Source: Neorhodopirellula pilleata (GTDB taxonomy: Bacteria > Planctomycetota > Planctomycetia > Pirellulales > Pirellulaceae). From it: a stretch of 64,000 bases of DNA. Below, one piece after another: positions 1-64,000 of the stretch. Position 1 is the first letter of the stretch. Every line of letters starts with the position of its first letter. The notes under the pieces were generated by a model. That model ran no database searches and had not been told where the DNA came from. It worked only from the letters and a program-made list of their open reading frames with translations. A program made the translations under genes and the position numbers. The stretch lies in the NCBI RefSeq assembly GCF_007859915.1, contig NZ_SJPM01000004.1, positions 244,881 to 308,880 on the forward strand. The letters are read 5' to 3'.

Positions 1-120
1 GCATGGAAGTGGGAACAACTCAAGCCAGGAGTTCACACCGCCAGAAAAGAAGATCTCGGTATTAGCTCCGAGGAACTAAACTTGCGCAATCGCATTGCCG
101 CCGCAACCCCAAACTTTTAG
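1..120 (+). CDS. 3' end of an unidentified protein (partial)
   Basis: Frame 1 is open from the window edge to a TAG at 118-120, giving about 39 residues that end in ATPNF. The fragment is hydrophilic with charged patches and carries no motif I recognise. It is called a gene end only because the frame is open from the first base and is followed directly by a hairpin typical of a 3' flank. It could be a chance open frame; the sequence upstream of the window would decide. Confidence 0.45.
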   Translation, partial: AWKWEQLKPGVHTARKEDLGISSEELNLRNRIAAATPNF

Positions 121-128
121 CAGGCCAG

Positions 129-169
129 CGTTAGCCCCGGTTCTGAGGTGCCGAAACCGGGGCTAACGC
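129..169. repeat. 15-bp inverted repeat (hairpin) after the partial gene
   Basis: GCGTTAGCCCCGGTT at 129-143 is perfectly complementary to 155-169, with an 11-base loop. No T-run follows, so it is not a classic intrinsic terminator. It may act as a 3'-end hairpin of the gene ending at 120 or be a dispersed genomic palindrome. From 170 to 409 I see only the leader of the next gene. Confidence 0.7.
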
Positions 170-409
170 CCAAACGGCTAATTCTATCAGCAGTCTCCTT
201 GAGGAGGGTGAAATCTGGAAACTGTATCCGAACGCTTCCTTAGCTGGAAACAAACCAGAGATAGGTGTTGGCAGTTCCAGACGCCACCTAACCGAATCGT
301 AACGGATTGGCGGCCGACTTAATCATTTAGAGATTCAACGGAGAGTACACTATTTTCTGTGTCGATTGATCCCATTCATTTTCCCCCAAAAACAAATCTG
401 AGGATCGCT

Positions 410-1417
410 ATGCAAACGCAGCGTCTGACCAAGATTCCCCGCTCCTTTGCTTTCTTCGCTTCACTGACAGCCCTTCTGCTGAGCTTTGCTCCGTTGACGA
501 TCATCACTGCGACGGTCGTCAATGCGGACACTCGGAAAGCCAAACCGATCGAAACGCCCGCTTACGCCGCCTCGGTACCGAAACCGACGATGAGCGAAGT
601 TCGCTACGGTGACCACGAGCGACACGTGATTGACTTTTGGAAAGCGGAATCGGATCGACCGACGCCGCTGGCGCTAGTCATCCACGGCGGCGGTTGGCAA
701 AGTGGAACCAAAGAGCGTGCCGGCAAATTCGTGGACATCCCTCGCTTGTTGTCGCAGGGCATCTCGGTCGCGGCGATCAATTATCGTTTGATCAGTCACG
801 CCAATGCCGAAGGCGTTCAACCGCCCGTCAAGGCACCGCTGCACGACGCCGCCCGGGCATTGCAGTTCATCCGCAGCCAAGCGACGGCGTGGAACATTGA
901 CAAGCAACGCATCAGCGCGTCAGGCGGATCGGCCGGCGCCTGTTCGAGCTTATGGCTCGCGTTTCACGACGACATGGCCGACCCTCAAAGCGATGACCCG
1001 GTCGCCCGCGAATCCACACGAGTTCAATGCGCCGCCGTGATCGGTGCTCAAACAACACTTGATCCGATGCAGATGAAACAATGGACTCCGAACAGTCGAT
1101 ATGGCGGGCACGCGTTCGGCATCACCGGCGGATTCAATCAGTTCATCGCCAAGCGAGATTCGATCAGCGAATGGATCGCCGAGTATTCACCTTACGCGCT
1201 GGTGACTTCCGATGATCCTCCGGTCTACCTTTCGTACTCAAGCCCGCCCGCGATCGGCAAAGACCAAAAAGACCCGACGCACACCTCCAATTTTGGCGTC
1301 AAATTGCAAGAACATTGCCGCGAAGCGGGTGTGACTTGCGAACTGGCTTACCCCGGTGCCCCCGACGTCGCGCACTCAAGCACCACGGACTTCTTGATCG
1401 AATTGCTACTTCCGTAA
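410..1417 (+). CDS. Secreted alpha/beta-hydrolase (esterase/lipase-like)
   Basis: Alpha/beta-hydrolase fold protein of the BD-FAE/hormone-sensitive-lipase-like group, predicted to hydrolyse ester bonds outside the cytoplasm. The oxyanion-hole motif HGGGW lies at about residues 92-96, the nucleophile elbow GGSAG has its Ser near residue 174, and a C-terminal His follows in DVAHSS. The frame opens at a GTG at 359, but ATG 410 is preferred: GAGG sits six bases upstream and the protein then begins with a good signal peptide (basic start, then a hydrophobic core through FFASLTALLLSFAPL). The mature enzyme would be about 300 residues, normal for the family. The substrate cannot be read from the sequence; acetyl-xylan or other sugar esters are possible. 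Confidence 0.85.
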   Translation: MQTQRLTKIPRSFAFFASLTALLLSFAPLTIITATVVNADTRKAKPIETPAYAASVPKPTMSEVRYGDHERHVIDFWKAESDRPTPLALVIHGGGWQSGTKERAGKFVDIPRLLSQGISVAAINYRLISHANAEGVQPPVKAPLHDAARALQFIRSQATAWNIDKQRISASGGSAGACSSLWLAFHDDMADPQSDDPVARESTRVQCAAVIGAQTTLDPMQMKQWTPNSRYGGHAFGITGGFNQFIAKRDSISEWIAEYSPYALVTSDDPPVYLSYSSPPAIGKDQKDPTHTSNFGVKLQEHCREAGVTCELAYPGAPDVAHSSTTDFLIELLLP

Positions 1418-1474
1418 TGGGGACTTTCAGTCGCTAGTGCTTCGTCATTATTTAAAATGAGGGTTGGCTTAAAA

Positions 1475-1525
1475 CGTGGCACGGTGGTCCCCACCGTGAA
1501 ACACGGCGGAGACCCCCGTGCCACG
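1475..1525. repeat. Inverted repeat CGTGGCACGG / CCGTGCCACG
   Basis: A 10-bp perfect inverted repeat (1475-1484 and 1516-1525) encloses a smaller CACGGTGG/CCACCGTG palindrome at about 1480-1498. It lies 57 bp after the esterase stop and has no T-run. It appears to be one of the dispersed intergenic palindromes of this genome rather than a terminator. Confidence 0.6.
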
Positions 1526-1580
1526 ATATGTCAACCCGAACTCAACGTTGGAACAAGACACTTGCGGGCTATAGGTTTAA

Positions 1581-1692
1581 TCGTAACCCGACGCGTCAGC
1601 GAGGGATTCCTTGTAGGCGGATAAAGGCGAAGTATCCCTCGCTGACGCATCGGGTTACGATTGAATCAATACGTCGTGTGACGCGTCGGGTT
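1581..1692. repeat. Long imperfect palindrome plus a partial third copy
   Basis: TCGTAACCCGACGCGTCAGC and the following GAGGGAT (1581-1607) pair with 1634-1660, with a single mismatch (C versus T). A shorter direct copy of the right arm (ACGCGTCGGGTT) follows at 1681-1692, ending 26 bp before the next ATG. The hairpin lies between two plus-strand genes and could end the esterase transcript or mark a small mobile repeat. Confidence 0.75.
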
Positions 1693-1718
1693 CTCTTAAC
1701 GAAACAAAGAGGAATGAC

Positions 1719-3134
1719 ATGCAACGAAACTGGCCTTTGCTTTTTCTGTTCTTGCTGTTTGACCCAGCCTTGGGTTCTGCGCAATCAAGCTCGCAGTGGC
1801 GTAACTTGGTTTCCGCTGTTTCCCCGTCTGACCATGCGATCGCGGGGGCTTGGTCCAAAACGGACGACACGCTTCGAACCGCCGCCGAGGCAAGCTCGCG
1901 TTTGGCGATACCGGGTGATGTTCCCCGCGAGTACGATCTTCGTGTGTCGTTCACTCGAGAGAGCGGTCAGCATTCGGTTGCCGTCTTTTTAACTTGCGGT
2001 AGCGGCCGGGCGTCATTCGAAGTCGATGCTTGGGCGCAGCACCTAGCGGGTTTTCAGGCCATTGCCGGGCAGGACTGTCGAAGCAATCCGACACGAGTGG
2101 AGAATCAGCATCTGCAAAACGGTCGACGATACGAACTCGAGCTTCGCGTACGCCGCCAAGGGGTGGCGGCATTCATTGATGGCGTCAACGTCGTCACCTA
2201 CCAAGGCGACGGCTCGGATCTGTCTCTCTTGCCGCTTTGGCAGCTACCATCGCAGTTTCAACTCGGAGTAGGTGCCTATCAATCTGCGGTGACGTTTCAT
2301 CGAATAGAACTTCGTGAAGCGTCGGGTGCGATGCCTTCTGCTTCGCCAGTCGCGATGGACCGATCCGCATCCGCAACCCCCAAGGCTGGTCAGGAGTCAC
2401 GATCGGTCGCAATGCCAAATGCATCTCAAGCTGCTCGCCGATCGACTGCGCAGCGTGGGCGAGTCCTGTTTGTGATCGCGGACAGACATTTTTTCTATCG
2501 AGAGTATGCCGAACCGCGAGAGGAGCTTGAGCGGGCCGGATTCAAGGTCGACGTCGCGGCTTGGAATCGAGCGTCCTGCTATCCTCACGAGAATTCGGGG
2601 CAAGGCAGTGATGGAGGCGAAGTTCGACCCGACGTCGCGCTAACGGACGTCGACCCGGAGCGATACGACGCGATCGTTTTTCCGGGAGGGTGGGGAGTCT
2701 CGATGTATCAATACGCTTTTGAAGGTCGATACAATCATCCCGAATACAACGGAGACGTTGGCAAGAAGCAAGCTGCGAATCACTTGATCAATTCGTTTGT
2801 CAAAAGCGACAAGTATGTATGCGGTATCTGCAACGGGGTATCCGTGTTGGCGTGGTCGCGTGTCAACGGAAAGAGCCTCTTGGCAGGAAAGCAATGCACC
2901 GCACCGACGCGTTCTGCTCCGCCGGGCGTCTACAACGGTAGACCCGGAAGTCCGTCGATTCGTTGGCACGTCGAGCAGAATCGTGGCCGTTTGGTCCCTG
3001 CCGGTTCGATCGGCAATCCTCAGTCGCGAGCCGACGACGTGGTCGTGGACGACAAAATCATCACGGCGGAGGACGATCAGTCCGCAAGAGAAGCGGGCCG
3101 ACAACTGGCGGAATTGCTAAGTCATCCTGAGTGA
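1719..3134 (+). CDS. Secreted DJ-1/PfpI-family protein with N-terminal beta-sandwich domain
   Basis: The signal peptide (MQRNWPLLFLFLLF, cleavage near GSAQS) is followed by a region at about 40-200 that looks like a concanavalin/DUF1080-like beta sandwich (RYELELRVRRQG, then a short IDGVNVV turn). A Ser/Ala-rich linker leads to a C-terminal DJ-1/PfpI domain at about 245-470. The domain starts RVLFVIADRHFF, carries the acidic nucleophile-elbow context CGICNGVSVLAW with the presumed catalytic Cys, and contains FPGGWG. Members of this superfamily act as peptidases, deglycases or amidotransferase-like proteins, so the reaction is undefined. Export plus a sandwich domain suggests it works on an extracellular polymer or protein. 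The ATG follows an AAAGAGG-type Shine-Dalgarno. Confidence 0.75.
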   Translation: MQRNWPLLFLFLLFDPALGSAQSSSQWRNLVSAVSPSDHAIAGAWSKTDDTLRTAAEASSRLAIPGDVPREYDLRVSFTRESGQHSVAVFLTCGSGRASFEVDAWAQHLAGFQAIAGQDCRSNPTRVENQHLQNGRRYELELRVRRQGVAAFIDGVNVVTYQGDGSDLSLLPLWQLPSQFQLGVGAYQSAVTFHRIELREASGAMPSASPVAMDRSASATPKAGQESRSVAMPNASQAARRSTAQRGRVLFVIADRHFFYREYAEPREELERAGFKVDVAAWNRASCYPHENSGQGSDGGEVRPDVALTDVDPERYDAIVFPGGWGVSMYQYAFEGRYNHPEYNGDVGKKQAANHLINSFVKSDKYVCGICNGVSVLAWSRVNGKSLLAGKQCTAPTRSAPPGVYNGRPGSPSIRWHVEQNRGRLVPAGSIGNPQSRADDVVVDDKIITAEDDQSAREAGRQLAELLSHPE

Positions 3135-3173
3135 ACAACACTCGATGAACTCAAACCGTCCAGTTAGCGGAAC

Positions 3174-5837
3174 TCATTTCCCAAACGATGCCACGCGGGG
3201 TTGGCCCGGTGATTGACTCGGGCCGGCTTCCTTGATCGCATCAAGAACCATTTGCTGCGAGACGAGGTCACGCAAGATGATCGGCTTGTCGGGTTGTGAT
3301 CCCGGATAAATCGCCAGCACCGGAATCGATCGGCTCTGCAATTCGCTGAGTTTCTCTTTAATCTCGGGGTTATCTCGGTCCGACCAATCGGCGACCATCG
3401 GTATCGCGTCGAACTGCTCGAGCAACTCAGCGGTCGGCTCGGTGTTGAGGGCGAACTTCTCGTTCACTTTGCAGTTCACACACCAATCGGCGGTGAAGTC
3501 CAACACGACGGTCTTGCCATCGGCGAGCAACGCGTCCAATTTCGCTTCGCTGTACGGTTGCCAGCGGATGATCTCTTCGCCGGGCACGAGTGCCGTGAAG
3601 GACCACATCCCGATCGCAGTCGCGGCCGATAAGCCAACGGCCCAAGCCGCCAAGCGACGCTGAATCGTTTGCCACGCGGGAACTTTGCCGATCACCCAAC
3701 AACCGAACCAAACCCCGATCAAAGTCACGAACACGGCGACTTTGGTTTCGTCGGTAAAACCGTAGAAGAAAAACGCAACGGTACCGAGGAACAGGAACGC
3801 TAAAAACTCTTTGAGCGTTTCCATCCACGGTCCCGGTTTGGGCAACCAACTGACTAGACTCGGTCGAGCCCCAATGATGAGGTAAGGCAGTGCCATGCCG
3901 ACGCCGACGGTCATCATAATCACCACGGTTTGCACCGGAGATAGCGTGATCGTCGCGCCGAGGATATAACCGAGCAGCGGGCCGCTGCAAGGTGTCGCCA
4001 TCAACGTCGCGAACACACCCTTGAAAAACGCACCGACGTAACCTTCCTTCGCACCAAGTTTTTGAGACGCTTTGCCAGACGCGAACGACGGGGCGGGGAT
4101 CTCCCAAACACCGAGATAACTTAGCGCCAACGCAAACATTAATAGCGTCAAACCGAGCCGAAACTCGAAATACGTGAACTGTTCGCCCCACGAAAATGAC
4201 AAGCCAACGGCAAGCCCTGCTAACAACGCAAATACGGATAGGATGCCTAATGCATACACTAGATTGAGCATCAACACGCGGCTGCGGTTCTCACCAGCTT
4301 GTTGGACGAAACTCATCACTTTGAGTCCCACGACCGGCAAGACGCATGGCATGAAGTTCAAGATGATACCACCCAAAAACGCAAACGCGAGCGTGAGCGG
4401 GAACGAAGTGGCTTCTTCAATCACCTCGCCACCATCGGCGACGATCGATTCGGCGTTGATCGGGTCAACTTCCTTTGAATCATTTGGTGGTCCCCCGGCG
4501 GCGAGTTGATCGGTGGCCGCTTGGGGTGGGGCGATTTTATCAACCCAGGCTCCACCCTTGGCCAACTTCATCGTGTCCCGGAACTTGGCCGATGTGAGTG
4601 TCACCGCAGTCGGTGTCGAGCCGGCCTTCGACTCCGGCGTATCGCTTGGTAATATCTCGATTGTTGATTCGAACGAAGCCCCCATCGGCATCAAGCAGCT
4701 TTGATCGGTGCAGGCCTGATAGGCAAGCAAACCGCGAATCGTTTTGACACCGGGCTGCGCATCTGCGGGCACTTCGATCGGCATCGACCAAGTGACCGGG
4801 CCGGTGTGATAGACGTTGATCAACCCGGGAACCGGTTCCTCGGTCAAGATCTCCGCATCGGTCGTCGGTGGACCGATCCGCAATCCCGATTTATCGCTGA
4901 TCGCAAAATTGGTCGCCTTGGGCGAATCGTCCACCACGGCGGGGTAAACATGATAGGTCTCGTCAGGGATTGCCGAAAAATTCAGTTGAGTTTGTTGGCC
5001 GGGTAAAAGTGTCGAGTCGGTTATCCATGCTTTCCACTGGACCGAATAATCTTCATCGCGAAACAGCGGCAAGTCGTTGGCGAATTCAGCAATTAATCGG
5101 TCATCTTGCTCAGCCGTTTCGGGTTGGGAATCTTCAGGTTGTGGCTGGGTTTCGCTCTCGACGCGTTCGCTCACCGTTGCTCGCGCGGCCATCGCTTCTT
5201 TCGGTTCGAGCGCTCCGCCGTACTGAGCGACCAGCGTCTCTTCGATCGGCATGCACGAACCTCCCGACACGCAAGCCAACGCATCGATGGCGATTTTGAT
5301 TTCGCCGATGTCATCGATCGCGTCACCGGGTGTCTTCAACCATGCCGGGGCTGAGAAAACGACTTCATCACCGAACTCTTCGATCGTGATCCCACCGAAC
5401 TCTTTCGAAATACTCTTGGTCGGTTCGCGGTCGGCTTGCCACGGACCGAGCAGCTCGATCGAATCAGGCGAAACTAAGTTCAGCTTCGTCGGCGACGGAC
5501 CACCCTTGGGCTGCGTCAACGAATACACATGCCAAGGTGCATTCATTTCCGCGCGGACTTCAATCACAAACATGCCCGCTCCGGCATCGATCGTCTTGTA
5601 AGTCGCCGACCATTTTGCCGGTTCGTCAGGTGTTTCCACACCGGTTGCCGGTTGACCGTACTTACCCAATGAAAGATCGGGGAACAAATCCGCCGGTCCC
5701 TGTGCCGTCAACATCGCGACGGGCATGAACATCAAAATGAACGCGAAAACGCCCGCCGGTCGAACCGGCGAACCGAAACGAGATCGGAAAGAAGAAGTTG
5801 GATTGAATCGTTGCACGGTTGGGAAACCTTCGTCCAA
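3174..5837 (-). CDS. DsbD-like thiol:disulfide interchange protein
   Basis: Membrane electron carrier that passes reducing power from cytoplasmic thioredoxin to periplasmic thiols. The order is signal peptide (about 25-48), two periplasmic immunoglobulin-like DsbD-alpha regions (about 50-210 and 250-400), a cytochrome-c-biogenesis-type membrane domain (about 475-750) and a C-terminal thioredoxin domain (about 770-870). The two transmembrane redox cysteines are in NFMPCVLPV and ATPCSGPLLG, and the thioredoxin site is WCVNCK. At 887 residues it is longer than E. coli DsbD (about 565) because of the duplicated periplasmic part. The start is uncertain: TTG at 5837, or GTG at 5816, which has GAAGG ten bases upstream. 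It is convergent with the preceding PfpI-like gene. Confidence 0.9.
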   Translation of the reverse strand: MDEGFPTVQRFNPTSSFRSRFGSPVRPAGVFAFILMFMPVAMLTAQGPADLFPDLSLGKYGQPATGVETPDEPAKWSATYKTIDAGAGMFVIEVRAEMNAPWHVYSLTQPKGGPSPTKLNLVSPDSIELLGPWQADREPTKSISKEFGGITIEEFGDEVVFSAPAWLKTPGDAIDDIGEIKIAIDALACVSGGSCMPIEETLVAQYGGALEPKEAMAARATVSERVESETQPQPEDSQPETAEQDDRLIAEFANDLPLFRDEDYSVQWKAWITDSTLLPGQQTQLNFSAIPDETYHVYPAVVDDSPKATNFAISDKSGLRIGPPTTDAEILTEEPVPGLINVYHTGPVTWSMPIEVPADAQPGVKTIRGLLAYQACTDQSCLMPMGASFESTIEILPSDTPESKAGSTPTAVTLTSAKFRDTMKLAKGGAWVDKIAPPQAATDQLAAGGPPNDSKEVDPINAESIVADGGEVIEEATSFPLTLAFAFLGGIILNFMPCVLPVVGLKVMSFVQQAGENRSRVLMLNLVYALGILSVFALLAGLAVGLSFSWGEQFTYFEFRLGLTLLMFALALSYLGVWEIPAPSFASGKASQKLGAKEGYVGAFFKGVFATLMATPCSGPLLGYILGATITLSPVQTVVIMMTVGVGMALPYLIIGARPSLVSWLPKPGPWMETLKEFLAFLFLGTVAFFFYGFTDETKVAVFVTLIGVWFGCWVIGKVPAWQTIQRRLAAWAVGLSAATAIGMWSFTALVPGEEIIRWQPYSEAKLDALLADGKTVVLDFTADWCVNCKVNEKFALNTEPTAELLEQFDAIPMVADWSDRDNPEIKEKLSELQSRSIPVLAIYPGSQPDKPIILRDLVSQQMVLDAIKEAGPSQSPGQPRVASFGK

Positions 5838-5868
5838 GTAAATTCTTCAGGAAAAACGGTCGTCAATT

Positions 5869-7077
5869 TTACCAGATTCGGCAGTTTGAAGCGATTAGAT
5901 GAGAAATACGGCCTTGAATCACCGACGGCTCACAGGTAAAGCAACGCCTGTCCAAAACCAGCCAAACCACCCAGTTTGCCAGGCCGCCGATTGCGTTGGC
6001 CTGAACCAGGCACCGACTCAGTTCGATCTCATGGTTAGAGAATGGCCGAATCGACTGATATCCCGCCGCCAACGCCTGCAAGACCTCGTCGACCGGGCGA
6101 TCAAAGCTGCCCGCGTACCGAGCCAAATCGGCGGCCGGAGAATCCTTGCCGAGGGCGTCATAATCGATGATTCCGGCGGCTTTTTGTGCGTCCGGGTCGA
6201 AAAGTATGTGTTCGCGATGAACGTCCCGGAGCACGGTTTGGATCGGGAAAAAACCACTTTGCCGGTCAAATCGCTCCAGAGACTCCAGAATCCGATGAAA
6301 CTGCGGAGCCCAATATCGTTGCAGGACTTCGATCGCCGACGCCAGGGTCTGCGTCAGTCCCTGCAGCGAACCGTCTGATGTTTCTCCACACGCTTCGCGA
6401 TGCGGGGAGATCTGCGATTTGAGCAGCGAGAATATGGAATCGAACGAGGGATAATCAAACAACAATCGAGGCAGTCGTCGATCCAATTGGGCGAGTCGAT
6501 GGCGCCGCCGCGATACGCACTCAATGGATCCTGACAACGGTGATGCGTCGCAACCACCCGACTCGTTGTCGTTCGGTTCCGTTTCATCCATGCCCAAGGC
6601 GACGTGGACGCGGGCGAGCGTCTCGCCCGCGAGTGTCAGGTCCGTCAAATCGGCGTCGATCGGCAGAGGACGACCGACAACCCAAGGCAACAATTCCCAG
6701 ACGCGGTCAAACGCCTTGACGGTCGTTGGACCCCCAAAGGTCGGTTCAGGCGGGGCGAGCAATGAACATTGCTGCGACGCCTTTCGAATCCAATCATGGA
6801 TCGGGATCACACGGGCGGAAGGAGTTTTTGTAGGCCAAGCCTTCAGCGCCCACAACCGAGTTGTTGGCGATTTTTGGCCGAGAAACGGCGATGAATCCAG
6901 GAGGCAGTATGAATCAGGTGGCAGTTTCACACGAGCGACGAACGCGCCGCTGAGTCCTTGAGGGACCGCTTCGATCGTCGGACGGGTCGCCTTGACGACC
7001 GGCCAGTTTGCCAGCACCGTTTCGATTTGTCCCGTTGAGAACATCCAGACTCCCGTAGTTGCACTTCTACCTTTCAT
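5869..7077 (-). CDS. APH/choline-kinase-like phosphotransferase
   Basis: Protein of the aminoglycoside phosphotransferase/choline kinase fold. The catalytic loop is VLRDVHREHILF (family pattern HGDxHxxN, here with Arg for Gly and His for Asn) and the metal-binding motif is GIIDYDALGKDSPAADLAR. The N-lobe (about 20-150) carries LSGAFVARVKL and WALKAW, the latter with the likely ATP-binding Lys. The altered catalytic loop makes antibiotic resistance a poor guess; a small-metabolite kinase is more likely. It is divergent from the gene at 7120 across only 42 bp. A second in-frame ATG exists at 7044. Confidence 0.75.
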   Translation of the reverse strand: MKGRSATTGVWMFSTGQIETVLANWPVVKATRPTIEAVPQGLSGAFVARVKLPPDSYCLLDSSPFLGQKSPTTRLWALKAWPTKTPSARVIPIHDWIRKASQQCSLLAPPEPTFGGPTTVKAFDRVWELLPWVVGRPLPIDADLTDLTLAGETLARVHVALGMDETEPNDNESGGCDASPLSGSIECVSRRRHRLAQLDRRLPRLLFDYPSFDSIFSLLKSQISPHREACGETSDGSLQGLTQTLASAIEVLQRYWAPQFHRILESLERFDRQSGFFPIQTVLRDVHREHILFDPDAQKAAGIIDYDALGKDSPAADLARYAGSFDRPVDEVLQALAAGYQSIRPFSNHEIELSRCLVQANAIGGLANWVVWLVLDRRCFTCEPSVIQGRISHLIASNCRIW

Positions 7078-7119
7078 CGCTCACGATCAAAGTCACACGC
7101 CCGTTCACTTCGCCCGCCG

Positions 7120-7689
7120 ATGAAGTCCTTGTCATCCTCTCAGCCATCATCGCCGTCGCCAAACGATTCGTCGACCTCCGCCGATGCGGCGGCGATGCAG
7201 CTCGCCGTTCTCGAGCGGACCGCGACGGCTTACCATGAAGCCGGGCATGCCGTCATGGCGATCTCGCTCGGCCGGACGATCCAAAAGGTCACCATCCAAG
7301 CCGGCAAGCGGCAATTCGGACCGGCCCGTTTGGGCACGTGTGAACTCAAGAAAGGCCGCAGCCGGGCGTCCAAGGATCCGCTCGAAGACGACGTCTTGAT
7401 CTTACTCGCCGGAATGGTCAGTGAATCCAAATTTACCGGCCGGTACAACCAGGGTGGGGCTTCCCAAGACCTTCGTGATGTGGCCAATCTATTGTGCACG
7501 CGTGCCGCATCACCGCGCCAACACGAAACTTTGCAAAGAAGACTACTCGCGAAAACCGAACACATTCTCAGCGACCCCACGCACGTCGCGGCGATCGAAG
7601 TGCTCGCCAACGAGTTATTGGAAAAAACCGTCGTCAGCGGTCGAGCCGTGCGACACCATTTTCAACAAGCCCAACAAAAAAAATCTTAA
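7120..7689 (+). CDS. Stand-alone FtsH-type M41 peptidase domain protein
   Basis: The zinc-binding motif HEAGH occurs in TAYHEAGHAVMAISLGR (about residues 38-54), and the downstream GGASQDLRDVANLL segment supplies the acidic third ligand position seen in FtsH. The 189-residue protein therefore keeps the peptidase helices but has no AAA ATPase domain, no Walker motifs and no membrane segment. The N-terminus is a Ser/Pro-rich stretch of about 25 residues. Its TAA overlaps the ATG of tex by one base (TAATG), so the two are probably translationally coupled. Whether it cleaves proteins without an ATPase, or works with a partner unfoldase, is open. Confidence 0.8.
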   Translation: MKSLSSSQPSSPSPNDSSTSADAAAMQLAVLERTATAYHEAGHAVMAISLGRTIQKVTIQAGKRQFGPARLGTCELKKGRSRASKDPLEDDVLILLAGMVSESKFTGRYNQGGASQDLRDVANLLCTRAASPRQHETLQRRLLAKTEHILSDPTHVAAIEVLANELLEKTVVSGRAVRHHFQQAQQKKS

Positions 7690-9833
7690 TGGCCCAAAGT
7701 ATCCACTTGGAAATTTCCCGCGAATTGAACGTCCCGGTCCATCAAGTCACCGCCGTCATCGAATTGCTCGAAGCGGGAAACACGATCCCGTTCATCGCAC
7801 GCTATCGCAAGGAAGCCACCGGAGGACTCGACGAAGTCGTTTTGCGAGCGATCGAAGACGCTCTCGAGAAAGCCAACGCACTCGCCGCCCGCAAAACCAC
7901 CGTGCTGAAGTCGATCGACTCTCAAGGTTTGTTGACGTTGGAATTGCGTAAACAGATCGACGCGTGCCCCGACATGCGAACGCTCGAAGCGATCTACTTG
8001 CCCTACAAACCCAAACGACGCACCCGCGCGACGATCGCCCGCGAACGTGGTTTGCAACCATTGGCTGATTTGTTATTGCAACAATCCAAACTCGGCAAAT
8101 CCAAATCCGAAACGCTGAAAGCGTTCATCGACGACGCGAAAGAAGTGCCTGATGCGGAAACCGCTTTGCAAGGCGCGATGGACATCATCGCCGAGCAATG
8201 GAGTGAGGACGTTGAGGTACGAGAATGGATGGTCGAGAAGGGCATGAAGTTCGGTCAGGTCACCTCGCAAGTCAAACGTGGCAAGAAAGACGAAGCGGAG
8301 AAGTTTGAACAATACCTTGATCGCCAAGAGTCCGCCGGACGCATCCCCGGTCACCGCTTGTTGGCGATGATGCGAGGCGAAGCCGAAGGCGTCTTGAAGA
8401 TCGGTCTGCAGATGGAAGACGACCGCGCGGTCTCGCACATCAAGTCGACGTTCATTCGAAACCCGTCGTTCGAGTTCCATCGCGAACTCAGCCAAGCGGC
8501 CGAAGATTGCTTTGAACGTTTGTTGCAACCGGCGACCCAATCGACCGTCTTGCAAATCTTGAAAGAGAAAGCCGATGAAGAAGCCATCGACGTGTTCGGC
8601 AAAAACCTGCACGAACTCTTGATGGCGGCGCCAGCCGGACCTCGCGTGACGATCGGCATCGACCCCGGTTTCCGAACCGGATGCAAAGTCGCCGTCGTCG
8701 ACGGGACCGGCAAGTTTCTGACCAATGCGACGATCTATCCGACGCCACCCAAAAGCGACACGGCGGGTGCGGCCAAAACATTGTTAGCCCTGATTGAAAA
8801 ACACCGCGTCGAGCTGATCGCCATCGGCAATGGAACCGCGTCGCGAGAAACTGACGCGTTCGTCGGTGATCTGATCCGTGAACATCAACTCGGCGTGACG
8901 AAGGTCATGGTCAGCGAATCGGGAGCGTCGATTTATTCGGCGAGCGAACTTGCGGGAAAGGAGTTTCCGGATTTGGACATTACCGTTCGCGGCGCGATCA
9001 GCATCGCGCGGCGGTTGCAAGACCCGCTCGCCGAACTGGTCAAGACCGATCCGAAGTCGATCGGCGTCGGGCAGTACCAACATGATGTGAACCAAACCAG
9101 CCTACGCAAATGTTTGGACCGCACGGTCGAATCATGCGTCAATCGTGTCGGTGTGGACTTGAACATGGCGAGCGTTCCGTTACTCGCGCGGGTCGCCGGG
9201 ATCGGCCCGAAATTGGCCGAGAGCATCGTGACCTACCGCGACGAACACGGACGCTTCGGCAGTCGCAAGGAACTCACCAAGGTGCCCAAACTCGGCAAGA
9301 AGGCGTTCGAACAGGCGGCCGGCTTTCTACGCATTCGCGATGGCAAGGAACCGCTGGATAACTCCGCCGTTCATCCCGAAAGTTATCCCGTCGTCGGTCG
9401 CATGGCCAAGGAACTCGGAGCCAATGTCGCGACGTTAGTCGGCAACCCGACGCTGAGTTCGAAGTTGAAACCGGAAAAGTTCGTCGACGATCAATTCGGG
9501 ATCCCGACGATCCGCGACATCATCGCCGAGTTAGGCAAACCCGGCCGCGATCCACGCAGCGAATTCAAAGTCGCCAAGTTCGATGATCGCGTCAACAGCA
9601 TGGAAGACTTGAAACCCAACATGATCCTCGAAGGTGTGATCACCAACGTCACCCATTTCGGCGCATTCATCGATTTGGGCGTCCATCAAGACGGATTGAT
9701 TCATATCTCCCAGTTGGCCGACACGTTCGTCAGCGACCCCAGTGAAATTGTCTCAGTCGGCGACGTGGTGAAAGTCAAGGTGCTCGAAATCGACCTGCCG
9801 CGAAAACGAATCTCGGTGACGAGGAAGTTTTAA
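7689..9833 (+). CDS. tex: Tex-family RNA-binding transcription accessory protein
   Basis: Cytoplasmic nucleic-acid-binding protein of the Tex/Spt6 family, 714 residues from the ATG at 7689, which is close to family length. The order is a helical Tex N-terminal domain from residue 1 (ISRELNVPVHQV, then FIARYRKEATGG), a YqgF-like RNase-H fold starting about 319 (VTIGIDPGFRTGCKVAVVDG), helix-hairpin-helix repeats about 491-560 (VAGIGPKLAESIV), and a C-terminal S1 domain about 637-713 (GVITNVTHFGAFIDLGVHQD). The frame is open further upstream to 7494, but that part overlaps the M41 gene in another frame and has no Tex similarity. Confidence 0.97.
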   Translation: MAQSIHLEISRELNVPVHQVTAVIELLEAGNTIPFIARYRKEATGGLDEVVLRAIEDALEKANALAARKTTVLKSIDSQGLLTLELRKQIDACPDMRTLEAIYLPYKPKRRTRATIARERGLQPLADLLLQQSKLGKSKSETLKAFIDDAKEVPDAETALQGAMDIIAEQWSEDVEVREWMVEKGMKFGQVTSQVKRGKKDEAEKFEQYLDRQESAGRIPGHRLLAMMRGEAEGVLKIGLQMEDDRAVSHIKSTFIRNPSFEFHRELSQAAEDCFERLLQPATQSTVLQILKEKADEEAIDVFGKNLHELLMAAPAGPRVTIGIDPGFRTGCKVAVVDGTGKFLTNATIYPTPPKSDTAGAAKTLLALIEKHRVELIAIGNGTASRETDAFVGDLIREHQLGVTKVMVSESGASIYSASELAGKEFPDLDITVRGAISIARRLQDPLAELVKTDPKSIGVGQYQHDVNQTSLRKCLDRTVESCVNRVGVDLNMASVPLLARVAGIGPKLAESIVTYRDEHGRFGSRKELTKVPKLGKKAFEQAAGFLRIRDGKEPLDNSAVHPESYPVVGRMAKELGANVATLVGNPTLSSKLKPEKFVDDQFGIPTIRDIIAELGKPGRDPRSEFKVAKFDDRVNSMEDLKPNMILEGVITNVTHFGAFIDLGVHQDGLIHISQLADTFVSDPSEIVSVGDVVKVKVLEIDLPRKRISVTRKF

Positions 9834-9849
9834 GACTTCATGTCATCTT

Positions 9850-10218
9850 GTTCCCAGGCTCCGGCCTGGGAACACCCTGCTCGGAGGCTCCCGCCTCCCG
9901 TGAGTGATCCGGGCAGGCGGGAGCCTGCGGGCAGTGCATTCCCAGGCGCGAGCCCTCTTTATACCCCACAAGTCCTCATGTATTGCTCCCCTGCCAGCTC
10001 GTCTGGCAGGAAGCCGAGGTTGGCAAGCTAGACACAAGCCGAAGTTTTCCCAACCTTCCGAGTTGAACTTGTGCTCGCCGCTTGAAGCGGCGAGCACAAG
10101 TTCAACTCGGAAGGTTGGGAGGGCGTCGGTGTCTAGCTTGCAAACCTTGTTCACCCACGAGACGAGCTCGTGGGGGTCAAGAAGATGTGTAGGCTAAAGA
10201 GGGCTCCGGCCTGGGAAC
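9850..10218. repeat. Nested cluster of palindromes filling the tex-amidohydrolase gap
   Basis: The gap holds several palindromes arranged concentrically. A perfect 36-bp inverted repeat with a one-base centre (10048-10083 and 10085-10120) is flanked by GCAAGCTAGACAC (10023-10035) and its complement (10129-10141). Further out are 9938-9961 and its near-complement 10195-10218, containing CCCAGG/CCTGGG cores. Separate hairpins are GTTCCCAGGC/GCCTGGGAAC (9850-9873), a CTGCCAG/CTGGCAG hairpin at about 9988-10010, and CCCACGAG/CTCGTGGG near 10154-10174. Nothing protein-coding is convincing here. Both neighbours are on the plus strand, so a transcript would form a very long hairpin. Confidence 0.85.
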
Positions 10219-10317
10219 GAGGATCGTGCCAAATACCCCGATACCGCATTCCCTCAACGTCGCTTTCGATTATCGTGGGGCCTTTGGCCGAATCCTCCTC
10301 GCCCCCGACCGCTCGTC

Positions 10318-13300
10318 ATGCTTCGCTGTGTTTTTCCATTGAGCTTGTTGTGGCTCGTTCTTTTCAATGCGGCGGTCGCCCAATCAACGGTTCCGGTGGT
10401 AGGGCTGCGGAGTAATCCCGTTCGAACGGTGGTGTTGCAGAACGCCACGGTCGTCACCCAACCGGGTGAGACACTAACGGCGGCCTCGATCGTCATCGAA
10501 AACGAACAGATCATCGCCGTCGGCCCCGAGATCGAAATCCCGCCGGGGGCCGAGGTCATCGACTGCACCGCGAAGACCATCTACCCGGGCCTGATCGATG
10601 GTTTTCGTGAACTGTCCGTGGATTGGCCCGAACAAGAAGGCAGTTATTGGAACGCCAACGTGACACCACGTCGGCATGCGGGAGCTGCGATCGCTGAAGC
10701 GCAAAAGGCGGCGGGAGACTACCGCAAACAAGGCATCACGCTGCAAGTGCTCGCCCCTAGTGATCGAATCATCCAAGGGCAAAGTGTCGTGATGTTGTGT
10801 CGTGATTCCACGGACGGCTCGACGCGGTTCGCTGATACGCCTTGGCAACATCTTCAGCTGACCGTTCCACGCAATCGCACGTCGGGTGAAAGCTATCCGA
10901 ACTCGCCGATGGGTGCGGTCGCGCTGTTGCGTCAATCGTTTTACGACGCGATTTGGTATCGCGATGCTTGGCGGGCCTATCAAGCCAACCCTCGATTAAC
11001 GCGGCCCGAAACGAATTTGGACTTGGAAACCTTGGCCGAATCCCTCGAACAACAAACATGGGTCATCGATGCTCCCAATGAACGAATGGGGATTCGCGGA
11101 TGTGATTTGGCCGACGAGTTTTCGTTCGACGTGATCTTGCGTGGGTCAGGATACGAGTACCAAGCGATCGAGGAACTCGCCTCTCGCAACCGTCCCGTCC
11201 TGTTGCCGATCGATTTCCCGAAACCACCGAGCGTCAACAACGACGCGAGTGCCCGCGAGGTTGATTTGCGGACGATGATGCATTGGCACTTCGCACCTCA
11301 GAACCCACGAATCGTGAACGACGCGGGGATCGAGTTTTGTTTCACCAGCGAAGGGCTCGACCAAGTCGGCTCGTTCTTGAAGAACGTTCGCCGCGCAGTC
11401 GCCGAAGGCCTGCCCGCCGACGTCGCGCTGGCCGCCTTGACGACACGACCGGCACGATGGTTGGGGGTCGACGAACAACTCGGTAGTCTCCGTCCCGGAC
11501 ACCTCGCCAATCTACTGATCACCGACGGTGACCTGTTTGCCAAGGACACCAAGATCCTCGAAACCTGGGTCGCGGGAAGTCGCTACGAGCATTCACCTGA
11601 TTTAAACGCGGAACCGGATCCACTCGTGGGTCAATGGGACATGGACGTGACCCTCGACGGACAGAAGACAACGTTCGAACTGAACATCCGCGATGCCAAG
11701 CAAACCGTCAGCATGGAATTGACGCGGCCGGAGCCGAAGCCCAAAGGCAAGAAGAAAACAAGCAAGCAAGACGAACCGAAACCCAAACCGATCGCGTTGC
11801 GCAACGTCGTTCGTCATCGCGATCAACTCACCGGCTTGGTCTCGCTGGCGGATCTCACCAAGCTTGCCGATACACCACTTGCCGATACACAGGCTGCCGA
11901 TACAAAGCTCGTCAAACGAGAGTTCGCTGAAGGCATCGGTTCGCTCGAGCTAACATCCGTTGCGACCGCCGAAGCAACCTCCTCCGATGTTCAAGTCAGC
12001 GGCAAACTGGTATCGCCCGATGGTAAAACCGTCCCGGTGAAGTTGACGCGTCGCAAAACATCGACTCCCTCCGAAACCACGGATGAACCGGAGAAAGAAA
12101 CCAAGTCGGACGAATCCGACGACGCCAACAAGCCGAATCGAGAAATCGAGCCCCAACAAACCGACGCGATCGTCATCAACCATCCGCTCGGCGGATTTGG
12201 TTTCGTCGATCGTCCTGAGCAACCCGAGACGGTCTTGTTCCGCGGGGCGACGGTTTGGACGTGCGATCAAGGGCAACCGAGTCAACTCGACGTGTTGGTT
12301 CGATCGGGAAAGATTGCCGACATCGGAACCGGATTGAAGCCACCACCGGGATGTCAGATCGTCGATGTGAAGGGCAAACATCTGACGCCCGGCATGATCG
12401 ATTGTCATTCGCACATGGCCACCGATGGCGGGATCAACGAATCGGGGCAAGCGGTCACGGCGGAAGTTCGCATTGTTGATTTCTTGGACAATACCGACAT
12501 CACCATTTACCGCCAACTCGCCGGCGGCGTCACGACCGCGAACATGCTGCACGGTTCGGCCAATCCGATCGGCGGTCAAAACCAAGTCATCAAGTTGCGT
12601 TGGGGCGGCCGCATGTCGGAGTTGCGTTTTCACGATGCACCGGCGGGCATCAAGTTCGCCTTGGGCGAGAACGTCAAACGCAGTTCATCGCGATATCCCA
12701 ACACGCGGATGGGCGTCGAACAACTCCTCCGCGACCAATTCCTCGCCGCCCGGGAATACCTCGCCGCGCACCGACGTTACGCCGAGGGGGATCGCTCGAT
12801 GCTACCGCCGCGACGTGACTTGCAACTCGAAGCGATCGCCGAGATTCAAAATCACGAGCGTTGGATTCACTGTCATAGCTATCGGCAAGACGAGATCATC
12901 GCGACGCTTGACGTGCTCGACGAATTTGGCATCCGCATCGGATCGTTGCAACATATTTTGGAAGGATACAAGGTCGCCGATCGGATGGCCCGACACGGGG
13001 CGATGGCTTCCTCGTTCGCCGATTGGTGGGCGTATAAGTTCGAGGTCTTCGATGCGATCCCCTACAACGGAGTCTTGATGCACAACGCCGGCATCGTCGT
13101 CTCATACAACAGCGACGATCCCGAACTCGGTCGGCACCTCAACACCGAAGCGGCCAAAGCGGTCAAGTACGGCGGCGTCGATCCGGTCGAAGCGTTGAAG
13201 TTCGTCACGCTCAATCCAGCCAAACAGCTCCGCATCGACGACCGGGTCGGTTCGATCGAAGTCGGCAAGGATGCGGACGTGGTCGTTTGGAGCGGCCCGC

Positions 13301-13548
13301 CGCTGTCGACAACATCTCGTTGCGAGCAAACCTGGATCGACGGGCGACGCTACTTTGACCTCGAAACCGACCGCCAGATGCGGCAACGCGACCAAGTAAC
13401 CCGCGCCCGATTGATTCAATTGATTCGCACCTCCGAGCTTCCGCCCGAGCTGTCCGGCAAATCCGATGGGAAGAATGCGAAAGAGCAGCAAGACGAAGCG
13501 GACCGTTGGCTGCGATTTGACGAATTCTGTACCGCCAAAGGACAATAA
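10318..13548 (+). CDS. Secreted double amidohydrolase-superfamily protein
   Basis: A signal peptide (MLRCVFPLSLLWLVLFNAAVAQS) is followed by two amidohydrolase-like halves. The first (about 40-425) has the composite sandwich (VVLQNATVVTQPGETL, then TIYPGLIDGFRE) but no HxH metal motif. A linker of about 430-630 is Lys/Pro/Glu-rich and contains a short 5-residue coding repeat (LADTP, LADTQ, AADTK). The second half (about 640-1050) keeps the metal motif CHSHMATDGG near residue 696 and NSDDPELGRHLNTEA near the end. Imidazolonepropionase/dipeptidase-like members hydrolyse cyclic amides or C-N bonds; the substrate is unknown. The next gene begins 6 bp after the stop, so they form one transcript. 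Confidence 0.85.
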   Translation: MLRCVFPLSLLWLVLFNAAVAQSTVPVVGLRSNPVRTVVLQNATVVTQPGETLTAASIVIENEQIIAVGPEIEIPPGAEVIDCTAKTIYPGLIDGFRELSVDWPEQEGSYWNANVTPRRHAGAAIAEAQKAAGDYRKQGITLQVLAPSDRIIQGQSVVMLCRDSTDGSTRFADTPWQHLQLTVPRNRTSGESYPNSPMGAVALLRQSFYDAIWYRDAWRAYQANPRLTRPETNLDLETLAESLEQQTWVIDAPNERMGIRGCDLADEFSFDVILRGSGYEYQAIEELASRNRPVLLPIDFPKPPSVNNDASAREVDLRTMMHWHFAPQNPRIVNDAGIEFCFTSEGLDQVGSFLKNVRRAVAEGLPADVALAALTTRPARWLGVDEQLGSLRPGHLANLLITDGDLFAKDTKILETWVAGSRYEHSPDLNAEPDPLVGQWDMDVTLDGQKTTFELNIRDAKQTVSMELTRPEPKPKGKKKTSKQDEPKPKPIALRNVVRHRDQLTGLVSLADLTKLADTPLADTQAADTKLVKREFAEGIGSLELTSVATAEATSSDVQVSGKLVSPDGKTVPVKLTRRKTSTPSETTDEPEKETKSDESDDANKPNREIEPQQTDAIVINHPLGGFGFVDRPEQPETVLFRGATVWTCDQGQPSQLDVLVRSGKIADIGTGLKPPPGCQIVDVKGKHLTPGMIDCHSHMATDGGINESGQAVTAEVRIVDFLDNTDITIYRQLAGGVTTANMLHGSANPIGGQNQVIKLRWGGRMSELRFHDAPAGIKFALGENVKRSSSRYPNTRMGVEQLLRDQFLAAREYLAAHRRYAEGDRSMLPPRRDLQLEAIAEIQNHERWIHCHSYRQDEIIATLDVLDEFGIRIGSLQHILEGYKVADRMARHGAMASSFADWWAYKFEVFDAIPYNGVLMHNAGIVVSYNSDDPELGRHLNTEAAKAVKYGGVDPVEALKFVTLNPAKQLRIDDRVGSIEVGKDADVVVWSGPPLSTTSRCEQTWIDGRRYFDLETDRQMRQRDQVTRARLIQLIRTSELPPELSGKSDGKNAKEQQDEADRWLRFDEFCTAKGQ

Positions 13549-13554
13549 ACGAAC

Positions 13555-14883
13555 ATGAATCCACTACTTCGAATCGCAGTCAGATTTTCGTTCGTTTGGA
13601 CGTCTGTTGCACTCATCAGCAACGCCTTGTCGGCACACGACCAAGTTCCCGGCGCACCGCAGCGCAAACCGATTTTGATCCACGGCGGGACGCTACACAT
13701 CGGCAACGGTGAGATCGTCGAGAAGGGCTCGATCTTGCTCGTCGATGGAAAGATCCAGGCCGTTGGTCGCCGAGTTGACGCCCCTGAAAAGGCGATCTCG
13801 ATCGACGCGACCGGACAACATGTCTATCCCGGACTGATCGAATCGATGACCGATTTAGGCTTGAGAGAAATCAGCGCCGTCGACGTCACCGTCGACAGCA
13901 CCGAGTGGGGGAATGAGAATCCCAACGTCCGCTCGTGGATCGCCGTGAATCCGGATAGCGAACTGATTCCGGTGGCACGGGCCGGTGGTGTGTTGTTAGC
14001 CCATGTCGCTCCCGGTGGTTCTTTCTTGCGGGGTCAATCGGCGCTCATCGCGCTCGACGGATGGACGATTCAAGACATGGCCGTTCGCGCCCCGGCGGGG
14101 ATGTGTGTCGACTGGGAAACGCTCACCCCGCGTGGTTCAGACGACGCCGATACCGTCAAGAAGCGAGAAGAGAGACTGCAACAACTCGACGATTGGCTCG
14201 ACCGAGCCGAGCGATACGGCATCGCACAAGAAGAAGCCGCAAACACGGAGTCGAGAGCCATCGCCACGGACGTGCGACTGGAGAGTCTCTTACCGGTGCT
14301 TTCGCGCGAGTTGCCTATCATCGCTCACGCCGATGCGTTGGCCGCGATCCGTTCGGCGGTCGCGTACACTCAAGCGAGAGGATTGCGTTTGGTGATCTAT
14401 GGAGGGCATGACGCGGGCGACTGTGCCGAGTTGCTCAAACGATACCGGATCCCCGTGATCATCGCGGGCACTTATCGTTTACCGCGACAACGCGACGATG
14501 ATTACGATGCCCCCTACACATTGCCCGCGCGACTTGAATCGGCCGGCGTCAAGTTCGCGATCGCCGGGGAACAACCGGGCTATCCCGGCGGTGCCTCCAA
14601 CGCCCGCAATCTTCCCTATCACGCCGGCTGCGCCGTCGCGTACGGGCTCGATCGCGAAGCGGCCGTGAAAGCGATTACGCTATCACCTGCGGAAATTCTA
14701 GGAGTCGACGATCGGCTAGGCAGTCTCGAAACGGGCAAGGACGCCACGCTGATCATCGTCGACGGCGACGTGTTGGAATCACCCAGCAACGTCCAACAGG
14801 CGTTCATCGAAGGCCGCACGGTGGACTTGGGCAATCGCCATCGCACCCTGTTCGAGAAGTATCGCCGCAAGTATTCACGGTAG
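13555..14883 (+). CDS. Amidohydrolase-like protein lacking the first metal motif
   Basis: Starts 6 bp after the previous gene. A signal peptide (about 1-24) precedes an amidohydrolase-type N-terminal beta strand set (ILIHGGTLHIGNGEIVEKGS) and the usual C-terminal closing region (LGVDDRLGSLETGKDATLII). At the position where HxH should follow PGLI the sequence reads ESMTDLG, so the binuclear metal site is not complete; AHADALAAI and GGHDAGDC further on could be remnants of other ligands. With 442 residues it matches one half of its neighbour. It may be a catalytically impaired partner or binding subunit of that enzyme. Confidence 0.8.
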   Translation: MNPLLRIAVRFSFVWTSVALISNALSAHDQVPGAPQRKPILIHGGTLHIGNGEIVEKGSILLVDGKIQAVGRRVDAPEKAISIDATGQHVYPGLIESMTDLGLREISAVDVTVDSTEWGNENPNVRSWIAVNPDSELIPVARAGGVLLAHVAPGGSFLRGQSALIALDGWTIQDMAVRAPAGMCVDWETLTPRGSDDADTVKKREERLQQLDDWLDRAERYGIAQEEAANTESRAIATDVRLESLLPVLSRELPIIAHADALAAIRSAVAYTQARGLRLVIYGGHDAGDCAELLKRYRIPVIIAGTYRLPRQRDDDYDAPYTLPARLESAGVKFAIAGEQPGYPGGASNARNLPYHAGCAVAYGLDREAAVKAITLSPAEILGVDDRLGSLETGKDATLIIVDGDVLESPSNVQQAFIEGRTVDLGNRHRTLFEKYRRKYSR

Positions 14884-14930
14884 ACAATCTGATCAAAGCT
14901 AATGAATCAAGAATCGCCGGATCAATGATG

Positions 14931-15596
14931 CTAAGCTTTTTCTCGTTCATCGTCTCGAGACTTTAGGTACGCTTCAATAGAATTAACCACGAGCTTGGTC
15001 AAATCATTCTCACTTCGTGAATTGTCGGCAAGTCGATTGGCCCACGTGCGACCTGGATGCAAAACATCCCATGGTGGACGTTGGCCGGCACGACGCCCCT
15101 TGCCGGGGTCATGATTTCCAAACCCGTCGATTGTTCGATTCCAGATCGGAGCGAAGCGGCTGATCAGAAGGGACTCGGCTAGCGGAATCCAAATATCATC
15201 AACAACAAGAAAGCGACAGCAAAAATCTTCCAAGTTCAAATTACTTGCTGCCTCGATTGATTTTGAATGTTCCCGCAAACGATTGAACAACACACGTCCA
15301 GGACTTGTGTCGGTTCCATAATCCCCTTTTCTTGCACCGGCTGGAACTGCTTTGCCGACGTAAATCGGCCAACAAAATCGTCCGTCGCGGTTTCGTTCGG
15401 CGATCGGCTCATACGGTTTGAATGAACGACCGATGTAGTAAATAGCATATAGACCGGCACCAATGAATGGATCATTGGGAGGAAGCGGTATCGGTTCACT
15501 CTGAAGAATCGCATCGGCAACACTGGTGCCAAGATTTCTCTTGTCAAGCGGATTGTATGGGACAATTTTGCTCAATCGCACGCCCTTTTCAAACAA
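14931..15596 (-). CDS. Eco29kI-type GIY-YIG restriction endonuclease
   Basis: Type II restriction enzyme of the GIY-YIG nuclease superfamily. GLYAIYYIG (about 48-56) and PIYVGK (77-82) form the signature. Tyr50, Tyr79, Arg106, His110, Glu141 and Asn153 fall in the same order, and almost the same spacing, as the catalytic residues I recall for R.Eco29kI (Tyr49, Tyr76, Arg104, His108, Glu142, Asn154). The C-terminal GNHDPGKGR and DVLHPGRTWA blocks are also of that family. Eco29kI, NgoMIII and MraI cut CCGCGG, so that site is the best guess. The gene overlaps the 3' end of the upstream methylase by 25 bp and is AT-richer than its surroundings (27 G/C of 60 in the line 14941-15000), suggesting transfer. 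Confidence 0.92.
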   Translation of the reverse strand: MFEKGVRLSKIVPYNPLDKRNLGTSVADAILQSEPIPLPPNDPFIGAGLYAIYYIGRSFKPYEPIAERNRDGRFCWPIYVGKAVPAGARKGDYGTDTSPGRVLFNRLREHSKSIEAASNLNLEDFCCRFLVVDDIWIPLAESLLISRFAPIWNRTIDGFGNHDPGKGRRAGQRPPWDVLHPGRTWANRLADNSRSENDLTKLVVNSIEAYLKSRDDEREKA

Positions 15597-16729
15597 GCAT
15601 GAACCGACTTCGCAACCGCGTTGGCAAGCCGGACAGGAACTGCATTACCAAGCTGCCGCATGGACTCGGTCCACGATCCTTCGAAGTAGTATTCGTCGGG
15701 AAACGTCTGCAACCGTGCACTTTCACGAATTGTCAGATAGCGAACGCTTCCATCGTTGAATAGGATCATGTTCTCGCCACCTGGGACTCCGTGGTCTCCA
15801 GCTTTGAGAGTCTTCCCAGCTTCATCGATCGGACTTCCGGTATGTCCTTTGTAGCTTCTTGCCCCCGGTTGTGTCTTATGGTTCGCGAACGTTTCGCGAT
15901 CAACACGCGGCTTAGGTAGGCCTGATATCCCATCACGAACGGTAAGCCATGGTGACTCCTCGATCGGAATTAGCATCGTTTCAAGGTTCTTGGCGATTCT
16001 GACCTGAGTGAATGTGGGTACCGGTCGGTTTTTCCTGGGGACCATGTGACGATGCCAGTAATCACCAGTTACCCACTGATCAAATACCAAGGCTTCATGG
16101 GAGTGTGTCGGCTCAGGAAAAGACCAATTCGCCTCGATGTCGGATCGAAATGCGACGATGAAAACGCGTTCTCGTCGCTGTGGTGCGCCATAGTCTGCCG
16201 CGTTGAGTTTGCGGAAAACGACTTTGTATTCTAGTCCCGACGATTTTTTGCTTGTCTTGTGTTGTTCAAGCCTCGAAAGATGCGAGATCCAATCTTCATC
16301 ATCTTTCTGAACAATCTCCGGGAATTCAATTTGATGAAGAACATAGGCAAAAAACTTTGAGAATGCTGATCGCAGCAATCCTTTCACATTCTCGATCATC
16401 ACCGCTCGCGGCTGCGTTTCCCGAATCGCTCGGATCACTTCGGGGAACATATTACGATGATCTTGGTTGCCTTTGTGTTTACCTCCAATCGAAAATGGCT
16501 GGCACGGCGGCCCTCCAGTTAACAGATCGATTCCGGCAAATGGTTTGAAGTCGAAATTGCGAACATCACACTCATGTAGTGGCCAATCGATGATCTTGCG
16601 TTGGTTGTTCTCTCGAATTGTTTCACATGCATTGCGATTCCATTCAAGTACACAATCGTGTTCGAAACCCGCGTCATGGGCACCAAGAGCAAGCCCCCCG
16701 GCACCCGCGAACAGTTCAACAGCTTTCAT
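15572..16729 (-). CDS. DNA (cytosine-5) methyltransferase of the R-M pair
   Basis: C5-cytosine methylase that should protect the site cut by the adjacent nuclease. Motif I is VELFAGAGGLALG at the N-terminus, motif IV GGPPCQPFS has the catalytic Cys near residue 76, motif VI MIENVKGLL has Glu near 113, motif VIII is RRERVFIVAFR, and motif X LGNAVPVRLANAVAKS closes the protein. The start is placed at ATG 16729 rather than the upstream ATG 16756, because a GGAGG Shine-Dalgarno lies between them, ten bases before 16729. The length of 385 residues is standard. The methylase gene comes first in the operon, which fits a need for protection before the nuclease is made. Confidence 0.95.
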   Translation of the reverse strand: MKAVELFAGAGGLALGAHDAGFEHDCVLEWNRNACETIRENNQRKIIDWPLHECDVRNFDFKPFAGIDLLTGGPPCQPFSIGGKHKGNQDHRNMFPEVIRAIRETQPRAVMIENVKGLLRSAFSKFFAYVLHQIEFPEIVQKDDEDWISHLSRLEQHKTSKKSSGLEYKVVFRKLNAADYGAPQRRERVFIVAFRSDIEANWSFPEPTHSHEALVFDQWVTGDYWHRHMVPRKNRPVPTFTQVRIAKNLETMLIPIEESPWLTVRDGISGLPKPRVDRETFANHKTQPGARSYKGHTGSPIDEAGKTLKAGDHGVPGGENMILFNDGSVRYLTIRESARLQTFPDEYYFEGSWTESMRQLGNAVPVRLANAVAKSVHACLKRACD

Positions 16730-16787
16730 CTCTTTAATTCCTCCTGATCGGTCCATTCATTCTTTCTTTAAACCCACTCCGTCTCTT

Positions 16788-16851
16788 ACTCACTTACTTT
16801 CGCTTAAAATATGCTTCGGCACCCGTGTGCGGCATGGGCTAAAAAGTGAGT
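16788..16851. promoter_or_regulatory. AT-rich leader of the R-M operon with an 8-bp inverted repeat
   Basis: ACTCACTT (16788-16795) and AAGTGAGT (16844-16851) face each other upstream of the methylase start in a visibly AT-rich stretch. It could be an operator or part of a leader hairpin. No C-protein gene is present in the pair, so a controller-protein box is not supported. The rest of 16730-16929 shows nothing else I can name. Confidence 0.35.
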
Positions 16852-16929
16852 GTTTGATTTGCGATCGTACCACATTCGTCCACATTTCGGCAGATGCCTT
16901 GCACTAATAGGAACCATCAGGATTGCCCA

Positions 16930-17913
16930 CTAAATCATCGCCGCACGAACCCGTTGCACGCGGTGGTTGTTGCTGTCGAGGACGTGGACGCGTCGTTTTG
17001 AGTCGATCACGACGCCCCAGGGTTGGTAGAGTTGGCCGGGGGCGTGGCCGGGGCCGCCCCAGGTCGAAAGGAGTTCCCCCTCAGGTGTAAAGCGTTGTAA
17101 ACGTTGGTTTCCGTATTCGCACACGATCACCGTGCCGTCTTGATCGATGGCGAGGTCGTAGGGGTAGTGAAGCTGGCCGGGTCGATCGCCTTCAGTGCCC
17201 CATAGGCTGACTAGCTTCGGTGTATCGTGTTGTAAATCGTAACGGGCGATGCGGTGGTTGCAGGCGTCGGCGATCCAGAGCGTTTGGTCGTCGACGACGA
17301 GACTTTGTGGGCGTAAGAATTGCCCGGGCTCGGAACCGGTCCCACCCCACTGGGCGACAAACTCGCCGTCGGCGGTGAACTTTTGGATCCGATCGGACGC
17401 GCCGTATTCGCCGATGTAAAGATTGCCTTGACGGTCGTTGACCGCGTCGGTGACGAACGCGAACTGACCGGGCTCGAATCCGCTTTCCCCGCCGACCTGT
17501 TGCTCCGTCCGCAGTTCCCCGTCGGGACTGTAGACGATCATGCGGTAGTAGTGCGTGTCGGCGACCAGCAACCGGGGGTCGGCCGGGTTGGTGGCGTCAA
17601 AGGCTAGACCGGTGGGGCGTCCGTTCTGGGTGTCCAGCGTGATCCACGTTCGCAAATGGTTTCCATCGGCGTCGAATACCTGGATACGACCGGTCGTGTC
17701 GACGATGTACAATTGATCGGCGGGATCGATGGTGATCGCCCGCGGTTTCAAGAACCGTCCGTCGCTGAATCCTCGACGTCCCCAGACTCGGTCGACGGTT
17801 CCGGCACCGGATGTGGCGACACAACCGGAGCTTGGGATCGTGGCGAGCATGCCTCCGGTGGCGAACAGCAGTTCGCGTCGGTTCAACTGGCGGACTGGAA
17901 TCGGTTTTCTCAT
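16930..17913 (-). CDS. Exported NHL-repeat lipoprotein
   Basis: Beta-propeller protein of five to six NHL repeats (units such as FLKPRAITIDPADQLYIVD, LRPQSLVVDDQTLWIADACN, LHYPYDLAIDQDGTVIVCEY and LYQPWGVVIDSKRRVHVLDS). The start chosen is ATG 17913, which gives a short basic N-terminus, a Tat-like RRELLFATGG and a lipobox ending in Cys (IPSSGC). The longer frame back to 18210 overlaps the divergent gene at 18019 and shows no similarity. NHL propellers usually bind proteins, glycans or RNA; anchored outside the cell this one is likely a binding protein. The 3' end lies about 200 bp from the R-M operon. Confidence 0.8.
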   Translation of the reverse strand: MRKPIPVRQLNRRELLFATGGMLATIPSSGCVATSGAGTVDRVWGRRGFSDGRFLKPRAITIDPADQLYIVDTTGRIQVFDADGNHLRTWITLDTQNGRPTGLAFDATNPADPRLLVADTHYYRMIVYSPDGELRTEQQVGGESGFEPGQFAFVTDAVNDRQGNLYIGEYGASDRIQKFTADGEFVAQWGGTGSEPGQFLRPQSLVVDDQTLWIADACNHRIARYDLQHDTPKLVSLWGTEGDRPGQLHYPYDLAIDQDGTVIVCEYGNQRLQRFTPEGELLSTWGGPGHAPGQLYQPWGVVIDSKRRVHVLDSNNHRVQRVRAAMI

Positions 17914-18018
17914 CACCGTAGGATAGCTGAGTCCGATCCGGCGCAGTATTCCGCTCGCGGGGCACATCCTTGTCTTTTCTCGCTCTTCTTCTCTCGCCAG
18001 TGGCCAGTCGCCTGACGC

Positions 18019-19332
18019 ATGATTTACGACCTGCAGCAAACCGATGATCCCCGCGACATCGTGCATCGGAGCGTTCAGGCACTCGTTGAAGGCAACGTCA
18101 TCGGTCTGCCCAGCGAGACCGTTTATGGCGTCGTGGCCAGTTCGTTGTGCGTCGGCGCCGTCGAGCGGGTTTTTGAAATGGTTCAAAAATCGAACGAGCG
18201 AGCGCAACAACCGTCCAGTTCAAACGACCCGTCGAAAGCGGACCCGACACCTGGGCAGATCGCCCTTTGCGTGCGAAGTACCGAGGCGGTGGGCGATTTT
18301 TTGGTGCCACGAACCAAACTCGCCGGACGTTTGAGCGAGCGATGTTTTCCGGGGCCGTTGACGTTGATCAGCGATTGCTCGCCTGAACAATCCGCTTTGG
18401 GCCGTTTGCCGGCTGCGGTTCAAGCGATTTTGCGGCGTTCCGCGGGTGGGGTCGGCGAACCGGCCGGTTCAGAATATTCAATGATGGAACGATTCCCGGT
18501 CGCCGTGCGGGTGTCTCATCACCGACTGCTCAGCCATATTCATCGTTATTTGTCGGCACCGCTGATTTGGGGTGAGTTTTCGGCTCCCGGTTCGCCCGCG
18601 TTAACGACGGCCGCCAGTTTGGATGAACATTTGTCGCAGATTGCCACCAAGAGCCCCTTGCCACTGCTGCTCGACGACGGCTTAAGTCGTTATGGTGGGG
18701 TGGGCACGGTTGTTCGGTCGTCGGGCAATTCGTGGCAAATTTTGCGAGAAGGAGTGATCCAACGGGCCGCCATGAATCAGTTCGTCAAACCAGTCATCGC
18801 GATCGTCTGCACCGGCAACACGTGCCGCAGTCCGATGGCGGAAACGTTGCTTCGCGATCTCTTGCACAAACGGTTCGGGCGAGAAGACGTCGCCCGCGTG
18901 ATCTCGGCCGGGGTGGCGGCGGGGCGAGGCAGCGGCGCAAGTCCGCAGTCGGTCGAAGTAATGGGCCGTCTCGGATTGGATCTCACTGGTCACGCCAGCC
19001 AACCGCTTGATGATCCGTTGATGTTGATGGCAGACTTGGTATTGACGATGACGCGACGACATCGCGATGCCATCTTGGCGGCGTGGCCGGACCGCAAGGA
19101 TCGTGTCTTTACCCTACGTCGGGATGGCGGCGACATTACCGATCCGGTCGGGATGCCTGTCGATGTGTATGAACAATGCGCGGACCAAATTCGTGAAGAA
19201 CTCGAGAAATGGATCGACGCGTTGGACAGCGATTTTTTTCCAAAAACGTCTGACAAGTTGAGTGGACAGGGACATAATGTAGACGTCGATCCCAACCCGC
19301 CCCAATCAAGTCCGGAAGGAGACCACTCTTGA
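18019..19332 (+). CDS. YrdC/Sua5-like domain fused to low-molecular-weight protein tyrosine phosphatase
   Basis: Residues about 10-245 are YrdC/Sua5-like (VIGLPSETVYGVVASSL, then CFPGPLTLI), the fold that makes threonylcarbamoyl-AMP for tRNA t6A. The KxRP motif that normally follows the first helix is replaced by a low-complexity insertion near QQPSSSND, and the SAN-SG signature is absent (here APLIWGEFSAPGSP), so activity is doubtful. Residues about 256-420 are a complete LMW-PTP/arsenate-reductase-type domain: P-loop VCTGNTCRSPMAE with the catalytic Cys at 264, and the general-acid loop DITDPVGMP. First gene of a tight six-gene run; its TGA overlaps the TTG start of rpiB. Confidence 0.85.
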   Translation: MIYDLQQTDDPRDIVHRSVQALVEGNVIGLPSETVYGVVASSLCVGAVERVFEMVQKSNERAQQPSSSNDPSKADPTPGQIALCVRSTEAVGDFLVPRTKLAGRLSERCFPGPLTLISDCSPEQSALGRLPAAVQAILRRSAGGVGEPAGSEYSMMERFPVAVRVSHHRLLSHIHRYLSAPLIWGEFSAPGSPALTTAASLDEHLSQIATKSPLPLLLDDGLSRYGGVGTVVRSSGNSWQILREGVIQRAAMNQFVKPVIAIVCTGNTCRSPMAETLLRDLLHKRFGREDVARVISAGVAAGRGSGASPQSVEVMGRLGLDLTGHASQPLDDPLMLMADLVLTMTRRHRDAILAAWPDRKDRVFTLRRDGGDITDPVGMPVDVYEQCADQIREELEKWIDALDSDFFPKTSDKLSGQGHNVDVDPNPPQSSPEGDHS

Positions 19333-19820
19333 AAGTCGGTTTAGCCAGTGACCACCGCGGCGTGCACATCAAAGCCCGTTTATGCCAATGTTTGACCAAC
19401 GAAGGTTTTGAAATTGTCGATGAAGGCACTGATTCGACGAACCCGTGCGACTATCCCGACTACGCACAGCGCGTCGCACAAGCGATCGCCGAAGGACGCC
19501 TTGATCGCGGCATCTTGATCTGTGGAACCGGAATCGGGATGGCGATCGTCGCCAATAAATTTCCGGGCGTGCGGGCCGCTCCCTGTTACGACGAGGTGAT
19601 GGTCGAGATGTCACGCCGCCACAACGACATCAACGTGTTGTGCTTGCCCGGCGACTTGATCGGCGAGCGTTCGATCGATGAGTTGGTCTTGATGTGGCTG
19701 AGGACGGAGTTCGAATCAGGCCGTCATTCGCAACGCATCGACAAGATCACGAATGTCGAAAAGAATGCGATTCATTTCAACGGGATAACACCCCGTAAAA
19801 TCGTCGATCGTGTCGGATAG
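19329..19820 (+). CDS. rpiB: Ribose-5-phosphate isomerase B
   Basis: Interconverts ribose 5-phosphate and ribulose 5-phosphate in the pentose phosphate pathway. The N-terminal VGLASDHRGVHIK carries the conserved Asp-His, and ILICGTGIGMAIVANK has the active-site Cys and the phosphate-binding loop; SRRHNDINVLCLPGD is typical RpiB. The start is a TTG inside the stop of the previous gene (TTGA overlap), preceded by a strong GGAAGGAG. Length 163 residues, slightly above the usual 145-150 because of a C-terminal tail. Confidence 0.95.
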   Translation: MKVGLASDHRGVHIKARLCQCLTNEGFEIVDEGTDSTNPCDYPDYAQRVAQAIAEGRLDRGILICGTGIGMAIVANKFPGVRAAPCYDEVMVEMSRRHNDINVLCLPGDLIGERSIDELVLMWLRTEFESGRHSQRIDKITNVEKNAIHFNGITPRKIVDRVG

Positions 19821-19832
19821 GCTGTTTGCGTT

Positions 19833-20918
19833 TTGGCTAAATCATCCGCTCCACCGCCGCCGCCCTTCCCGGCGACTTGGAATCAACTGATCGGGCACGA
19901 TTGGATTCGGTCTGCGCTGCAGATTGCGATTCGTAAAGGCCGCTTGGCGGGCAGCATGCTGTTCGTCGGATCGCCGGGCGTGGGCAAGACCGCGACGGCG
20001 ATGTTGGTCGCGCAAACGATCCTTTGCCAACGCAATTCGTCGCGGGACATGAATCCCTGTGGCACGTGCCCCGATTGCGTTCAAGTGCGCGCCGGCACTC
20101 ATCCGGATCTCATTCAGGTTTCCAAACCAGCCGATCGCACGTTAATCCCGCTCGAAGCCTTGATCGGACCCGTCGACGCTCGGTTGCAAGAAGGCTTTTG
20201 CCATGACGTTCACTTGCGACCGATGCAGGGGCCTCGCAAGGTCGCGTTGTTGCACGATGCGGATTTCCTCAATGAAGAAGGCGCGAACTGTTTGCTCAAG
20301 ACGCTCGAGGAGCCGCCATCGAACGCATTGATCATCTTGATCGGCACGAGCGAACAGAAGCAACTTCCGACGATCCGTTCGCGTTGCCAAACGATGCGGT
20401 TCGTCAGTCCCACCGGTGAAGACGGGCGGCGACTCTTGCGAGAACACCTCGCACGCTTCCACGCCGACGTCGACGATCCGCCCAGCGTCACCGATGAAAC
20501 GCTTAACGACGCGTTGGAACTATCCGCCGGTGACTTTCACGTCGCCACGCGATTGGCCAGCGGCCAGAGCGGCGAATTACGCAACCAGTTCTTGGCACAA
20601 CTGAGCACCTCGGTACCCGATCCGGTCGTGGTTGCCCGTTGCATCAACGAGCACCTCGACGCGGCGAGCAAGAAAGAAGCCCCGCTGCGCCGTGCCGCTT
20701 TTCGCGATGTTTGTGCGATCGCGGTGCAGCATTATCGTGGACAATTGCGCGCATCGGCCCAGCAGGGACGTTTCGAAGTCGAAACACAGAATCGCTTGGA
20801 TCGCACGTTGAGAGTCTTCCGCGAAATCGATCGCAGTGCAAACCTCAACACACTGGTGGATTGTTACGCCGCCGACTTGACGCTCGCAACGACCGGAGAC
20901 CGGGGCGCGATCGGATGA
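19833..20918 (+). CDS. holB: DNA polymerase III delta'-type clamp-loader subunit
   Basis: AAA+ clamp-loader ATPase/structural subunit. Walker A is GSPGVGKTAT (about residue 47); a four-Cys zinc module follows (ILCQRN, then CGTCPDC); the sensor region is TIRSRCQTMRF with the SRC arginine-finger motif; LLKTLEEPP precedes it. It starts with TTG at 19833, 12 bp after rpiB. The intact Walker A and zinc module could also suit a gamma/tau relative, but the short length (361) and absence of the tau C-terminus favour delta'. The downstream HAD gene overlaps the stop by four bases (ATGA). Confidence 0.88.
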   Translation: MAKSSAPPPPPFPATWNQLIGHDWIRSALQIAIRKGRLAGSMLFVGSPGVGKTATAMLVAQTILCQRNSSRDMNPCGTCPDCVQVRAGTHPDLIQVSKPADRTLIPLEALIGPVDARLQEGFCHDVHLRPMQGPRKVALLHDADFLNEEGANCLLKTLEEPPSNALIILIGTSEQKQLPTIRSRCQTMRFVSPTGEDGRRLLREHLARFHADVDDPPSVTDETLNDALELSAGDFHVATRLASGQSGELRNQFLAQLSTSVPDPVVVARCINEHLDAASKKEAPLRRAAFRDVCAIAVQHYRGQLRASAQQGRFEVETQNRLDRTLRVFREIDRSANLNTLVDCYAADLTLATTGDRGAIG

Positions 20919-21805
20919 GGCGGGTCGATCCACGCTCGCCTCTTGCGGCGGTGATCGAACATCGGCAACCGATGCAGCCGATTCCCACGGGTGTGTCACC
21001 GCGTTTGGTTTCGCTCGATCCGATCCGCGCCGTCATCATCGACATCTACGGCACGCTCGTGATCAGCGGCAGTGGTGACGTCGGTACGGCCAAAGCCCCG
21101 CCAAGCAACGAGCTAGCAATCAGTGGTGGCGACTTTCAGTCGCCAATCCTCGAAACGTCGACTCAAAGTCAACGCCACCTCCTCCGCCAGGAGATTGAGC
21201 GGATTCACTCGCTGCACAAGTCGCAGTCGAATCCGCGTCCCGAAGTGGAGATTCTGGACGTTTGGCGAACCGTACTTATGCAAACCGGTCGTGGAGCGGT
21301 TGCCGATCAGCCCGATGCGGTCGCTCGCGCGGCGGCCGAGTACGAAGCGTGCATCAACCCGACCTGGCCGATGCCTGGTGGCGGCGAAGTTATCGAAGAG
21401 CTCCAACGCCGCAACATCCGCTTGGGGATCGTTAGCAACGCGCAGGTCTTTACGATTCCGATCGTCGAGCAAGCGATCGGCGGTACGCTTGCAAGCCGAT
21501 TCGATTTGGATCTGTGTCTATTTTCGAATCGCTATCGATCGTCCAAGCCGGGAACCTTGATGTTCGATCGATTGGTCACCGCGATGCGCCGATCGGAGAT
21601 CGAACCACACGAAGCGGTTTATGTCGGCAACGATATGCTCAACGACGTCTATGCGGCGAGCCAGGCAGGCTTGAAGACGGCTCTGTTCGCCGGAGACGCC
21701 CGTAGTTTGCGTCTACGGGAAGATCATCCGGCCTGCGCCGATTTATCGCCCGACGTGGTACTGACCGAGTGGGCACAGCTACTAGATTGTATCAAAACCA
21801 AATAA
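20915..21805 (+). CDS. HAD-superfamily hydrolase
   Basis: HAD-fold phosphatase/dehalogenase. Motif I is [10 protein letters not shown] (nucleophile Asp; the second Asp of DxD is replaced by Tyr, as in 2-haloacid-dehalogenase-type members), motif II GIVSNAQ, motif [12 protein letters not shown] with Lys, and motif [15 protein letters not shown]. The start at ATG 20915 overlaps the holB stop (ATGA); the frame is open back to 20639 but that part lies within holB. The gene is followed after 13 bp by the GT4 glycosyltransferase, so a role in the same sugar pathway is plausible but unproved. Confidence 0.85.
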
Positions 21806-21818
21806 TCAGTGGATAGCG

Positions 21819-23084
21819 ATGGGCGTTCAAATCGGTTTTGTAGGTACACGCTTCGCCGGAACCGACGGCGTCTCCCTTGAGAGTGCCAAGTGGGCACAAG
21901 TGTTGTGGGATCATCGTCATGTCAGCCATTGGTACAGTGGCAAGAGCGACCGCGATCCGTCGGTTTCGATGGTCGTGCCGCACGCGTTCTTTGACCATCC
22001 GGACATCCAGTGGATCAACCGCCGCGCGTTCGGAACGCGGACGCGGACACCGGACGTGACCCGGCGGATTTATACGTTGGCCGATTACCTCAAAGGCACG
22101 CTGTACGAATTCACGCGGCGATACAACCTGGATTTGTTGATCGTGCAGAATGCCTTGTGCATTCCGATGAACATTCCGCTCGGAGTGGCGTTGACGAACT
22201 TCATCGCCGAGACCGGTTTCCCCACGATCGCCCATCATCATGATTTCTATTGGGAGCGAGATCGTTTCAGCGTCAGCGCGGTGACAGACATGTTGTGGAT
22301 GGCGTTCCCGCCAGCGCTTCCTCAAATCCAAAACGTGACGATTAATTCGTTCGCCCAAGAGGACCTTTCGCACCGCCGCGGCGTGTCCTCGGTGCTCGTG
22401 CCGAATGTTCTCGATTTCGAAACACCGCCACCGGAGGCCGACGAATACGCGTCGCACTTCCGCCATGACATCGGGTTAGCCGAAGACGATATATTGTTTC
22501 TGCAACCGACCCGAGTCGTACCGCGAAAAGGCATCGAGCATGCGATCGCGTTGGTTGCGGCACTGCGCGATGATCGGTGCAAGCTCGTGATCTCGCACGC
22601 CAGTGGTGATGAAGGCAACGAATACTTGCAAGTGCTCAAAGACCTCGCCGAACAAGCCGGCGTGGATTTGAGGTTGGTCGACGAGCAGGTCGGTGACAAA
22701 CGGGGCTATAGCGCCGAAGGCAATCGCATCTACACGCTCGCCGACGCGTACTCGCAGGCCGACTTCATCACCTACCCGAGTATCTACGAGGGCTTCGGCA
22801 ATGCACTCTTGGAAGCTTTCTACTACCGCAAACCATTGCTCGTGAACCGCTATTCAATCTACGTCGCCGACATCGAACCCAAAGGTGCGAAGGTCATTTC
22901 GATGGACGGCTATTTGACCAAAGAAGTCGTCGCTAAAGTCGAGCGGATTATCCGCGACAAGGCGTTCCGCGACGAGATGGTGGATTTCAATTATGAGATC
23001 GGCCGCGCGTTTTTCTCCTATGGCGTGCTGCGACGAAAGTTGCGGGCGCTCGTAACCAACTTTACCGGACAAGACAACCTGTGA
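21819..23084 (+). CDS. GT4 glycosyltransferase, possibly mannosylglucosylglycerate synthase
   Basis: Retaining GT-B glycosyltransferase of family 4. The N-terminus [20 protein letters not shown] has the acceptor-side glycine-rich loop, [14 protein letters not shown] is the nucleotide-sugar phosphate site, and EGFGNALLE is the E-x7-E motif. The unusual [10 protein letters not shown] signature resembles synthases of mannosylglucosylglycerate (MggS type) as I remember them, and Rhodopirellula is known to make this solute. The adjacent GH13_18-like phosphorylase, 10 bp downstream, strengthens the link to glucosylglycerate chemistry. The family call is firm; the acceptor and donor are inference. 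Confidence 0.85.
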
Positions 23085-23094
23085 GGCTCATCCT

Positions 23095-24855
23095 GTGACA
23101 TCCGCTACCGACGAGACAACGGACTTCCAAGAAACTCATGATCGGATCAGAGAGGTTTACGGAGAGGTTCCCGATGTGCTCGCCGAAGGACTCAAGTCAC
23201 TCATCAATACCTGTCGCACGGCATCCGTGGAGACGTCGGGAGCAAGCTCCGAGGCGAACTCCGGCGCAAGTTCTGGCAACCCGTTGTGGGATCACCGCGA
23301 TGTTGTGTTGATTACGTACGCGGATCAAGTTCGCGCCCTCGGTCTTTCGCCGCTGCAGACTCAACATCGTTTTCTGACGGACAACGGTCTCGAGCAACTG
23401 ATCCGATGCGTGCATTTGTTACCCTTTTGTCCGTCGACCAGTGACGACGGTTTCTCGGTGGCGGATTATCTCGCCGTTGATCCGGAATTCGGAACCTGGG
23501 ACGATATCCACGCACTCGGTCGTGACTTCGACCTGATGTACGACTTGGTGCTGAACCACTCCTCGCAGGCCCACGAGTGGTTTCAAGGATTCATCGCCGA
23601 CAATCCGCAGTATGCCGAGTTTTATGCAACCGCCGATCCGAGCGAGGACTTGTCGTCGGTCGTCAGGCCTCGCAGCTTGCCGTTGTTGACTCCGTTCGAA
23701 ACGCCATCGGGAACGCGTTACGTATGGACGACGTTCAGCGCCGATCAAGTCGATTTGAACTACGCCAACCCGCAGGTCATGTTGCGGATGATCACGACGC
23801 TCGTCGAGTACGCGTTGCGTGGCGCGCGTATCATTCGACTTGACGCGATCGCTTTTTTGTGGAAACAAATCGGCACGTCGTGTTTGCATCTGCCGCAAAC
23901 TCATGCGGCGGTGAAATTGATGCGTCACGTACTCGACCGAACCGTCCCCGGGACGATCGTGTTGACGGAAACGAATGTTCCTCATCAGGAGAACATCAGC
24001 TACTTCGGCGACGGCAACGACGAAGCCCACATGGTCTATCAATTCAGCCTGCCGCCGTTGATGCTCGACGCGATCCACAGCGGCGATACGGGGGTCTTGG
24101 CGGATTGGATGCGAAGTTTGTCATTGCCCTCGGACCAAACGACTTATTTCAACTTCACCGCGTCGCACGACGGGATCGGGGTCCGACCGGCGGAAGGTTT
24201 GGTTCCGCCCGAACGAATCGATCGGTTGGTTCAAATCGTTCGCGATCACGGCAGCCGGATCGGCATGCGAGCGAACAGCGATGGGACCGAGAGCCCGTAT
24301 GAACTTAATATCACGTACCTCGACGCCGTCGCAGATCGTCGCACCGTCTCGGCCGCCGAACATTCGCGGCGGTTCTTGGCCACGCAGGCGATCATGTTGT
24401 CGATGCGAGGCGTTCCCGCAGTCTACTTTCATTCGCTTGTCGGTTCTCCCAGCGATATTGACGCGGTGAAAACCTCCGGCATTCCACGACGAATCAATCG
24501 ACACAAGTACGATGCCGAAGAATTGAATGCGGCGTTGTCGAATCCCGATTCCTTGCAGCGACGAGTATTCGAGGGGTATCGGCGTTTGTTGGAGGTCCGG
24601 CGGCGACACGTCGCGTTCGATCCGAAGGCCGATCAAGAGGTTTTGGACCTGCCGACCGACGGACTGATCGGTTTCGTCCGAACCGCAGCCGACGGACAAC
24701 GGGTCGGCGTGATCGCGAATTTAACCGATCAACCCCGCACGATCCGTATCGATCCAGTGAAGGTATCGTATCAATGCGACGTACTCGCCCAAGAAGATCT
24801 CTCAAACGCCATGCCCTTGAGCCTCCGCCCCTTCCAAGTTCGTTGGTTGAAGTGA
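23095..24855 (+). CDS. GH13 sugar phosphorylase (sucrose/glucosylglycerate phosphorylase type)
   Basis: TIM-barrel alpha-glucan family enzyme of the GH13_18 phosphorylase type, predicted to split an alpha-glucoside with phosphate. Nucleophile Asp250 in RIIRLDAIAFLWK, acid/base Glu292 in VLTETNVPHQ and transition-state stabiliser Asp359 in ASHDGIGVRP are all present. DLVLNHSS is the conserved region I, with H and N. GTG start, 586 residues, usual for the family. The pairing with a GT4 transferase and a HAD hydrolase points to glucosylglycerate rather than sucrose. A small Ser/Gly/Ala-rich insertion at about 44-60 is the only oddity. Confidence 0.88.
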   Translation: MTSATDETTDFQETHDRIREVYGEVPDVLAEGLKSLINTCRTASVETSGASSEANSGASSGNPLWDHRDVVLITYADQVRALGLSPLQTQHRFLTDNGLEQLIRCVHLLPFCPSTSDDGFSVADYLAVDPEFGTWDDIHALGRDFDLMYDLVLNHSSQAHEWFQGFIADNPQYAEFYATADPSEDLSSVVRPRSLPLLTPFETPSGTRYVWTTFSADQVDLNYANPQVMLRMITTLVEYALRGARIIRLDAIAFLWKQIGTSCLHLPQTHAAVKLMRHVLDRTVPGTIVLTETNVPHQENISYFGDGNDEAHMVYQFSLPPLMLDAIHSGDTGVLADWMRSLSLPSDQTTYFNFTASHDGIGVRPAEGLVPPERIDRLVQIVRDHGSRIGMRANSDGTESPYELNITYLDAVADRRTVSAAEHSRRFLATQAIMLSMRGVPAVYFHSLVGSPSDIDAVKTSGIPRRINRHKYDAEELNAALSNPDSLQRRVFEGYRRLLEVRRRHVAFDPKADQEVLDLPTDGLIGFVRTAADGQRVGVIANLTDQPRTIRIDPVKVSYQCDVLAQEDLSNAMPLSLRPFQVRWLK

Positions 24856-24969
24856 GGTCACGAGCCGGACACCACCCTAGCACGAATCGGTATGGAGTTT
24901 CCAGCGTGAAAAATGTAAACGTGCATTCTAACTTGGTTACTCACGTTTCTTTTGTGGTCTTGGTCGACG

Positions 24970-27789
24970 ATGCGCCCCAAATTTTTCATGTTCGACGGCT
25001 TTGCCAACCGATGTCGGACGCGTTGGGGCTGGCTGCTCCTTTGTCTGATAACGTGGGGCTGCCCGTGCGGGCCGTTCGCCGGTTTCGTTGGAGCGCAATC
25101 GACGAATGCGTTTATTCCCCGCTACGATGGAGTGTCGATCGATTCGGCTCGCCAATCGGCGGATCGGTTTCGCGATTTGTCACGTTCGTTGCCGGCGTCC
25201 GTTGCCGAGATTGCCAACAGCAACGCGGATTTTGCCGATCGTTGGGCACGACTAGCCGAGAATATGGGGACACTTTCCGAGCGGGTGAACGAGGCCAACC
25301 GGAAACTCCAGTCAACAACACGCGATTTCAACGACGTCAGTGCCAAAATCGATGAGTATGGTCTGACGCCAACAATTGGTTTGTTGCTGCGAAACAAGCA
25401 AGAGCAACTCGACCAGTGGCAGGCCCATGATTCACAAACGCTCTTTGCCAGCCAAGAGATCGGACGGTCTCGGCAGGAACAACTGGAACTGGAGATGGTG
25501 CGTTGGGATGGCTCGGACGTCACTTCGCAAACGAACGAATTATTGGCCCAGCCCGGCGTGAACCCGAGTGGGCTGACCAACCCGATCATCGCGAGACAGA
25601 TTTCCGATTTGTTGCGGCATCGTTATGGCTGGCTGGAGGCGCTGCGTCAGGGTTACCATGACTACCAACAAAAACTCGGTGAACTCGACGCGGCCACCAC
25701 GGCATCGGCAAAACTCAGCGACGAATATCGCCGCTTGATCGATCGTCACGTGATGTGGATTCGCAGCGGCGACCCGATCGGCGTCAGCGATCTGGGTCGA
25801 ATCAAGCCTGGCTTGGCCGCATTTTTCAGCACCCGCCGCAGCGGTGAGTTCGGGCTGGCCCTTGAGAACAAATGGAATGCGAATCCGGCGACCGCGATCG
25901 GATGGTTGTCCGCTCTCATGTTGATCGCGATCGCACGTTGGCGAGCGAAGGTCCTGTTGCTCGCGATCGGCGAGCGGAAGCAATTGCGGGCGTCGACCCC
26001 TGCGATCCGTCAGGTGCTTTCGAGTTTCTTAACGGTGGTCGTTTCGTCGGGCATTCCGTTGATGCTTTACAGTATCGCACGTTGGCTCGATGGCGGCGTG
26101 GTTTCAGAATCGACTCTGCACGCGGCGAACGGTTGTTACGCGGCGAGTTTGGTCGCTTGGATGGTCGAGGTTCCACGTCAGGTGCTTCGCAAGTTCGGTT
26201 ATGTTGATCAGTTCGTTCACTTGGATTTACCGCGACGTGATCGTGCGACCGCTTACCTGACCTTGATCGGATTCGGGCTCGTCCTGGCTGCTTACGTGGT
26301 GACGTTCTCGGCGTCGTTCGATCGCGGCATCTGGCGAGATTCGGTTTCACGGTTCGGGTTCATCGGATCGATGTGCTTGGTCGCATGGACCGCTCATCTT
26401 ACGCTGCGTCCCAAAGGCGGTTTTTTGGAGCCTTTGATCGCGAAGTTGGGCGGCAGCGTCATCCACCGCATTCGTGTGGTGATTTATTTGATCGGTATCG
26501 GTTTCCCCTTCGCGATGATCGCAGCGTCGGCGCTGGGTTACGGCGATACGGCGAACGAGCTGATCAAACGCGCGATCTTCACTTTGGTCGGGCTGACGAT
26601 CGCGGCCACGTTATGGGGCGGTATCAAAATCCTCTCGGCCATGGCATGGCAAAACTTGGCCGGATCAAGCAAGAGCATCGCAAACCAAGAGGCCGCCCGG
26701 TCGACGCGCCGCTATGGCGAGATGGAATCGCACGCGGAAGTCACTGGCGTGTTGGGAGAACATTACCTTGAACTGAAACATCAGTTGGCGTTCTTGTGTC
26801 AATGTGCATTGGTGTTGACTGGAATCATTGGATTCGGGTGGCTTTGGATTGATATGTTCCCGCACGTTCGAATGGGCAACCCGGTCGTTTGGACGGTGCA
26901 GGACACTGTGCCGACGTCGTTAATTGCGGCTGATGGCCAACGGGTCGCAGGTTCGATGATCGAGGAAACTCCCGTTACGGCGATGCACTTGTTACTCGCT
27001 GCGGTGACCTTGTTCGTCGCCTTTCAACTGGCGAAACTATTGCCCGCGTTGTTCGACGCCTTGGTATTGCAACGAGTGTCGTTCGACGAAGGGATGGAAC
27101 ATTTCTCGCTCGTCCTGGGAAGATGTCTGTTGTTCGGAGTGGGGTGTTTGATCGCTTGCCAATGGATCGGCGTGCGTTGGCAAACGATCCAGTGGCTCGC
27201 CGTCGGCCTGACGATCGGCTTAGGATTCGGGTTGCAAGACATGGTTCGCAATCTGTTCGGCGGATTGATCGTGCTGTTCGAGAAGCCTGCCCGGTTGGGT
27301 GACTTCATCACGGTCGGACGAGTGACCGGACGCGTCGCGGCGCAGCGGTTGCGAACGACGGTGTTGTCCGACGATGAAGGTCGCGAAGTCATCATCCCGA
27401 ACAAGAACTTCGTCAACGAGGACGTTACCAACTGGATGGGTGCAGGTCGGTTGAACGTGATCCCGCTCGAGGTCGCCGTCAGTCGTGATCAGCGACCCGC
27501 CGACATTTGTCGAAAGTTGCAAGAACTGGTGATCGATCAAGAAGCGGTCTTGTTGTCACCGGCACCCCAAGCCACGTTGGTGTGCGTTGGTAAACGAACC
27601 CAACGCATCGAAGTGCGGGCATGGATCGAACCGGGGCCGCATCCCGAACGTTTTCGCGACGAGCTGTTGCGGGTGGTTCGTCGGTTCTTGCATGATGAAA
27701 GTATCTTGGCGGCCGACCAACCGGCGCAGCCGGACATGGACGAGGTCAGCCGCAAGGGCGTCAGTCGTCGATTGAAGCGATCGGCCTGA
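24970..27789 (+). CDS. Large MscS/MscK-type mechanosensitive channel
   Basis: Membrane channel that releases solutes on osmotic downshift. A signal peptide (about 17-44) is followed by a periplasmic coiled-coil-rich region (about 50-290), a set of transmembrane helices (about 300-690) and the conserved MscS core: pore helix AVGLTIGLGFGLQDMVRNL, then beta domain PARLGDFITVGRVTGRV and IIPNKNFVNEDVTNW. The frame starts with a TTG at 24952; ATG 24970 is preferred. At about 939 residues it belongs with MscK/YbdG-long forms. Its position just after the compatible-solute genes fits osmotic adaptation, although 114 bp separate them. Confidence 0.92.
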   Translation: MRPKFFMFDGFANRCRTRWGWLLLCLITWGCPCGPFAGFVGAQSTNAFIPRYDGVSIDSARQSADRFRDLSRSLPASVAEIANSNADFADRWARLAENMGTLSERVNEANRKLQSTTRDFNDVSAKIDEYGLTPTIGLLLRNKQEQLDQWQAHDSQTLFASQEIGRSRQEQLELEMVRWDGSDVTSQTNELLAQPGVNPSGLTNPIIARQISDLLRHRYGWLEALRQGYHDYQQKLGELDAATTASAKLSDEYRRLIDRHVMWIRSGDPIGVSDLGRIKPGLAAFFSTRRSGEFGLALENKWNANPATAIGWLSALMLIAIARWRAKVLLLAIGERKQLRASTPAIRQVLSSFLTVVVSSGIPLMLYSIARWLDGGVVSESTLHAANGCYAASLVAWMVEVPRQVLRKFGYVDQFVHLDLPRRDRATAYLTLIGFGLVLAAYVVTFSASFDRGIWRDSVSRFGFIGSMCLVAWTAHLTLRPKGGFLEPLIAKLGGSVIHRIRVVIYLIGIGFPFAMIAASALGYGDTANELIKRAIFTLVGLTIAATLWGGIKILSAMAWQNLAGSSKSIANQEAARSTRRYGEMESHAEVTGVLGEHYLELKHQLAFLCQCALVLTGIIGFGWLWIDMFPHVRMGNPVVWTVQDTVPTSLIAADGQRVAGSMIEETPVTAMHLLLAAVTLFVAFQLAKLLPALFDALVLQRVSFDEGMEHFSLVLGRCLLFGVGCLIACQWIGVRWQTIQWLAVGLTIGLGFGLQDMVRNLFGGLIVLFEKPARLGDFITVGRVTGRVAAQRLRTTVLSDDEGREVIIPNKNFVNEDVTNWMGAGRLNVIPLEVAVSRDQRPADICRKLQELVIDQEAVLLSPAPQATLVCVGKRTQRIEVRAWIEPGPHPERFRDELLRVVRRFLHDESILAADQPAQPDMDEVSRKGVSRRLKRSA

Positions 27790-27864
27790 GAGACAAACGT
27801 GTGATGCTGAATATCCAGCGATTGCCGATCAAAGATTAGCAGTCTCCGAACTTGGAATAGCCCG

Positions 27865-29841
27865 TTATCGACCCACCAGTGGCTCGGCATCTGAGTGAGA
27901 TCTTTGCTTACCGGTCATCAACGAGACCACCACCAACGTTGCCAGTGCCAAGGGGATTGTCACAATCCCCGGTTGGCTAAATGGGATCGGGCTGGAGGCT
28001 GGGTCGATGCCGTAGACCTTCCCGTAGGTGTCGGCTGATAACAAGATCCACCCCAGCGAGCTGAACATGCCGACGCAAACGCTCGCGATGATTCCCGCAG
28101 CCGTCGTGCGTTTCCAAAACAGCAGCATCACCAACGCTGGCAAGTTCGCGCTCGCCGCGATGCTGAACGCCCAGCCGACCAGATAGCTGACGTTGAGCCC
28201 TTTGAACAGAATGCCCAACACGATCGCAATCGCGCCGACGACGACCGCCGCGACTTTGGCCACGCGGACCTGGTTGGCTTCGGAGAAATTGATCCCCATC
28301 ACACCGCCGAGCAAATCGTGAGCGACCGCGCCGCTGCTGGCGAGGATCAAGCCGCTGACGGTTCCCAACACAGTCGTGAAGGCGATCGCCGAGATGATCG
28401 CGAACAACAAGTCACTGATCCCGCGGGCGAGTAGCGGTGCCGCCATGTTCGAGTTGGTTACGTCGAGCGTGCCGCTGACCATCGCACCCAAGCCGAGATA
28501 CAACGTCAAAACGTAAAAGAAGCCGATGCTGGCGATACCCACGATCGTGCTCTTGCGAGCCGCCGCACCATCTTTAACCGTGTAGTAACGAATCAAAATA
28601 TGAGGCAACGAAGCCGTGCCGCAAAACAACGCCAACATCAATGAAAGGAAGTTGATGCGGTCGGTCCATTGGTCATTGCGAATGCCTTGAAACGTCGGAT
28701 GTTCGCCCGGGCGAAGGACACGAGACCCTTCGGTCGGCTTTTGGTAATAAACCATCGTCGTCGATCCGTCGCTGTGATCGATCCGGTCGCTTCCCCACAA
28801 CATCACTTCGCTGCGCCGGAGAACGTCAAAGAATTCGATCGGTCCCAGTGGTCCGGTCGAGCCAGTATCGTATTCCGCAGGCAGACGCGTCACCTGACCT
28901 CCGGGACGAAGGGTCCGCTCGCCTTCATCACGTCCCATCGGCACGCCGCCGATCAACGTGTCGGCGCCAGCCCGCTTGGTTTGCGATTGACCTTCGAGCA
29001 AATAAACCCCGTCATCACGTTGTTCAATCTTGAAGACGTCAAACCCCGCATCGCCCTTGGAGGCAAACCGGATGTACTGGTCGGCTTGTTGCCAACCATC
29101 GCCGTGATTTTCACCGCGTTGGTCGCTAGGTTGGAACAGTTCTCGACCGATCGAGTCGGCGATGGATTGGGGTGAGTCGGCGTCCGCGATCGGACCGATG
29201 ACCGCGAACGATGTCCGATCGACTTCGAACCCTTTTTGCAACACGAAATAAACCAGCACACTGCTGAAGACGACCAGCAACGAGCCTTTGAGGAATTGCA
29301 CCCAAGTCGTCGACAACATGCCCGCCGTCACCACGATCGTGATCACCACCGCACCGACCAAAACCACGCCGACCCAGTGTGGGAAACCGAGCAGCGGTTG
29401 AATCAACACGCCCGCGCCGACCATTTGTGGGATCAGGTAAAACACGCTCACGATCAGCGTGCTGATCCCGGCGGCGGCTTTGATGCCCGGCGAGTTGAAC
29501 TTGGCATCGAGGGCGTCGGCGAAGGTGAACTTGCCGAGCTTCTTCATCGGTTCGGCGATCACGAACAACGCCACGATCCATCCCGCGAGATAACCGATCG
29601 AATACAAGAACCCGTCATAACCATAAGCGGCGATCATCCCGCAAATGCCTAAGAACGAGGCGGCCGAAAGGTAATCCCCGGCAAAGGCGATGCCGTTGAT
29701 GAACCAGGGGATTTGACCGTGAGCGGCGAAATAACCCGCCGAAGATTTCGCTTTGCTGCCTAAGTAAAAACTGAGCCCGACGGTGAAACCGACGAACAGG
29801 AAGAAAATCACAATCGCGGTATACGAGGGATCGTAAATCAT
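27865..29841 (-). CDS. Sodium:solute symporter (ActP/acetate-permease-like) with a large insertion
   Basis: SSS-family transporter with about 13 membrane helices: GYFAAHGQIPWFINGIAFAG and the following SAASFLG motif at the first helix pair, and TVLGTVSGLILASSGAVAHD in the helix-8 region. The family normally has about 550 residues; here 658, because a soluble insertion of roughly 170 residues (about 215-385) sits between the membrane helices, facing one side of the membrane. The start overlaps the DUF485 gene by four bases (ATGA), the arrangement of yjcH-actP. Acetate or another short monocarboxylate is the likely substrate. Confidence 0.88.
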   Translation of the reverse strand: MIYDPSYTAIVIFFLFVGFTVGLSFYLGSKAKSSAGYFAAHGQIPWFINGIAFAGDYLSAASFLGICGMIAAYGYDGFLYSIGYLAGWIVALFVIAEPMKKLGKFTFADALDAKFNSPGIKAAAGISTLIVSVFYLIPQMVGAGVLIQPLLGFPHWVGVVLVGAVVITIVVTAGMLSTTWVQFLKGSLLVVFSSVLVYFVLQKGFEVDRTSFAVIGPIADADSPQSIADSIGRELFQPSDQRGENHGDGWQQADQYIRFASKGDAGFDVFKIEQRDDGVYLLEGQSQTKRAGADTLIGGVPMGRDEGERTLRPGGQVTRLPAEYDTGSTGPLGPIEFFDVLRRSEVMLWGSDRIDHSDGSTTMVYYQKPTEGSRVLRPGEHPTFQGIRNDQWTDRINFLSLMLALFCGTASLPHILIRYYTVKDGAAARKSTIVGIASIGFFYVLTLYLGLGAMVSGTLDVTNSNMAAPLLARGISDLLFAIISAIAFTTVLGTVSGLILASSGAVAHDLLGGVMGINFSEANQVRVAKVAAVVVGAIAIVLGILFKGLNVSYLVGWAFSIAASANLPALVMLLFWKRTTAAGIIASVCVGMFSSLGWILLSADTYGKVYGIDPASSPIPFSQPGIVTIPLALATLVVVSLMTGKQRSHSDAEPLVGR

Positions 29842-30119
29842 GATCGTTCTCCCGTTTCACGCGAAGCGAAACCGTAGACGAACGCCAAAACGATCGCGGC
29901 AATGATCAGCCCGAACCCGTAAACGATGGCCAAGTTCAATCCGGCAAAGACGACCGTTTCCATCGTCGAGGCGGAGAACGCATTGATCAGCACGAACCCG
30001 AGGTACAACAACGTGTAAGCGGCAAACAAAGCCAGACCGAGCGGGGATGCAGCGGGCTGGTCGTTATGATGCGAATCAGAGGGCGGGTTCGTCTCAGACG
30101 GCGGGATCGAGTCAGGCAA
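29838..30119 (-). CDS. DUF485 small membrane protein, symporter partner
   Basis: Residues about 25-93 have two hydrophobic helices (LFAAYTLLYLGFVLINAF, then LNLAIVYGFGLIIAAIVLAF) in the DUF485/YjcH pattern; this protein accompanies acetate-type SSS transporters. The start proposed is TTG 30119, which has GGAG eight bases upstream and gives a 93-residue protein of normal size. The frame is open to 30473, but that part is translated tandem repeat and REP sequence and is not protein-like. Four-base overlap with the symporter. Confidence 0.8.
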   Translation of the reverse strand: MPDSIPPSETNPPSDSHHNDQPAASPLGLALFAAYTLLYLGFVLINAFSASTMETVVFAGLNLAIVYGFGLIIAAIVLAFVYGFASRETGERS

Positions 30120-30203
30120 GGAAGCGGCTCCGAGTAGTCGCGGCGAGGAATTGACGCCGTAGGATACTCGATCCGCGATCCGATGTGGTAAGCCGCCGCT
30201 GAA

Positions 30204-30513
30204 GTAGGCTGGGTGAAGGAGGCTTTGCGACGCACACCCGGCGAGAGGCGAGAGGCGAGAGGCGAGAGGCGAGAGGCGAGAGGCGAGAGGCGAGAGGCGA
30301 GAGGCGAGAGGCGAGTGAAGAGTGAAGAGTGAAGAGTGAAGAGTGAAGAGTGAAGAGTGAAGAGTGAAGAGTGAAGAGTGAAGAGTTGCGAGGAACGGAC
30401 GGATCGGTCCGATTGTCAATCGCCCAACCAACAACCAACAACCAACAACCAACAACCAATAGCCAATAGCCAATAGCCTGCCGGGTCTCCGCTATCGCTG
30501 CGGCCCAGCCTAC
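30204..30513. repeat. BIME-like element filled with 7-bp tandem repeats (copy A)
   Basis: The ends are two inverted REP units, each starting with GTAG: GTAGGCTGGGTGAAGGAGGC at 30204 and, on the other strand, GTAGGCTGGGCCGCAGCGAT ending at 30513. Between them run ten full copies of GCGAGAG (30241-30310), ten of TGAAGAG (30316-30385), a unique stretch about 30386-30425, four of AACCAAC (30426-30453) and AATAGCC-type units to about 30477. All unit lengths are seven. The element lies upstream of the DUF485-symporter pair and downstream of msrB; any promoter for the pair must lie in it or in the 84 bp after it. Confidence 0.92.
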
Positions 30514-30543
30514 GCTGCGAACCAGGCTACTCTTTGACCCAGG

Positions 30544-31182
30544 CTACTCTGGCTTTTCGCTGGATGGTTTGATCATCGGTGGGATTTTTTTGCCCTTGGG
30601 GATGAACTTCATCGAGACAGAATTGACGCAGTGACGCGTGTTCTTCTCGGTCATTCGTTCGCCGTGAAAAACGTGTCCCAAGTGGCCGTCGCAATTGGCG
30701 CACAAAATCTCGATACGGTATCCGTCGGCGTCGGTTTGTCGGCGGACGGCTCCTTTGATCTCGTCATCGAAACTCGGCCAACCGCAATGACTCTCGAACT
30801 TGTCACCGCTGCGATACAACTTCGCGTTGCAACGACGACAGATGTAGGTGCCTTCTTTTTTGTTCTCGGTATAACCGCCCGTGCCAGCACGCTCGGTTCC
30901 CTTTTGTTCAATCACCCATCGTTCGAATTGGTTCAGCGGGTTGTACCGCCCGTAGGTGACCTTTTGCTCGGAGGCTTCGTCGGCGTCTTCCTTCGTCTCG
31001 TCGGCGTCGGAAACCGGTTCCGCCTCGGTCGATGGTTCGGTGCTTTCATCGACGGCGACTGTCTTCGTGGTCGTGTCTGCGTCGTCATCGGCTCGAACGG
31101 GCTGCTCGGACGCCTTGATCGCCAGAACGCTCAGCAATCCCAGCACGAGCAATCCCATCGAAAACCATGATTTGACCTTCAT
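30544..31182 (-). CDS. msrB: Peptide-methionine (R)-S-oxide reductase, exported form
   Basis: Reduces R-methionine sulfoxide in proteins. The catalytic Cys is in TRHCVNSVSM; the zinc site is CRRC and CANC; HCGWPSF and GHLGHVF are family blocks. The N-terminus is a signal peptide or membrane anchor (about 3-30), then an acidic Asp/Glu/Thr linker (about 33-75), so the enzyme acts outside the cytoplasm. The start is placed at ATG 31182, with GGAG nine bases upstream, instead of the TTG at 31197. Its 3' end abuts the tandem-repeat element. Confidence 0.93.
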   Translation of the reverse strand: MKVKSWFSMGLLVLGLLSVLAIKASEQPVRADDDADTTTKTVAVDESTEPSTEAEPVSDADETKEDADEASEQKVTYGRYNPLNQFERWVIEQKGTERAGTGGYTENKKEGTYICRRCNAKLYRSGDKFESHCGWPSFDDEIKGAVRRQTDADGYRIEILCANCDGHLGHVFHGERMTEKNTRHCVNSVSMKFIPKGKKIPPMIKPSSEKPE

Positions 31183-31255
31183 CGCATTTTTCTCCAACTT
31201 GAGTGATCGGGTGGTTTCGCTATTACGCGGGTGAGGAAGAGTTCGTTCGAATCGG

Positions 31256-32221
31256 TTACTTGCGACCGCTGATCGGCATTTCGACTTGGTACAGCGACGT
31301 GCGGGCGGTGACGACCATGGTTTTGCGATCCTTGCCCATGAACGTCACATTGGCGGGCTGTTCGGGGAACGAAACGGTGCCCAAGTAATCCGCCTCAGGG
31401 CTGTAAATCTGAACGCCCGTGTGCGTCGTGATGTACAGGTTGCCTTGTTCGTCCATCGTCATCCCGTCGCCGCCGGTGTCGGATTTGCCTTCGGGTTGTT
31501 TCAGGATACAGAACGTGCGGCCGACCGATACTTTACCGGCCGACTCGACATCGAAGACCAACATCTCGGCCTGCATGCTCGGGATGACATACAGTTTCGA
31601 TCCGTCAAGTGATAAACCGATGCCGTTGGGCGCGGCGATGTGGCCGGTCAATCGGCTCACCGTGCCATCGGCGGCGAGGTAATAGACCGCTTGGATGCCT
31701 TGAGGCAACGGCGTGGGGGCGTTGTAGAGCGGATCGGTGAAATAGATTCCGCCATGTTCGTCGACGACCAAGTCGTTGCACGCGTTGAAACGTTTTCCGT
31801 CGTATTGATCGGCGAGCACCTCACGCGTGCCGTCGGCCAACGTGTATCGCACGAGAGCCCCTTCCATTTCACAAGCGAGCATCTTGCCGCCCGGAAGCGC
31901 CCACAAACCATTGGCCCGGTTGGATTGGTCGGTGAAGATCCCCAATGTCCCGTCGGGGGCAAGCCGGTGGATGCGAGTCTTGGGAATATCGGTGAAGTAC
32001 AACGACCCGTCTTCGGTCATCGTGGGGCCTTCGGTGAAGGTGAACCCGGAGAGCAATTTGACGACTTCGCCGGTCGGTTCGATGGTCTTGGGCGATGCGA
32101 CGGATTCAGCAACGACCTTGGTTTCGTCGGCATGGGTCATCGGAACCGTCACCCCGATCGGCAGGGCGGTCAAAGCAAACGTGCAGAAAAGCTTTCGAGC
32201 GGTGAGGGATCGTTGGAGCAT
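31256..32221 (-). CDS. Exported SMP-30/gluconolactonase-like protein
   Basis: Six-bladed calcium-dependent propeller of the SMP-30/gluconolactonase/LRE family. The metal ligands Glu in FTEGPTMTEDG, Asn in FNACNDLVVD and Asp in TGGDGMTMDEQG are present, and ANGLWALPGG and APNGIGLSLDG are conserved blades. A signal peptide (about 8-31) directs it out of the cytoplasm. 321 residues, normal for the exported forms. Likely a sugar lactonase; the substrate is not evident from the context. Confidence 0.88.
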   Translation of the reverse strand: MLQRSLTARKLFCTFALTALPIGVTVPMTHADETKVVAESVASPKTIEPTGEVVKLLSGFTFTEGPTMTEDGSLYFTDIPKTRIHRLAPDGTLGIFTDQSNRANGLWALPGGKMLACEMEGALVRYTLADGTREVLADQYDGKRFNACNDLVVDEHGGIYFTDPLYNAPTPLPQGIQAVYYLAADGTVSRLTGHIAAPNGIGLSLDGSKLYVIPSMQAEMLVFDVESAGKVSVGRTFCILKQPEGKSDTGGDGMTMDEQGNLYITTHTGVQIYSPEADYLGTVSFPEQPANVTFMGKDRKTMVVTARTSLYQVEMPISGRK

Positions 32222-32337
32222 TGGTGGGAGTCTCGGTGGGAAATGGAATCGTTTAAGATGACCGGAAACGATTGCATCATACTGAAGACGCCGCGAAAAG
32301 TCTTGGAAATGCGGGGCAGGTCGGCAGAAGTCCGCAT

Positions 32338-33192
32338 TCAGAACGTCTCGGGATAGATCACCATCTCGATGCGGCGGTTGGCGACGCGACCCGCCGGAGT
32401 CGAGTTGTCCGCTCGCGGATTGTTCGCGCCATGAGAGACGATGAACAGTTGTTCGCCCGGCATGCCACTGCGACGGGTCAACAGATCCAAGAGCGCCGAA
32501 GTTTGCGCCGAGGTCAATTGATGGGGACTCGCGGTCGCGCCTCCGTAAGTCGGCGCGTTGTCGGTATAGCCTTCGATGCCGATGCGTTGACGCGGGAACA
32601 CCGATCGCAACTGCGCCGCGATGGGGTCCATGATCGAGGCGGCCTGCGGTTGCATTTGAGCGGTACCGGGGGCGAACAATTGGTCCGATGGGACGATCAC
32701 GCGGATCACTTCTCCGTCCGGTTGGACCGGAATATTGCCAAGGTTCAACCGTCCGACGAGTTGGTTCAGATTGGTATTCGCTCGGATCGTCGCACCGCCG
32801 CGAAGTTGAGCGGAGGCTTGAAAGTTCCGAGCGGAGTTTTGAGCTTCGTTCGCGGCGATCCGTGCGGCTTCGTATTGTCGAGCCGTATCGGCCAATTGGG
32901 TGCGGACGAGGTTCAGTTCGTCGCGGTACACTTGGGCCTGCTGTTCGCTTTGGGCCAACTGAGTGGTGAGTTGCCGATTGTTGTCATCGAGCAATTGCAC
33001 GCGGCGGTTCAGTTCGGCCACCTGAGCTTGGACGGCCGTCAGTTGGGTTTGTCCGGGTGCCTGCCAGACCGATCCGGCCGGACCGCCGGCTAGGTATGGA
33101 TTTTGGCTGCATCCGACCATCCCAAGCACCGCACATCCGACGACCAGTGTCGACGCGAGCGGCGATCGGACGACGGAGCGAATCGAGCACAT
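32338..33192 (-). CDS. OmpA-family lipoprotein with coiled coil
   Basis: Signal peptide with a lipobox (VLGMVGC), a coiled coil at about 50-120 (QVAELNRRVQLLDDNNRQL, then QSEQQAQVYRDELNLVRTQL), and a C-terminal OmpA-like peptidoglycan-binding domain at about 150-284 (IGIEGYTDNAPTYGG and NRRIEMVIYP). It should tether the envelope to the cell wall. Start ATG 33192 is preferred to the longer frame because it places the signal peptide at the N-terminus. Divergent from apbE with about 110 bp between. Confidence 0.87.
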   Translation of the reverse strand: MCSIRSVVRSPLASTLVVGCAVLGMVGCSQNPYLAGGPAGSVWQAPGQTQLTAVQAQVAELNRRVQLLDDNNRQLTTQLAQSEQQAQVYRDELNLVRTQLADTARQYEAARIAANEAQNSARNFQASAQLRGGATIRANTNLNQLVGRLNLGNIPVQPDGEVIRVIVPSDQLFAPGTAQMQPQAASIMDPIAAQLRSVFPRQRIGIEGYTDNAPTYGGATASPHQLTSAQTSALLDLLTRRSGMPGEQLFIVSHGANNPRADNSTPAGRVANRRIEMVIYPETF

Positions 33193-33302
33193 GACGAAGG
33201 TCCGGAGGGGGTGGAATGACTCAAACACCACTGGACTTTAGGCAAACTTGGCATTTCGTCACAATATCGTTTTGAACATGCATCCTTTCCCCGGTCATCG
33301 TC

Positions 33303-34328
33303 TTGCTTGAATTCTCTCACCGCGCGATGGCGTGCGATTTTGTGGTCCTGGTTCGCGACGAGCATCAGTCGATCGGCACTCGGTCGGTCGCCGACGTGGT
33401 GCTGGACCAACTCGAACGCGTCGACGGGATCGAAAAACGCTTGACGGTTTATAACGAAAACAGCGAAATCGCCGCGATCAATCGTTCGGCCGGCGGCGAC
33501 GGAGTCTGCGTTTCGCCTGAAACGTTCGCCCTCTTACGCCACGCCCAGGAACTGAACGAGGCGACCGGGGGGGCGTTTGACATCACGGCCGGGCCGCTCG
33601 TCGAAGCCTGGGGGTTCACCCGTCGGCAGGGCCGTAAACCGAATCGCTCGGAAATCGAAGCGGCACGAGAATTGGTCGGCGGCGACGGCATGTCGCTCGA
33701 TCCGGCCACCCGCCGCGTATCGCTTGCCAAGCCGGGCATGCGGCTGAACCTCGGCGGGATCGGCAAAGGTGAAGCGATCGACCGACTTGCGACCGGATTG
33801 AAGGCGGCCGGGATCGCCAGCTTCTTGATTCATGCGGGGCAAAGCAGTGTGCTGGCGTGCGGGGATCAGTTCGATTCGGATGAAGAACCGCAGGCCGAGT
33901 CGGCCCCGCCTCGGGGTTGGTTGGTCGGGTTGGCTCATCCGACCAAACCGAATCGCCGTTTGGCGGGGATTTGGTTGCAGGATGCGGCCCTCGCGACGAG
34001 CGGTAGTGGCAAGCAGTTCTTTCACCATCGCGGACAGCGTTATGGGCACGTGATCGATCCGCGAACCGGGCAACCGGCCGGCGATTTATTGTCGCTGAGT
34101 TTGGTGACCGATCGCGCGGTCGACGCGGACGCGTTGGCGACGGGTTTGTTCGTGATGGGGCGAGAGGAAGCGACGCGATTCGCCACGGCCGAAACGCCCG
34201 TCTTGCCGCTGATTCTCGTCGCCGATGCCTCGCGGCAGGACGACGTGGAGATCGCCACGACCGGGAATTGGGCCTGGGCGGAGCCCCCGGAAGGATGGTC
34301 TGACGTGGGTGAAAGCGTTTCCCCTTGA
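33303..34328 (+). CDS. apbE: FAD:protein FMN transferase (ApbE)
   Basis: Attaches FMN covalently to a Thr or Ser of flavoproteins such as NqrB/RnfG. FSHRAMACDFVVLV matches the N-terminal family block, GGAFDITAGPLVEAWGF the FAD site, and LNLGGIGKGEAIDRL the metal/FAD loop; HVIDPRTGQPAGDLLS and DADALATGLFVMG close the family pattern. Starts with TTG 33303. No lipobox or signal peptide is visible, unlike many ApbE proteins. The flavoprotein target is not in this window. Confidence 0.93.
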   Translation: MLEFSHRAMACDFVVLVRDEHQSIGTRSVADVVLDQLERVDGIEKRLTVYNENSEIAAINRSAGGDGVCVSPETFALLRHAQELNEATGGAFDITAGPLVEAWGFTRRQGRKPNRSEIEAARELVGGDGMSLDPATRRVSLAKPGMRLNLGGIGKGEAIDRLATGLKAAGIASFLIHAGQSSVLACGDQFDSDEEPQAESAPPRGWLVGLAHPTKPNRRLAGIWLQDAALATSGSGKQFFHHRGQRYGHVIDPRTGQPAGDLLSLSLVTDRAVDADALATGLFVMGREEATRFATAETPVLPLILVADASRQDDVEIATTGNWAWAEPPEGWSDVGESVSP

Positions 34329-34452
34329 TAAATTTGCCCAGAGTGTCCACAATCCCCGCTCGAATTTTCTGAAACCAGGTGAGAACAACGCGACGAATCG
34401 TTCGTCATGCGATTGAATCCCGCCGCCCACTTTCCATTTCCCGAGAGAACTT

Positions 34453-35061
34453 ATGGGTCATTACACAGGTCCTAAAGCCCGAATCAACCGTCGTTTGGGC
34501 ACGATGCTTTACGAAACCGCCGGTGCCACCCGCGCCCTCGATCGCCGCAACACGCCTCCGGGAATGCACACCCGTGGACGTCGGCCGAGTAACTACGGCT
34601 TGGCGTTGATGGAAAAACAAAAGATCAAGCACTATTACGGCTTGGGCGAGCGTCAACTGCGACGTTACTTTGATTTGGTGGGTCGAAAGTCGGGCAACAC
34701 CGGTGAATTGTTGCTTTTGATGTGCGAGCGTCGTTTAGACAACGTCGTCCGCCGCGTCGGTTTCACCAAAACCCGTCCGCAAGCTCGCCAAGGGATCGTT
34801 CACGGTCACTTCTGCGTCAACGGCATCAAGGTCACCAAGCCTGGTTATACGCTGCGTGCTGGTGACATCATCGAAGTTCGCGGCCGCGAAAACCTGAAAA
34901 ACCTCTACCGTGGTGTGATCGCTAACTCGCCTCCGGACGGGCTCGATTGGGTGTCGTTCGACAGCGAAGGTTTGCGGGCGACCGTCTTGAGCCTTCCCGG
35001 ACCCGTCGACATCAGTCTTCCGGTGGACGCGAACAGCGTCGTCGAATTCTTGTCACGCTAA
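34453..35061 (+). CDS. rpsD: 30S ribosomal protein S4
   Basis: Primary binder of 16S rRNA in small-subunit assembly. The N-terminus MGHYTGPKARINRRLG, the central S4 RNA-binding region CERRLDNVVRRVGF and RQGIVHGHFCVNGIKV, and the C-terminal SLPGPVDISLPVDANSVVEF are all typical. 202 residues. It is not in the usual alpha operon with rpsM, rpsK and rpoA but stands alone, 21 bp before the dihydrolipoamide dehydrogenase gene. An in-frame TTG-free leader with GAGAGAAC precedes the ATG. Confidence 0.97.
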   Translation: MGHYTGPKARINRRLGTMLYETAGATRALDRRNTPPGMHTRGRRPSNYGLALMEKQKIKHYYGLGERQLRRYFDLVGRKSGNTGELLLLMCERRLDNVVRRVGFTKTRPQARQGIVHGHFCVNGIKVTKPGYTLRAGDIIEVRGRENLKNLYRGVIANSPPDGLDWVSFDSEGLRATVLSLPGPVDISLPVDANSVVEFLSR

Positions 35062-35082
35062 GTCCTTTTAGTCGAAAACCTC

Positions 35083-36510
35083 ATGCACGCTTCAGTAGTA
35101 GTTCTCGGCGGCGGCCCTGGTGGGTACGCTGCCGCTTTCTTGGCCGCCGACGAAGGTCTCGACGTGGCGATCGTCGAATCCGAACCGCGACTCGGGGGCA
35201 CGTGCTTGTTGCGCGGTTGTATCCCCAGCAAGGCGTTATTGCACGTCGCTAAAGTTATCGGCGAGGTCGAAGAACTCAGGCATGAGTGGGGAGTCGAATA
35301 TTCAGGCAAACCCTCGATCGATATCGACGCCGTTCGCGCCCGAAAAGACAAAGTCATCTCCAACCTGACCGGCGGCCTGGGCAACCTCGCCAAACGTCGG
35401 GGCGTGAAAGTGATCCAAGCTCGGGGCACGTTCGTCAGCTCCGGCGAACTGAAGCTCGAAGGCGATCACGAATCGATCCCCGAGGGCGGTTCGATTACGT
35501 TCGATCATTGCATCTTGGCGACAGGCAGCGTTCCTGCCATGCCACCGAGTTTTGACATCGGTAGCGACCGCGTGATGGACAGCACGGGAGCCTTGAATCT
35601 TAAGGACATTCCCGAATCACTACTCGTCATCGGTGGTGGCTACATCGGATTGGAAATGGGCACCGTTTATGCCCATTTAGGTTCCAAGGTCAGCGTTGTC
35701 GAACTCGCCGAAGGCTTGTTGCCCGGTGCCGACCGTGACTTGGTCAAACCGCTCGCCAAGAAGATGGAAGCGTTGTGCGAAGGTCGCATTTATTTGAACA
35801 CCAAGGTCGGTTCGATCGGCGAAGTCGATGACCAAGTCGAAGTCACGTTCGAAGGCCCAGGCAAATTCGGTCACGAGCGATTTGATCGGGTTTTGGTCAG
35901 CGTCGGTCGCCGTCCGGTCACCCGCGGTTTGGGTTTGGAAAACACCCAAGTCGTCGTCAATGATCGCGGATTTGTTGAGTGCGATAAGCAACAACGCACC
36001 GCCGATCCCAAAATTTTCGCAATCGGCGACGTTGCAGGCGATCCCATGTTGGCGCACAAAGCGACCCACGAGGGACGCGTAGCGGCGGAAGTCATCGCGG
36101 GCAAGGCGGTCGAGTTTGACAAGATCGCGATCCCAGCGGTCGTCTTCACCGATCCCGAAATCGCTTGGGCGGGGCTCACCGAAGAGGAAGCCAAACGAGA
36201 CGGACGCAACGTCAGCGTCGAAGTCTACCCGTGGGCGGCCAGCGGTCGGGCTCAAGCACTTAACATCACCAACGGTTTGACCAAGTGGTTGGTCGATCCG
36301 GAAACCAACCGCGTGGTCGGTTGCGGGATCGTCGGCAGTGGCGCGGGCGAATTGATCGCCGAGGCGGCTTTGGCAATCGAGATGGGTTGCGAGGTTACCG
36401 ACATTACCGAGACGGTTCACCCGCACCCGACGCTCAGCGAAACGTTGATGAACGCAGGCGAGGTCTACTTCGGTACGGCCACCGAGATTTACAAACCCAA
36501 AAAGAAGTAG
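35083..36510 (+). CDS. lpdA: Dihydrolipoyl dehydrogenase
   Basis: FAD-dependent E3 subunit of the 2-oxoacid dehydrogenase and glycine cleavage complexes. FAD-binding VVVLGGGPGGYAAAFL at the N-terminus, the redox disulfide in GGTCLLRGCIPSK (Cys41 and Cys46), NAD-binding LVIGGGYIGLEMGTVYAHLG, and the C-terminal catalytic His-Glu in ETVHPHPTLSE. 475 residues, standard. No E1 or E2 genes are nearby. The last codons are Lys-Lys-TAG, and that TAG is part of the GTAG tetranucleotide of the first REP unit of the adjoining array, so the repeat reaches into the gene. Confidence 0.96.
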   Translation: MHASVVVLGGGPGGYAAAFLAADEGLDVAIVESEPRLGGTCLLRGCIPSKALLHVAKVIGEVEELRHEWGVEYSGKPSIDIDAVRARKDKVISNLTGGLGNLAKRRGVKVIQARGTFVSSGELKLEGDHESIPEGGSITFDHCILATGSVPAMPPSFDIGSDRVMDSTGALNLKDIPESLLVIGGGYIGLEMGTVYAHLGSKVSVVELAEGLLPGADRDLVKPLAKKMEALCEGRIYLNTKVGSIGEVDDQVEVTFEGPGKFGHERFDRVLVSVGRRPVTRGLGLENTQVVVNDRGFVECDKQQRTADPKIFAIGDVAGDPMLAHKATHEGRVAAEVIAGKAVEFDKIAIPAVVFTDPEIAWAGLTEEEAKRDGRNVSVEVYPWAASGRAQALNITNGLTKWLVDPETNRVVGCGIVGSGAGELIAEAALAIEMGCEVTDITETVHPHPTLSETLMNAGEVYFGTATEIYKPKKK

Positions 36511-36795
36511 GCTGGGTCGCAGCGATAGCGGAGACCCGGCATGGCGTTGGGCGAACCGATTTGATTGGTGGTTCCTGCCGGGTGTTCGTCGCAGAGCCTC
36601 CTCCACCCAGCCTACGTCGGTCGCGAAGTAGGCTGGGTCGCAGCGATAGCGGAGACCCGGCATGGCGTTGGGCAAACCGAGTTGATTGGTGGTTCCTGCC
36701 GGGTGTTCGTCGCAAAGCCTCCTCCACCCAGCCTACGGCGGTCGCAAAGTAGGCTGGGTCGCAGCCGCTTCGGCGGAGACCCGGCATCCCTGCTA
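36507..36795. repeat. REP/BIME array, left part (three units)
   Basis: Type A REP units begin with GTAGGCTGGGTCGCAGCGAT at 36507 and 36628, with a diverged copy at 36749 (GCAGCCGCTTCGGC core). The first two are paired with an inverted type B REP (on the minus strand GTAGGCTGGGTGGAGGAGGC), giving a 121-bp period. Each REP can fold into a hairpin just after the GTAG, as in RAYT-linked REPs. The third unit runs into the 3' end of the transposase gene at 36796. Open frames through this block encode only translated repeat. Confidence 0.93.
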
Positions 36796-37356
36796 TCAAG
36801 GTTCGCCCCAACTAGGTTTCGTAGACTTCAGGCTCTCAGGGCATTCCCCGCCCCAATGCAATTCGTAATGGCCTTCGCGAACAAATCGATGGAACGAAGA
36901 CCAAGGGTAATCAACGACTCGTTTTACAAGTTCATGCTTTCGCGGGTTCCAATGAATGTAGTCCGCACAACGATGGAGGTCGTCTTCGTCTTGAACGGTA
37001 TGTTCCCAAAACCTCGGTTGCCAGATTCCGTGCTGATTCTTTTTTCGTTCGGCTTCGGTAACCTCGACTTCCGAATACCCTGCCTCCAACCATCGTCGCG
37101 TGAACCCCGATTTGATTCGTTGGATTCGCATGGAATAGCGGAAGTCACCGGTGGGAAGCGACATCATGAGATGAAAGTGATCCGGTAATAGCACCGCCGC
37201 AACCAGCTTAAAACGATGAGGCCGCCAAACATCCAGGATCGACTCTCGAAGAAGATCACGTCCCTCGTCGGTAGTGAGTATCGGCTGGCGTTGGTATGTC
37301 ACCAGTGTAAGAAAATAAGTTCCGCCCGGCACGAACCAACGCCGATAGTCCGACAT
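36796..37356 (-). CDS. REP-associated tyrosine transposase (RAYT, TnpA-REP)
   Basis: Y1-HUH single-strand transposase of the IS200/RAYT group, which cuts and joins REP sequences. The HUH pair is His60 and His62 in LLPDHFHLMM, the catalytic Tyr is Tyr133 in CADYIHWNP (equivalent to Tyr115 of the E. coli protein), and WQPRFWEH at 112-119 is a RAYT signature. The N-terminal SDYRRWFVPGGTYFLTL also matches. Start ATG 37356 has AGGAG six bases upstream; the longer frame to 37428 is REP sequence. It is flanked by diverged REP units (36749 and 37390) and lies inside its probable substrates. All catalytic residues are present, so it may be active. Confidence 0.93.
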   Translation of the reverse strand: MSDYRRWFVPGGTYFLTLVTYQRQPILTTDEGRDLLRESILDVWRPHRFKLVAAVLLPDHFHLMMSLPTGDFRYSMRIQRIKSGFTRRWLEAGYSEVEVTEAERKKNQHGIWQPRFWEHTVQDEDDLHRCADYIHWNPRKHELVKRVVDYPWSSFHRFVREGHYELHWGGECPESLKSTKPSWGEP

Positions 37357-37389
37357 GGCGAACTCCTGGTTTAGGTAGTATGGATTCAA

Positions 37390-38468
37390 GTAGGCTGGGT
37401 CGAAGCCGCTTCGGCGCAGACCCGGCATGTGAATGAATGAACAAGCTTACCCCAGACCCTCCGCCGGGTGTTCGTCGCAGAGCCTCCTCCACCCAGCCTA
37501 CATCGGTCACCAAGTAGGCTGGGTCGCAGCGATAGCGGAGACCCGGCACGGTGTTGGGCGAACCAATTTGATTGGCGGGTCCTGCCGGGTGTTCGTCGCA
37601 GAGCCTCCTCGACCCAGCCTACGTCGGTCGCAAAGTATGCTGGGTCGCAGCGATAGCGGAGACCCGGCATGGCATTGGGCAAACCGAGTTGATTGGTGGT
37701 TCCTGCCGGGTGTTCGTCGCAAAGCCTCCTCCACCCAGCCTACGTGGGACGCGAAGTAGGCTGGGTCGCAGTGATAGCGGAGACCCGGCATGGCATTGGG
37801 CAAACCGAGTTGATTGGTGGTTCCTGCCGAGTGTTCGTCGCAGAGCCTCCTCCACCCAACCTACGTCGGTCGCGAAGTAGGCTGGGTCGCAGCGATAGCG
37901 GAGACCCGGCATGGCGTTGGGCAAACCGAGTTGATTGGTGGTTCCTGCCGGGTGTTCGTCGCAGAGCCTCCTCCACCCAGCCTACGTCGGTCGCCAAGTA
38001 GGCTGGGTCGCAGCGATAGCGGAGACCCGGCATGGGTTGGGCGAACCAAGTTGATTGGTGAGTCCTGCCGGGTGTTCGTCGCAAAGCCTCCTCCACCCAG
38101 CCTACGTCGGTCGGCAAGTAGGCTGGGTCGCAGCGATAGCGGAGACCCGGCATGGCGTTGGGTGAACCGATTTGATTGGTGGTTCCTGCCGGGTGTTCGT
38201 CGCAGAGCCTCCTCCACCCAGCCTACGTCGGTCGCAAAGTAGGCTGGGTCGCAGCGATAGCGGAGACCCGGCATGGCGTTGGGCAAACCAAGTTGATTGG
38301 TGGCTCCTGCCGGGTGTTCGTCGCAAAGCCTCCTCCACCCAGCCTACATCGGTCACCAAGTAGGCTGGGTCGCAGCGATAGCGGAGACCCGGCATGGCGT
38401 TGGGCGAACCAAGTTGATTGGTGAGTCCTGCCGGGTGTTCGTCGCAGAGCCTCCTCCACCCAGCCTAC
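37390..38468. repeat. REP/BIME array, right part (nine units)
   Basis: Type A REP starts lie at 37390, 37514, 37635, 37756, 37877, 37998, 38118, 38239 and 38360. The intervals are 124, then 121, 121, 121, 121, 120, 121 and 121 bp. Each is followed by a short spacer containing TTGATTGG and an inverted type B REP ending CCCAGCCTAC. The unit at 37635 has GTAT instead of GTAG, and the one at 37390 has the diverged CCGCTTCGGC core. The last CTAC ends at 38468, three bases before the stop codon of the minus-strand gene at 38472, so the array fills the whole convergent gap. No credible gene lies in it. Confidence 0.95.
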
Positions 38469-38471
38469 GGG

Positions 38472-39581
38472 TTAATCGATTAGGTTTTGGGGCTTGCCTG
38501 GCTTGGGCGGCTCCTTCGGTTGTGGCGGTCCCAGTTCGATGTCTCCGGGGACCCAACTGGTGTATTCCCAATTGTCCGCGACGGCTTCCCATCCGGCTAG
38601 TAACCCCATCTCGCTGCAAACCCGTCGCGCCGTCACGTAGACTCCGAAACTGTCCGGGGCCACAAAGAAGCGTGCGTAGGCCTTCGTCGGATCGATCGTC
38701 GTCATCGCCTTGCGAAACTGCGAACGTGGGTTCTTGAGTTCTTCGTCTGTGGCACCTTTGCCTTCGAGCGGAATGAACTTCAAACGTAAATAGCGATTTC
38801 CAGCGATGAAGTACTCGACGTTGAAATATCGATCGCTGTCATCGAGCCGTTCCCACTTTTCACCGAATGCTTTCGGATCGATGCCCGCTTCAGGATCTCG
38901 GTCCAGTTTAAAACGGGCGATCAATTGACGGGCCTTCGCTTCGGCCCGTTCTCGAAATGGGTCGGAGAGAATCGGGTAGACCTGGTCGTTCTTACAAAAG
39001 AAAATCAACTGCTTTGCACCCGGCGGTGGCGGGCGTGGGTTCGGGATACTGACCTCGATGTCAGCCGGCGCTTCGGTCTTAGGGGTCCGCGCCAACCTTG
39101 CTTTCAATTCGGCGCGACGTTCCAACGAACTCTCCACGACCGCTTTGAGTTCTTCTCGTTTCGCCTCGGTGTCCTCGATCTCTTTCTTTCTTTTTTCCGC
39201 CATCTCGCGGTCCTGTTGGATCTTGATGGCGAACTCGTTCTTCTGTTTCTCTTTTTCTTCGAGTAGCTTGCGTCGTCGTTCGAGCAGCTCTTTTTTTCGC
39301 TCCAGTTCAGCGAGTTGTTTCTCGGCGTCGATTGAAAGCGGATCGACGAGCACACTTTCGAGGTCTTCCTTTTCCTCTTCTTTTTCGGCGAGTTGTTTTT
39401 TCAATTCGGCAAGCGTTTCGGCATCCACGGTGCTTTCGGTCGTGATGCGGGCGACGACTTCCGCCACGCTCATTTGCGTGACGATTAGAATCAGCACCAA
39501 GATGCCGACGACATTCGTCATTGTATCAAGCAGTGAGTCGAGGCCGCCGTCATCATCGTCGTCAGGTTTGCGTCGAGCCAT
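38472..39581 (-). CDS. Coiled-coil membrane protein, third gene of a proton-channel operon
   Basis: After a charged start (MARRKPDDDDDGGLDSLLDT) comes one membrane helix (about 23-40, MTNVVGILVLILIVTQM), a long Glu/Lys coiled coil (about 55-165), and a globular C-terminal half (about 185-345) that I do not recognise. The layout with a conserved Asp before the single helix resembles ExbD/TolR/MotB proteins. It is 5 bp downstream of a gene with the same plan and shares the operon with a MotA/TolQ/ExbB homologue. A C-terminal Pro-rich tail ends the protein. Confidence 0.7.
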   Translation of the reverse strand: MARRKPDDDDDGGLDSLLDTMTNVVGILVLILIVTQMSVAEVVARITTESTVDAETLAELKKQLAEKEEEKEDLESVLVDPLSIDAEKQLAELERKKELLERRRKLLEEKEKQKNEFAIKIQQDREMAEKRKKEIEDTEAKREELKAVVESSLERRAELKARLARTPKTEAPADIEVSIPNPRPPPPGAKQLIFFCKNDQVYPILSDPFRERAEAKARQLIARFKLDRDPEAGIDPKAFGEKWERLDDSDRYFNVEYFIAGNRYLRLKFIPLEGKGATDEELKNPRSQFRKAMTTIDPTKAYARFFVAPDSFGVYVTARRVCSEMGLLAGWEAVADNWEYTSWVPGDIELGPPQPKEPPKPGKPQNLID

Positions 39582-39586
39582 CGTAT

Positions 39587-40396
39587 CTACTCCTGATTGA
39601 CGAACGCGCTGAGGTCGATCCGACCCTGGCCGACGACCGGCAACTTGCCGTTTCGAATTTCTCGGTCATCGCAAATCTTCTTGCAGCGGTTGTACGTGTT
39701 CAACCCGTCGCTACGGACCAAATAGATGATGGTATCGTTCGTTCCATTGGCAACCAAATTCAATAGGTCCAAGAACGTCTTGTCGGTCGTCAGATCATTG
39801 ACACGAATCCGTTTGGGCGGATCGACATGGTGCATCACGATGGAATCGGCGGCGCACTCAACGAAGTGAGGTTTGAAATCCAAACCGCTGCCTTGGGGCA
39901 ACACCGTGACGTTCGCTTCGCTGGTTGAGGTGCGGCTTTCGAGTTCCTTTTCGAGTTGAGCGAGTTCTTCTTTCAACGCCTCGGCTTGGGATTCCATGTC
40001 GGCGGCGGTCTCACGTAGTTTCTCGTCGACGGCCGGGATCACAATCTTGACGGCTTCTTGTTCGGCAAGTTCTCTTTCGACTTCTTCGAGTTCGGTTAAC
40101 AGTTCTTGCAATTCGGTGATCGTCATGTTGAGAGTGGCTCGCTGTTCGCGGAGTTTTAAAGCCGACGAATTCGTTTTGGAGATCTCGAGCTTGAGTTGTT
40201 CGACTTGTTCCTCGGCTTCATTGAGTTCCTTTTCTTTCTGTTCGTACTCCTCGATCATGGCGACGTCGGGCGTGTCTGTTTGGGCCAGCGCCAGCGTTGC
40301 GATCATCATCGTCAAAACACCGATCACCGACGCGATAATGCTCAAAAAGGGGAACAACGAGATATCATCGTCGTTGTCACGCCGTCGGCGACCCAT
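39587..40396 (-). CDS. Coiled-coil membrane protein, ExbD/MotB-like partner
   Basis: N-terminal RRRRDNDDD, one membrane helix (about 13-38, ISLFPFLSIIASVIGVLTMM), a coiled coil (about 45-160), and a C-terminal domain of about 100 residues beginning near VTVLPQGSGLDFKPHFVECA. The last part resembles the soluble domain of the downstream protein in secondary-structure pattern but not in obvious sequence. The ATG overlaps the TGA of the channel gene (TGATG). Probably the stator or transducer partner of that channel. Confidence 0.7.
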   Translation of the reverse strand: MGRRRRDNDDDISLFPFLSIIASVIGVLTMMIATLALAQTDTPDVAMIEEYEQKEKELNEAEEQVEQLKLEISKTNSSALKLREQRATLNMTITELQELLTELEEVERELAEQEAVKIVIPAVDEKLRETAADMESQAEALKEELAQLEKELESRTSTSEANVTVLPQGSGLDFKPHFVECAADSIVMHHVDPPKRIRVNDLTTDKTFLDLLNLVANGTNDTIIYLVRSDGLNTYNRCKKICDDREIRNGKLPVVGQGRIDLSAFVNQE

Positions 40397-42123
40397 CAGA
40401 CTTTCCTCCCGTTACGTCGACTGGATTTCGCGTTTCGTCCGAACCAGCCTCGTTTGGCGGGCGTTTCGACAGCGGATGTTTGCACAGGAACTTGTTGAAT
40501 GACAACCTGTTGTTGGCCGAGTTGCGTTAGCACACTGCTGAGGCTCGCCAGTCCCGTCTGCACACCGCCGAGATGTTCGGTCAGCGTCACGCCGGTCTTT
40601 TCAAACGTTTCGTTGACTTGGTTCTGCAACGTTGCGGTTTGTTCGGCGAGTGACGTTAAGTTGGCTTGGATCTTGTCGGCCGCGTTGGCCATTTGATCGA
40701 GCTGCGCCTGCAGCCGGGCTTGTTGATCGAGTTGTTGTTTGTGCAAGACGGCGACATGCTTTTGTTGTTGTTGCTCGATACGTTGGTTGACTTCGTCCCA
40801 GCCTTTGCTGACTTGGGACGTCAGTCGGCCGCCGATCGCGTCGAGTTTTTCGAGCCATCGCTCCATTTCGGCGTGCTGTGTGCCGAGGGCTTGCTCGACC
40901 GCTTCGCGGAACACTTGCGTGTCACCGCCGCCACCGCCGGCCCCACGCTCAGCACCGCCTTCGCGGCCGTCATTGAGTCGTCGCAACAGGTTCTCGTTGC
41001 AGTACTCGTCGACCCGCGTGATGATGTCTTCTTCGGACTTTTGAAGCGCCGAGGCGGGGATCTTGACCAACATGCTCATGATCAACGCCAACAACGTCGT
41101 ATCAAAGGCCGTACCCAGACCTCCGAAGACTTCTTGGAGGGCCGACTTCATCGCATCCATGTTGCCGCCACCGGAGAGGCTTCCGGCCAAACTCGCCACG
41201 GCGGCGCTGACCCCCATGACGGTCCCGATAAAACCGAGGATCGGCAGCGCCCAGATAAACACCTTCAAAATCGTGTAGCTGCCCGCGACGTTGTTGGCAT
41301 CGATTTCAGATTGCGATTCCATCATCGTGACGGTTTCGGCGGCACTCTTGCGGACGCGAAAATGTTCGATACCGCGGACGACCCGATTGACTAGAAAGCT
41401 ATCGCTGCTCGCACCGGGAAGTTCATTGATGTGCGAGATGAATCCGTCGAGCGACTCGGGAGTGATCTCCGGTGAGACTTCCGTCGGCAGGACGTCGAGC
41501 AACATCGCATTGCGTTGTTCGTTAAGCCGCAACCATTTGAGAACCAAGATCGCAACGGCCCAGAACATCAATAGTGTTGTTGGGTAGGGAACCGGGCCCC
41601 GAGCGATGAACAAATCGGACAGCGCTGTGCCGCTCATGGCGAACATGACGCCGTACCATACCAACGTCAGGGCAGCTCCGATCAATCCCGATAGCACCAA
41701 GCTGATGTCACTGCTGGCGGCATCATTGGAGGATTGAAACCAGCTTTTTTGAGCCCGTTTGCGACGGACGACCTTCCCCTTTTTCTTCGGTTCGACTTGA
41801 ACCGCAGGAGCAACTTTGGCGGTTCGTGGAGCCGTTGTCACTGCGTCGGTCTTCACTGCGTCGGTCTTCACTTGGGGGGGCGTATTGATCGCCGGCCCGG
41901 TGTTGATCGCAGGTGTCGTGTTGATGGCTGGATCTGGAGAAGGCGACCCCGTGTTGATTTCAGGAAGAGCGGGAGTATCCGCCGTGGGCTCCTCCGGCGG
42001 GGAGTCAGGAATCCGCACGGTCTCGCGGCAATAGGGGCAGGCCCGGCTCTTGCCGCATAGGTTGTCGGACACCTTCAGCGATTTACCGCATCCGGGGCAC
42101 GGGATTTTAAAAAAAATGGCCAT
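40396..42123 (-). CDS. MotA/TolQ/ExbB-type proton channel with N-terminal zinc ribbon
   Basis: Two CxxC pairs near the N-terminus (FKIPCPGCGK, then RACPYCRETV) form a zinc ribbon at about 5-37. A Pro/Thr-rich linker of about 90 residues follows, then two membrane helices (about 160-215) and the MotA/ExbB core at about 285-380, with the characteristic helices WALPILGFIGTVMGVSAA and GTAFDTTLLALIMSML. The C-terminal 180 residues are coiled coil (QQQQKHVAVLHKQQLDQQAR). Start ATG 42123 puts the zinc ribbon at the start; the frame is open to 42198. Likely uses proton flow to drive an envelope process; the target is not evident. Confidence 0.85.
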   Translation of the reverse strand: MAIFFKIPCPGCGKSLKVSDNLCGKSRACPYCRETVRIPDSPPEEPTADTPALPEINTGSPSPDPAINTTPAINTGPAINTPPQVKTDAVKTDAVTTAPRTAKVAPAVQVEPKKKGKVVRRKRAQKSWFQSSNDAASSDISLVLSGLIGAALTLVWYGVMFAMSGTALSDLFIARGPVPYPTTLLMFWAVAILVLKWLRLNEQRNAMLLDVLPTEVSPEITPESLDGFISHINELPGASSDSFLVNRVVRGIEHFRVRKSAAETVTMMESQSEIDANNVAGSYTILKVFIWALPILGFIGTVMGVSAAVASLAGSLSGGGNMDAMKSALQEVFGGLGTAFDTTLLALIMSMLVKIPASALQKSEEDIITRVDEYCNENLLRRLNDGREGGAERGAGGGGGDTQVFREAVEQALGTQHAEMERWLEKLDAIGGRLTSQVSKGWDEVNQRIEQQQQKHVAVLHKQQLDQQARLQAQLDQMANAADKIQANLTSLAEQTATLQNQVNETFEKTGVTLTEHLGGVQTGLASLSSVLTQLGQQQVVIQQVPVQTSAVETPAKRGWFGRNAKSSRRNGRKV

Positions 42124-42263
42124 CTTCAATCTTGGAATTCGGGAAGTTTGCCCCTGAAAGCGAACGAGGCGGGCGGACCGAAGGACGCGGAGCCCCAAAT
42201 GACGCGGAGCCCCAGTATAACTGCTCGTTGGCCGCGCGACTTCCCGTTTCGTTCTCCCGATGC

Positions 42264-42914
42264 TTACAAGGGGATGGCCCGGATCAGCTCGCCGCTGGCA
42301 TTTCCGACTTCGATCGTCTTCGGATTGTCGGAGAGGCGGAACGTTAGCGGGAACGTTTGCAATTCGATGTGGACGGGTTGTGAGAACGTATTGACCGTCA
42401 CCGGTTTGAGCCGCGATGGCGAGTCGGGGCCGTTTTCTCGAGTCGATCGATACAACGTCAATTGCCAGGGATCACGGTCGATCACCAACAATTCACGCGT
42501 GCCAACTTCGGCGTAGAAGTCCAGTTTATCGAGCGTTCGATCGCCCGGGCTAACAACCTCGATGGCGAATTCCGGTCCACCGAACCAGTGGCTATGACGG
42601 TCTTCGGCGTTCGTTTGGGCGGAGAAGACAAGCACATCGGGGACGCGATAATTTTTGGTCCAATCGGTCGGCCGATCGCTCACGTTCGCCCCCGTGAAGG
42701 TTTTGCCGAGATCCTGCCAATCGACGATCGCGCAGATCGCGGCGGACAACTGTGTCGCGAGACTTTGATGTTCGTTGTTGGCGATCGGCGACATCATATA
42801 AACTCCATCCCAAACTTCGTCAAAACGATCCGCACGCCGAGCCTTTCGCTCGGCGATCAGCTGATCGGCAACGATCGGGTCATTGATCATCAGTGAGGTC
42901 ATCTTGGCTCCCAA
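42264..42914 (-). CDS. Uma2-family (DUF820) putative nuclease
   Basis: PD-(D/E)XK-like protein of the Uma2/DUF820 family, 216 residues. RFDEVWDGVYMMSP and HQSLATQLSAAI form the N-terminal half, and YRVPDVLVFS with FAIEVVSPGD gives the presumed Asp and Glu-x-Val catalytic strand (the usual Glu-x-Lys is altered). LDFYAEVGTRELLVID is also typical. These genes are expanded in planctomycetes and cyanobacteria; no biological role is established. It stands alone between the proton-channel operon and an inverted repeat. Confidence 0.85.
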   Translation of the reverse strand: MGAKMTSLMINDPIVADQLIAERKARRADRFDEVWDGVYMMSPIANNEHQSLATQLSAAICAIVDWQDLGKTFTGANVSDRPTDWTKNYRVPDVLVFSAQTNAEDRHSHWFGGPEFAIEVVSPGDRTLDKLDFYAEVGTRELLVIDRDPWQLTLYRSTRENGPDSPSRLKPVTVNTFSQPVHIELQTFPLTFRLSDNPKTIEVGNASGELIRAIPL

Positions 42915-42948
42915 TAAGGGGTATCGCGAAAGGTTCCGTCGACGATTT

Positions 42949-43050
42949 AGAACCTATCCGAAAAGGGGTCTGACCCTTTGGAGGCGAGTCGTTATTCATT
43001 CGTTTGAGGGTATCGCCGGAGAGGGTCAGACCCCTTTTCGGATAGGTTCT
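42949..43050. repeat. 29-bp perfect inverted repeat
   Basis: The arm 42949-42977 (starts AGAACCTATCCGAAAAGG, ends GACCCT) is exactly complementary to 43022-43050; the loop is 44 bp. A perfect 29-bp match is unlikely by chance and looks like a miniature dispersed element or a strong hairpin. It lies between the Uma2 start and the candidate RNA. From 43051 to 43276 I see no gene; a small GTCGCG/CGCGAC palindrome is at about 43187-43204. Confidence 0.85.
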
Positions 43051-43291
43051 TATTCTAGCGACGCGGCCTCGAGGGAACGGGGCATCGCCATGAAAATGCC
43101 GAGAAACCTGATAAATCGTTTCAAAAACCCGCGAACCCGATTTCTCTTGCCCTCGTCTTGACCCTTGACGATAATGTCGTCACCGGGTCGCGATACGCGT
43201 CGCGACAAAACTTCCGTACGTGCGGCTTGTCCGTTCTGGTTGGCACCTGGACGAGTCGGCGTCAAACCATGTTTCTAAAGGAGGTGATCAA

Positions 43292-43333
43292 GTGGATTAT
43301 TGCTGTACTAGCCAACGGGGTGGAAACCCTTGA
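43292..43333 (+). CDS. Possible 13-codon leader peptide
   Basis: GTG 43292 to TGA 43331-43333 encodes MDYCCTSQRGGNP. It is preceded by AAAGGAGGTGATC (43277-43289), which is complementary over 13 bases to the usual 3' end of 16S rRNA, with seven bases between AGGAGG and the GTG. The mini-ORF overlaps helix P2 and its first hairpin, so ribosome movement would disturb the fold. A rival frame from ATG 43269 (46 codons) spans the same bases but has no Shine-Dalgarno. Whether either is translated is unknown. Confidence 0.4.
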   Translation: MDYCCTSQRGGNP

Positions 43334-43430
43334 CGAAAGTCGGCGGGCTGACGCTTGGGTCGGCCACCCCACTCGCGATCACACTTGCTTTTTGAGCCTG
43401 GCTCATTGAATGAGAAAAACGCGAGATTTT

Positions 43431-43477
43431 CCTGCTTGCTGAGATGGTTACCTTGGTCTCAGCAAGCAGGTTTTTTT
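43431..43477 (+). terminator. Rho-independent terminator
   Basis: CCTGCTTGCTGAGA (43431-43444) pairs perfectly with 43457-43470 across a 12-base loop, followed directly by seven T (43471-43477). It is the clearest intrinsic terminator in the window and ends the transcript of the candidate RNA, 122 bp before the exchanger start. Confidence 0.92.
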
Positions 43478-43564
43478 ATGCGCCGACGGTATCTCCCGTT
43501 TGCGTGCCATCGTCCTCCCGACCATGTGTCGTTTCTGGTAACCTCTTCTCGTCACCGCTTCCTC

Positions 43565-43599
43565 ACTCATCACTCTCGACTCATCACTCTCGACTCTTC
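43565..43599. repeat. Five 7-bp units directly before the exchanger start codon
   Basis: ACTCATC, ACTCTCG, ACTCATC, ACTCTCG and ACTCTTC follow one another in exact 7-bp phase, and the ATG begins at 43600. The units resemble the CTCTTCA and CTCGCCA heptads of the 30.2 and 57.1 kb elements. They occupy the place of the Shine-Dalgarno sequence; no GGAG-like motif is present. Confidence 0.75.
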
Positions 43600-44607
43600 A
43601 TGCTCTTCGCCATTGGACAACTGATCGCCGGTTCGCTGTTGCTGCTCATCGGTGGTGAAGGAGTCGTTAGGGGGGCCTCGCGGTTGGCGATTTTGGCTCG
43701 ACTGAGTCCGCTGTTTGTCGGCTTGACGGTGGTTTCATTGGGCACCAGTGCCCCTGAAATGGCGGTCAGCATCGCGACCGCACTCGACGGCCAAGCGGAC
43801 ATCACGATCGGCAATGTCGTCGGTAGCAATCTGTTCAACATGTTGATGATCGTCGGATTCAGTGCGATCGTGGTGGCGTTGCCTGTTGATCGACAAATCA
43901 CTTATTTCGACGTCCCCGTAATGGTTGTCACCTGCATCGCGATGGGCGCGTTCGGATACGACGGAAACATCAATCGCATCGACGGGATCATTCTGTTGAC
44001 CGCGATGGTGATTTATTTTGGCGTATCCTACAAACTCGGCAAACAAAAACCTTCGGCTGAGATGATGGAGTTCGTCGAAGATGTCGCTGGCGAACCGTTG
44101 GAGAGCGATTCGCTGGGACGCAAGGTCGGTGCGGTCTTGATGCAATTCTTGATCTTGGCGTTGGGGATCGGCGCGTTGATTTTGGGTTGCGAATGGTTCG
44201 TCGCCGGGTCGGTCACGTTTGCCAGGTTCTTTGGATTATCCGAAGCGGTCATCGGTTTGACGATCGTGTCGGTGGGTACGTCGTTGCCAGAGTTGGTGAC
44301 TTCCGTCGCCGCGACGCTCAAGGGAGAACGCGGCATCGCGATCGGCAACGCCGTCGGCAGTACGATCTTGAACATCCTCGCGGTGCTCGGTGTTGCTTCG
44401 GTGGTATCTCCGGTGGGAATCAATGTCCTGCGTTCGATCGAGGTAATCGACATTCCCGTCATGGTCGCCGCAGCGCTGGTGAGTTGGTTTGTCTTTCGCA
44501 CCGATCATACGGTGACGCGGCTCGAAGGATTTTTCTTAACGGGTTTGTACGGCTGTTACATCGTCTACTTGTTGATCGTCAACAACGCGATTCCCACACC
44601 TTGGTAG
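43600..44607 (+). CDS. Ca2+/Na+ exchanger (CaCA family, YrbG-like)
   Basis: Integral membrane exchanger, two inverted halves of about five helices each. The alpha repeats are LTVVSLGTSAPEMAVS (about 41-56) and LTIVSVGTSLPELVTS (about 220-235), with the GN/D-type second parts GNVVGSNLFNMLMIVG and GNAVGSTILNILAVLG. 335 residues from ATG 43600; the frame is open upstream to 43444 but that region is the terminator loop and heptad repeats. A short hydrophilic loop separates the halves. The next gene starts 4 bp after its stop. Confidence 0.93.
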   Translation: MLFAIGQLIAGSLLLLIGGEGVVRGASRLAILARLSPLFVGLTVVSLGTSAPEMAVSIATALDGQADITIGNVVGSNLFNMLMIVGFSAIVVALPVDRQITYFDVPVMVVTCIAMGAFGYDGNINRIDGIILLTAMVIYFGVSYKLGKQKPSAEMMEFVEDVAGEPLESDSLGRKVGAVLMQFLILALGIGALILGCEWFVAGSVTFARFFGLSEAVIGLTIVSVGTSLPELVTSVAATLKGERGIAIGNAVGSTILNILAVLGVASVVSPVGINVLRSIEVIDIPVMVAAALVSWFVFRTDHTVTRLEGFFLTGLYGCYIVYLLIVNNAIPTPW

Positions 44608-44611
44608 ACCG

Positions 44612-46333
44612 ATGAGCCGAATCGAACCGCTTCGTTATTCGCGACGCGAGTTGATGCGGATGGTCTTCGGGGCGACGTCGGTTGCCGCGTTCGTCGCATC
44701 AGGTGGTTGCGATCAGTGGCCCTCCGGGCCGCCATGGTTCTCGGGGCCGTTGCCGCCTTCGGGAACACTGCTTTCACCGAACCGTGAGATCGGACATCGA
44801 CTTCGGCTGCCTCGAGAGCAACGGATCACTGACACGGGGACTCTCTCGTCAACCCGGCATCGTTGCGTCATCGTCGGTGGTGGGGTTTCTGGTCTCAGTG
44901 CGGCGTGGCATTTGGAGCGCAACGGCATCGACGACTTTGTCGTGCTTGAGCTCGAATCGGTCGTCGGAGGGACCTCTCGCGGAGGCCAAAGCGAAACGTT
45001 TCGTTTTCCCTGGGGCGCCCACTATCTGCCGGCCCCTCAAGCATCCAATCCTGAGTTGGTCGCCTTCTTACATTCGATCGGTGTGATCGAGTCAATCCAA
45101 GGCGAGGAGATTCGATACGCCGAGCAGTATCTATGTCGTGAACCGGAAGAGCGTCTGTTTGCTCGCGGTCGTTGGTGGCCGGGTCTTGTGCCGGAAGGAC
45201 TCTTGACGCCCGAGGACAACGAGCAATTGTCCCGATTTGAGGATTTGATGCGGACATGGTCGACCCGGATCGGCGATGACGGCAAGCCTTTCTTCACGCT
45301 TCCGACATCCCGTTGCAGCCACGATCCCGAAGCCGTTTCGCTCGATCAAATGTCGTTCGCCGATTGGCTGGACGGGCAAGCGTTCAACGCGCCGGCACTG
45401 CGTTGGTTGGCTCGCTATGCCTGTCAAGACGACTACGGATTGAATCCCGAGCAAACCAGTGCGTGGGCGGGAGTATTTTATTTTGCCGCCCGCCTGATCG
45501 AAGGCAGCGACCGGACGCAGCCCGTACTGACGTGGCCGGAAGGGAACGCTTTTCTGGTTGATCGGTTGTACCAAGACGTTGCCGCTCACGTTCAAACGGA
45601 TCAAGCGGTGATGCGAATCGACGAAGAGGCCGACGGCGTCCTGCGATTGACGCTGCTCGACACGTCGACATCGAAACCAAGAATCATGGATGCCGAGCAC
45701 GTGATCTTGGCCGTTCCTGAATTCGTACGTCGCCGGCTGATGCCCCCCGCGACCATGAAAGCGGGCGTGACTTCGCCGGATCAGCAAACGGAGCCAAAGC
45801 GGCATGAGTCGACGTATCGATATGGTTCATGGCTGGTCGCCAACGTGCACCTGACCGATCGGCCTAACGAAACCGGTTTTCCGATGTCGTGGGACAATGT
45901 TTCGTATGCCTCGTCGTCGCTCGGGTATGTCAATTCGGTTCACCAGACCGGACGTGATCACGGCGCGACCGTGTTGACATGGTACACCGCGCTCCCCGAA
46001 GAGTTACCAGGAGATGCGCCAGAAAAGATTCGCGAACGATTGCTGGGAATGACATGGGCGGAGGCCAGCGAGATCGTGATCAGCGACTTGGAAACCATGC
46101 ATCCTGATATTCGGCCGCTGGTCTCGCGTTTGGACGTGATGGTATGGGGGCACGCCATGGTCCAACCGCGTGTCGGCACAATCTTTCATCCCCAGTGCCG
46201 GTTCAACGAAAGCGATAATCGCCGAGTACACGTCGCCTGCACGGACTTAAGCCGAATTGCGTTGTTCGAAGAAGCATTCGATCATGGCTGTCGCGCCGCG
46301 ATGAAGGTCGCCTCTCTGGGGGTGACAACATGA
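44612..46333 (+). CDS. Tat-exported FAD-dependent amine-oxidase-like oxidoreductase
   Basis: The N-terminus has a twin-arginine motif (YSRRELMRMVFG) with a hydrophobic stretch ending GGC, so the protein is exported folded and may be lipid-anchored. The FAD-binding VIVGGGVSGLSAAWHLE lies at about residue 87-103 and the second dinucleotide motif VVGGTSRGG near 120. The C-terminal part VHVACTDLSRIALFEEAFD is a protoporphyrinogen-oxidase/amine-oxidase-like closing region. Substrate unknown. It starts 4 bp after the exchanger gene, so they are likely co-transcribed, though no functional link is obvious. Confidence 0.82.
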   Translation: MSRIEPLRYSRRELMRMVFGATSVAAFVASGGCDQWPSGPPWFSGPLPPSGTLLSPNREIGHRLRLPREQRITDTGTLSSTRHRCVIVGGGVSGLSAAWHLERNGIDDFVVLELESVVGGTSRGGQSETFRFPWGAHYLPAPQASNPELVAFLHSIGVIESIQGEEIRYAEQYLCREPEERLFARGRWWPGLVPEGLLTPEDNEQLSRFEDLMRTWSTRIGDDGKPFFTLPTSRCSHDPEAVSLDQMSFADWLDGQAFNAPALRWLARYACQDDYGLNPEQTSAWAGVFYFAARLIEGSDRTQPVLTWPEGNAFLVDRLYQDVAAHVQTDQAVMRIDEEADGVLRLTLLDTSTSKPRIMDAEHVILAVPEFVRRRLMPPATMKAGVTSPDQQTEPKRHESTYRYGSWLVANVHLTDRPNETGFPMSWDNVSYASSSLGYVNSVHQTGRDHGATVLTWYTALPEELPGDAPEKIRERLLGMTWAEASEIVISDLETMHPDIRPLVSRLDVMVWGHAMVQPRVGTIFHPQCRFNESDNRRVHVACTDLSRIALFEEAFDHGCRAAMKVASLGVTT

Positions 46334-46375
46334 GGCGGCTTGCAATCCGATGCTGCCGGCCGACCGGTTTCGTAT

Positions 46376-47833
46376 TCATGCGAATTCGGGAATTTCGAAG
46401 CCGGATCGATATTCTCTCTTCAAGAACTGGTTGCCCGACTCGGCGTGTTCGCCAACGAATTGCTCTGACTCTGGATCAAGTTCCAGCATCGGGCTAAGGC
46501 GAATGGCCGGATCGTTCAAGTGAAGTTGGTGCGACCGAAGGTGTTCGCCGGTGGCGGCGACGAGATTTCGCCACTCATCCAAAGCCACCTCGTTAACGGC
46601 GTCTTGGCTGAATGCTCCGCCGGCTCGGAAGGCGACATTGGCCAAATTGCACCACCCCGTGCTGTCATTGCCGACGGACACCTCGGCGTGCAAAACAGAA
46701 CGATCGTGATTGCGGACGGCGTCGATGAAATTCTGTTGATGCAGCACGTCGCCGCGGTTGCCTGTGAATTCTCGAATCGTTCTCCCGTCGTTGTCGAACG
46801 CAACGGCTCGTCCCCGTTGGCCTTCGAATCGGCCGCCTTGGCAGTGGGCGATGTATCCGGAATGTGGGCCATGATGGGTGGCCCGTTGTTTCGAACCGGG
46901 CTGGTCGGCTAGGTTCGACAGTCCGATGAGAACGGGAATCGAACCCGTATCGAAGTAGGCGAAGTGCACATTGGGTGTATCGCCAGCGTCGTTAAAGCCG
47001 ACTCGTCCGCCACCGGCGAGAATTCGGTGAGGCAACGCGACGGAATCTTGGAAGATGTTATTGCGGACGTCATCGAGAATGTGCACGCCCCAGTTACCCA
47101 TGTCACCCGAACCGGTGTTCCAGTCCCAGTGCCAGTCATAATGCAACTGGTTTCGGTAGATCGGTTGTTTTTGGGCCGGGCCCAGCCATGTGTCGTAGGC
47201 CAAATTCTTGTCGATTGGCAGCGGCGCGTCGCTCTTGCCGATTGATTTGCGAATGAAGTAGTGATTCACGCGAGCCACTTGGATCTCGCCGAGCCCCTTT
47301 TCCTCGTGCAGAAACTTCTTGATTTCCGCTTGCATCGGATCGGAACGTTGCTGCGTCCCGATTTGACAGATGCGGTCGTATTTGCGAGCTGCCGCGACGA
47401 CTTGTCTTCCTTCCCATTGGCTGTGAGAGAGCGGTTTTTCGACGTAGACGTCCTTGCCCGCTTGCATGGCCCAGATGGCTGCAAGGCAATGCCAATGATT
47501 GCACGTCGTGATCACGACCGCGTCGATGTTCGGGTCACCGATCAGATCGCGCAGGTCTTGGAACCCTTTCGCCAACGGAAAACGCTCCTTCGCTTGGCCC
47601 AAACGCTGCGAATCGACGTCGCAAAGCCCGGCTATCCTTACCCCGGGAACCTCACCGAACTGCTTCATCAACAAACCACCTCGCACGCCACAGCCGATGA
47701 AGCCTAACTTGATTTCATCGTTGGCGTCGGCCGCCCGAAGCGACCGCCCAGCAGCAGACGTCATTAAGCCCGCAGCGACCGTCGCGGAGAAGAAATCGCG
47801 TCTCGATGGAGTGTGTGAAGTTGAATTGCACAT
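46376..47833 (-). CDS. Tat-exported Gfo/Idh/MocA-family oxidoreductase
   Basis: NAD(P)-dependent sugar oxidoreductase. Twin-arginine signal SRRDFFSATVAAGLMTSAAG, Rossmann motif LGFIGCGVRGGLL, catalytic Lys in YVEKPLSHSQWEG, and active-site region GNWGVHILDDVRN. 485 residues, normal for the exported planctomycete paralogues. It follows the GH78-type glycosidase gene on the same strand (gap 86 bp, including a 14-bp repeat), so it may process the sugar released by that enzyme. It is convergent with the FAD oxidoreductase. Confidence 0.9.
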   Translation of the reverse strand: MCNSTSHTPSRRDFFSATVAAGLMTSAAGRSLRAADANDEIKLGFIGCGVRGGLLMKQFGEVPGVRIAGLCDVDSQRLGQAKERFPLAKGFQDLRDLIGDPNIDAVVITTCNHWHCLAAIWAMQAGKDVYVEKPLSHSQWEGRQVVAAARKYDRICQIGTQQRSDPMQAEIKKFLHEEKGLGEIQVARVNHYFIRKSIGKSDAPLPIDKNLAYDTWLGPAQKQPIYRNQLHYDWHWDWNTGSGDMGNWGVHILDDVRNNIFQDSVALPHRILAGGGRVGFNDAGDTPNVHFAYFDTGSIPVLIGLSNLADQPGSKQRATHHGPHSGYIAHCQGGRFEGQRGRAVAFDNDGRTIREFTGNRGDVLHQQNFIDAVRNHDRSVLHAEVSVGNDSTGWCNLANVAFRAGGAFSQDAVNEVALDEWRNLVAATGEHLRSHQLHLNDPAIRLSPMLELDPESEQFVGEHAESGNQFLKREYRSGFEIPEFA

Positions 47834-47864
47834 GGTGGATTAAGCTAGGCAGGAGTTCGGAGTC

Positions 47865-47900
47865 GGTTCACTGGGATTGGTTCACTGGGATTGGTTCACC
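47865..47900. repeat. 14-bp direct repeat, two and a half copies
   Basis: GGTTCACTGGGATT is repeated at 47865-47878 and 47879-47892, then GGTTCACC to 47900. The unit is twice seven. It lies between the glycosidase stop and the Gfo/Idh/MocA start on the minus strand. Confidence 0.8.
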
Positions 47901-47919
47901 GTAGAACCAATCATTCCAT

Positions 47920-50397
47920 TCACTTCGTTTCAATGACGACATCGCCGACGAGTGCTTCCGTAATGACCCAGCGATCTCGGACCTTAGTGGCAACGGCTGG
48001 TTTCCCATCGATCAGTACGCCGGTCGTTCCCACGGCGGCCGGAACATCGACGGTTGCTTTGACACCGTCGGGTAGGGCCAGAGAAAGTTTAAAAGTGGAT
48101 TGGTTGGTCCAGTCGACCACGATCGGCCCAAGTTTCGTGGGAACGCGTCCGCGGGCGTACTTCAATTCACCGGGTTGAGGACTGATCGTTGCGGACGTCC
48201 ATCCAGGGTGTTTTGGTTCGACCCCGAGGACGAATCGAGGTAGCAGATTGGCGGGCGCGGCACCCCAAGCGTGATTCCAATCTTGGTTCGGCTTGTATTT
48301 AAGATCCCAAGCTTCCCAAGTAATCGTCGTTCCGCTATCGACCATGTGTTTCCAACTGCGGTCCCCCTCGGCGACGATCAAATCGAGTGCCTTTTGGTCG
48401 CTACCGTGACGGAACAATCCTTCCAGGAAATACTGCGCCGCGTAGGGGCTGCACCGCATGCTCTGCTTCCTTAACCAAGCGACCACGCCGGCTTCCTTTT
48501 CGTCTGGCACGATCCCAAAAGCCAATGGAAACAAGTTCGCGTGAAGACTGCTGTGATTCGTGCCGACGCCATCGCGATAGATCCCGGTCGATTCATCGAA
48601 AAACGTTGTCTGAAACGATGTGCGTGCAAGGTTCAAGCGATCTCGAAACGCTTGGGCGTCGCCGGACTTTCCGAGTCCGTCGGCCATCTCGGCCATTTGT
48701 CGGAGTGCTTCGATGTGAAACGCGTTCACGACCACATTGAGTTCCGTGAACACGAAACCGTCGCGTTCTTTCTGCGGCCAATCAACGATGTCATGCCGCT
48801 TGCGATCTAACTCGTCGCTCCGGATCAGTCCGTCTTCGCCACTGCGATGCAACAACGTCTTGGTCTTTAACGATTCGTAGCGATGGCTTAACCATTCGTC
48901 GTTCCCCGATTGCATCCATTCGGCGTGGGCCATGAATACCATGTGGGGCGCCCACTCGGTCGGCCAAGTTCCATGCTCCATCAACCAATCAAACGTTTTC
49001 GCCGCCATCTCGACATCGTCATCGGTGTAGTAGTGACTCAGTTGGTTGAGATAGGCATCGGCTTCGTAGGGGATTCGTTCCCGGTCACCGTCGACATAAA
49101 CTCCCGCGAACGTTGTTGCCTTGATACTGTACTTGCACAGTTCCCAGATCTCGTTAAGCAACTCGTTGGAGCATTCGAACGAACTCGCGTCGTCGTTCCA
49201 GTTCGAGGCGAAAGCGGCACGACGTGAGATGTATTCGGGTTGAAAATCACCGTCCCAACCTTCCACTTCGACCCACCGAAACGGCATGACGGGCAACCAG
49301 GACCTAGGTGTCAGGACCGCCGGCGGATGGTCGCCTGTTGCACCGGCTTGTTCGGTATTTCGAACGTCGACTGGGGCGGGCACGATCCAAGTACCGATTT
49401 GCCCACTACCTTTTCGAAAGTCGCTGACTCCATAGCGCACCGTTCCTGGTGGCTCGCGATCGATTCGTCCGTTCTTTAGTTTTTCACCGAAATGAAGTTT
49501 CCCATTTCCTCTTCCAGAGCGAGGGATCCGCATCGCGATGTTCCCGAAGGCGACTTTGCCGAAATCAACTAAGGTGACTTGATCGTCGATTTTAGTAACC
49601 GCCACCGGTGCTTGTTCTACGATCGAAACCGTATCCTCGGCTGGTACTTGCGGTAGTTCTTTAATGAACAGATTGCGGAAGCGATAAGTTTGTCCTTTCT
49701 CGCCGTGATGTTGGATCGCAATGTATCCGTAGGCGTCAGCGGTATCGCGGAACGAGCAAGTCGGCACGCCGTTGACTTCGATAGAAATGCGATCTTCGAT
49801 GCATGTGATGTCGAACCGATTCCATCCGTGGCGATTCAGAGCGTTGGCAATGACGGGGTCTGCGAAGGCCGCTTTGGATTCCGCCTCGTGTTCAAGGAAC
49901 GGTTCGATTGACCGTCCAGAAGTGCTCGGCCAAACCCAGCCCCGCCGTGCTTCATCGTAAAGACCTCCCGACCATTTTCGATCTGAGCCATCGCATTCGG
50001 CCTGGTAGCCGAACACCTTTTTTTGGGCGTTCTCATCGACATGGCATCGAAACATGACACCGGAGTTAGCCGGACCTTCGGGCAGATGGATCTCAACGCT
50101 CACACGGAAGTCGGCATACTTTCGTTCGGTAACCAGAAAGAACTTCTTATCGGCGCGAAGATGAATTTCGCCGTCGATCACCTTAGCTTCGCCGTATGGA
50201 TACGGGTTCCACCATCCGGTGAGATCCGCACCATTGAACAACGGCGTGTAACCACGGCTGAGCATGGATTCCATGCCATCGGTGTTATCCTGGGATTCGG
50301 CATTTCGGTGGCTCGACAAAGCCAAGCCTTCCTGTCCGATCGCAGGACAAACGAACCACAAGCTAGCCAACAACCATCCAAATGATTCAAGTCTCAT
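47920..50397 (-). CDS. Secreted DUF1080 / GH78 alpha-L-rhamnosidase-like fusion
   Basis: The signal peptide (MRLESFGWLLASLWFVCPAIGQ) is followed by a DUF1080 (3-keto-disaccharide hydrolase-like) beta sandwich at about 40-255 (SRGYTPLFNGADLTGWW). Next come GH78-type beta domains (about 260-400) and an (alpha/alpha)6 catalytic barrel (about 410-750), where VDGDRERIPYEADAY and HGTWPTEWAPHM carry the likely acidic residues. A C-terminal beta domain follows. Start ATG 50397 gives the signal peptide at the N-terminus; the frame is open to 50463. Predicted to release rhamnose or a related sugar from algal or bacterial polysaccharide, working with the Gfo/Idh/MocA gene downstream. Confidence 0.85.
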   Translation of the reverse strand: MRLESFGWLLASLWFVCPAIGQEGLALSSHRNAESQDNTDGMESMLSRGYTPLFNGADLTGWWNPYPYGEAKVIDGEIHLRADKKFFLVTERKYADFRVSVEIHLPEGPANSGVMFRCHVDENAQKKVFGYQAECDGSDRKWSGGLYDEARRGWVWPSTSGRSIEPFLEHEAESKAAFADPVIANALNRHGWNRFDITCIEDRISIEVNGVPTCSFRDTADAYGYIAIQHHGEKGQTYRFRNLFIKELPQVPAEDTVSIVEQAPVAVTKIDDQVTLVDFGKVAFGNIAMRIPRSGRGNGKLHFGEKLKNGRIDREPPGTVRYGVSDFRKGSGQIGTWIVPAPVDVRNTEQAGATGDHPPAVLTPRSWLPVMPFRWVEVEGWDGDFQPEYISRRAAFASNWNDDASSFECSNELLNEIWELCKYSIKATTFAGVYVDGDRERIPYEADAYLNQLSHYYTDDDVEMAAKTFDWLMEHGTWPTEWAPHMVFMAHAEWMQSGNDEWLSHRYESLKTKTLLHRSGEDGLIRSDELDRKRHDIVDWPQKERDGFVFTELNVVVNAFHIEALRQMAEMADGLGKSGDAQAFRDRLNLARTSFQTTFFDESTGIYRDGVGTNHSSLHANLFPLAFGIVPDEKEAGVVAWLRKQSMRCSPYAAQYFLEGLFRHGSDQKALDLIVAEGDRSWKHMVDSGTTITWEAWDLKYKPNQDWNHAWGAAPANLLPRFVLGVEPKHPGWTSATISPQPGELKYARGRVPTKLGPIVVDWTNQSTFKLSLALPDGVKATVDVPAAVGTTGVLIDGKPAVATKVRDRWVITEALVGDVVIETK

Positions 50398-50488
50398 AAT
50401 CTTTGCCCCAAAAAAGTTTGGATTCGATTCCCGGCCATTGCGACGACAGGATCGGCTAAACAACCGACCTTTCGCTCAGCGGTTTGGG

Positions 50489-50665
50489 TTAGATTCCTTT
50501 TTCTTCGGGGGCCGCGCTGACCCGCGCCGCTTCTTCCTCGATCAATTGGTTGTATTTATCGATTTCGCTTTGCGGCGCATCGCTGACTACATTCTTTGCC
50601 GCGTCAGACGAGCAGCCGCCGAAGATTGCCAGTGCGAGAAGAACGACGTAAATTTTAGTATTCAT
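50489..50665 (-). CDS. Small lipoprotein (58 residues)
   Basis: ATG at 50665 to TAA at 50489. The protein begins with MNTKIYVVLLALAIFGGC, a hydrophobic helix ending in a lipobox Cys (IFGGC), followed by about 40 hydrophilic residues rich in Glu and Ala. Short lipoproteins of this kind commonly accompany DUF1559 genes in planctomycetes, and this one lies 155 bp downstream of such a gene on the same strand. No Shine-Dalgarno is visible before the ATG. Function unknown. Confidence 0.7.
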   Translation of the reverse strand: MNTKIYVVLLALAIFGGCSSDAAKNVVSDAPQSEIDKYNQLIEEEAARVSAAPEEKGI

Positions 50666-50748
50666 TGGGGATCAAATGCTTTCTTCGATGAATTGCTAGC
50701 GGGTGAAGAATTTTGGACGGGTGGGGATAATGAAAAGGTTGCCTCAAC

Positions 50749-50776
50749 TAGCCGCATGTCCTTGAACATGCGGCTA
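50749..50776 (-). terminator. 11-bp perfect hairpin between DUF1559 gene and small lipoprotein
   Basis: TAGCCGCATGT (50749-50759) and ACATGCGGCTA (50766-50776) pair perfectly with a six-base loop. In the direction of the minus-strand transcripts no T-run follows at once, so it may be a processing or attenuation hairpin that lowers read-through from the DUF1559 gene. Confidence 0.6.
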
Positions 50777-50820
50777 AACGCAACATTCTTAAATCAGTCT
50801 TGGTCGACTTAGCAGCCGTT

Positions 50821-52044
50821 TCAGATGTCTTCGTCGATGACTTCTTTGTTGGCTCGCGTTCCGAGCGCACCCCACAGTCCGTAAGGGCTGACTTCGCCCG
50901 CGACTGACACAGGGCTGCCGTGGTACGAGACCATGTGACGATTGCTGTTACCTGCTTCGATCGAGTCGGTAATGAACTTGACGGCCCCATCACCCATCAG
51001 CACGTGAGCACCACCTTGGTGGCGGCTTGATGCGGTTACGGTTTGGTCATGGCTATCATTGAAGCCCGTGCAAAGCCCAGAGTTCGGTGGCAGAATTGTG
51101 TGTACTTGAGTGAAGAGTGGATGGCAATCATGCCATCGGTATCCACGAGCGCTCGTGGCGCTGACCGTCGTGGCCGCGGCGGGAATCCAAAAACTTGGAC
51201 GCGCCGGGTCATGGAACTGATATTGATACTTGGGGTTTTGGCGACATTGATTTCGTCCGCTGCCGCTATCTGTGTAAGCGACATCGCCAGGCCGGGACGT
51301 TCGATTATCGGCGTCACCCAAGTCGGTCGCCAATTCGCCGCACATGATCGTATTGGCCAGCCCGTCGAGCGTATCTCTGAATTTCATGTTCCCGAACAGC
51401 ACAAACATCCCTCGATGAACGAGGCGCGATCGTTCGGCTTGCGTTGAATTGCTCATCGAATACGGCATGGTGGCACCGGTCGCCACGGTGTGCACATAAA
51501 CCGCTCCTTCACGCGACATGACCGACGAGTCGCCGGTGCAGGCCCCGTAATTGGTTCGGCCCAATGCGGGAAGCCCAACGCCTGGGTCGCTAGGGCAACG
51601 GTAGCCCGGAAGTTCGGTTCCCCAAGGACCGTAAGCGATCACCGCTGGTCCAGGTCCCATGGCTTGCCAAGGGTTCGGAGTTCCGCCGGGGTTCGCCAGG
51701 GGATTGCTGATTTGCTCCCAAAGAGCCTGCTGTTCGACGAACGGCAAGATCGCGATCAAGTAGGAACCGTGCCGATTGTTGGACGTGGTGTTACCCAGTT
51801 GGGCCCAGGGTTGAGCACCGTTGGGAATATCCGTTCCGTTGCCGTGAATCGGCAATTGATTGTACGCCGAATGGTAATTGTGAATTCCGAGGCCGATTTG
51901 CTTGAAATTGTTGCTGCAACTCATCCGCCGGGCGGCTTCGCGAGCCGCTTGAACGGCGGGAAGCAACAGCCCGACCAAGACGCCGATGATCGCGATGACC
52001 ACCAGCAGTTCGACAAGTGTGAAGCCAGAACGATTGCGTTTCAT
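50821..52044 (-). CDS. DUF1559 protein with prepilin-type N-terminus
   Basis: After the basic start (MKRNRSGFTLVELLVVIAII) comes the type IV pilin-like cleavage/methylation motif with Gly-Phe and the +5 Glu, and a hydrophobic helix. LLLPAVQAAREAARRMSC and NLKQIGL-like NFKQIGLGIHNYHSA are the DUF1559 (SBP_bac_10) signature. The C-terminal region HQGGAHVLMGDGAVKFI is also typical (His-x-Gly-Gly). 407 residues. This family is hugely expanded in planctomycetes, with unknown role, probably pseudopilin-like surface proteins. Start ATG 52044 chosen over 52095 so the prepilin motif is N-terminal. Divergent from the sigma-factor gene. Confidence 0.93.
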   Translation of the reverse strand: MKRNRSGFTLVELLVVIAIIGVLVGLLLPAVQAAREAARRMSCSNNFKQIGLGIHNYHSAYNQLPIHGNGTDIPNGAQPWAQLGNTTSNNRHGSYLIAILPFVEQQALWEQISNPLANPGGTPNPWQAMGPGPAVIAYGPWGTELPGYRCPSDPGVGLPALGRTNYGACTGDSSVMSREGAVYVHTVATGATMPYSMSNSTQAERSRLVHRGMFVLFGNMKFRDTLDGLANTIMCGELATDLGDADNRTSRPGDVAYTDSGSGRNQCRQNPKYQYQFHDPARPSFWIPAAATTVSATSARGYRWHDCHPLFTQVHTILPPNSGLCTGFNDSHDQTVTASSRHQGGAHVLMGDGAVKFITDSIEAGNSNRHMVSYHGSPVSVAGEVSPYGLWGALGTRANKEVIDEDI

Positions 52045-52082
52045 CTGAAAAATCCATTGAATGTGAGGAGAGATTACGGCCA

Positions 52083-52099
52083 GATCGTGGCGCACGATC
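52083..52099. promoter_or_regulatory. 7-bp palindrome in the divergent DUF1559/sigma promoter region
   Basis: GATCGTG (52083-52089) and CACGATC (52093-52099) form a small dyad about 40 bp upstream of the DUF1559 start, in the space (52045-52316) between two divergent genes. It could be an operator; short dyads also occur by chance. The remainder of the gap is A-rich and without another clear signal. Confidence 0.3.
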
Positions 52100-52316
52100 G
52101 CGACACTGAATGAATCTGGTGGTGTCTAACCCGACCTAGCAGGCGTTCTTTGCGGTAATTCTTCAGAAAAAGAAGAAATCCTGGTCCTAGTACTGAAAAT
52201 TGCAAAAAAACGTCGGAAATATCGCAAAAGAGTTGGAGTCGCGACGGTAAATAGCTGCACATTCGACGTTGCGTTTTCGAGTCTCCACTTCAACTCATTA
52301 AAAGGGTTTCTGAAAG

Positions 52317-52838
52317 ATCAGCGATCCACTTTCTCAAGACGACTTTGTCCGACACTTGGCCGCAAACTCGAGCCGGCTGATGTCGTTCATTCGTATCCTT
52401 ACCCTGAATCGTCAAGATGATGCGGAAGAGGTGTTTCAGCGGACTTGCATGATTCTGTGGCAAAAATTTGATCAATTCGATGGCGAGAATTTTGGTGCTT
52501 GGGCCTGCCGAATAGCACATTTCGAGATGTTGAAATTTCGAGATTCACGCATTCAAACCAGAATCTTGCACGATGAGACGATCGAATTTCTTGCTATCGC
52601 CGCTCTGCCGATCGCCGATGGCCTCAGTGAACGCCGAGCCGCATTGACCCAATGTCTGAAAAAACTGCCTGATGGGGATCATCAATTGATCCAACAGAGG
52701 TATTATGATGGGCTGAGTGTCCAGGAAATTTCGGATCGCTTGGGGCGTTCGACCCACGCGGTTTACCGTGAATTGAGTCGCATTCACGGACTTTTGTCTC
52801 GATGTATCGAGCGTTCCCTTACCGAGGCCTGCTCATGA
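52317..52838 (+). CDS. ECF-type RNA polymerase sigma factor
   Basis: Sigma-70 family factor of the planctomycete ECF group: region 2 is DDAEEVFQRTCMILWQKFDQ with FGAWACRIAHFEML, and region 4 is LPDGDHQLIQQRYYDG with LSVQEISDRLGRSTHAVYRE as the helix-turn-helix. The first ordinary start is TTG 52356, but sigma-like sequence continues upstream in frame (SDPLSQDDFVRHL) to an AAG-ATC after a TGA at 52311. The true start may therefore be the rare ATC at 52317; the coordinate given reflects that. Its stop overlaps the next gene by four bases (ATGA), the usual coupling of sigma and regulator. Confidence 0.85.
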   Translation: MSDPLSQDDFVRHLAANSSRLMSFIRILTLNRQDDAEEVFQRTCMILWQKFDQFDGENFGAWACRIAHFEMLKFRDSRIQTRILHDETIEFLAIAALPIADGLSERRAALTQCLKKLPDGDHQLIQQRYYDGLSVQEISDRLGRSTHAVYRELSRIHGLLSRCIERSLTEACS

Positions 52839-54604
52839 CCTCCGATAACGACGAATTGAATATCCTCCGTCAATTAATCTTGAAGTCGCAGACAGAGACG
52901 CTGAGCGAGTCCGAGATCCATCAGCTCAATCAATCGATGCAATCTGAAGCGGGGGCACACGAAGCGGCGGTGCTGATCGATCAACTCGGTGCGTTCTGCG
53001 ATTCGAACAACCTCGATTCATCGCGCCTCCGCGAGTTGCTGAACGAAGCTTGCAGTCCGCGCTCAGGCGTCGGTGTTGTTTCGGTCCGCTCGCGATCAGT
53101 CCGTTCCCAAACGACCGACACGTTAAAGTCTTCTGCTAAAGTGCATTCCGAGGCGACGACTCGACGACGATGGTCGACGATGACATGGGTGATCGGTTTG
53201 GTCGCGAGTCATCTGTTCGTTGCTTCCTTGGTGTGGACGATTCTTCAATCCAGTTTCGGATCAACGTCGTTTGAAAAGACTGGACTGATTGACCCGTCAC
53301 CTCAACTCGTTTCGATGACCGCTTGCGTGTGGCGACCAAGTGGCGATTCCGTTCCGACGTTAGGTGAACCACTGCAACTCGGCGAAGTGTTAGACCTTGT
53401 CGAAGGAATCGCGGAACTCCAGATCGGCGAAGGTACCTTTGGCGAAGCTTTGGTGCGTATCGAAGGTCCGGCGAGCGTTTTCATCCAATCCAGCGGTGAC
53501 CTCGTTCTTCGCCAAGGCAGCTTGACGGTCAAGTCATTGCAAACGGGTTTGAAGAACGTGTCGATTCAATCGCCGATGGGAGAAGTCTCGGTTGATGGCC
53601 AAAGCTCGATCGGGATGGTTGCGAGTCGTGGTGTCGATGAGTTGCACGTTTTCTCCGGACGCGCTTTACTCCACCCCAACGCGGCCACGACGGTACAGAA
53701 CGAACTACGTCTCGAGGCGGGTGAAGCGATCCGTTTCAATTCCAATGCCAACGGCAATGTGGGTGTGGTGATGTTGGAGGCTTCGATGTCTCGTTTTGTC
53801 TCCGCCCGCTCGTCCGGGTTTGATCCGCTGAAACTAGGAAGCGAATATGTTCGCGCGGTCATGGAATCACAACCGAGCATCTATTGGCGATTCGAAGAAT
53901 TGGCCGGTGAGATGCCCTACTATGTGAAAAACGAAGGCAGTGCGCCCGGAATGAATGCGGTCCTTTTCGGCGAACCGGGATGGCGACAATACGGAAATAA
54001 TCAAGTCGCCGAACTCGGCAAGCTCGGCACATCGTCCGGTTTTCGCAGTGCAGATCTTTGGCCGCCTGAACCACTCGATGAGTACACGATTGAGTTTTGG
54101 TTCAAACCCGAACTTTATCACCACGGTGAAATGCTTTGCATGCACCAACGCGAACAGTTCGACGATGGAAGGTATTCCCATACGTTGATGCTGGAGTCAT
54201 TGATGGAGCATTGGCGGAATCCACTGCGTGTCTATCAGCCGAACCGAATCCGCTTCGTCCATCGCTCCCCCGCTTCGGGCGAAGTCACTGAGGGCAGTAA
54301 CTTAATCGCCGACCGACCTTATCCGGTTCGGACGTGGCAGCATCTCGTGGCCCAGAAAAACGGTGAGCAGCTTATGTTATGGCTAGATGGTCGTCTTGCC
54401 GATGAGAAAACTGATTCACGGCCATTGGAGGCGAAGATGCAATTCGTCATCGGTCAGCTGTATCTCACCCGAGCCGAACGCCGGTTCGTGGGACAGATCG
54501 ATGAAATCGCGATCTACGATCGTTGCTTGACCTCCGAAGAAATTCGCGGCCACATGAAGGCGGCTGGGAAGGCAGCGTCCGTCAAGCGTCCGCGTTCTGA
54601 ATGA
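52835..54604 (+). CDS. FecR-like membrane protein with C-terminal LamG domain
   Basis: Cytoplasmic N-terminal part (about 1-110), one membrane helix (about 120-143, MTWVIGLVASHLFVASLVW), a FecR-like beta domain (about 160-320, IEGPASVFIQSSGDLVLRQG) and a LamG/concanavalin domain (about 345-575, EYTIEFWFKPELYHHGEM and QIDEIAIYDRCLTSEEIRGH). Overlap with the sigma gene marks it as the sigma factor's regulator, probably an anti-sigma or signal transducer. The LamG domain suggests it senses glycan or protein outside the membrane. ATG 52835 follows the ATGA overlap. Confidence 0.85.
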   Translation: MTSDNDELNILRQLILKSQTETLSESEIHQLNQSMQSEAGAHEAAVLIDQLGAFCDSNNLDSSRLRELLNEACSPRSGVGVVSVRSRSVRSQTTDTLKSSAKVHSEATTRRRWSTMTWVIGLVASHLFVASLVWTILQSSFGSTSFEKTGLIDPSPQLVSMTACVWRPSGDSVPTLGEPLQLGEVLDLVEGIAELQIGEGTFGEALVRIEGPASVFIQSSGDLVLRQGSLTVKSLQTGLKNVSIQSPMGEVSVDGQSSIGMVASRGVDELHVFSGRALLHPNAATTVQNELRLEAGEAIRFNSNANGNVGVVMLEASMSRFVSARSSGFDPLKLGSEYVRAVMESQPSIYWRFEELAGEMPYYVKNEGSAPGMNAVLFGEPGWRQYGNNQVAELGKLGTSSGFRSADLWPPEPLDEYTIEFWFKPELYHHGEMLCMHQREQFDDGRYSHTLMLESLMEHWRNPLRVYQPNRIRFVHRSPASGEVTEGSNLIADRPYPVRTWQHLVAQKNGEQLMLWLDGRLADEKTDSRPLEAKMQFVIGQLYLTRAERRFVGQIDEIAIYDRCLTSEEIRGHMKAAGKAASVKRPRSE

Positions 54605-54731
54605 GCGTTGAGGGCGTTCACTCCCCAGACCTACAGGCCGACCAATTGGCATTGAAGCGATTCAAATTTCTTGAATTTGAACAAACCCTGCCGATGTCTC
54701 CATTGAGAACAAGCGAGGGGTATGACGGACT

Positions 54732-56246
54732 TCATGTTGATGCTGAATCAAACCGCCGCAGATATTGATTGAGTTTCAGTTTCTTACGAGCGCTGTCGCT
54801 GGTCATGTAGCGAACGCTGCCGAAGACGGGCCGCTTGGGCCCCCAAGCTCGGTCCGTGCGGCCGAGCACCCACAGGATCCCGCAATAGGAATTTGGATCA
54901 CGGCCGTCGAGCCCGTACTTGTTGTTCAAGTGGATCATGATGTCGAGAGCTTCTTGAGCGGAACGCGTCCAATGAAGAATTTTCTTGCCCCACAACATTC
55001 GCATGTAGTTGTGCATCATTCCCGTTCGGACAATTTCTGTTTGCGCGGCGTTCCAAAGTTCGTCGTGGGTTTGAGCGTTCTCGAATTCATCAAGCGTGTA
55101 CACATGAGGCCGCTCGTCGTCCGCCGTATCGGCGAGTGATTTGCGTGCCCAGTCGGGAAGTGATTCCAATTGGTCGTAAGTGTCGGGGTTCTTGAACGCC
55201 CAATTGAAACCGATCTCACGCCACGTCAGTACTTGATCGAGAAAGCCTTCGGCCGGTTCGCTGACGTTCCAAAAATCATGGTTCTTGCCGTTGGGACGCG
55301 AGGTTTTTTCGGGGGTCCAGCCTTCGTGTTCGAGCAGGCTGCCAACCATCTCATGAGGCGAGATATGACCGAAGTGTAAGTGCGGACTCAAGCCGGTCGT
55401 CGCGTGTTCATCGGGATGGTTGCGTTCGGTGCCGTAGCGAGGCAATTTGGAGTTCAGAAAGTCCTTCCAACGACGTGCCGCTTCCACGCCGCCGCCGGGG
55501 CAAACCGGGGAGGGCACCACGTCATGATCGATGGGGATGTTGGCGATTCCGTTTCGCTCAAGGAGGTCGCCGAAGTCCGCAGCGGGCCAGCGATGGAGAA
55601 TTTTTTCGGCAACGAGATTCGAGCCGAGAAAGCCATCGCGTGGTCGGATCGCTTTCGAATCGATCGGGGCAGGGGAGGGCAGGGCAGGGCAGGGCAGGGG
55701 AGTCGCATTGGGCATTTGCTCGAGCGCACCAAGGATGTTTTTTTGCATGTAGCGACGATAACTGTGAGCGACCGTGTAGGTCTTTTCGGCGCTCCGCAGC
55801 GGCAACACTCCGTTGGAATCGACAAGCTCCAATCGCGCGGCAATGCGATCTTTAACCGCCTCGATCATCGTGGGGAGGAAAAAACACGGATACTCATCCG
55901 TCACGACCGTACAAGCTCGCTCGGCAAGACGATGCAGCAACGGCGATCCCGCGCCGGGCGTCGGTTCGACGTAGGGATAGTAGGCGACGCCCACATTCTG
56001 CGCCGTTTCCGCGTTGTCTCGCATGCCTTCGATGATGAAACGATGCATCCGATCGCTGGCCCATCGATAGCGAACACGCAGAGGTTCAAAGATCAACAGC
56101 GGTTTGCCGAACTCGACGGCCCGATCGATCGCGTGGTCGAGGGCATAGTTGTACGAAAGGCGACGCTGGGCGATCATCCAGTACAGCACGTAATCGCCGT
56201 CATGACGTAGCGGATGATCGTTACCGGAAGTCAGTCGAAGATCCAT
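54732..56246 (-). CDS. phr: Class II CPD photolyase
   Basis: Repairs cyclobutane pyrimidine dimers with light, using FAD. The class II signature is complete: MMHNYMRMLWGKKILHW, NNKYGLDGRDPNSYCGILWV and GPKRPVFGSVRYM, with the N-terminal Rossmann antenna domain at about 15-160 (YVLYWMIAQRRLSYNYALDH). 504 residues. A pentanucleotide run inside the gene (four GGGCA at 55677-55696 on the plus strand) encodes the Pro-rich stretch LPCPALPSPAP; loss or gain of one unit would shift the frame. Convergent with the FecR/LamG gene. Confidence 0.93.
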   Translation of the reverse strand: MDLRLTSGNDHPLRHDGDYVLYWMIAQRRLSYNYALDHAIDRAVEFGKPLLIFEPLRVRYRWASDRMHRFIIEGMRDNAETAQNVGVAYYPYVEPTPGAGSPLLHRLAERACTVVTDEYPCFFLPTMIEAVKDRIAARLELVDSNGVLPLRSAEKTYTVAHSYRRYMQKNILGALEQMPNATPLPCPALPSPAPIDSKAIRPRDGFLGSNLVAEKILHRWPAADFGDLLERNGIANIPIDHDVVPSPVCPGGGVEAARRWKDFLNSKLPRYGTERNHPDEHATTGLSPHLHFGHISPHEMVGSLLEHEGWTPEKTSRPNGKNHDFWNVSEPAEGFLDQVLTWREIGFNWAFKNPDTYDQLESLPDWARKSLADTADDERPHVYTLDEFENAQTHDELWNAAQTEIVRTGMMHNYMRMLWGKKILHWTRSAQEALDIMIHLNNKYGLDGRDPNSYCGILWVLGRTDRAWGPKRPVFGSVRYMTSDSARKKLKLNQYLRRFDSAST

Positions 56247-56345
56247 CGCGATTTTGTGGGCTCAAGTTCGGCGGAGGGGGTGTTTGATTCATTATCCTAA
56301 GGTGTCATCCGTCCTTCCGATGCGCTACATCATTGATCGCTGTTT

Positions 56346-56449
56346 GATTGAGTGCACGTTCGGGCGTTTTCGTTTAACGGCAAGCCGCAGGCGCCTGCGT
56401 TTTCAAACTCTGTCGCCTGCGGCTTGCCGTTAAACGATTAAATCAACAG
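56346..56449. repeat. 104-bp dispersed hairpin repeat, copy 1
   Basis: Perfect 24-bp arms (56370-56393 and 56414-56437; start TCGTTTAACGGCAAGCCGCA) enclose a 20-base loop. The whole 104-bp unit recurs at 59861-59964 with three mismatches. It lies between the photolyase start and queD. The following 56450-56605 contains two GGAATCACT-type direct repeats about 27 bp apart and otherwise only the queD leader. Confidence 0.93.
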
Positions 56450-56605
56450 ACCAGCAAGCGAGGGGATACGTTCCATTGATTCCGATCTCAGTGGAATCAC
56501 TGGCTTGTCCCAGCGGAATCACTCGCTTGCGCGTCGGGCTTGTATGATTGAGGCGTTGCCGTATGACGTTCCTGTTTCCAAAATCATTCCCAGTCCAAAG
56601 TTTTC

Positions 56606-57097
56606 ATGACCCAAGCCACTTTCCGCGTCGAAGTCGCCAAAGAGCAATTTGTTTTCTCGGCCGCTCATTTCATTACGTTCGCCGGCGACATTTGCGAGCG
56701 GATTCACGGTCACAACTACGGCGTCAAAGTGGCCGTCGAGGGACCGCTAGACGAGAACCGCTACGTCGTCGATTTCATCGCCCTGCGTGATGCGGTTTTG
56801 AAGGAAACGACGTCCTTGGATCACCACGTGATCTTGCCCCGCGATCACCAAGAAATCTTGGTGAGCCAGGACGCTACCGAAACGACGGTGCGGTTTCGTG
56901 AGCGGCGGTGGGTGTTTCCCAACGAAGATGCCGTGATCATGCCGGTGGTCAACACGACCGCCGAGGAAATCGCTCGGGTGATCGCCGAGAACGTACGGGA
57001 GCGAACCCGATCGCAGTTCGGCGATTCGCTGACGATGATCGAAGTCGGGGTCGACGAAAACTACGGCCAATGGGGCGTTTGTCGATTGCCCTGGTAA
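56606..57097 (+). CDS. queD: 6-carboxy-tetrahydropterin synthase/PTPS-family protein
   Basis: Enzyme of the pyruvoyl-tetrahydropterin synthase fold; QueD makes the queuosine and 7-deazaguanine precursor. Zinc ligands His21 (SAAHFITF), His34 and His36 (RIHGHNYGV); catalytic Cys30 in GDICERIHGH; DHHVILP supplies the His of the catalytic dyad, and EVGVDENYGQWG ends the domain. 163 residues. No queC or queE is seen nearby, so a PTPS paralogue with another product cannot be excluded. Confidence 0.85.
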   Translation: MTQATFRVEVAKEQFVFSAAHFITFAGDICERIHGHNYGVKVAVEGPLDENRYVVDFIALRDAVLKETTSLDHHVILPRDHQEILVSQDATETTVRFRERRWVFPNEDAVIMPVVNTTAEEIARVIAENVRERTRSQFGDSLTMIEVGVDENYGQWGVCRLPW

Positions 57098-57120
57098 TGC
57101 AGGACTTAGGCCGGGCAAAA

Positions 57121-57437
57121 GTAGGCTGGGTCGCAGCGATAGCGAAGACCCGGCAGGCTATTGGCTATTGGCTATTGGCTATTGGCTATTGGCTATTGGC
57201 TATTGGCTATTGGCTATTGGTTGTTGGCTATTGGTTGTTGGTTGTTGGTTGTTGGTTGTTGGTTGTTGGTTGTTGGTTGTTGGTTGTTGGTTGGGCGATA
57301 CACGATCGGACCGATCCGTCAGTTCCTCGCAACTCTTCACTCTTCACTCTTCACTCGCCACTCGCCACTCGCCACTCGCTTCTCGCTTCTCGCTTCTCGC
57401 CGGGTGTTCGTCGCCGAGCCTCCTCCACCCAGCCTAC
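57121..57437. repeat. BIME-like element filled with 7-bp tandem repeats (copy B)
   Basis: A type A REP end (GTAGGCTGGGTCGCAGCGAT at 57121) and an inverted type B REP end (CCCAGCCTAC ending 57437) enclose heptads in one phase: nine GGCTATT from 57156, nine GGTTGTT (57219-57288, interrupted by one GGCTATT), a unique stretch near 57289-57332, three CTCTTCA, three CTCGCCA and three CTCGCTT up to 57395. The unique middle (GATCGGACCGATCCGT) is shared with the 30.2 kb element read on the other strand. It lies between queD and thrC. From 57438 to 57624 I see only the thrC leader. Confidence 0.93.
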
Positions 57438-57624
57438 GATTTTTTCCTGGTAAATCGCCTGGTATGGGAGAAATTTCGCTAAAAAGCGGAACAACTCAAG
57501 GATTTTGCCTTTTCCGGTCGGTCCGAACAGGTGAAATTTCAGCGACAGGGCCGGTTATCCGATCTATCCTGTAGTAAACCGTTCTCAGGACGAAATTTTC
57601 GCTCCCTTTCCTGACGTCGCCGCG

Positions 57625-59052
57625 ATGCTCCAAACCGCTGAAAAACACAACGTGACCGCCACCGATCTCGCCTTTCAACGCTGCATCAACCCCCAGTGCG
57701 GGGCCACTTACGAAACACACAGCGTTCGGACTTCATGCGATCGCTGCGGCGATTTGCTCGACATCGCCTACGATTGGGACCGCGCGGGCGTGCCTGATTC
57801 GCTGAGCTATTTCGAGCAGATGTGGAGTCAACGGACCAATCCGGTCCGATTCTCAGGCGTTTGGCGGTTCCATGAGCTCTTACCGTTCGCGTCCCAGAAC
57901 GAATTGGTGACCGTCGGCGAAGGACAGACGTTGCTGCAACAGGCCAACGAAGTCGCCAAGTATGTCGGTTTAAACGAGGGTCAATTGCACCTCCAATACG
58001 AAGGCATGAACCCGTCGGGTAGTTTCAAAGACAACGGTATGTGTGCCGCCGTCACCCATGCGAAGATGATGAACGCCAAACGGGCCGCCTGCGCCAGCAC
58101 GGGCAACACGAGCGCGTCGCTGGCGTTGTACTGCAGTGCGACCCAAGCGATGAAAGCGGTGATCTTCATCGGTAGCGGCAAGATCAGCTACGGTAAGCTC
58201 AGCCAAGCACTCGACTACGGCGCGTTAACGATCCAAATCGCGGGCGACTTTGACGACGCGATGATCCGCGTCCGCCAAGTCGCCCAGGAACTCGGCATCT
58301 ATCTGGTCAACAGCGTCAACCCGTTCCGATTGGAAGGACAGAAAACGGTCATGTACCGCGTCCTCGAAGCGCTCCGTTGGGAAGTTCCCGATTGGATCGT
58401 CGTGCCGGGCGGAAACCTGGGCAATAGCAGCGCGTTCGGCAAGGCGTTTCATGAACTCAAACAACACGGTTTGATCGATCGCATCCCACGCTTAGCGGTC
58501 ATCAACGCCGGCGGAGCCGACACGCTGTACGAATTGGTCGAACGCCGCGGCGTCCGTTGGAACGGTGGCAACGTGAACATGGAACCGATCGTGTCGTACA
58601 ACGATCACATGGATCGCGAAGGCATCCGAGCCGATACGATCGCCAGCGCGATTGAAATCAATCGTCCCGTCAATCTCAAGAAGTGCTTGCGTGCGCTGGA
58701 ATGGATGGACGGCGTGGTTCGTCAAACCGACGATCAGGAGATTCTGGATGCGAAAGCCAAGATCGGCGCGGGCGGATTCGGTTGTGAGCCGGCGTCGGCG
58801 GCCAGCGTCGCCGGGGCGAGGTTGTTGCGACGCGAAGGCGTGATCGCGCCGAGCGACAAGGTTGTTTGCATCCTAACCGGTCACGAATTGAAAGACCCGA
58901 CCGCAACGGTCGCCTATCACACGACCGATCAAGAATTGTTCAACAAAACGTTGGGCAGCCGCGGAGTCACCAAAGCCAGCCACGCCAACCGCGCCGTCGC
59001 CGTGCCCAACGATCTGGACGATATCATCAAAGCCATCCAGCTGTATTCATAG
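57625..59052 (+). CDS. thrC: Threonine synthase
   Basis: PLP enzyme turning O-phosphohomoserine into threonine. PLP-binding Lys135 in [18 protein letters not shown]; phosphate-binding [12 protein letters not shown] region with PGGNLGNS before it; a zinc-ribbon N-terminus with Cys20, Cys25, Cys38 and Cys41. The Cys pairs are common in the class of threonine synthases with an N-terminal ribbon. 475 residues. No other threonine-pathway genes are adjacent. Confidence 0.93.
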
Positions 59053-59186
59053 TCTTCTCAGAAGAATCGGTGGGCTTTGTTGTGGTCGCTGGACTCGCAA
59101 GAGTTCAGAAGAGTGGATGGGGAGCACCGAAGTCTTGCGACTCCGGCTACTTTCGTGCGGCTCCGGTTACTCCATGACGACGCCGA

Positions 59187-59654
59187 TTAGCGATGCTCGC
59201 CGATCCAGGACTGCAGTTCCGCTTTGCTCATGAAGCCGGTTTCGTCCGCAACGACTTCGCCGCTGCGAACGAGAAGCATCCGGGGAATCCCTGTGATTTG
59301 AAACTCTTGAGCCAAGTCGGGGTTCTCATCAACATCGATCTTCAAGACTTCGACATCGGCGGGAAGTTCACCGGCGAGCGATTTCAATTCTTGGTCGACA
59401 CTGCGACAAGGACCGCACCAGGTCGCTCCGAACTTCACCAAGACCAGTTTGTCTTGATTGACGATCTCTTCAAATCGAGCCGGGCTGATGGCGACGGCCG
59501 GTTCGGCAGTCGTCCGATCGCCCAAGTTTGGCGGCGTGCAACCCGCCGTTCCCAGCAATGCACTACCACCGAGCAGCAACCCGCCAAGCAGCAACCCTGC
59601 GGTCAACAGGTAACCGGACCGGGGTTTGCCGGCGGAAAACAAACTTCTTCTCAT
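59187..59654 (-). CDS. Thioredoxin-like lipoprotein
   Basis: Membrane-anchored thiol oxidoreductase. Start ATG 59654 gives a basic N-terminus, hydrophobic helix (LLTAGLLLGGLLLGGSALLG) and lipobox (GTAGC). The thioredoxin fold follows at about 45-150: KFGATWCGPCRSVDQELK holds the CGPC active site, and GIPRMLLVRSGEVV has the cis-Pro. The frame extends upstream to 59699 without recognisable sequence. It may reduce periplasmic disulfides, possibly with the DsbD-like protein at 3.2 kb. Confidence 0.9.
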   Translation of the reverse strand: MRRSLFSAGKPRSGYLLTAGLLLGGLLLGGSALLGTAGCTPPNLGDRTTAEPAVAISPARFEEIVNQDKLVLVKFGATWCGPCRSVDQELKSLAGELPADVEVLKIDVDENPDLAQEFQITGIPRMLLVRSGEVVADETGFMSKAELQSWIGEHR

Positions 59655-59860
59655 AACATTGAACTCTAATAAAGGCATCACAAAGGATCTCGTTACCAAG
59701 ACACAAGCATAACACTTAGCAAAAGGTGAGCCATGCTCGGCATGGTGATGGACCCTATTAAAATGGACATCCGCGAGGAATCACCGCCAAGGCTTCCGTC
59801 CCCGGCTATTCCAACACGACGCCGCCACCATTATGCAAGCCCGACGCGCGACGGCTCGTT

Positions 59861-59964
59861 GATTTAGTGCACGTTTGGGCGTTTTCGTTTAACGGCAAGC
59901 CGCAGGCGCCTGCGTTTTCAAACTCTGTCGCCTGCGGCTTGCCGTTAAACGATTAGATCAACAG
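59861..59964. repeat. 104-bp dispersed hairpin repeat, copy 2
   Basis: Same unit as 56346-56449 with three mismatches. The arms are 59885-59908 and 59929-59952. Here the pairing continues outward: CCCGACGCGCGACGG (from 59841) is largely complementary to CCGTCGCGCTTCGGG (59966-59980), giving a longer imperfect hairpin. It lies between the thioredoxin lipoprotein and the DUF1571 gene; the rest of 59655-59860 shows nothing recognisable. Confidence 0.93.
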
Positions 59965-59997
59965 CCCGTCGCGCTTCGGGCTTGTATCCATCGACTA

Positions 59998-60936
59998 TCA
60001 ATAGAAGTTGTACGTTTTATTGTAGGGGTCGAAATCCGCGTCGGTCAGTCCGACGTTTACTTGGAGATTCAAGTAGTTGTATTCCTCGATCACGCTGCCA
60101 GGTTCTCCGTTTCGCGACGGCCAATCATAAGCCACGTATCGGATCGGCATGTTCAGTTGATCGTCCATGAACACCTGAGCTTGATAGAACTCCGCATCAG
60201 GACGCTGAGTCGGTTGGGTCACTTCGAGGACCGTGCAAACGCGGTCTTTCAGCTTCGCACCTTTGCGGAATTCGCATGTCACGTCTTCGTGCGCGAGAGC
60301 TTTCTCGCCACGTTCGATCAATTTAATGATCATATTCTCGACGCCGATTTCGGTCATCGGATACCGTTGACCACGCATCGCGAGCATCCCGTCAACCGGC
60401 AGATTGACCGTCGGCAGGAACTTGCCTTTGAAGCCACCTTCGTGAGCGATCAGTTTTCCGTCGTTGCGGTTTTCAACGAAGATCACCTCGCGTCCTTGCA
60501 CCGAAGCCGGTTTGAGAAACGAAATGTATACGCTGAACGGCTGGATCATTTGACCGCCGGAGACCTTTCGGTTGCGGACCTTGATTTGCATGTATTCGTG
60601 TTCACCGGTCACTTCGCCGATGCGTTCACGTTTGACCAAGATCGCTGTGTAGTCGTTGACTTCCGAACGAGAGATTTCGAGCGATTGGCGAGCCATGTCC
60701 AGGCCACGACGCAGAGCGGCTTTACCAGGCGAGTCCATCGGCATTGCTGATTGCTTGGGAACCGCCATCGCCGCGTTGGCCACGCGATGAACGGGATTAG
60801 CCCATTGGCCGGGAGCCCCGGGGGCTTGGGCGGACGCATGCGCGGCGAACGCGCCTGAGACGATTCCGGTCGCGAGACCGAGAAACGTCCGTCTGGGTAG
60901 TTGCTGGTTCGGCGAGGGGCGTTGAGACGTGTTCAT
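59998..60936 (-). CDS. Tat-exported DUF1571 protein
   Basis: Start ATG 60936 places a twin-arginine signal first (PRRTFLGLATGIVSGAFAA). The DUF1571 domain covers about 75-305: LEISRSEVNDYTAILVKRER, IQPFSVYISFLKPASVQGRE and YRDYAYDWP-like IRYVAYDWPSRNGEPG. The fold is of the LolA/outer-membrane lipoprotein-sorting type in related annotations, so a role in envelope lipid or lipoprotein handling is possible, but the family has no tested function. It ends 33 bp after the dispersed hairpin copy 2. Confidence 0.85.
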   Translation of the reverse strand: MNTSQRPSPNQQLPRRTFLGLATGIVSGAFAAHASAQAPGAPGQWANPVHRVANAAMAVPKQSAMPMDSPGKAALRRGLDMARQSLEISRSEVNDYTAILVKRERIGEVTGEHEYMQIKVRNRKVSGGQMIQPFSVYISFLKPASVQGREVIFVENRNDGKLIAHEGGFKGKFLPTVNLPVDGMLAMRGQRYPMTEIGVENMIIKLIERGEKALAHEDVTCEFRKGAKLKDRVCTVLEVTQPTQRPDAEFYQAQVFMDDQLNMPIRYVAYDWPSRNGEPGSVIEEYNYLNLQVNVGLTDADFDPYNKTYNFY

Positions 60937-61203
60937 GACAATCCGTTGTGCAAATCCGGGTAAAGCGGGAGTCCGAGGTCGACCATCCTTGTTATCGACG
61001 AACCGTCGATCGTCAGGACAGTGATTCAGGTGATCGCCCAATCGACCGAATCAATCGACACGACCAACACGATGGGCCGGGGCGTCTTCATCGTGAAACT
61101 AACAGAAACCGCGAATCCAGGACCAGACGAATCATTCAATTGACTTTCGGGTGTCCGTCTCGCTAACCTGTAGGGGTCAGGCAAAGCCGTCTGGCGAAGT
61201 GGA

Positions 61204-61220
61204 GAGGCCGCTTCGGCCTC
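61204..61220. promoter_or_regulatory. GC-rich hairpin in the leader of the double-CCGxC gene
   Basis: GAGGCCG (61204-61210) and CGGCCTC (61214-61220) form a compact hairpin 31 bases before the ATG at 61252, in the divergent gap to the DUF1571 gene. It could be a 5'-UTR element. No other signal is evident in 60937-61251. Confidence 0.45.
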
Positions 61221-61251
61221 AAAGAAAACACAATTTCGAGAGAGAAACCTG

Positions 61252-61713
61252 ATGAAAAACCGTCTTTTATCGCTGTTTGCCGTGTTGATGGTCGCTTCGG
61301 TCACCGTCATCGCCGGCGAGACACAACTCGCCAGCGACGTCAATTTGGACGGCGTGAAATGCATCGTCGCTCCTCGTGACGCCCAAGCGAGCAAGTCTGC
61401 CGAGTACAAGGAAGGCAAAGTTTACTTCTGCTGCGGCGGTTGCGCCGGCAAGTTTGCCGCTTCAGAAAAGAAGTACGCCACCCAAGCGAACCGACAATTG
61501 GTTCAGACGAAACAGTACGTTCAAACCGGTTGCCCGTTGAGCGGTGGTGACGTCGATCCCGCGACTGAGGTGACCGTCGACGGTACCAAGGTCGCGTTCT
61601 GCTGTGGCAAGTGCAAAGCCGCCGTCGAAGGTGCCGAGGACAAAGAAAAGTCAAGCATGGTTTTCAGCGACAAGGCATTCGCCAAGGCTTACAAGAAAGC
61701 CGACAAGTCGTAA
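61252..61713 (+). CDS. Exported small double-CCGxC (TRASH/YHS-like) protein
   Basis: Signal peptide (MKNRLLSLFAVLMVASVTVIAG), then two related halves. Each has a single Cys followed about 30 residues later by a CCGxC motif: GVKCIVAP with YFCCGGCAGKF (about 38-69) and TGCPLSGG with AFCCGKCKAAV (about 96-125). The pattern resembles YHS/TRASH metal-binding modules, so it may hold copper or another soft metal in the periplasm. 153 residues. The function is not established. It stands alone, convergent with aroB. Confidence 0.75.
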   Translation: MKNRLLSLFAVLMVASVTVIAGETQLASDVNLDGVKCIVAPRDAQASKSAEYKEGKVYFCCGGCAGKFAASEKKYATQANRQLVQTKQYVQTGCPLSGGDVDPATEVTVDGTKVAFCCGKCKAAVEGAEDKEKSSMVFSDKAFAKAYKKADKS

Positions 61714-61745
61714 GCTGTTAGGCGAGCGGCGGCAGTTTTTCTACC

Positions 61746-61803
61746 GTAGCGGGATTCGCAAGAATTCCAATAACAAGCGGGGAATGCTTGCGAATCCCAC
61801 TAC
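61746..61803. terminator. Imperfect hairpin between convergent genes, with GTAG end
   Basis: GTAGCGGGATTCGCAAG (61746-61762) pairs with CTTGCGAATCCCACTAC (61787-61803), one mismatch, with an inner AATTCC/GGAAT extension. It starts with GTAG and ends with CTAC, like the REP units, but the rest differs. Located between two convergent stops, it could end transcription in both directions. Confidence 0.65.
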
Positions 61804-61832
61804 ATTGCGTAGGTTTTCATATGCCGCTCGCC

Positions 61833-62960
61833 TTACTGGCAAGCGTCGATCGCGAACCTGACTTGATCAACGGGCACGTCGCCCACCAATTCGACGTGTC
61901 CGATGCGGTCCGGTAAGACGAATCGTAACTTCCCGTGCGCGACTTTCTTGTCGCGAGCCATCACGGGAATCATGGCCTCGGGGTTAGCCTGCGGCCATAC
62001 CAGTGGAAGTTGGGCATTGTCGAGCAATCGAGTCTGTCGATTGATTAAGTCGGCCTCACACTTGCCCAATGCGACGGCCAATCGCGCCGCCATTTGCATC
62101 CCGATCGCGACCGCTTCACCGTGCAGCATCGTTCCATAGCCGGCGGTCGCTTCGATCGCGTGGGCAAACGTGTGCCCGTAATTGAGGATCGCTCGTCGAC
62201 CCGACGTCTCGCGTTCATCGTCGGCCACCACGCGTGCTTTTGATTGGCAGCTACATGCGATCGCGTGCCGAACCGATTGGGGATCACGTGCGACGATCGC
62301 TTGCATGTTGTCTTCGAGGTAGGCAAAGAACTCGGCATCTTCGATCACCCCGTATTTGATCACTTCGGCTAACCCGCTGAGGTATTCACGATCCGGCAGC
62401 GTCGCCATGAAGTCGGTGTCGATCCAAACCAGGTGTGGTTGCCAGAACGAGCCGACCATGTTCTTGCCACCGGGTAAATTGATCCCGGTTTTTCCACCCA
62501 CGCTGCTATCGACCATCGCCAACAACGTCGTCGGCACCTGAACGAAACGCAGGCCTCGGGTGTAAGTTGCCGCCACGAATCCGGCCAGGTCGCCGACCAC
62601 TCCGCCGCCGACAGCCACGATGACGCTTCGGCGGTCCGCGTTGACTTCGATCAACCGATTCCACAAGCGACCGAGGTTGTCGATCGACTTACTCGTTTCA
62701 CCGGAAGCCACTTCCAACGCATCGACCCGTCCCACTCGTGCCTGTAAGGTTTTCTGCACCGACGCGGCGGCGGAATCTTTGACGGCGGCATCGTAGACCA
62801 TGACCGCGTGCGACACGTCGCCGAGACTGCCGAGCAAATGTTCGCCCAGGGTTCCGCCCGACGCATCGCCCGCCTCCACCGCCGTCCCGCTGCCGATCAC
62901 GATGGGATATCGGCGGTCCCCGAGTTCGACGGGGATGATGGTGGGATCGGTTAGCGGCAT
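61833..62960 (-). CDS. aroB: 3-Dehydroquinate synthase
   Basis: Second step of the shikimate pathway: DAHP to 3-dehydroquinate, NAD and zinc dependent. AVGGGVVGDLAGFVAATYTR binds NAD; TTLLAMVDSSVGGKTGINLP is the signature; zinc ligands are Glu in GLAEVIKYGV and the His pair in NYGHTFAHAIE and MLHGEAVAIGM. 375 residues, normal. The start ATG at 62960 is divergent from the gene at 63066. Confidence 0.96.
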   Translation of the reverse strand: MPLTDPTIIPVELGDRRYPIVIGSGTAVEAGDASGGTLGEHLLGSLGDVSHAVMVYDAAVKDSAAASVQKTLQARVGRVDALEVASGETSKSIDNLGRLWNRLIEVNADRRSVIVAVGGGVVGDLAGFVAATYTRGLRFVQVPTTLLAMVDSSVGGKTGINLPGGKNMVGSFWQPHLVWIDTDFMATLPDREYLSGLAEVIKYGVIEDAEFFAYLEDNMQAIVARDPQSVRHAIACSCQSKARVVADDERETSGRRAILNYGHTFAHAIEATAGYGTMLHGEAVAIGMQMAARLAVALGKCEADLINRQTRLLDNAQLPLVWPQANPEAMIPVMARDKKVAHGKLRFVLPDRIGHVELVGDVPVDQVRFAIDACQ

Positions 62961-63065
62961 CGTATGAGTGAGTTTGGTGAAAGGCTCGGGAGGGATTGTC
63001 GTGTCGGGTATGCTACAACGTGTCTGATTATTTTCCTACTGTCCTGTCTTGTTTGAACTGTCCGC

Positions 63066-63710
63066 ATGACTTCTCCCGGTGTTGTTCCCATGTCCGCGAA
63101 TCCCGATGACGGCGAATCGATTACCGATGCTGCCGCCGACCGCGTCGGTGCATTGCAAGCCGAAAAGTACAATGATCCACGTGCGAAGTTCGGTGCCAAG
63201 GGCTGGATGGCGTTGCTCGCGATCGCGATCGGAGCGAGCCTTTTTACCTACTTCAGCGTCGCGGCGAGGCGGACCCGGTTGGTCGAAACAACGCGCTTTT
63301 GGGGACCCGAAACGATCACGGCGATCCAATTGGGCGATCACGTGATGTTGTTGCCCAAAGAAGGTTCCGATTTCGAACCTGTCGAACTGACCGCGTTCCC
63401 CGGACTCGGTCACCTTCGCAAGGCTCTCTTGCACGAGGATCACTACGAGTGGTCGACCGAGCAAGCGTCGAGTGTGGCGGAGTTGTGTGCGAACGAAGAC
63501 GACACGCAGTGCGTCCGTTTGGAATTTTCCGACCCGTCGCTGAAGCGATTCGAGACCGCCCGAATCGACATCGAATTGAAACGCGGCATCGTGGGTCCCG
63601 CCGATCAACCTCACCGCGTCGCCGTCAACGACCGCGTCCGTCCGGCGCTGCAACATCAAATCGGCCTACTGATGCGGGTCAAACAAAAACGCTACGACCG
63701 CCGCGATTGA
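63066..63710 (+). CDS. Unrecognised single-pass membrane protein
   Basis: One membrane helix at about 46-66 (GWMALLAIAIGASLFTYFSV) with a hydrophilic N-terminus inside and about 145 residues probably outside, mixed alpha/beta, rich in His and Asp (LLHEDHYEW). No motif I recognise. A second ATG at 63090 could be the start, and removes eight residues only. 214 residues. It is 106 bp from aroB and divergent; only 11 bp separate its stop from the convergent gene at 63722. Confidence 0.75.
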   Translation: MTSPGVVPMSANPDDGESITDAAADRVGALQAEKYNDPRAKFGAKGWMALLAIAIGASLFTYFSVAARRTRLVETTRFWGPETITAIQLGDHVMLLPKEGSDFEPVELTAFPGLGHLRKALLHEDHYEWSTEQASSVAELCANEDDTQCVRLEFSDPSLKRFETARIDIELKRGIVGPADQPHRVAVNDRVRPALQHQIGLLMRVKQKRYDRRD

Positions 63711-63721
63711 GTATCGCGGGA

Positions 63722-64000
63722 TCAAGTTGCCGGGCTGACCGGGTATTCTCTGTTCGGCTTCACCAACACGGGTGAACCGAGGGTTGCGCCGAAAAACAGC
63801 CCGACGAGCAAAATCGCGAACCACAAAGCTTGATCGCGATAAAGATAGTCTTTGAAGCTAGGTTTGATGGCTCCCGGCACGTGGTTCAATCGATCCAACG
63901 TGGCCGCGCGCATCGTTTCGGAGTGTTTCAGAATTCCAAAATGTGATCTTGGTCGCAAATAGGATCGCAATGCCATCACGTCGACCACGTCCGTCGCCCC
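63722..64000 (-). CDS. Unrecognised membrane protein, probably 5'-incomplete
   Basis: The frame is open to the window edge, so the start may lie outside; GTG 63988 and ATG 63976 are possible starts inside. A basic hydrophilic region (LRSYLRPRSHFGIL) is followed by one membrane helix near the C-terminus (LWFAILLVGLFFGATLG) and a short tail. No family recognised. It is convergent with the gene at 63066. Confidence 0.6.
   Translation of the reverse strand, partial: GATDVVDVMALRSYLRPRSHFGILKHSETMRAATLDRLNHVPGAIKPSFKDYLYRDQALWFAILLVGLFFGATLGSPVLVKPNREYPVSPAT

Follow-up and report, generated by a model that had tools for sequence, protein, structure and literature searches.

A RAYT gene within a tandem REPIN array of Neorhodopirellula pilleata and what its linkers suggest about array formation

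In a 64,000-nucleotide stretch of the Neorhodopirellula pilleata genome (the window; contig NZ_SJPM01000004.1, positions 244,881 to 308,880), the gap between lpd and a convergent gene is filled by a dense array of short inverted repeats in which a RAYT gene is embedded. This locus raises the question of how the gene relates to the repeats that surround it, and how so regular an array could have arisen. Judged by its sequence, the locus is a REPtron and represents a new instance of an already known system, in which a single-copy RAYT very probably lies within its own REPINs and spreads them, the arrays being then duplicated in tandem and homogenised. The first-pass annotation had presented a RAYT-REP pair in a planctomycete as a novelty, a claim that falls with the precedent of R. 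baltica, in which Di Nocera et al. (2013, PMC3733652) had described several families of REPs together with a "plethora" of repeat-flanked tyrosine transposases.

Layout of the array, its gene and its flanks

The array (36507-38468) comprises 12 type A and 11 type B REPs and is interrupted by the RAYT gene (Table 1), a REPIN consisting of a REP A and an inverted REP B with GTAG on the outer sides. Type A REPs follow each other at intervals of 121 bp, except for 641 bp across the RAYT gene, 124 bp once and 120 bp once, and the earlier count of 12 A and 11 B units with a period of 120-121 bp (124 once) proved near-exact to the base. The two blocks of the array score 492 and 1720 in Tandem Repeats Finder (93% match), and units located across the RAYT gene from each other are as few as one base apart. 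A higher-order period of four units (483 bp) was considered and rejected, as the unit distances have no minimum at lag 4. Automatic REP typing called one type B REP of the window A1 and cut another short. The 36-nt spacers of the window REPINs are near-identical, a feature in which they are unlike CRISPR spacers.

Single-stranded DNA folding, performed on one copy per type plus both A2 copies, predicts GTAG followed by an 8-bp stem for type A (z -3.2, one copy) and for type B (z -1.6, weak alone, one copy), while a whole A-B pair folds as one long hairpin (z -3.96, one pair). The position of GTAG at the 5' foot of the hairpin is that of GTAG REPs and REPINs, and the tandem alternation of REPs would place the array with BIME-2. 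GTAG is present in 11 of the 12 type A heads; the head at 37635 is the one exception to the earlier statement that every REP begins with GTAG followed by a hairpin.

Table 1. Features of the window; each REPIN starts with its type A REP and ends with its type B REP unless the order B...A1 is given.
Feature	Coordinates	Strand	Remarks
lpd (dihydrolipoyl dehydrogenase)	35083..36510	+	TAG stop within first GTAG
REPIN 1 (A1-36-B)	36507..36615	+	GTAG contains lpd stop codon
REPIN 2 (A1-B)	36628..36736	+	1 difference vs unit at 37877 beyond RAYT
Unpaired type A2 REP, loop CCGCTTCGGCGG	36749..36785	+	ends 10 bp from RAYT stop codon
RAYT/TnpAREP gene, 186 aa	36796..37356	-	ATG at 37356, AGGAG at 37363-37367
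REPIN with A2, divergent spacer	37390..37501	+	32-36 differences vs others; upstream of RAYT
REPIN (A1-B)	37514..37622	+	B head is a TC variant
REPIN (A1-B)	37635..37743	+	GTAT replaces GTAG
REPIN (A1-B)	37756..37864	+	
REPIN (A1-B)	37877..37985	+	
REPIN (A1-B), 108 nt	37998..38105	+	
REPIN (A1-B)	38118..38226	+	1 difference vs REPIN 1
REPIN (A1-B)	38239..38347	+	following linker ATCGGTCACCAA found also at C3:545733
Last REPIN (A1-B)	38360..38468	+	ends 3 bp before stop of convergent gene
Convergent downstream gene, 369 aa	38472..39581	-	
Further REPIN (A1...B), same family	57121..57437	+	7-bp tandem repeats fill spacer
Further pair (B...A1), same family	30204..30513	+	7-bp tandem repeats fill spacer; far head with one mismatch

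The protein encoded within the array matches NCBIfam model NF047646 for REP-type Y1 (one-tyrosine) HUH transposases at 173.2 bits (cut-off 80), and its closest solved relative is E. coli TnpAREP (PDB 4er8, 7e-32). Its HUH motif is H60-F-H62 and Tyr133 aligns with Y115 of 4er8, confirming the earlier claim that HUH and Tyr are intact, while H60, H62, Y133 and N137 are invariant across five congeneric RAYTs. The start codon was picked by eye and by alignment with 4er8. The gene is single-copy: of the genome's 23 NCBIfam matches, a single one lies above the cut-off, and the other seven matches of an own-genome protein search are approximately 29% identical over 70 residues.

The lpd stop codon (36508-36510) falls inside the first GTAG of the array, whose far end stops just short of the stop codon of the convergent gene (38472-38474); the proposed placement between two convergent stops was thereby upheld and refined. 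While lpd was located in 13 of 13 genomes, the C-terminus pattern was read in six of the 13 rows, this genome included, and in the five congeners read lpd ends 1-4 residues later. Among gene ends that face a REP block, 14 of 86 terminate exactly on the TAG of that block. Stop-codon donation was set aside as a novelty, since the provision of TAG stop codons by REPs to neighbouring genes had already been stated by Di Nocera et al. (2013, PMC3733652). No Pfam or NCBIfam family matches the convergent gene at E<=0.001. In the five congeners read, the gene was not found in the 1.5 kb that follow lpd, as a result of which no empty site was obtained.

The REP family in this genome and in the genus

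The REP family and its array are not a product of chance, as the head GTAGGCTGGGTC occurs in 216 copies in the 8.5 Mb genome against two for the reversed control, and CTAC-linker-GTAG junctions occur at 35 places against none. A sample of 90 loci with 266 REP calls, drawn from the first 100 A heads listed and the best DNA matches, was assigned a gene context with a rough ORF caller: 36 loci were co-directional, 25 convergent, six divergent, 14 overlapping an ORF and nine undecided. The REPs are of high copy number and, in this sample, dispersed and mostly intergenic, as GTAG REPs and REPINs are, and many of the sampled loci are A-B pairs that end sharply at GTAG and whose flanks are unlike. 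Repeats of 5-8 bp account for 31% of the bases in long REPIN spacers compared to 0.3% farther away. An A-rich stretch precedes the outer GTAG (50-59% A at -3 to -1, 143 sites) and persists when stop-codon cases are removed (130 sites), while no excess of CT or CA beside the outer GTAG was separable by eye, without a formal test, from local composition. Immediately past the hairpin foot, 86% of 187 sites have an A, which would fit, as a hint only, the cutting between C and A reported for a Marinomonas enzyme (PMC8266576).

In each of 12 congeners GTAGGCTGGGTC is present in 0-3 copies. A RAYT, complete or broken, is present in five congeners; in each it is flanked by GTAG hairpins that differ in sequence from those described here and occur as repeated pairs. 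REP type tracks RAYT type across species. The type GTAGGCCAKGTNNNACMTGGC of R. europaea 6C (G004) and its neighbours has no copies in this genome. The proposition that REPs occur only with their RAYT was accordingly sustained in one respect, the exact head being frequent only here among 13 genomes, but not in another, as local REPs persist without a RAYT: G003 and G012 contain 135 and 77 copies of the local REP type and no RAYT match. REPs can therefore outlive the RAYT, and their presence alone is no proof of current mobilisation.

The RAYT occupies four different loci among six genomes of the genus. It lies near the DnaB locus in G004, G005 and G007; there, G012 has kept a gap of 151 nt that contains one REP, G003 has kept the array with a different gene in it, and no DnaB end was found in G006. 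Different loci need not signify movement within the genus, since its RAYTs are split among different clades of a tree of 73 rows. This tree leaves out 11 of 80 loci (broken or short), L130, which shares its contig with G004, and the G005 gene, which is broken. The genus offers a natural series in which REP type shifts with RAYT type: some members have the gene, some a broken form and some none, and REPs persist without it.

Array formation and competing explanations

In the mechanism that we favour, the RAYT would recognise a folded single-stranded REP by its GTAG and hairpin, bind it, cut beside it and rejoin, by which REPINs would spread; arrays would then lengthen by tandem duplication of a REPIN with some of its flank, and recombination would homogenise their units. 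The RAYT gene is probably kept near fresh REPIN copies rather than being mobile like an ordinary insertion sequence. The linkers bear on the duplication step. In several arrays of the genome other than that of the window, linkers copy flanking DNA, as would be expected from tandem duplication in place. At C1:352 kb, six 30-nt linkers consist of 25 nt of right flank and 5 nt of left flank (one exactly, four differing at one position and one at two). The earlier suggestion of amplification after insertion is supported at C1:352 kb but not shown for the window array, where the linker GTCGGTCGCNAA matches neither outer flank past 3 bases.

Linkers are similar inside one array and mostly different between arrays, and two to three linker-bearing segments reappear at a second locus. 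The window and C3:545733 share 87 nt (98.9%), a segment with hairpin feet at its limits when placed on the units of the window; the loci C1:241 kb and C2:853 kb have a 25-nt linker in common, and their homology breaks off on either side precisely at the outer GTAG, beyond which the flanks are unlike (by eye); and C17:59 kb matches C29:16.9 kb at 98.6% over 147 nt, with a linker of only 5 nt. An array shared by C2:904966 and C27:16 (97%, nearly the same linker) was left uncounted, as the C27 copy begins partway through it, at the edge of its contig. Colinearity is lacking between the two arrays of four units, with mean differences of 16.0 and 13.3 within a locus and 19.9 between loci, and this greater likeness within loci suggests that a single unit, together with its linker, may have moved and then been re-amplified.

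These recurring segments, the RAYT at several loci of the genus, and a window array that ends exactly at GTAG and CTAC with a linker unlike its flanks would all suit an array that was formed elsewhere and reached the lpd gap as a multi-unit segment, possibly carrying the RAYT; we consider this rather doubtful, given the lack of colinearity just described, the different clades of the RAYTs and the fact that no empty site was found among the five congeners read at lpd. Unlikely to a slightly greater degree is the broader notion that REPIN arrays are themselves mobile, in that linker-marked multi-REP segments, with GTAG or a hairpin foot at their limits, would move and re-amplify; the 1.96-kb block of the window, RAYT included, would be one such traveller. 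REPtrons are held not to transpose as a unit (PMC6006769), and if arrays were mobile a REPtron could, contrary to that view, relocate. Captured linkers could serve as tags for tracing which segments move, which identical REPs cannot reveal.

A passive RAYT within a minisatellite generated by replication slippage at hairpins appears improbable. The retention of REPs in congeners after RAYT loss would agree with it, as would the 5-8 bp repeats that crowd the same places and point to slippage-prone DNA, whereas the dispersal of the same REP as sharp-ended A-B pairs among unlike flanks (90 sampled loci) and the species-to-species correspondence of REP and RAYT type argue against it. The HUH-Tyr superfamily is also common to this locus and to classical IS200/IS605 insertion sequences; that the locus is such an element with degenerate copies is scarcely credible, as the protein reaches 21.7 bits on the IS200 model against a cut-off of 55 while being far above the RAYT cut-off, and the genome holds a single copy rather than several near-identical copies of gene and ends.

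Relation to known RAYT-REP systems

RAYTs with repeated GTAG hairpins are common: two or more GTAG hairpins sharing one head lie beside the gene at 60 of 80 relatives' loci, compared with none of the 80 in any of 10 shuffles. By the same test repeated hairpins are absent at 20 of the 80 loci, some of which are cut by contig ends; planctomycete titles, by our count, are attached to 49 of the 80. R. baltica has in common with this genome the genus, REPs tagged by GTAG, the presence of several REP families and their transposases, pairing that leaves GTAG on the outside and the donation of TAG stops to neighbouring genes, as described in PMC3733652. With the E. coli REPtron and BIME-2 the locus shares the RAYT family, HUH, the Tyr115 equivalent, GTAG with an imperfect hairpin and alternating tandem REPs, and differs in hairpin sequences and spacers.

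Tandem REPIN clusters adjoining RAYTs have been known since 2011, when Bertels and Rainey (PMC3116915) described, beside each RAYT of Pseudomonas fluorescens SBW25, a cluster of near-identical REPINs repeated in tandem along with their flanking sequence. The window array resembles these in its near-identical tandem REPINs adjoining a RAYT, but holds eleven REPINs and one unpaired REP, compared to four REPINs and one REP in the largest cluster reported there, and flanks the RAYT on both sides. It is a large, clear example that preserves useful traces of array formation, and this genome adds linkers copied from flanks, recurring linker segments and an lpd that ends on the TAG of a REP.

Two RAYT relatives in Rubripirellula obstinata (L124 and L128, 62% and 61% identity) adjoin tandem arrays of 225 bp x 6.0 and 110 bp x 6.0, respectively. 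Their REP heads are their own (GTAGGCCGTA and GTAGGCCGGA), and that one genome contains two or more RAYTs.

The array and its RAYT gene

Re-examination of the REP array, composed of GTAG hairpin units of type A and inverted type B, showed that the first-pass annotation had described a real structure correctly in unit numbers, position and spacing. The units are 121 bp apart on both sides of the RAYT gene, except for one step of 120 bp and one of 124 bp, and the A heads bracketing the gene are separated by 641 bp. The encoded protein scored 173 bits against the REP-associated tyrosine transposase model NF047646 (cut-off 80) and matched the IS200 model only under that model's cut-off. Its sole PDB match at E 0.001 was 4er8, the TnpAREP of E. 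coli (E 6.9e-32), with whose Tyr115 its Tyr133 is aligned, while H60/H62 form the HUH pair. The source genome gave 23 matches to the RAYT model, of which one was above the cut-off. The system is a well-preserved REPtron (a RAYT with its own REPs) bearing a long, regular array of REPINs (A-B pairs), of a kind already known; no description of this particular array was found in the open-licence papers searched.

Features located in the window and in a congener
Feature	Position	Strand	Remark
REP array, 12 type A and 11 inverted type B units	36507-38468		both sides of the minus-strand gene
RAYT gene, 186 aa	start ATG 37356	minus	AGGAG, Shine-Dalgarno-like
Response-regulator-like gene	L300 (G003:C1:892800-896600), 870-2162		between REP arrays, DnaB locus

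Linkers and array growth

REP annotation of 90 sampled loci of the source genome (266 REP calls) yielded many A-B pairs whose outer ends bear GTAG and whose spacers run from 11 to about 300 nt, besides some A-A pairs or singles. At least two CTAC-linker-GTAG junctions were present in 11 of the 90 loci, and the array period differs by locus (106, 121, 122, 149, 162, 169, 236 and about 270-285 bp). Across 35 junctions, linkers were near-constant inside one array and mostly unlike between arrays.

The first-pass annotation had proposed tandem amplification following REP insertion, a proposal supported at three loci of the source genome but not by the window linker, which matches neither of its own flanks (0-3 nt). 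At C1:352 kb, a 30-nt linker consists of 25 nt of right flank and 5 nt of left flank, six linkers matching the flanks at 28, 29 or 30 of 30 positions; the linkers at C29:25 kb and C10:208 kb are identical to the right flank at 34-35 of 40 and 114-115 of 124 bases, respectively. These three alignments show the traces expected when a REPIN is duplicated in tandem together with flank sequence. The C2:904966 linker matches by 8 nt at each end, leaving 22 nt without explanation, that at C38:4.7 kb matches by 7 nt and 2 nt only, and those at C1:241 kb, C2:853 kb and C17:59 kb have no match to their own flanks.

Simple block movement of multi-unit segments might also account for such arrays, as linker-sharing segments do occur at second loci. 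The window linker ATCGGTCACCAA recurs at C3:545733 within an 87-nt segment (98.9%) whose edges are hairpin feet, and the four-unit arrays at C1:241 kb and C2:853 kb have one 25-nt linker in common and 86% identity over 1126 nt, their homology stopping exactly at the outer GTAGs; an ATTAG linker common to C17:59 kb and C29:16.9 kb is weaker evidence, being a 5-nt match. In the C1:241 kb and C2:853 kb arrays, however, the unit order is not colinear and units are closer within a locus than between loci. Taken with the flank-derived and the recurring linkers, this pattern speaks for arrays amplified in place, from which segments carrying a linker have occasionally moved; movement of the whole REPtron as a block appears improbable.

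REP heads or fragments also stand in tandem, 14-17 bp apart, at 30498-30551 of the window and at two further loci, L209 (C4:387968) and L235 (C2:112981), a pattern that repeated copying of the 5' part of one REP would give.

Pairing of REPs with RAYT genes

A genome search for the REP, suggested in the first-pass annotation, returned 216 copies of GTAGGCTGGGTC in the source genome (8.5 Mb, 73 contigs; reversed control, 2) and 0 to 3 in each of 12 congeners, which is control level (0 to 4). A full RAYT gene was found in five of the 13 genus genomes (the source genome, G002, G004, G006 and G007) and a frame-broken one in G005; in five more the matches were weak at most (about 26-29% identity, best E of the 1e-4 to 1e-8 class) or, for G001, G003 and G012, absent. 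GTAG hairpins flank the gene in all six genomes with a full or broken copy: GCTGGGTC in the source genome, GCCAGG or GCCATG in G002, G004 and G007, GGGCCGG in G006 and GTCAGG in G005. The frame-shifted gene of G005 (L304, G005:C14:143500-147500) still has its own REPs on its flanks.

The proposition that REPs occur only in RAYT-bearing genomes holds for GTAGGCTGGGTC among these 13 genomes but fails for the GCCA(G/T)G type. The latter numbers 72 copies in G002, 87 in G004, 121 in G007 and 17 in G005, with none in the source genome or G006, but is abundant in G003 (135) and G012 (77), neither of which has a RAYT match. RAYT lies near the DnaB locus in G004, G005 and G007; this locus in G012 is a 151-nt gap with one REP only, and in G003 it has an array enclosing a gene of 430 aa, identified by eye as response-regulator-like. 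From these copy numbers and loci it follows that REPs can outlive the RAYT gene. The closest relative of the G003 gene in other genus genomes has 55% identity and is on a different contig, in G005; best matches in G004, G007 and G012 are 25-27%.

In a tree of 73 RAYTs, that of the source genome belongs to a supported set of 13 rows (100/93) which does not include those of G002, G004, G007 and G006. REP heads of the form GTAGGCYGKA occur near the gene in 10 of the other 12 rows, and no such head was found near the gene in the remaining two. For the best 80 of 104 relatives from a named-genome scan, 60 loci had two or more GTAG hairpins sharing a head no farther than 1.5 kb from the gene (none of the 80 in each of 10 shuffles), and 12 had a tandem array with a period of at least 60.

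Gene ends and short repeats beside REPs

The stop codon of lpd, the plus-strand dihydrolipoyl dehydrogenase gene, is part of the first GTAG of the window array. Its product ends in KPKKK, and because those of five congeners extend further (KPKKKS, KPKKKAKA and, three times, KPKKKAASA), REP insertion may have trimmed or replaced its last 1-4 residues. The stop was exactly the REP TAG at 14 of 86 gene ends facing a REP block (rough ORF caller); Di Nocera 2013 (PMC3733652) already reports TAG stops as a frequent contribution of GTAG REPs. None of three such proteins compared with PDB chains was clearly truncated. DAHP synthase and MsrB are complete to the C-terminal end of their relatives. Pantothenate kinase has a tail as long as in some chains (20 vs 20, 9 vs 10 residues) and a shorter one than the best chain (5 vs 21).

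Tandem repeats of 5-8 bp make up 31.4% of the 4947 bp in REPIN spacers of at least 60 nt at the 90 loci, against 3.6% in shorter spacers, 9.0% on the foot side and 3.5% on the GTAG side of unpaired REPs, and 0.3% more than 150 bp away; these loci are not independent, since several are copies of one another. No description of 6-7 bp repeats inside REPIN spacers was found in the open-licence papers searched. Window examples of repeat-crowded long spacers are 30204-30513 and 57121-57437. In a separate check, the first 100 of 235 CTCTTCA matches were grouped by eye into 20 arrays; 10 of these had a REP no more than 100 bp away, and the other 10 had none near. At least five loci (L056, L067, L249, L257 and L260) carry copies of a composite element, about 90-160 bp at 90-97% identity, in which a CTCTTCA array is combined with one A-type REP; it is probably a separate dispersed element.
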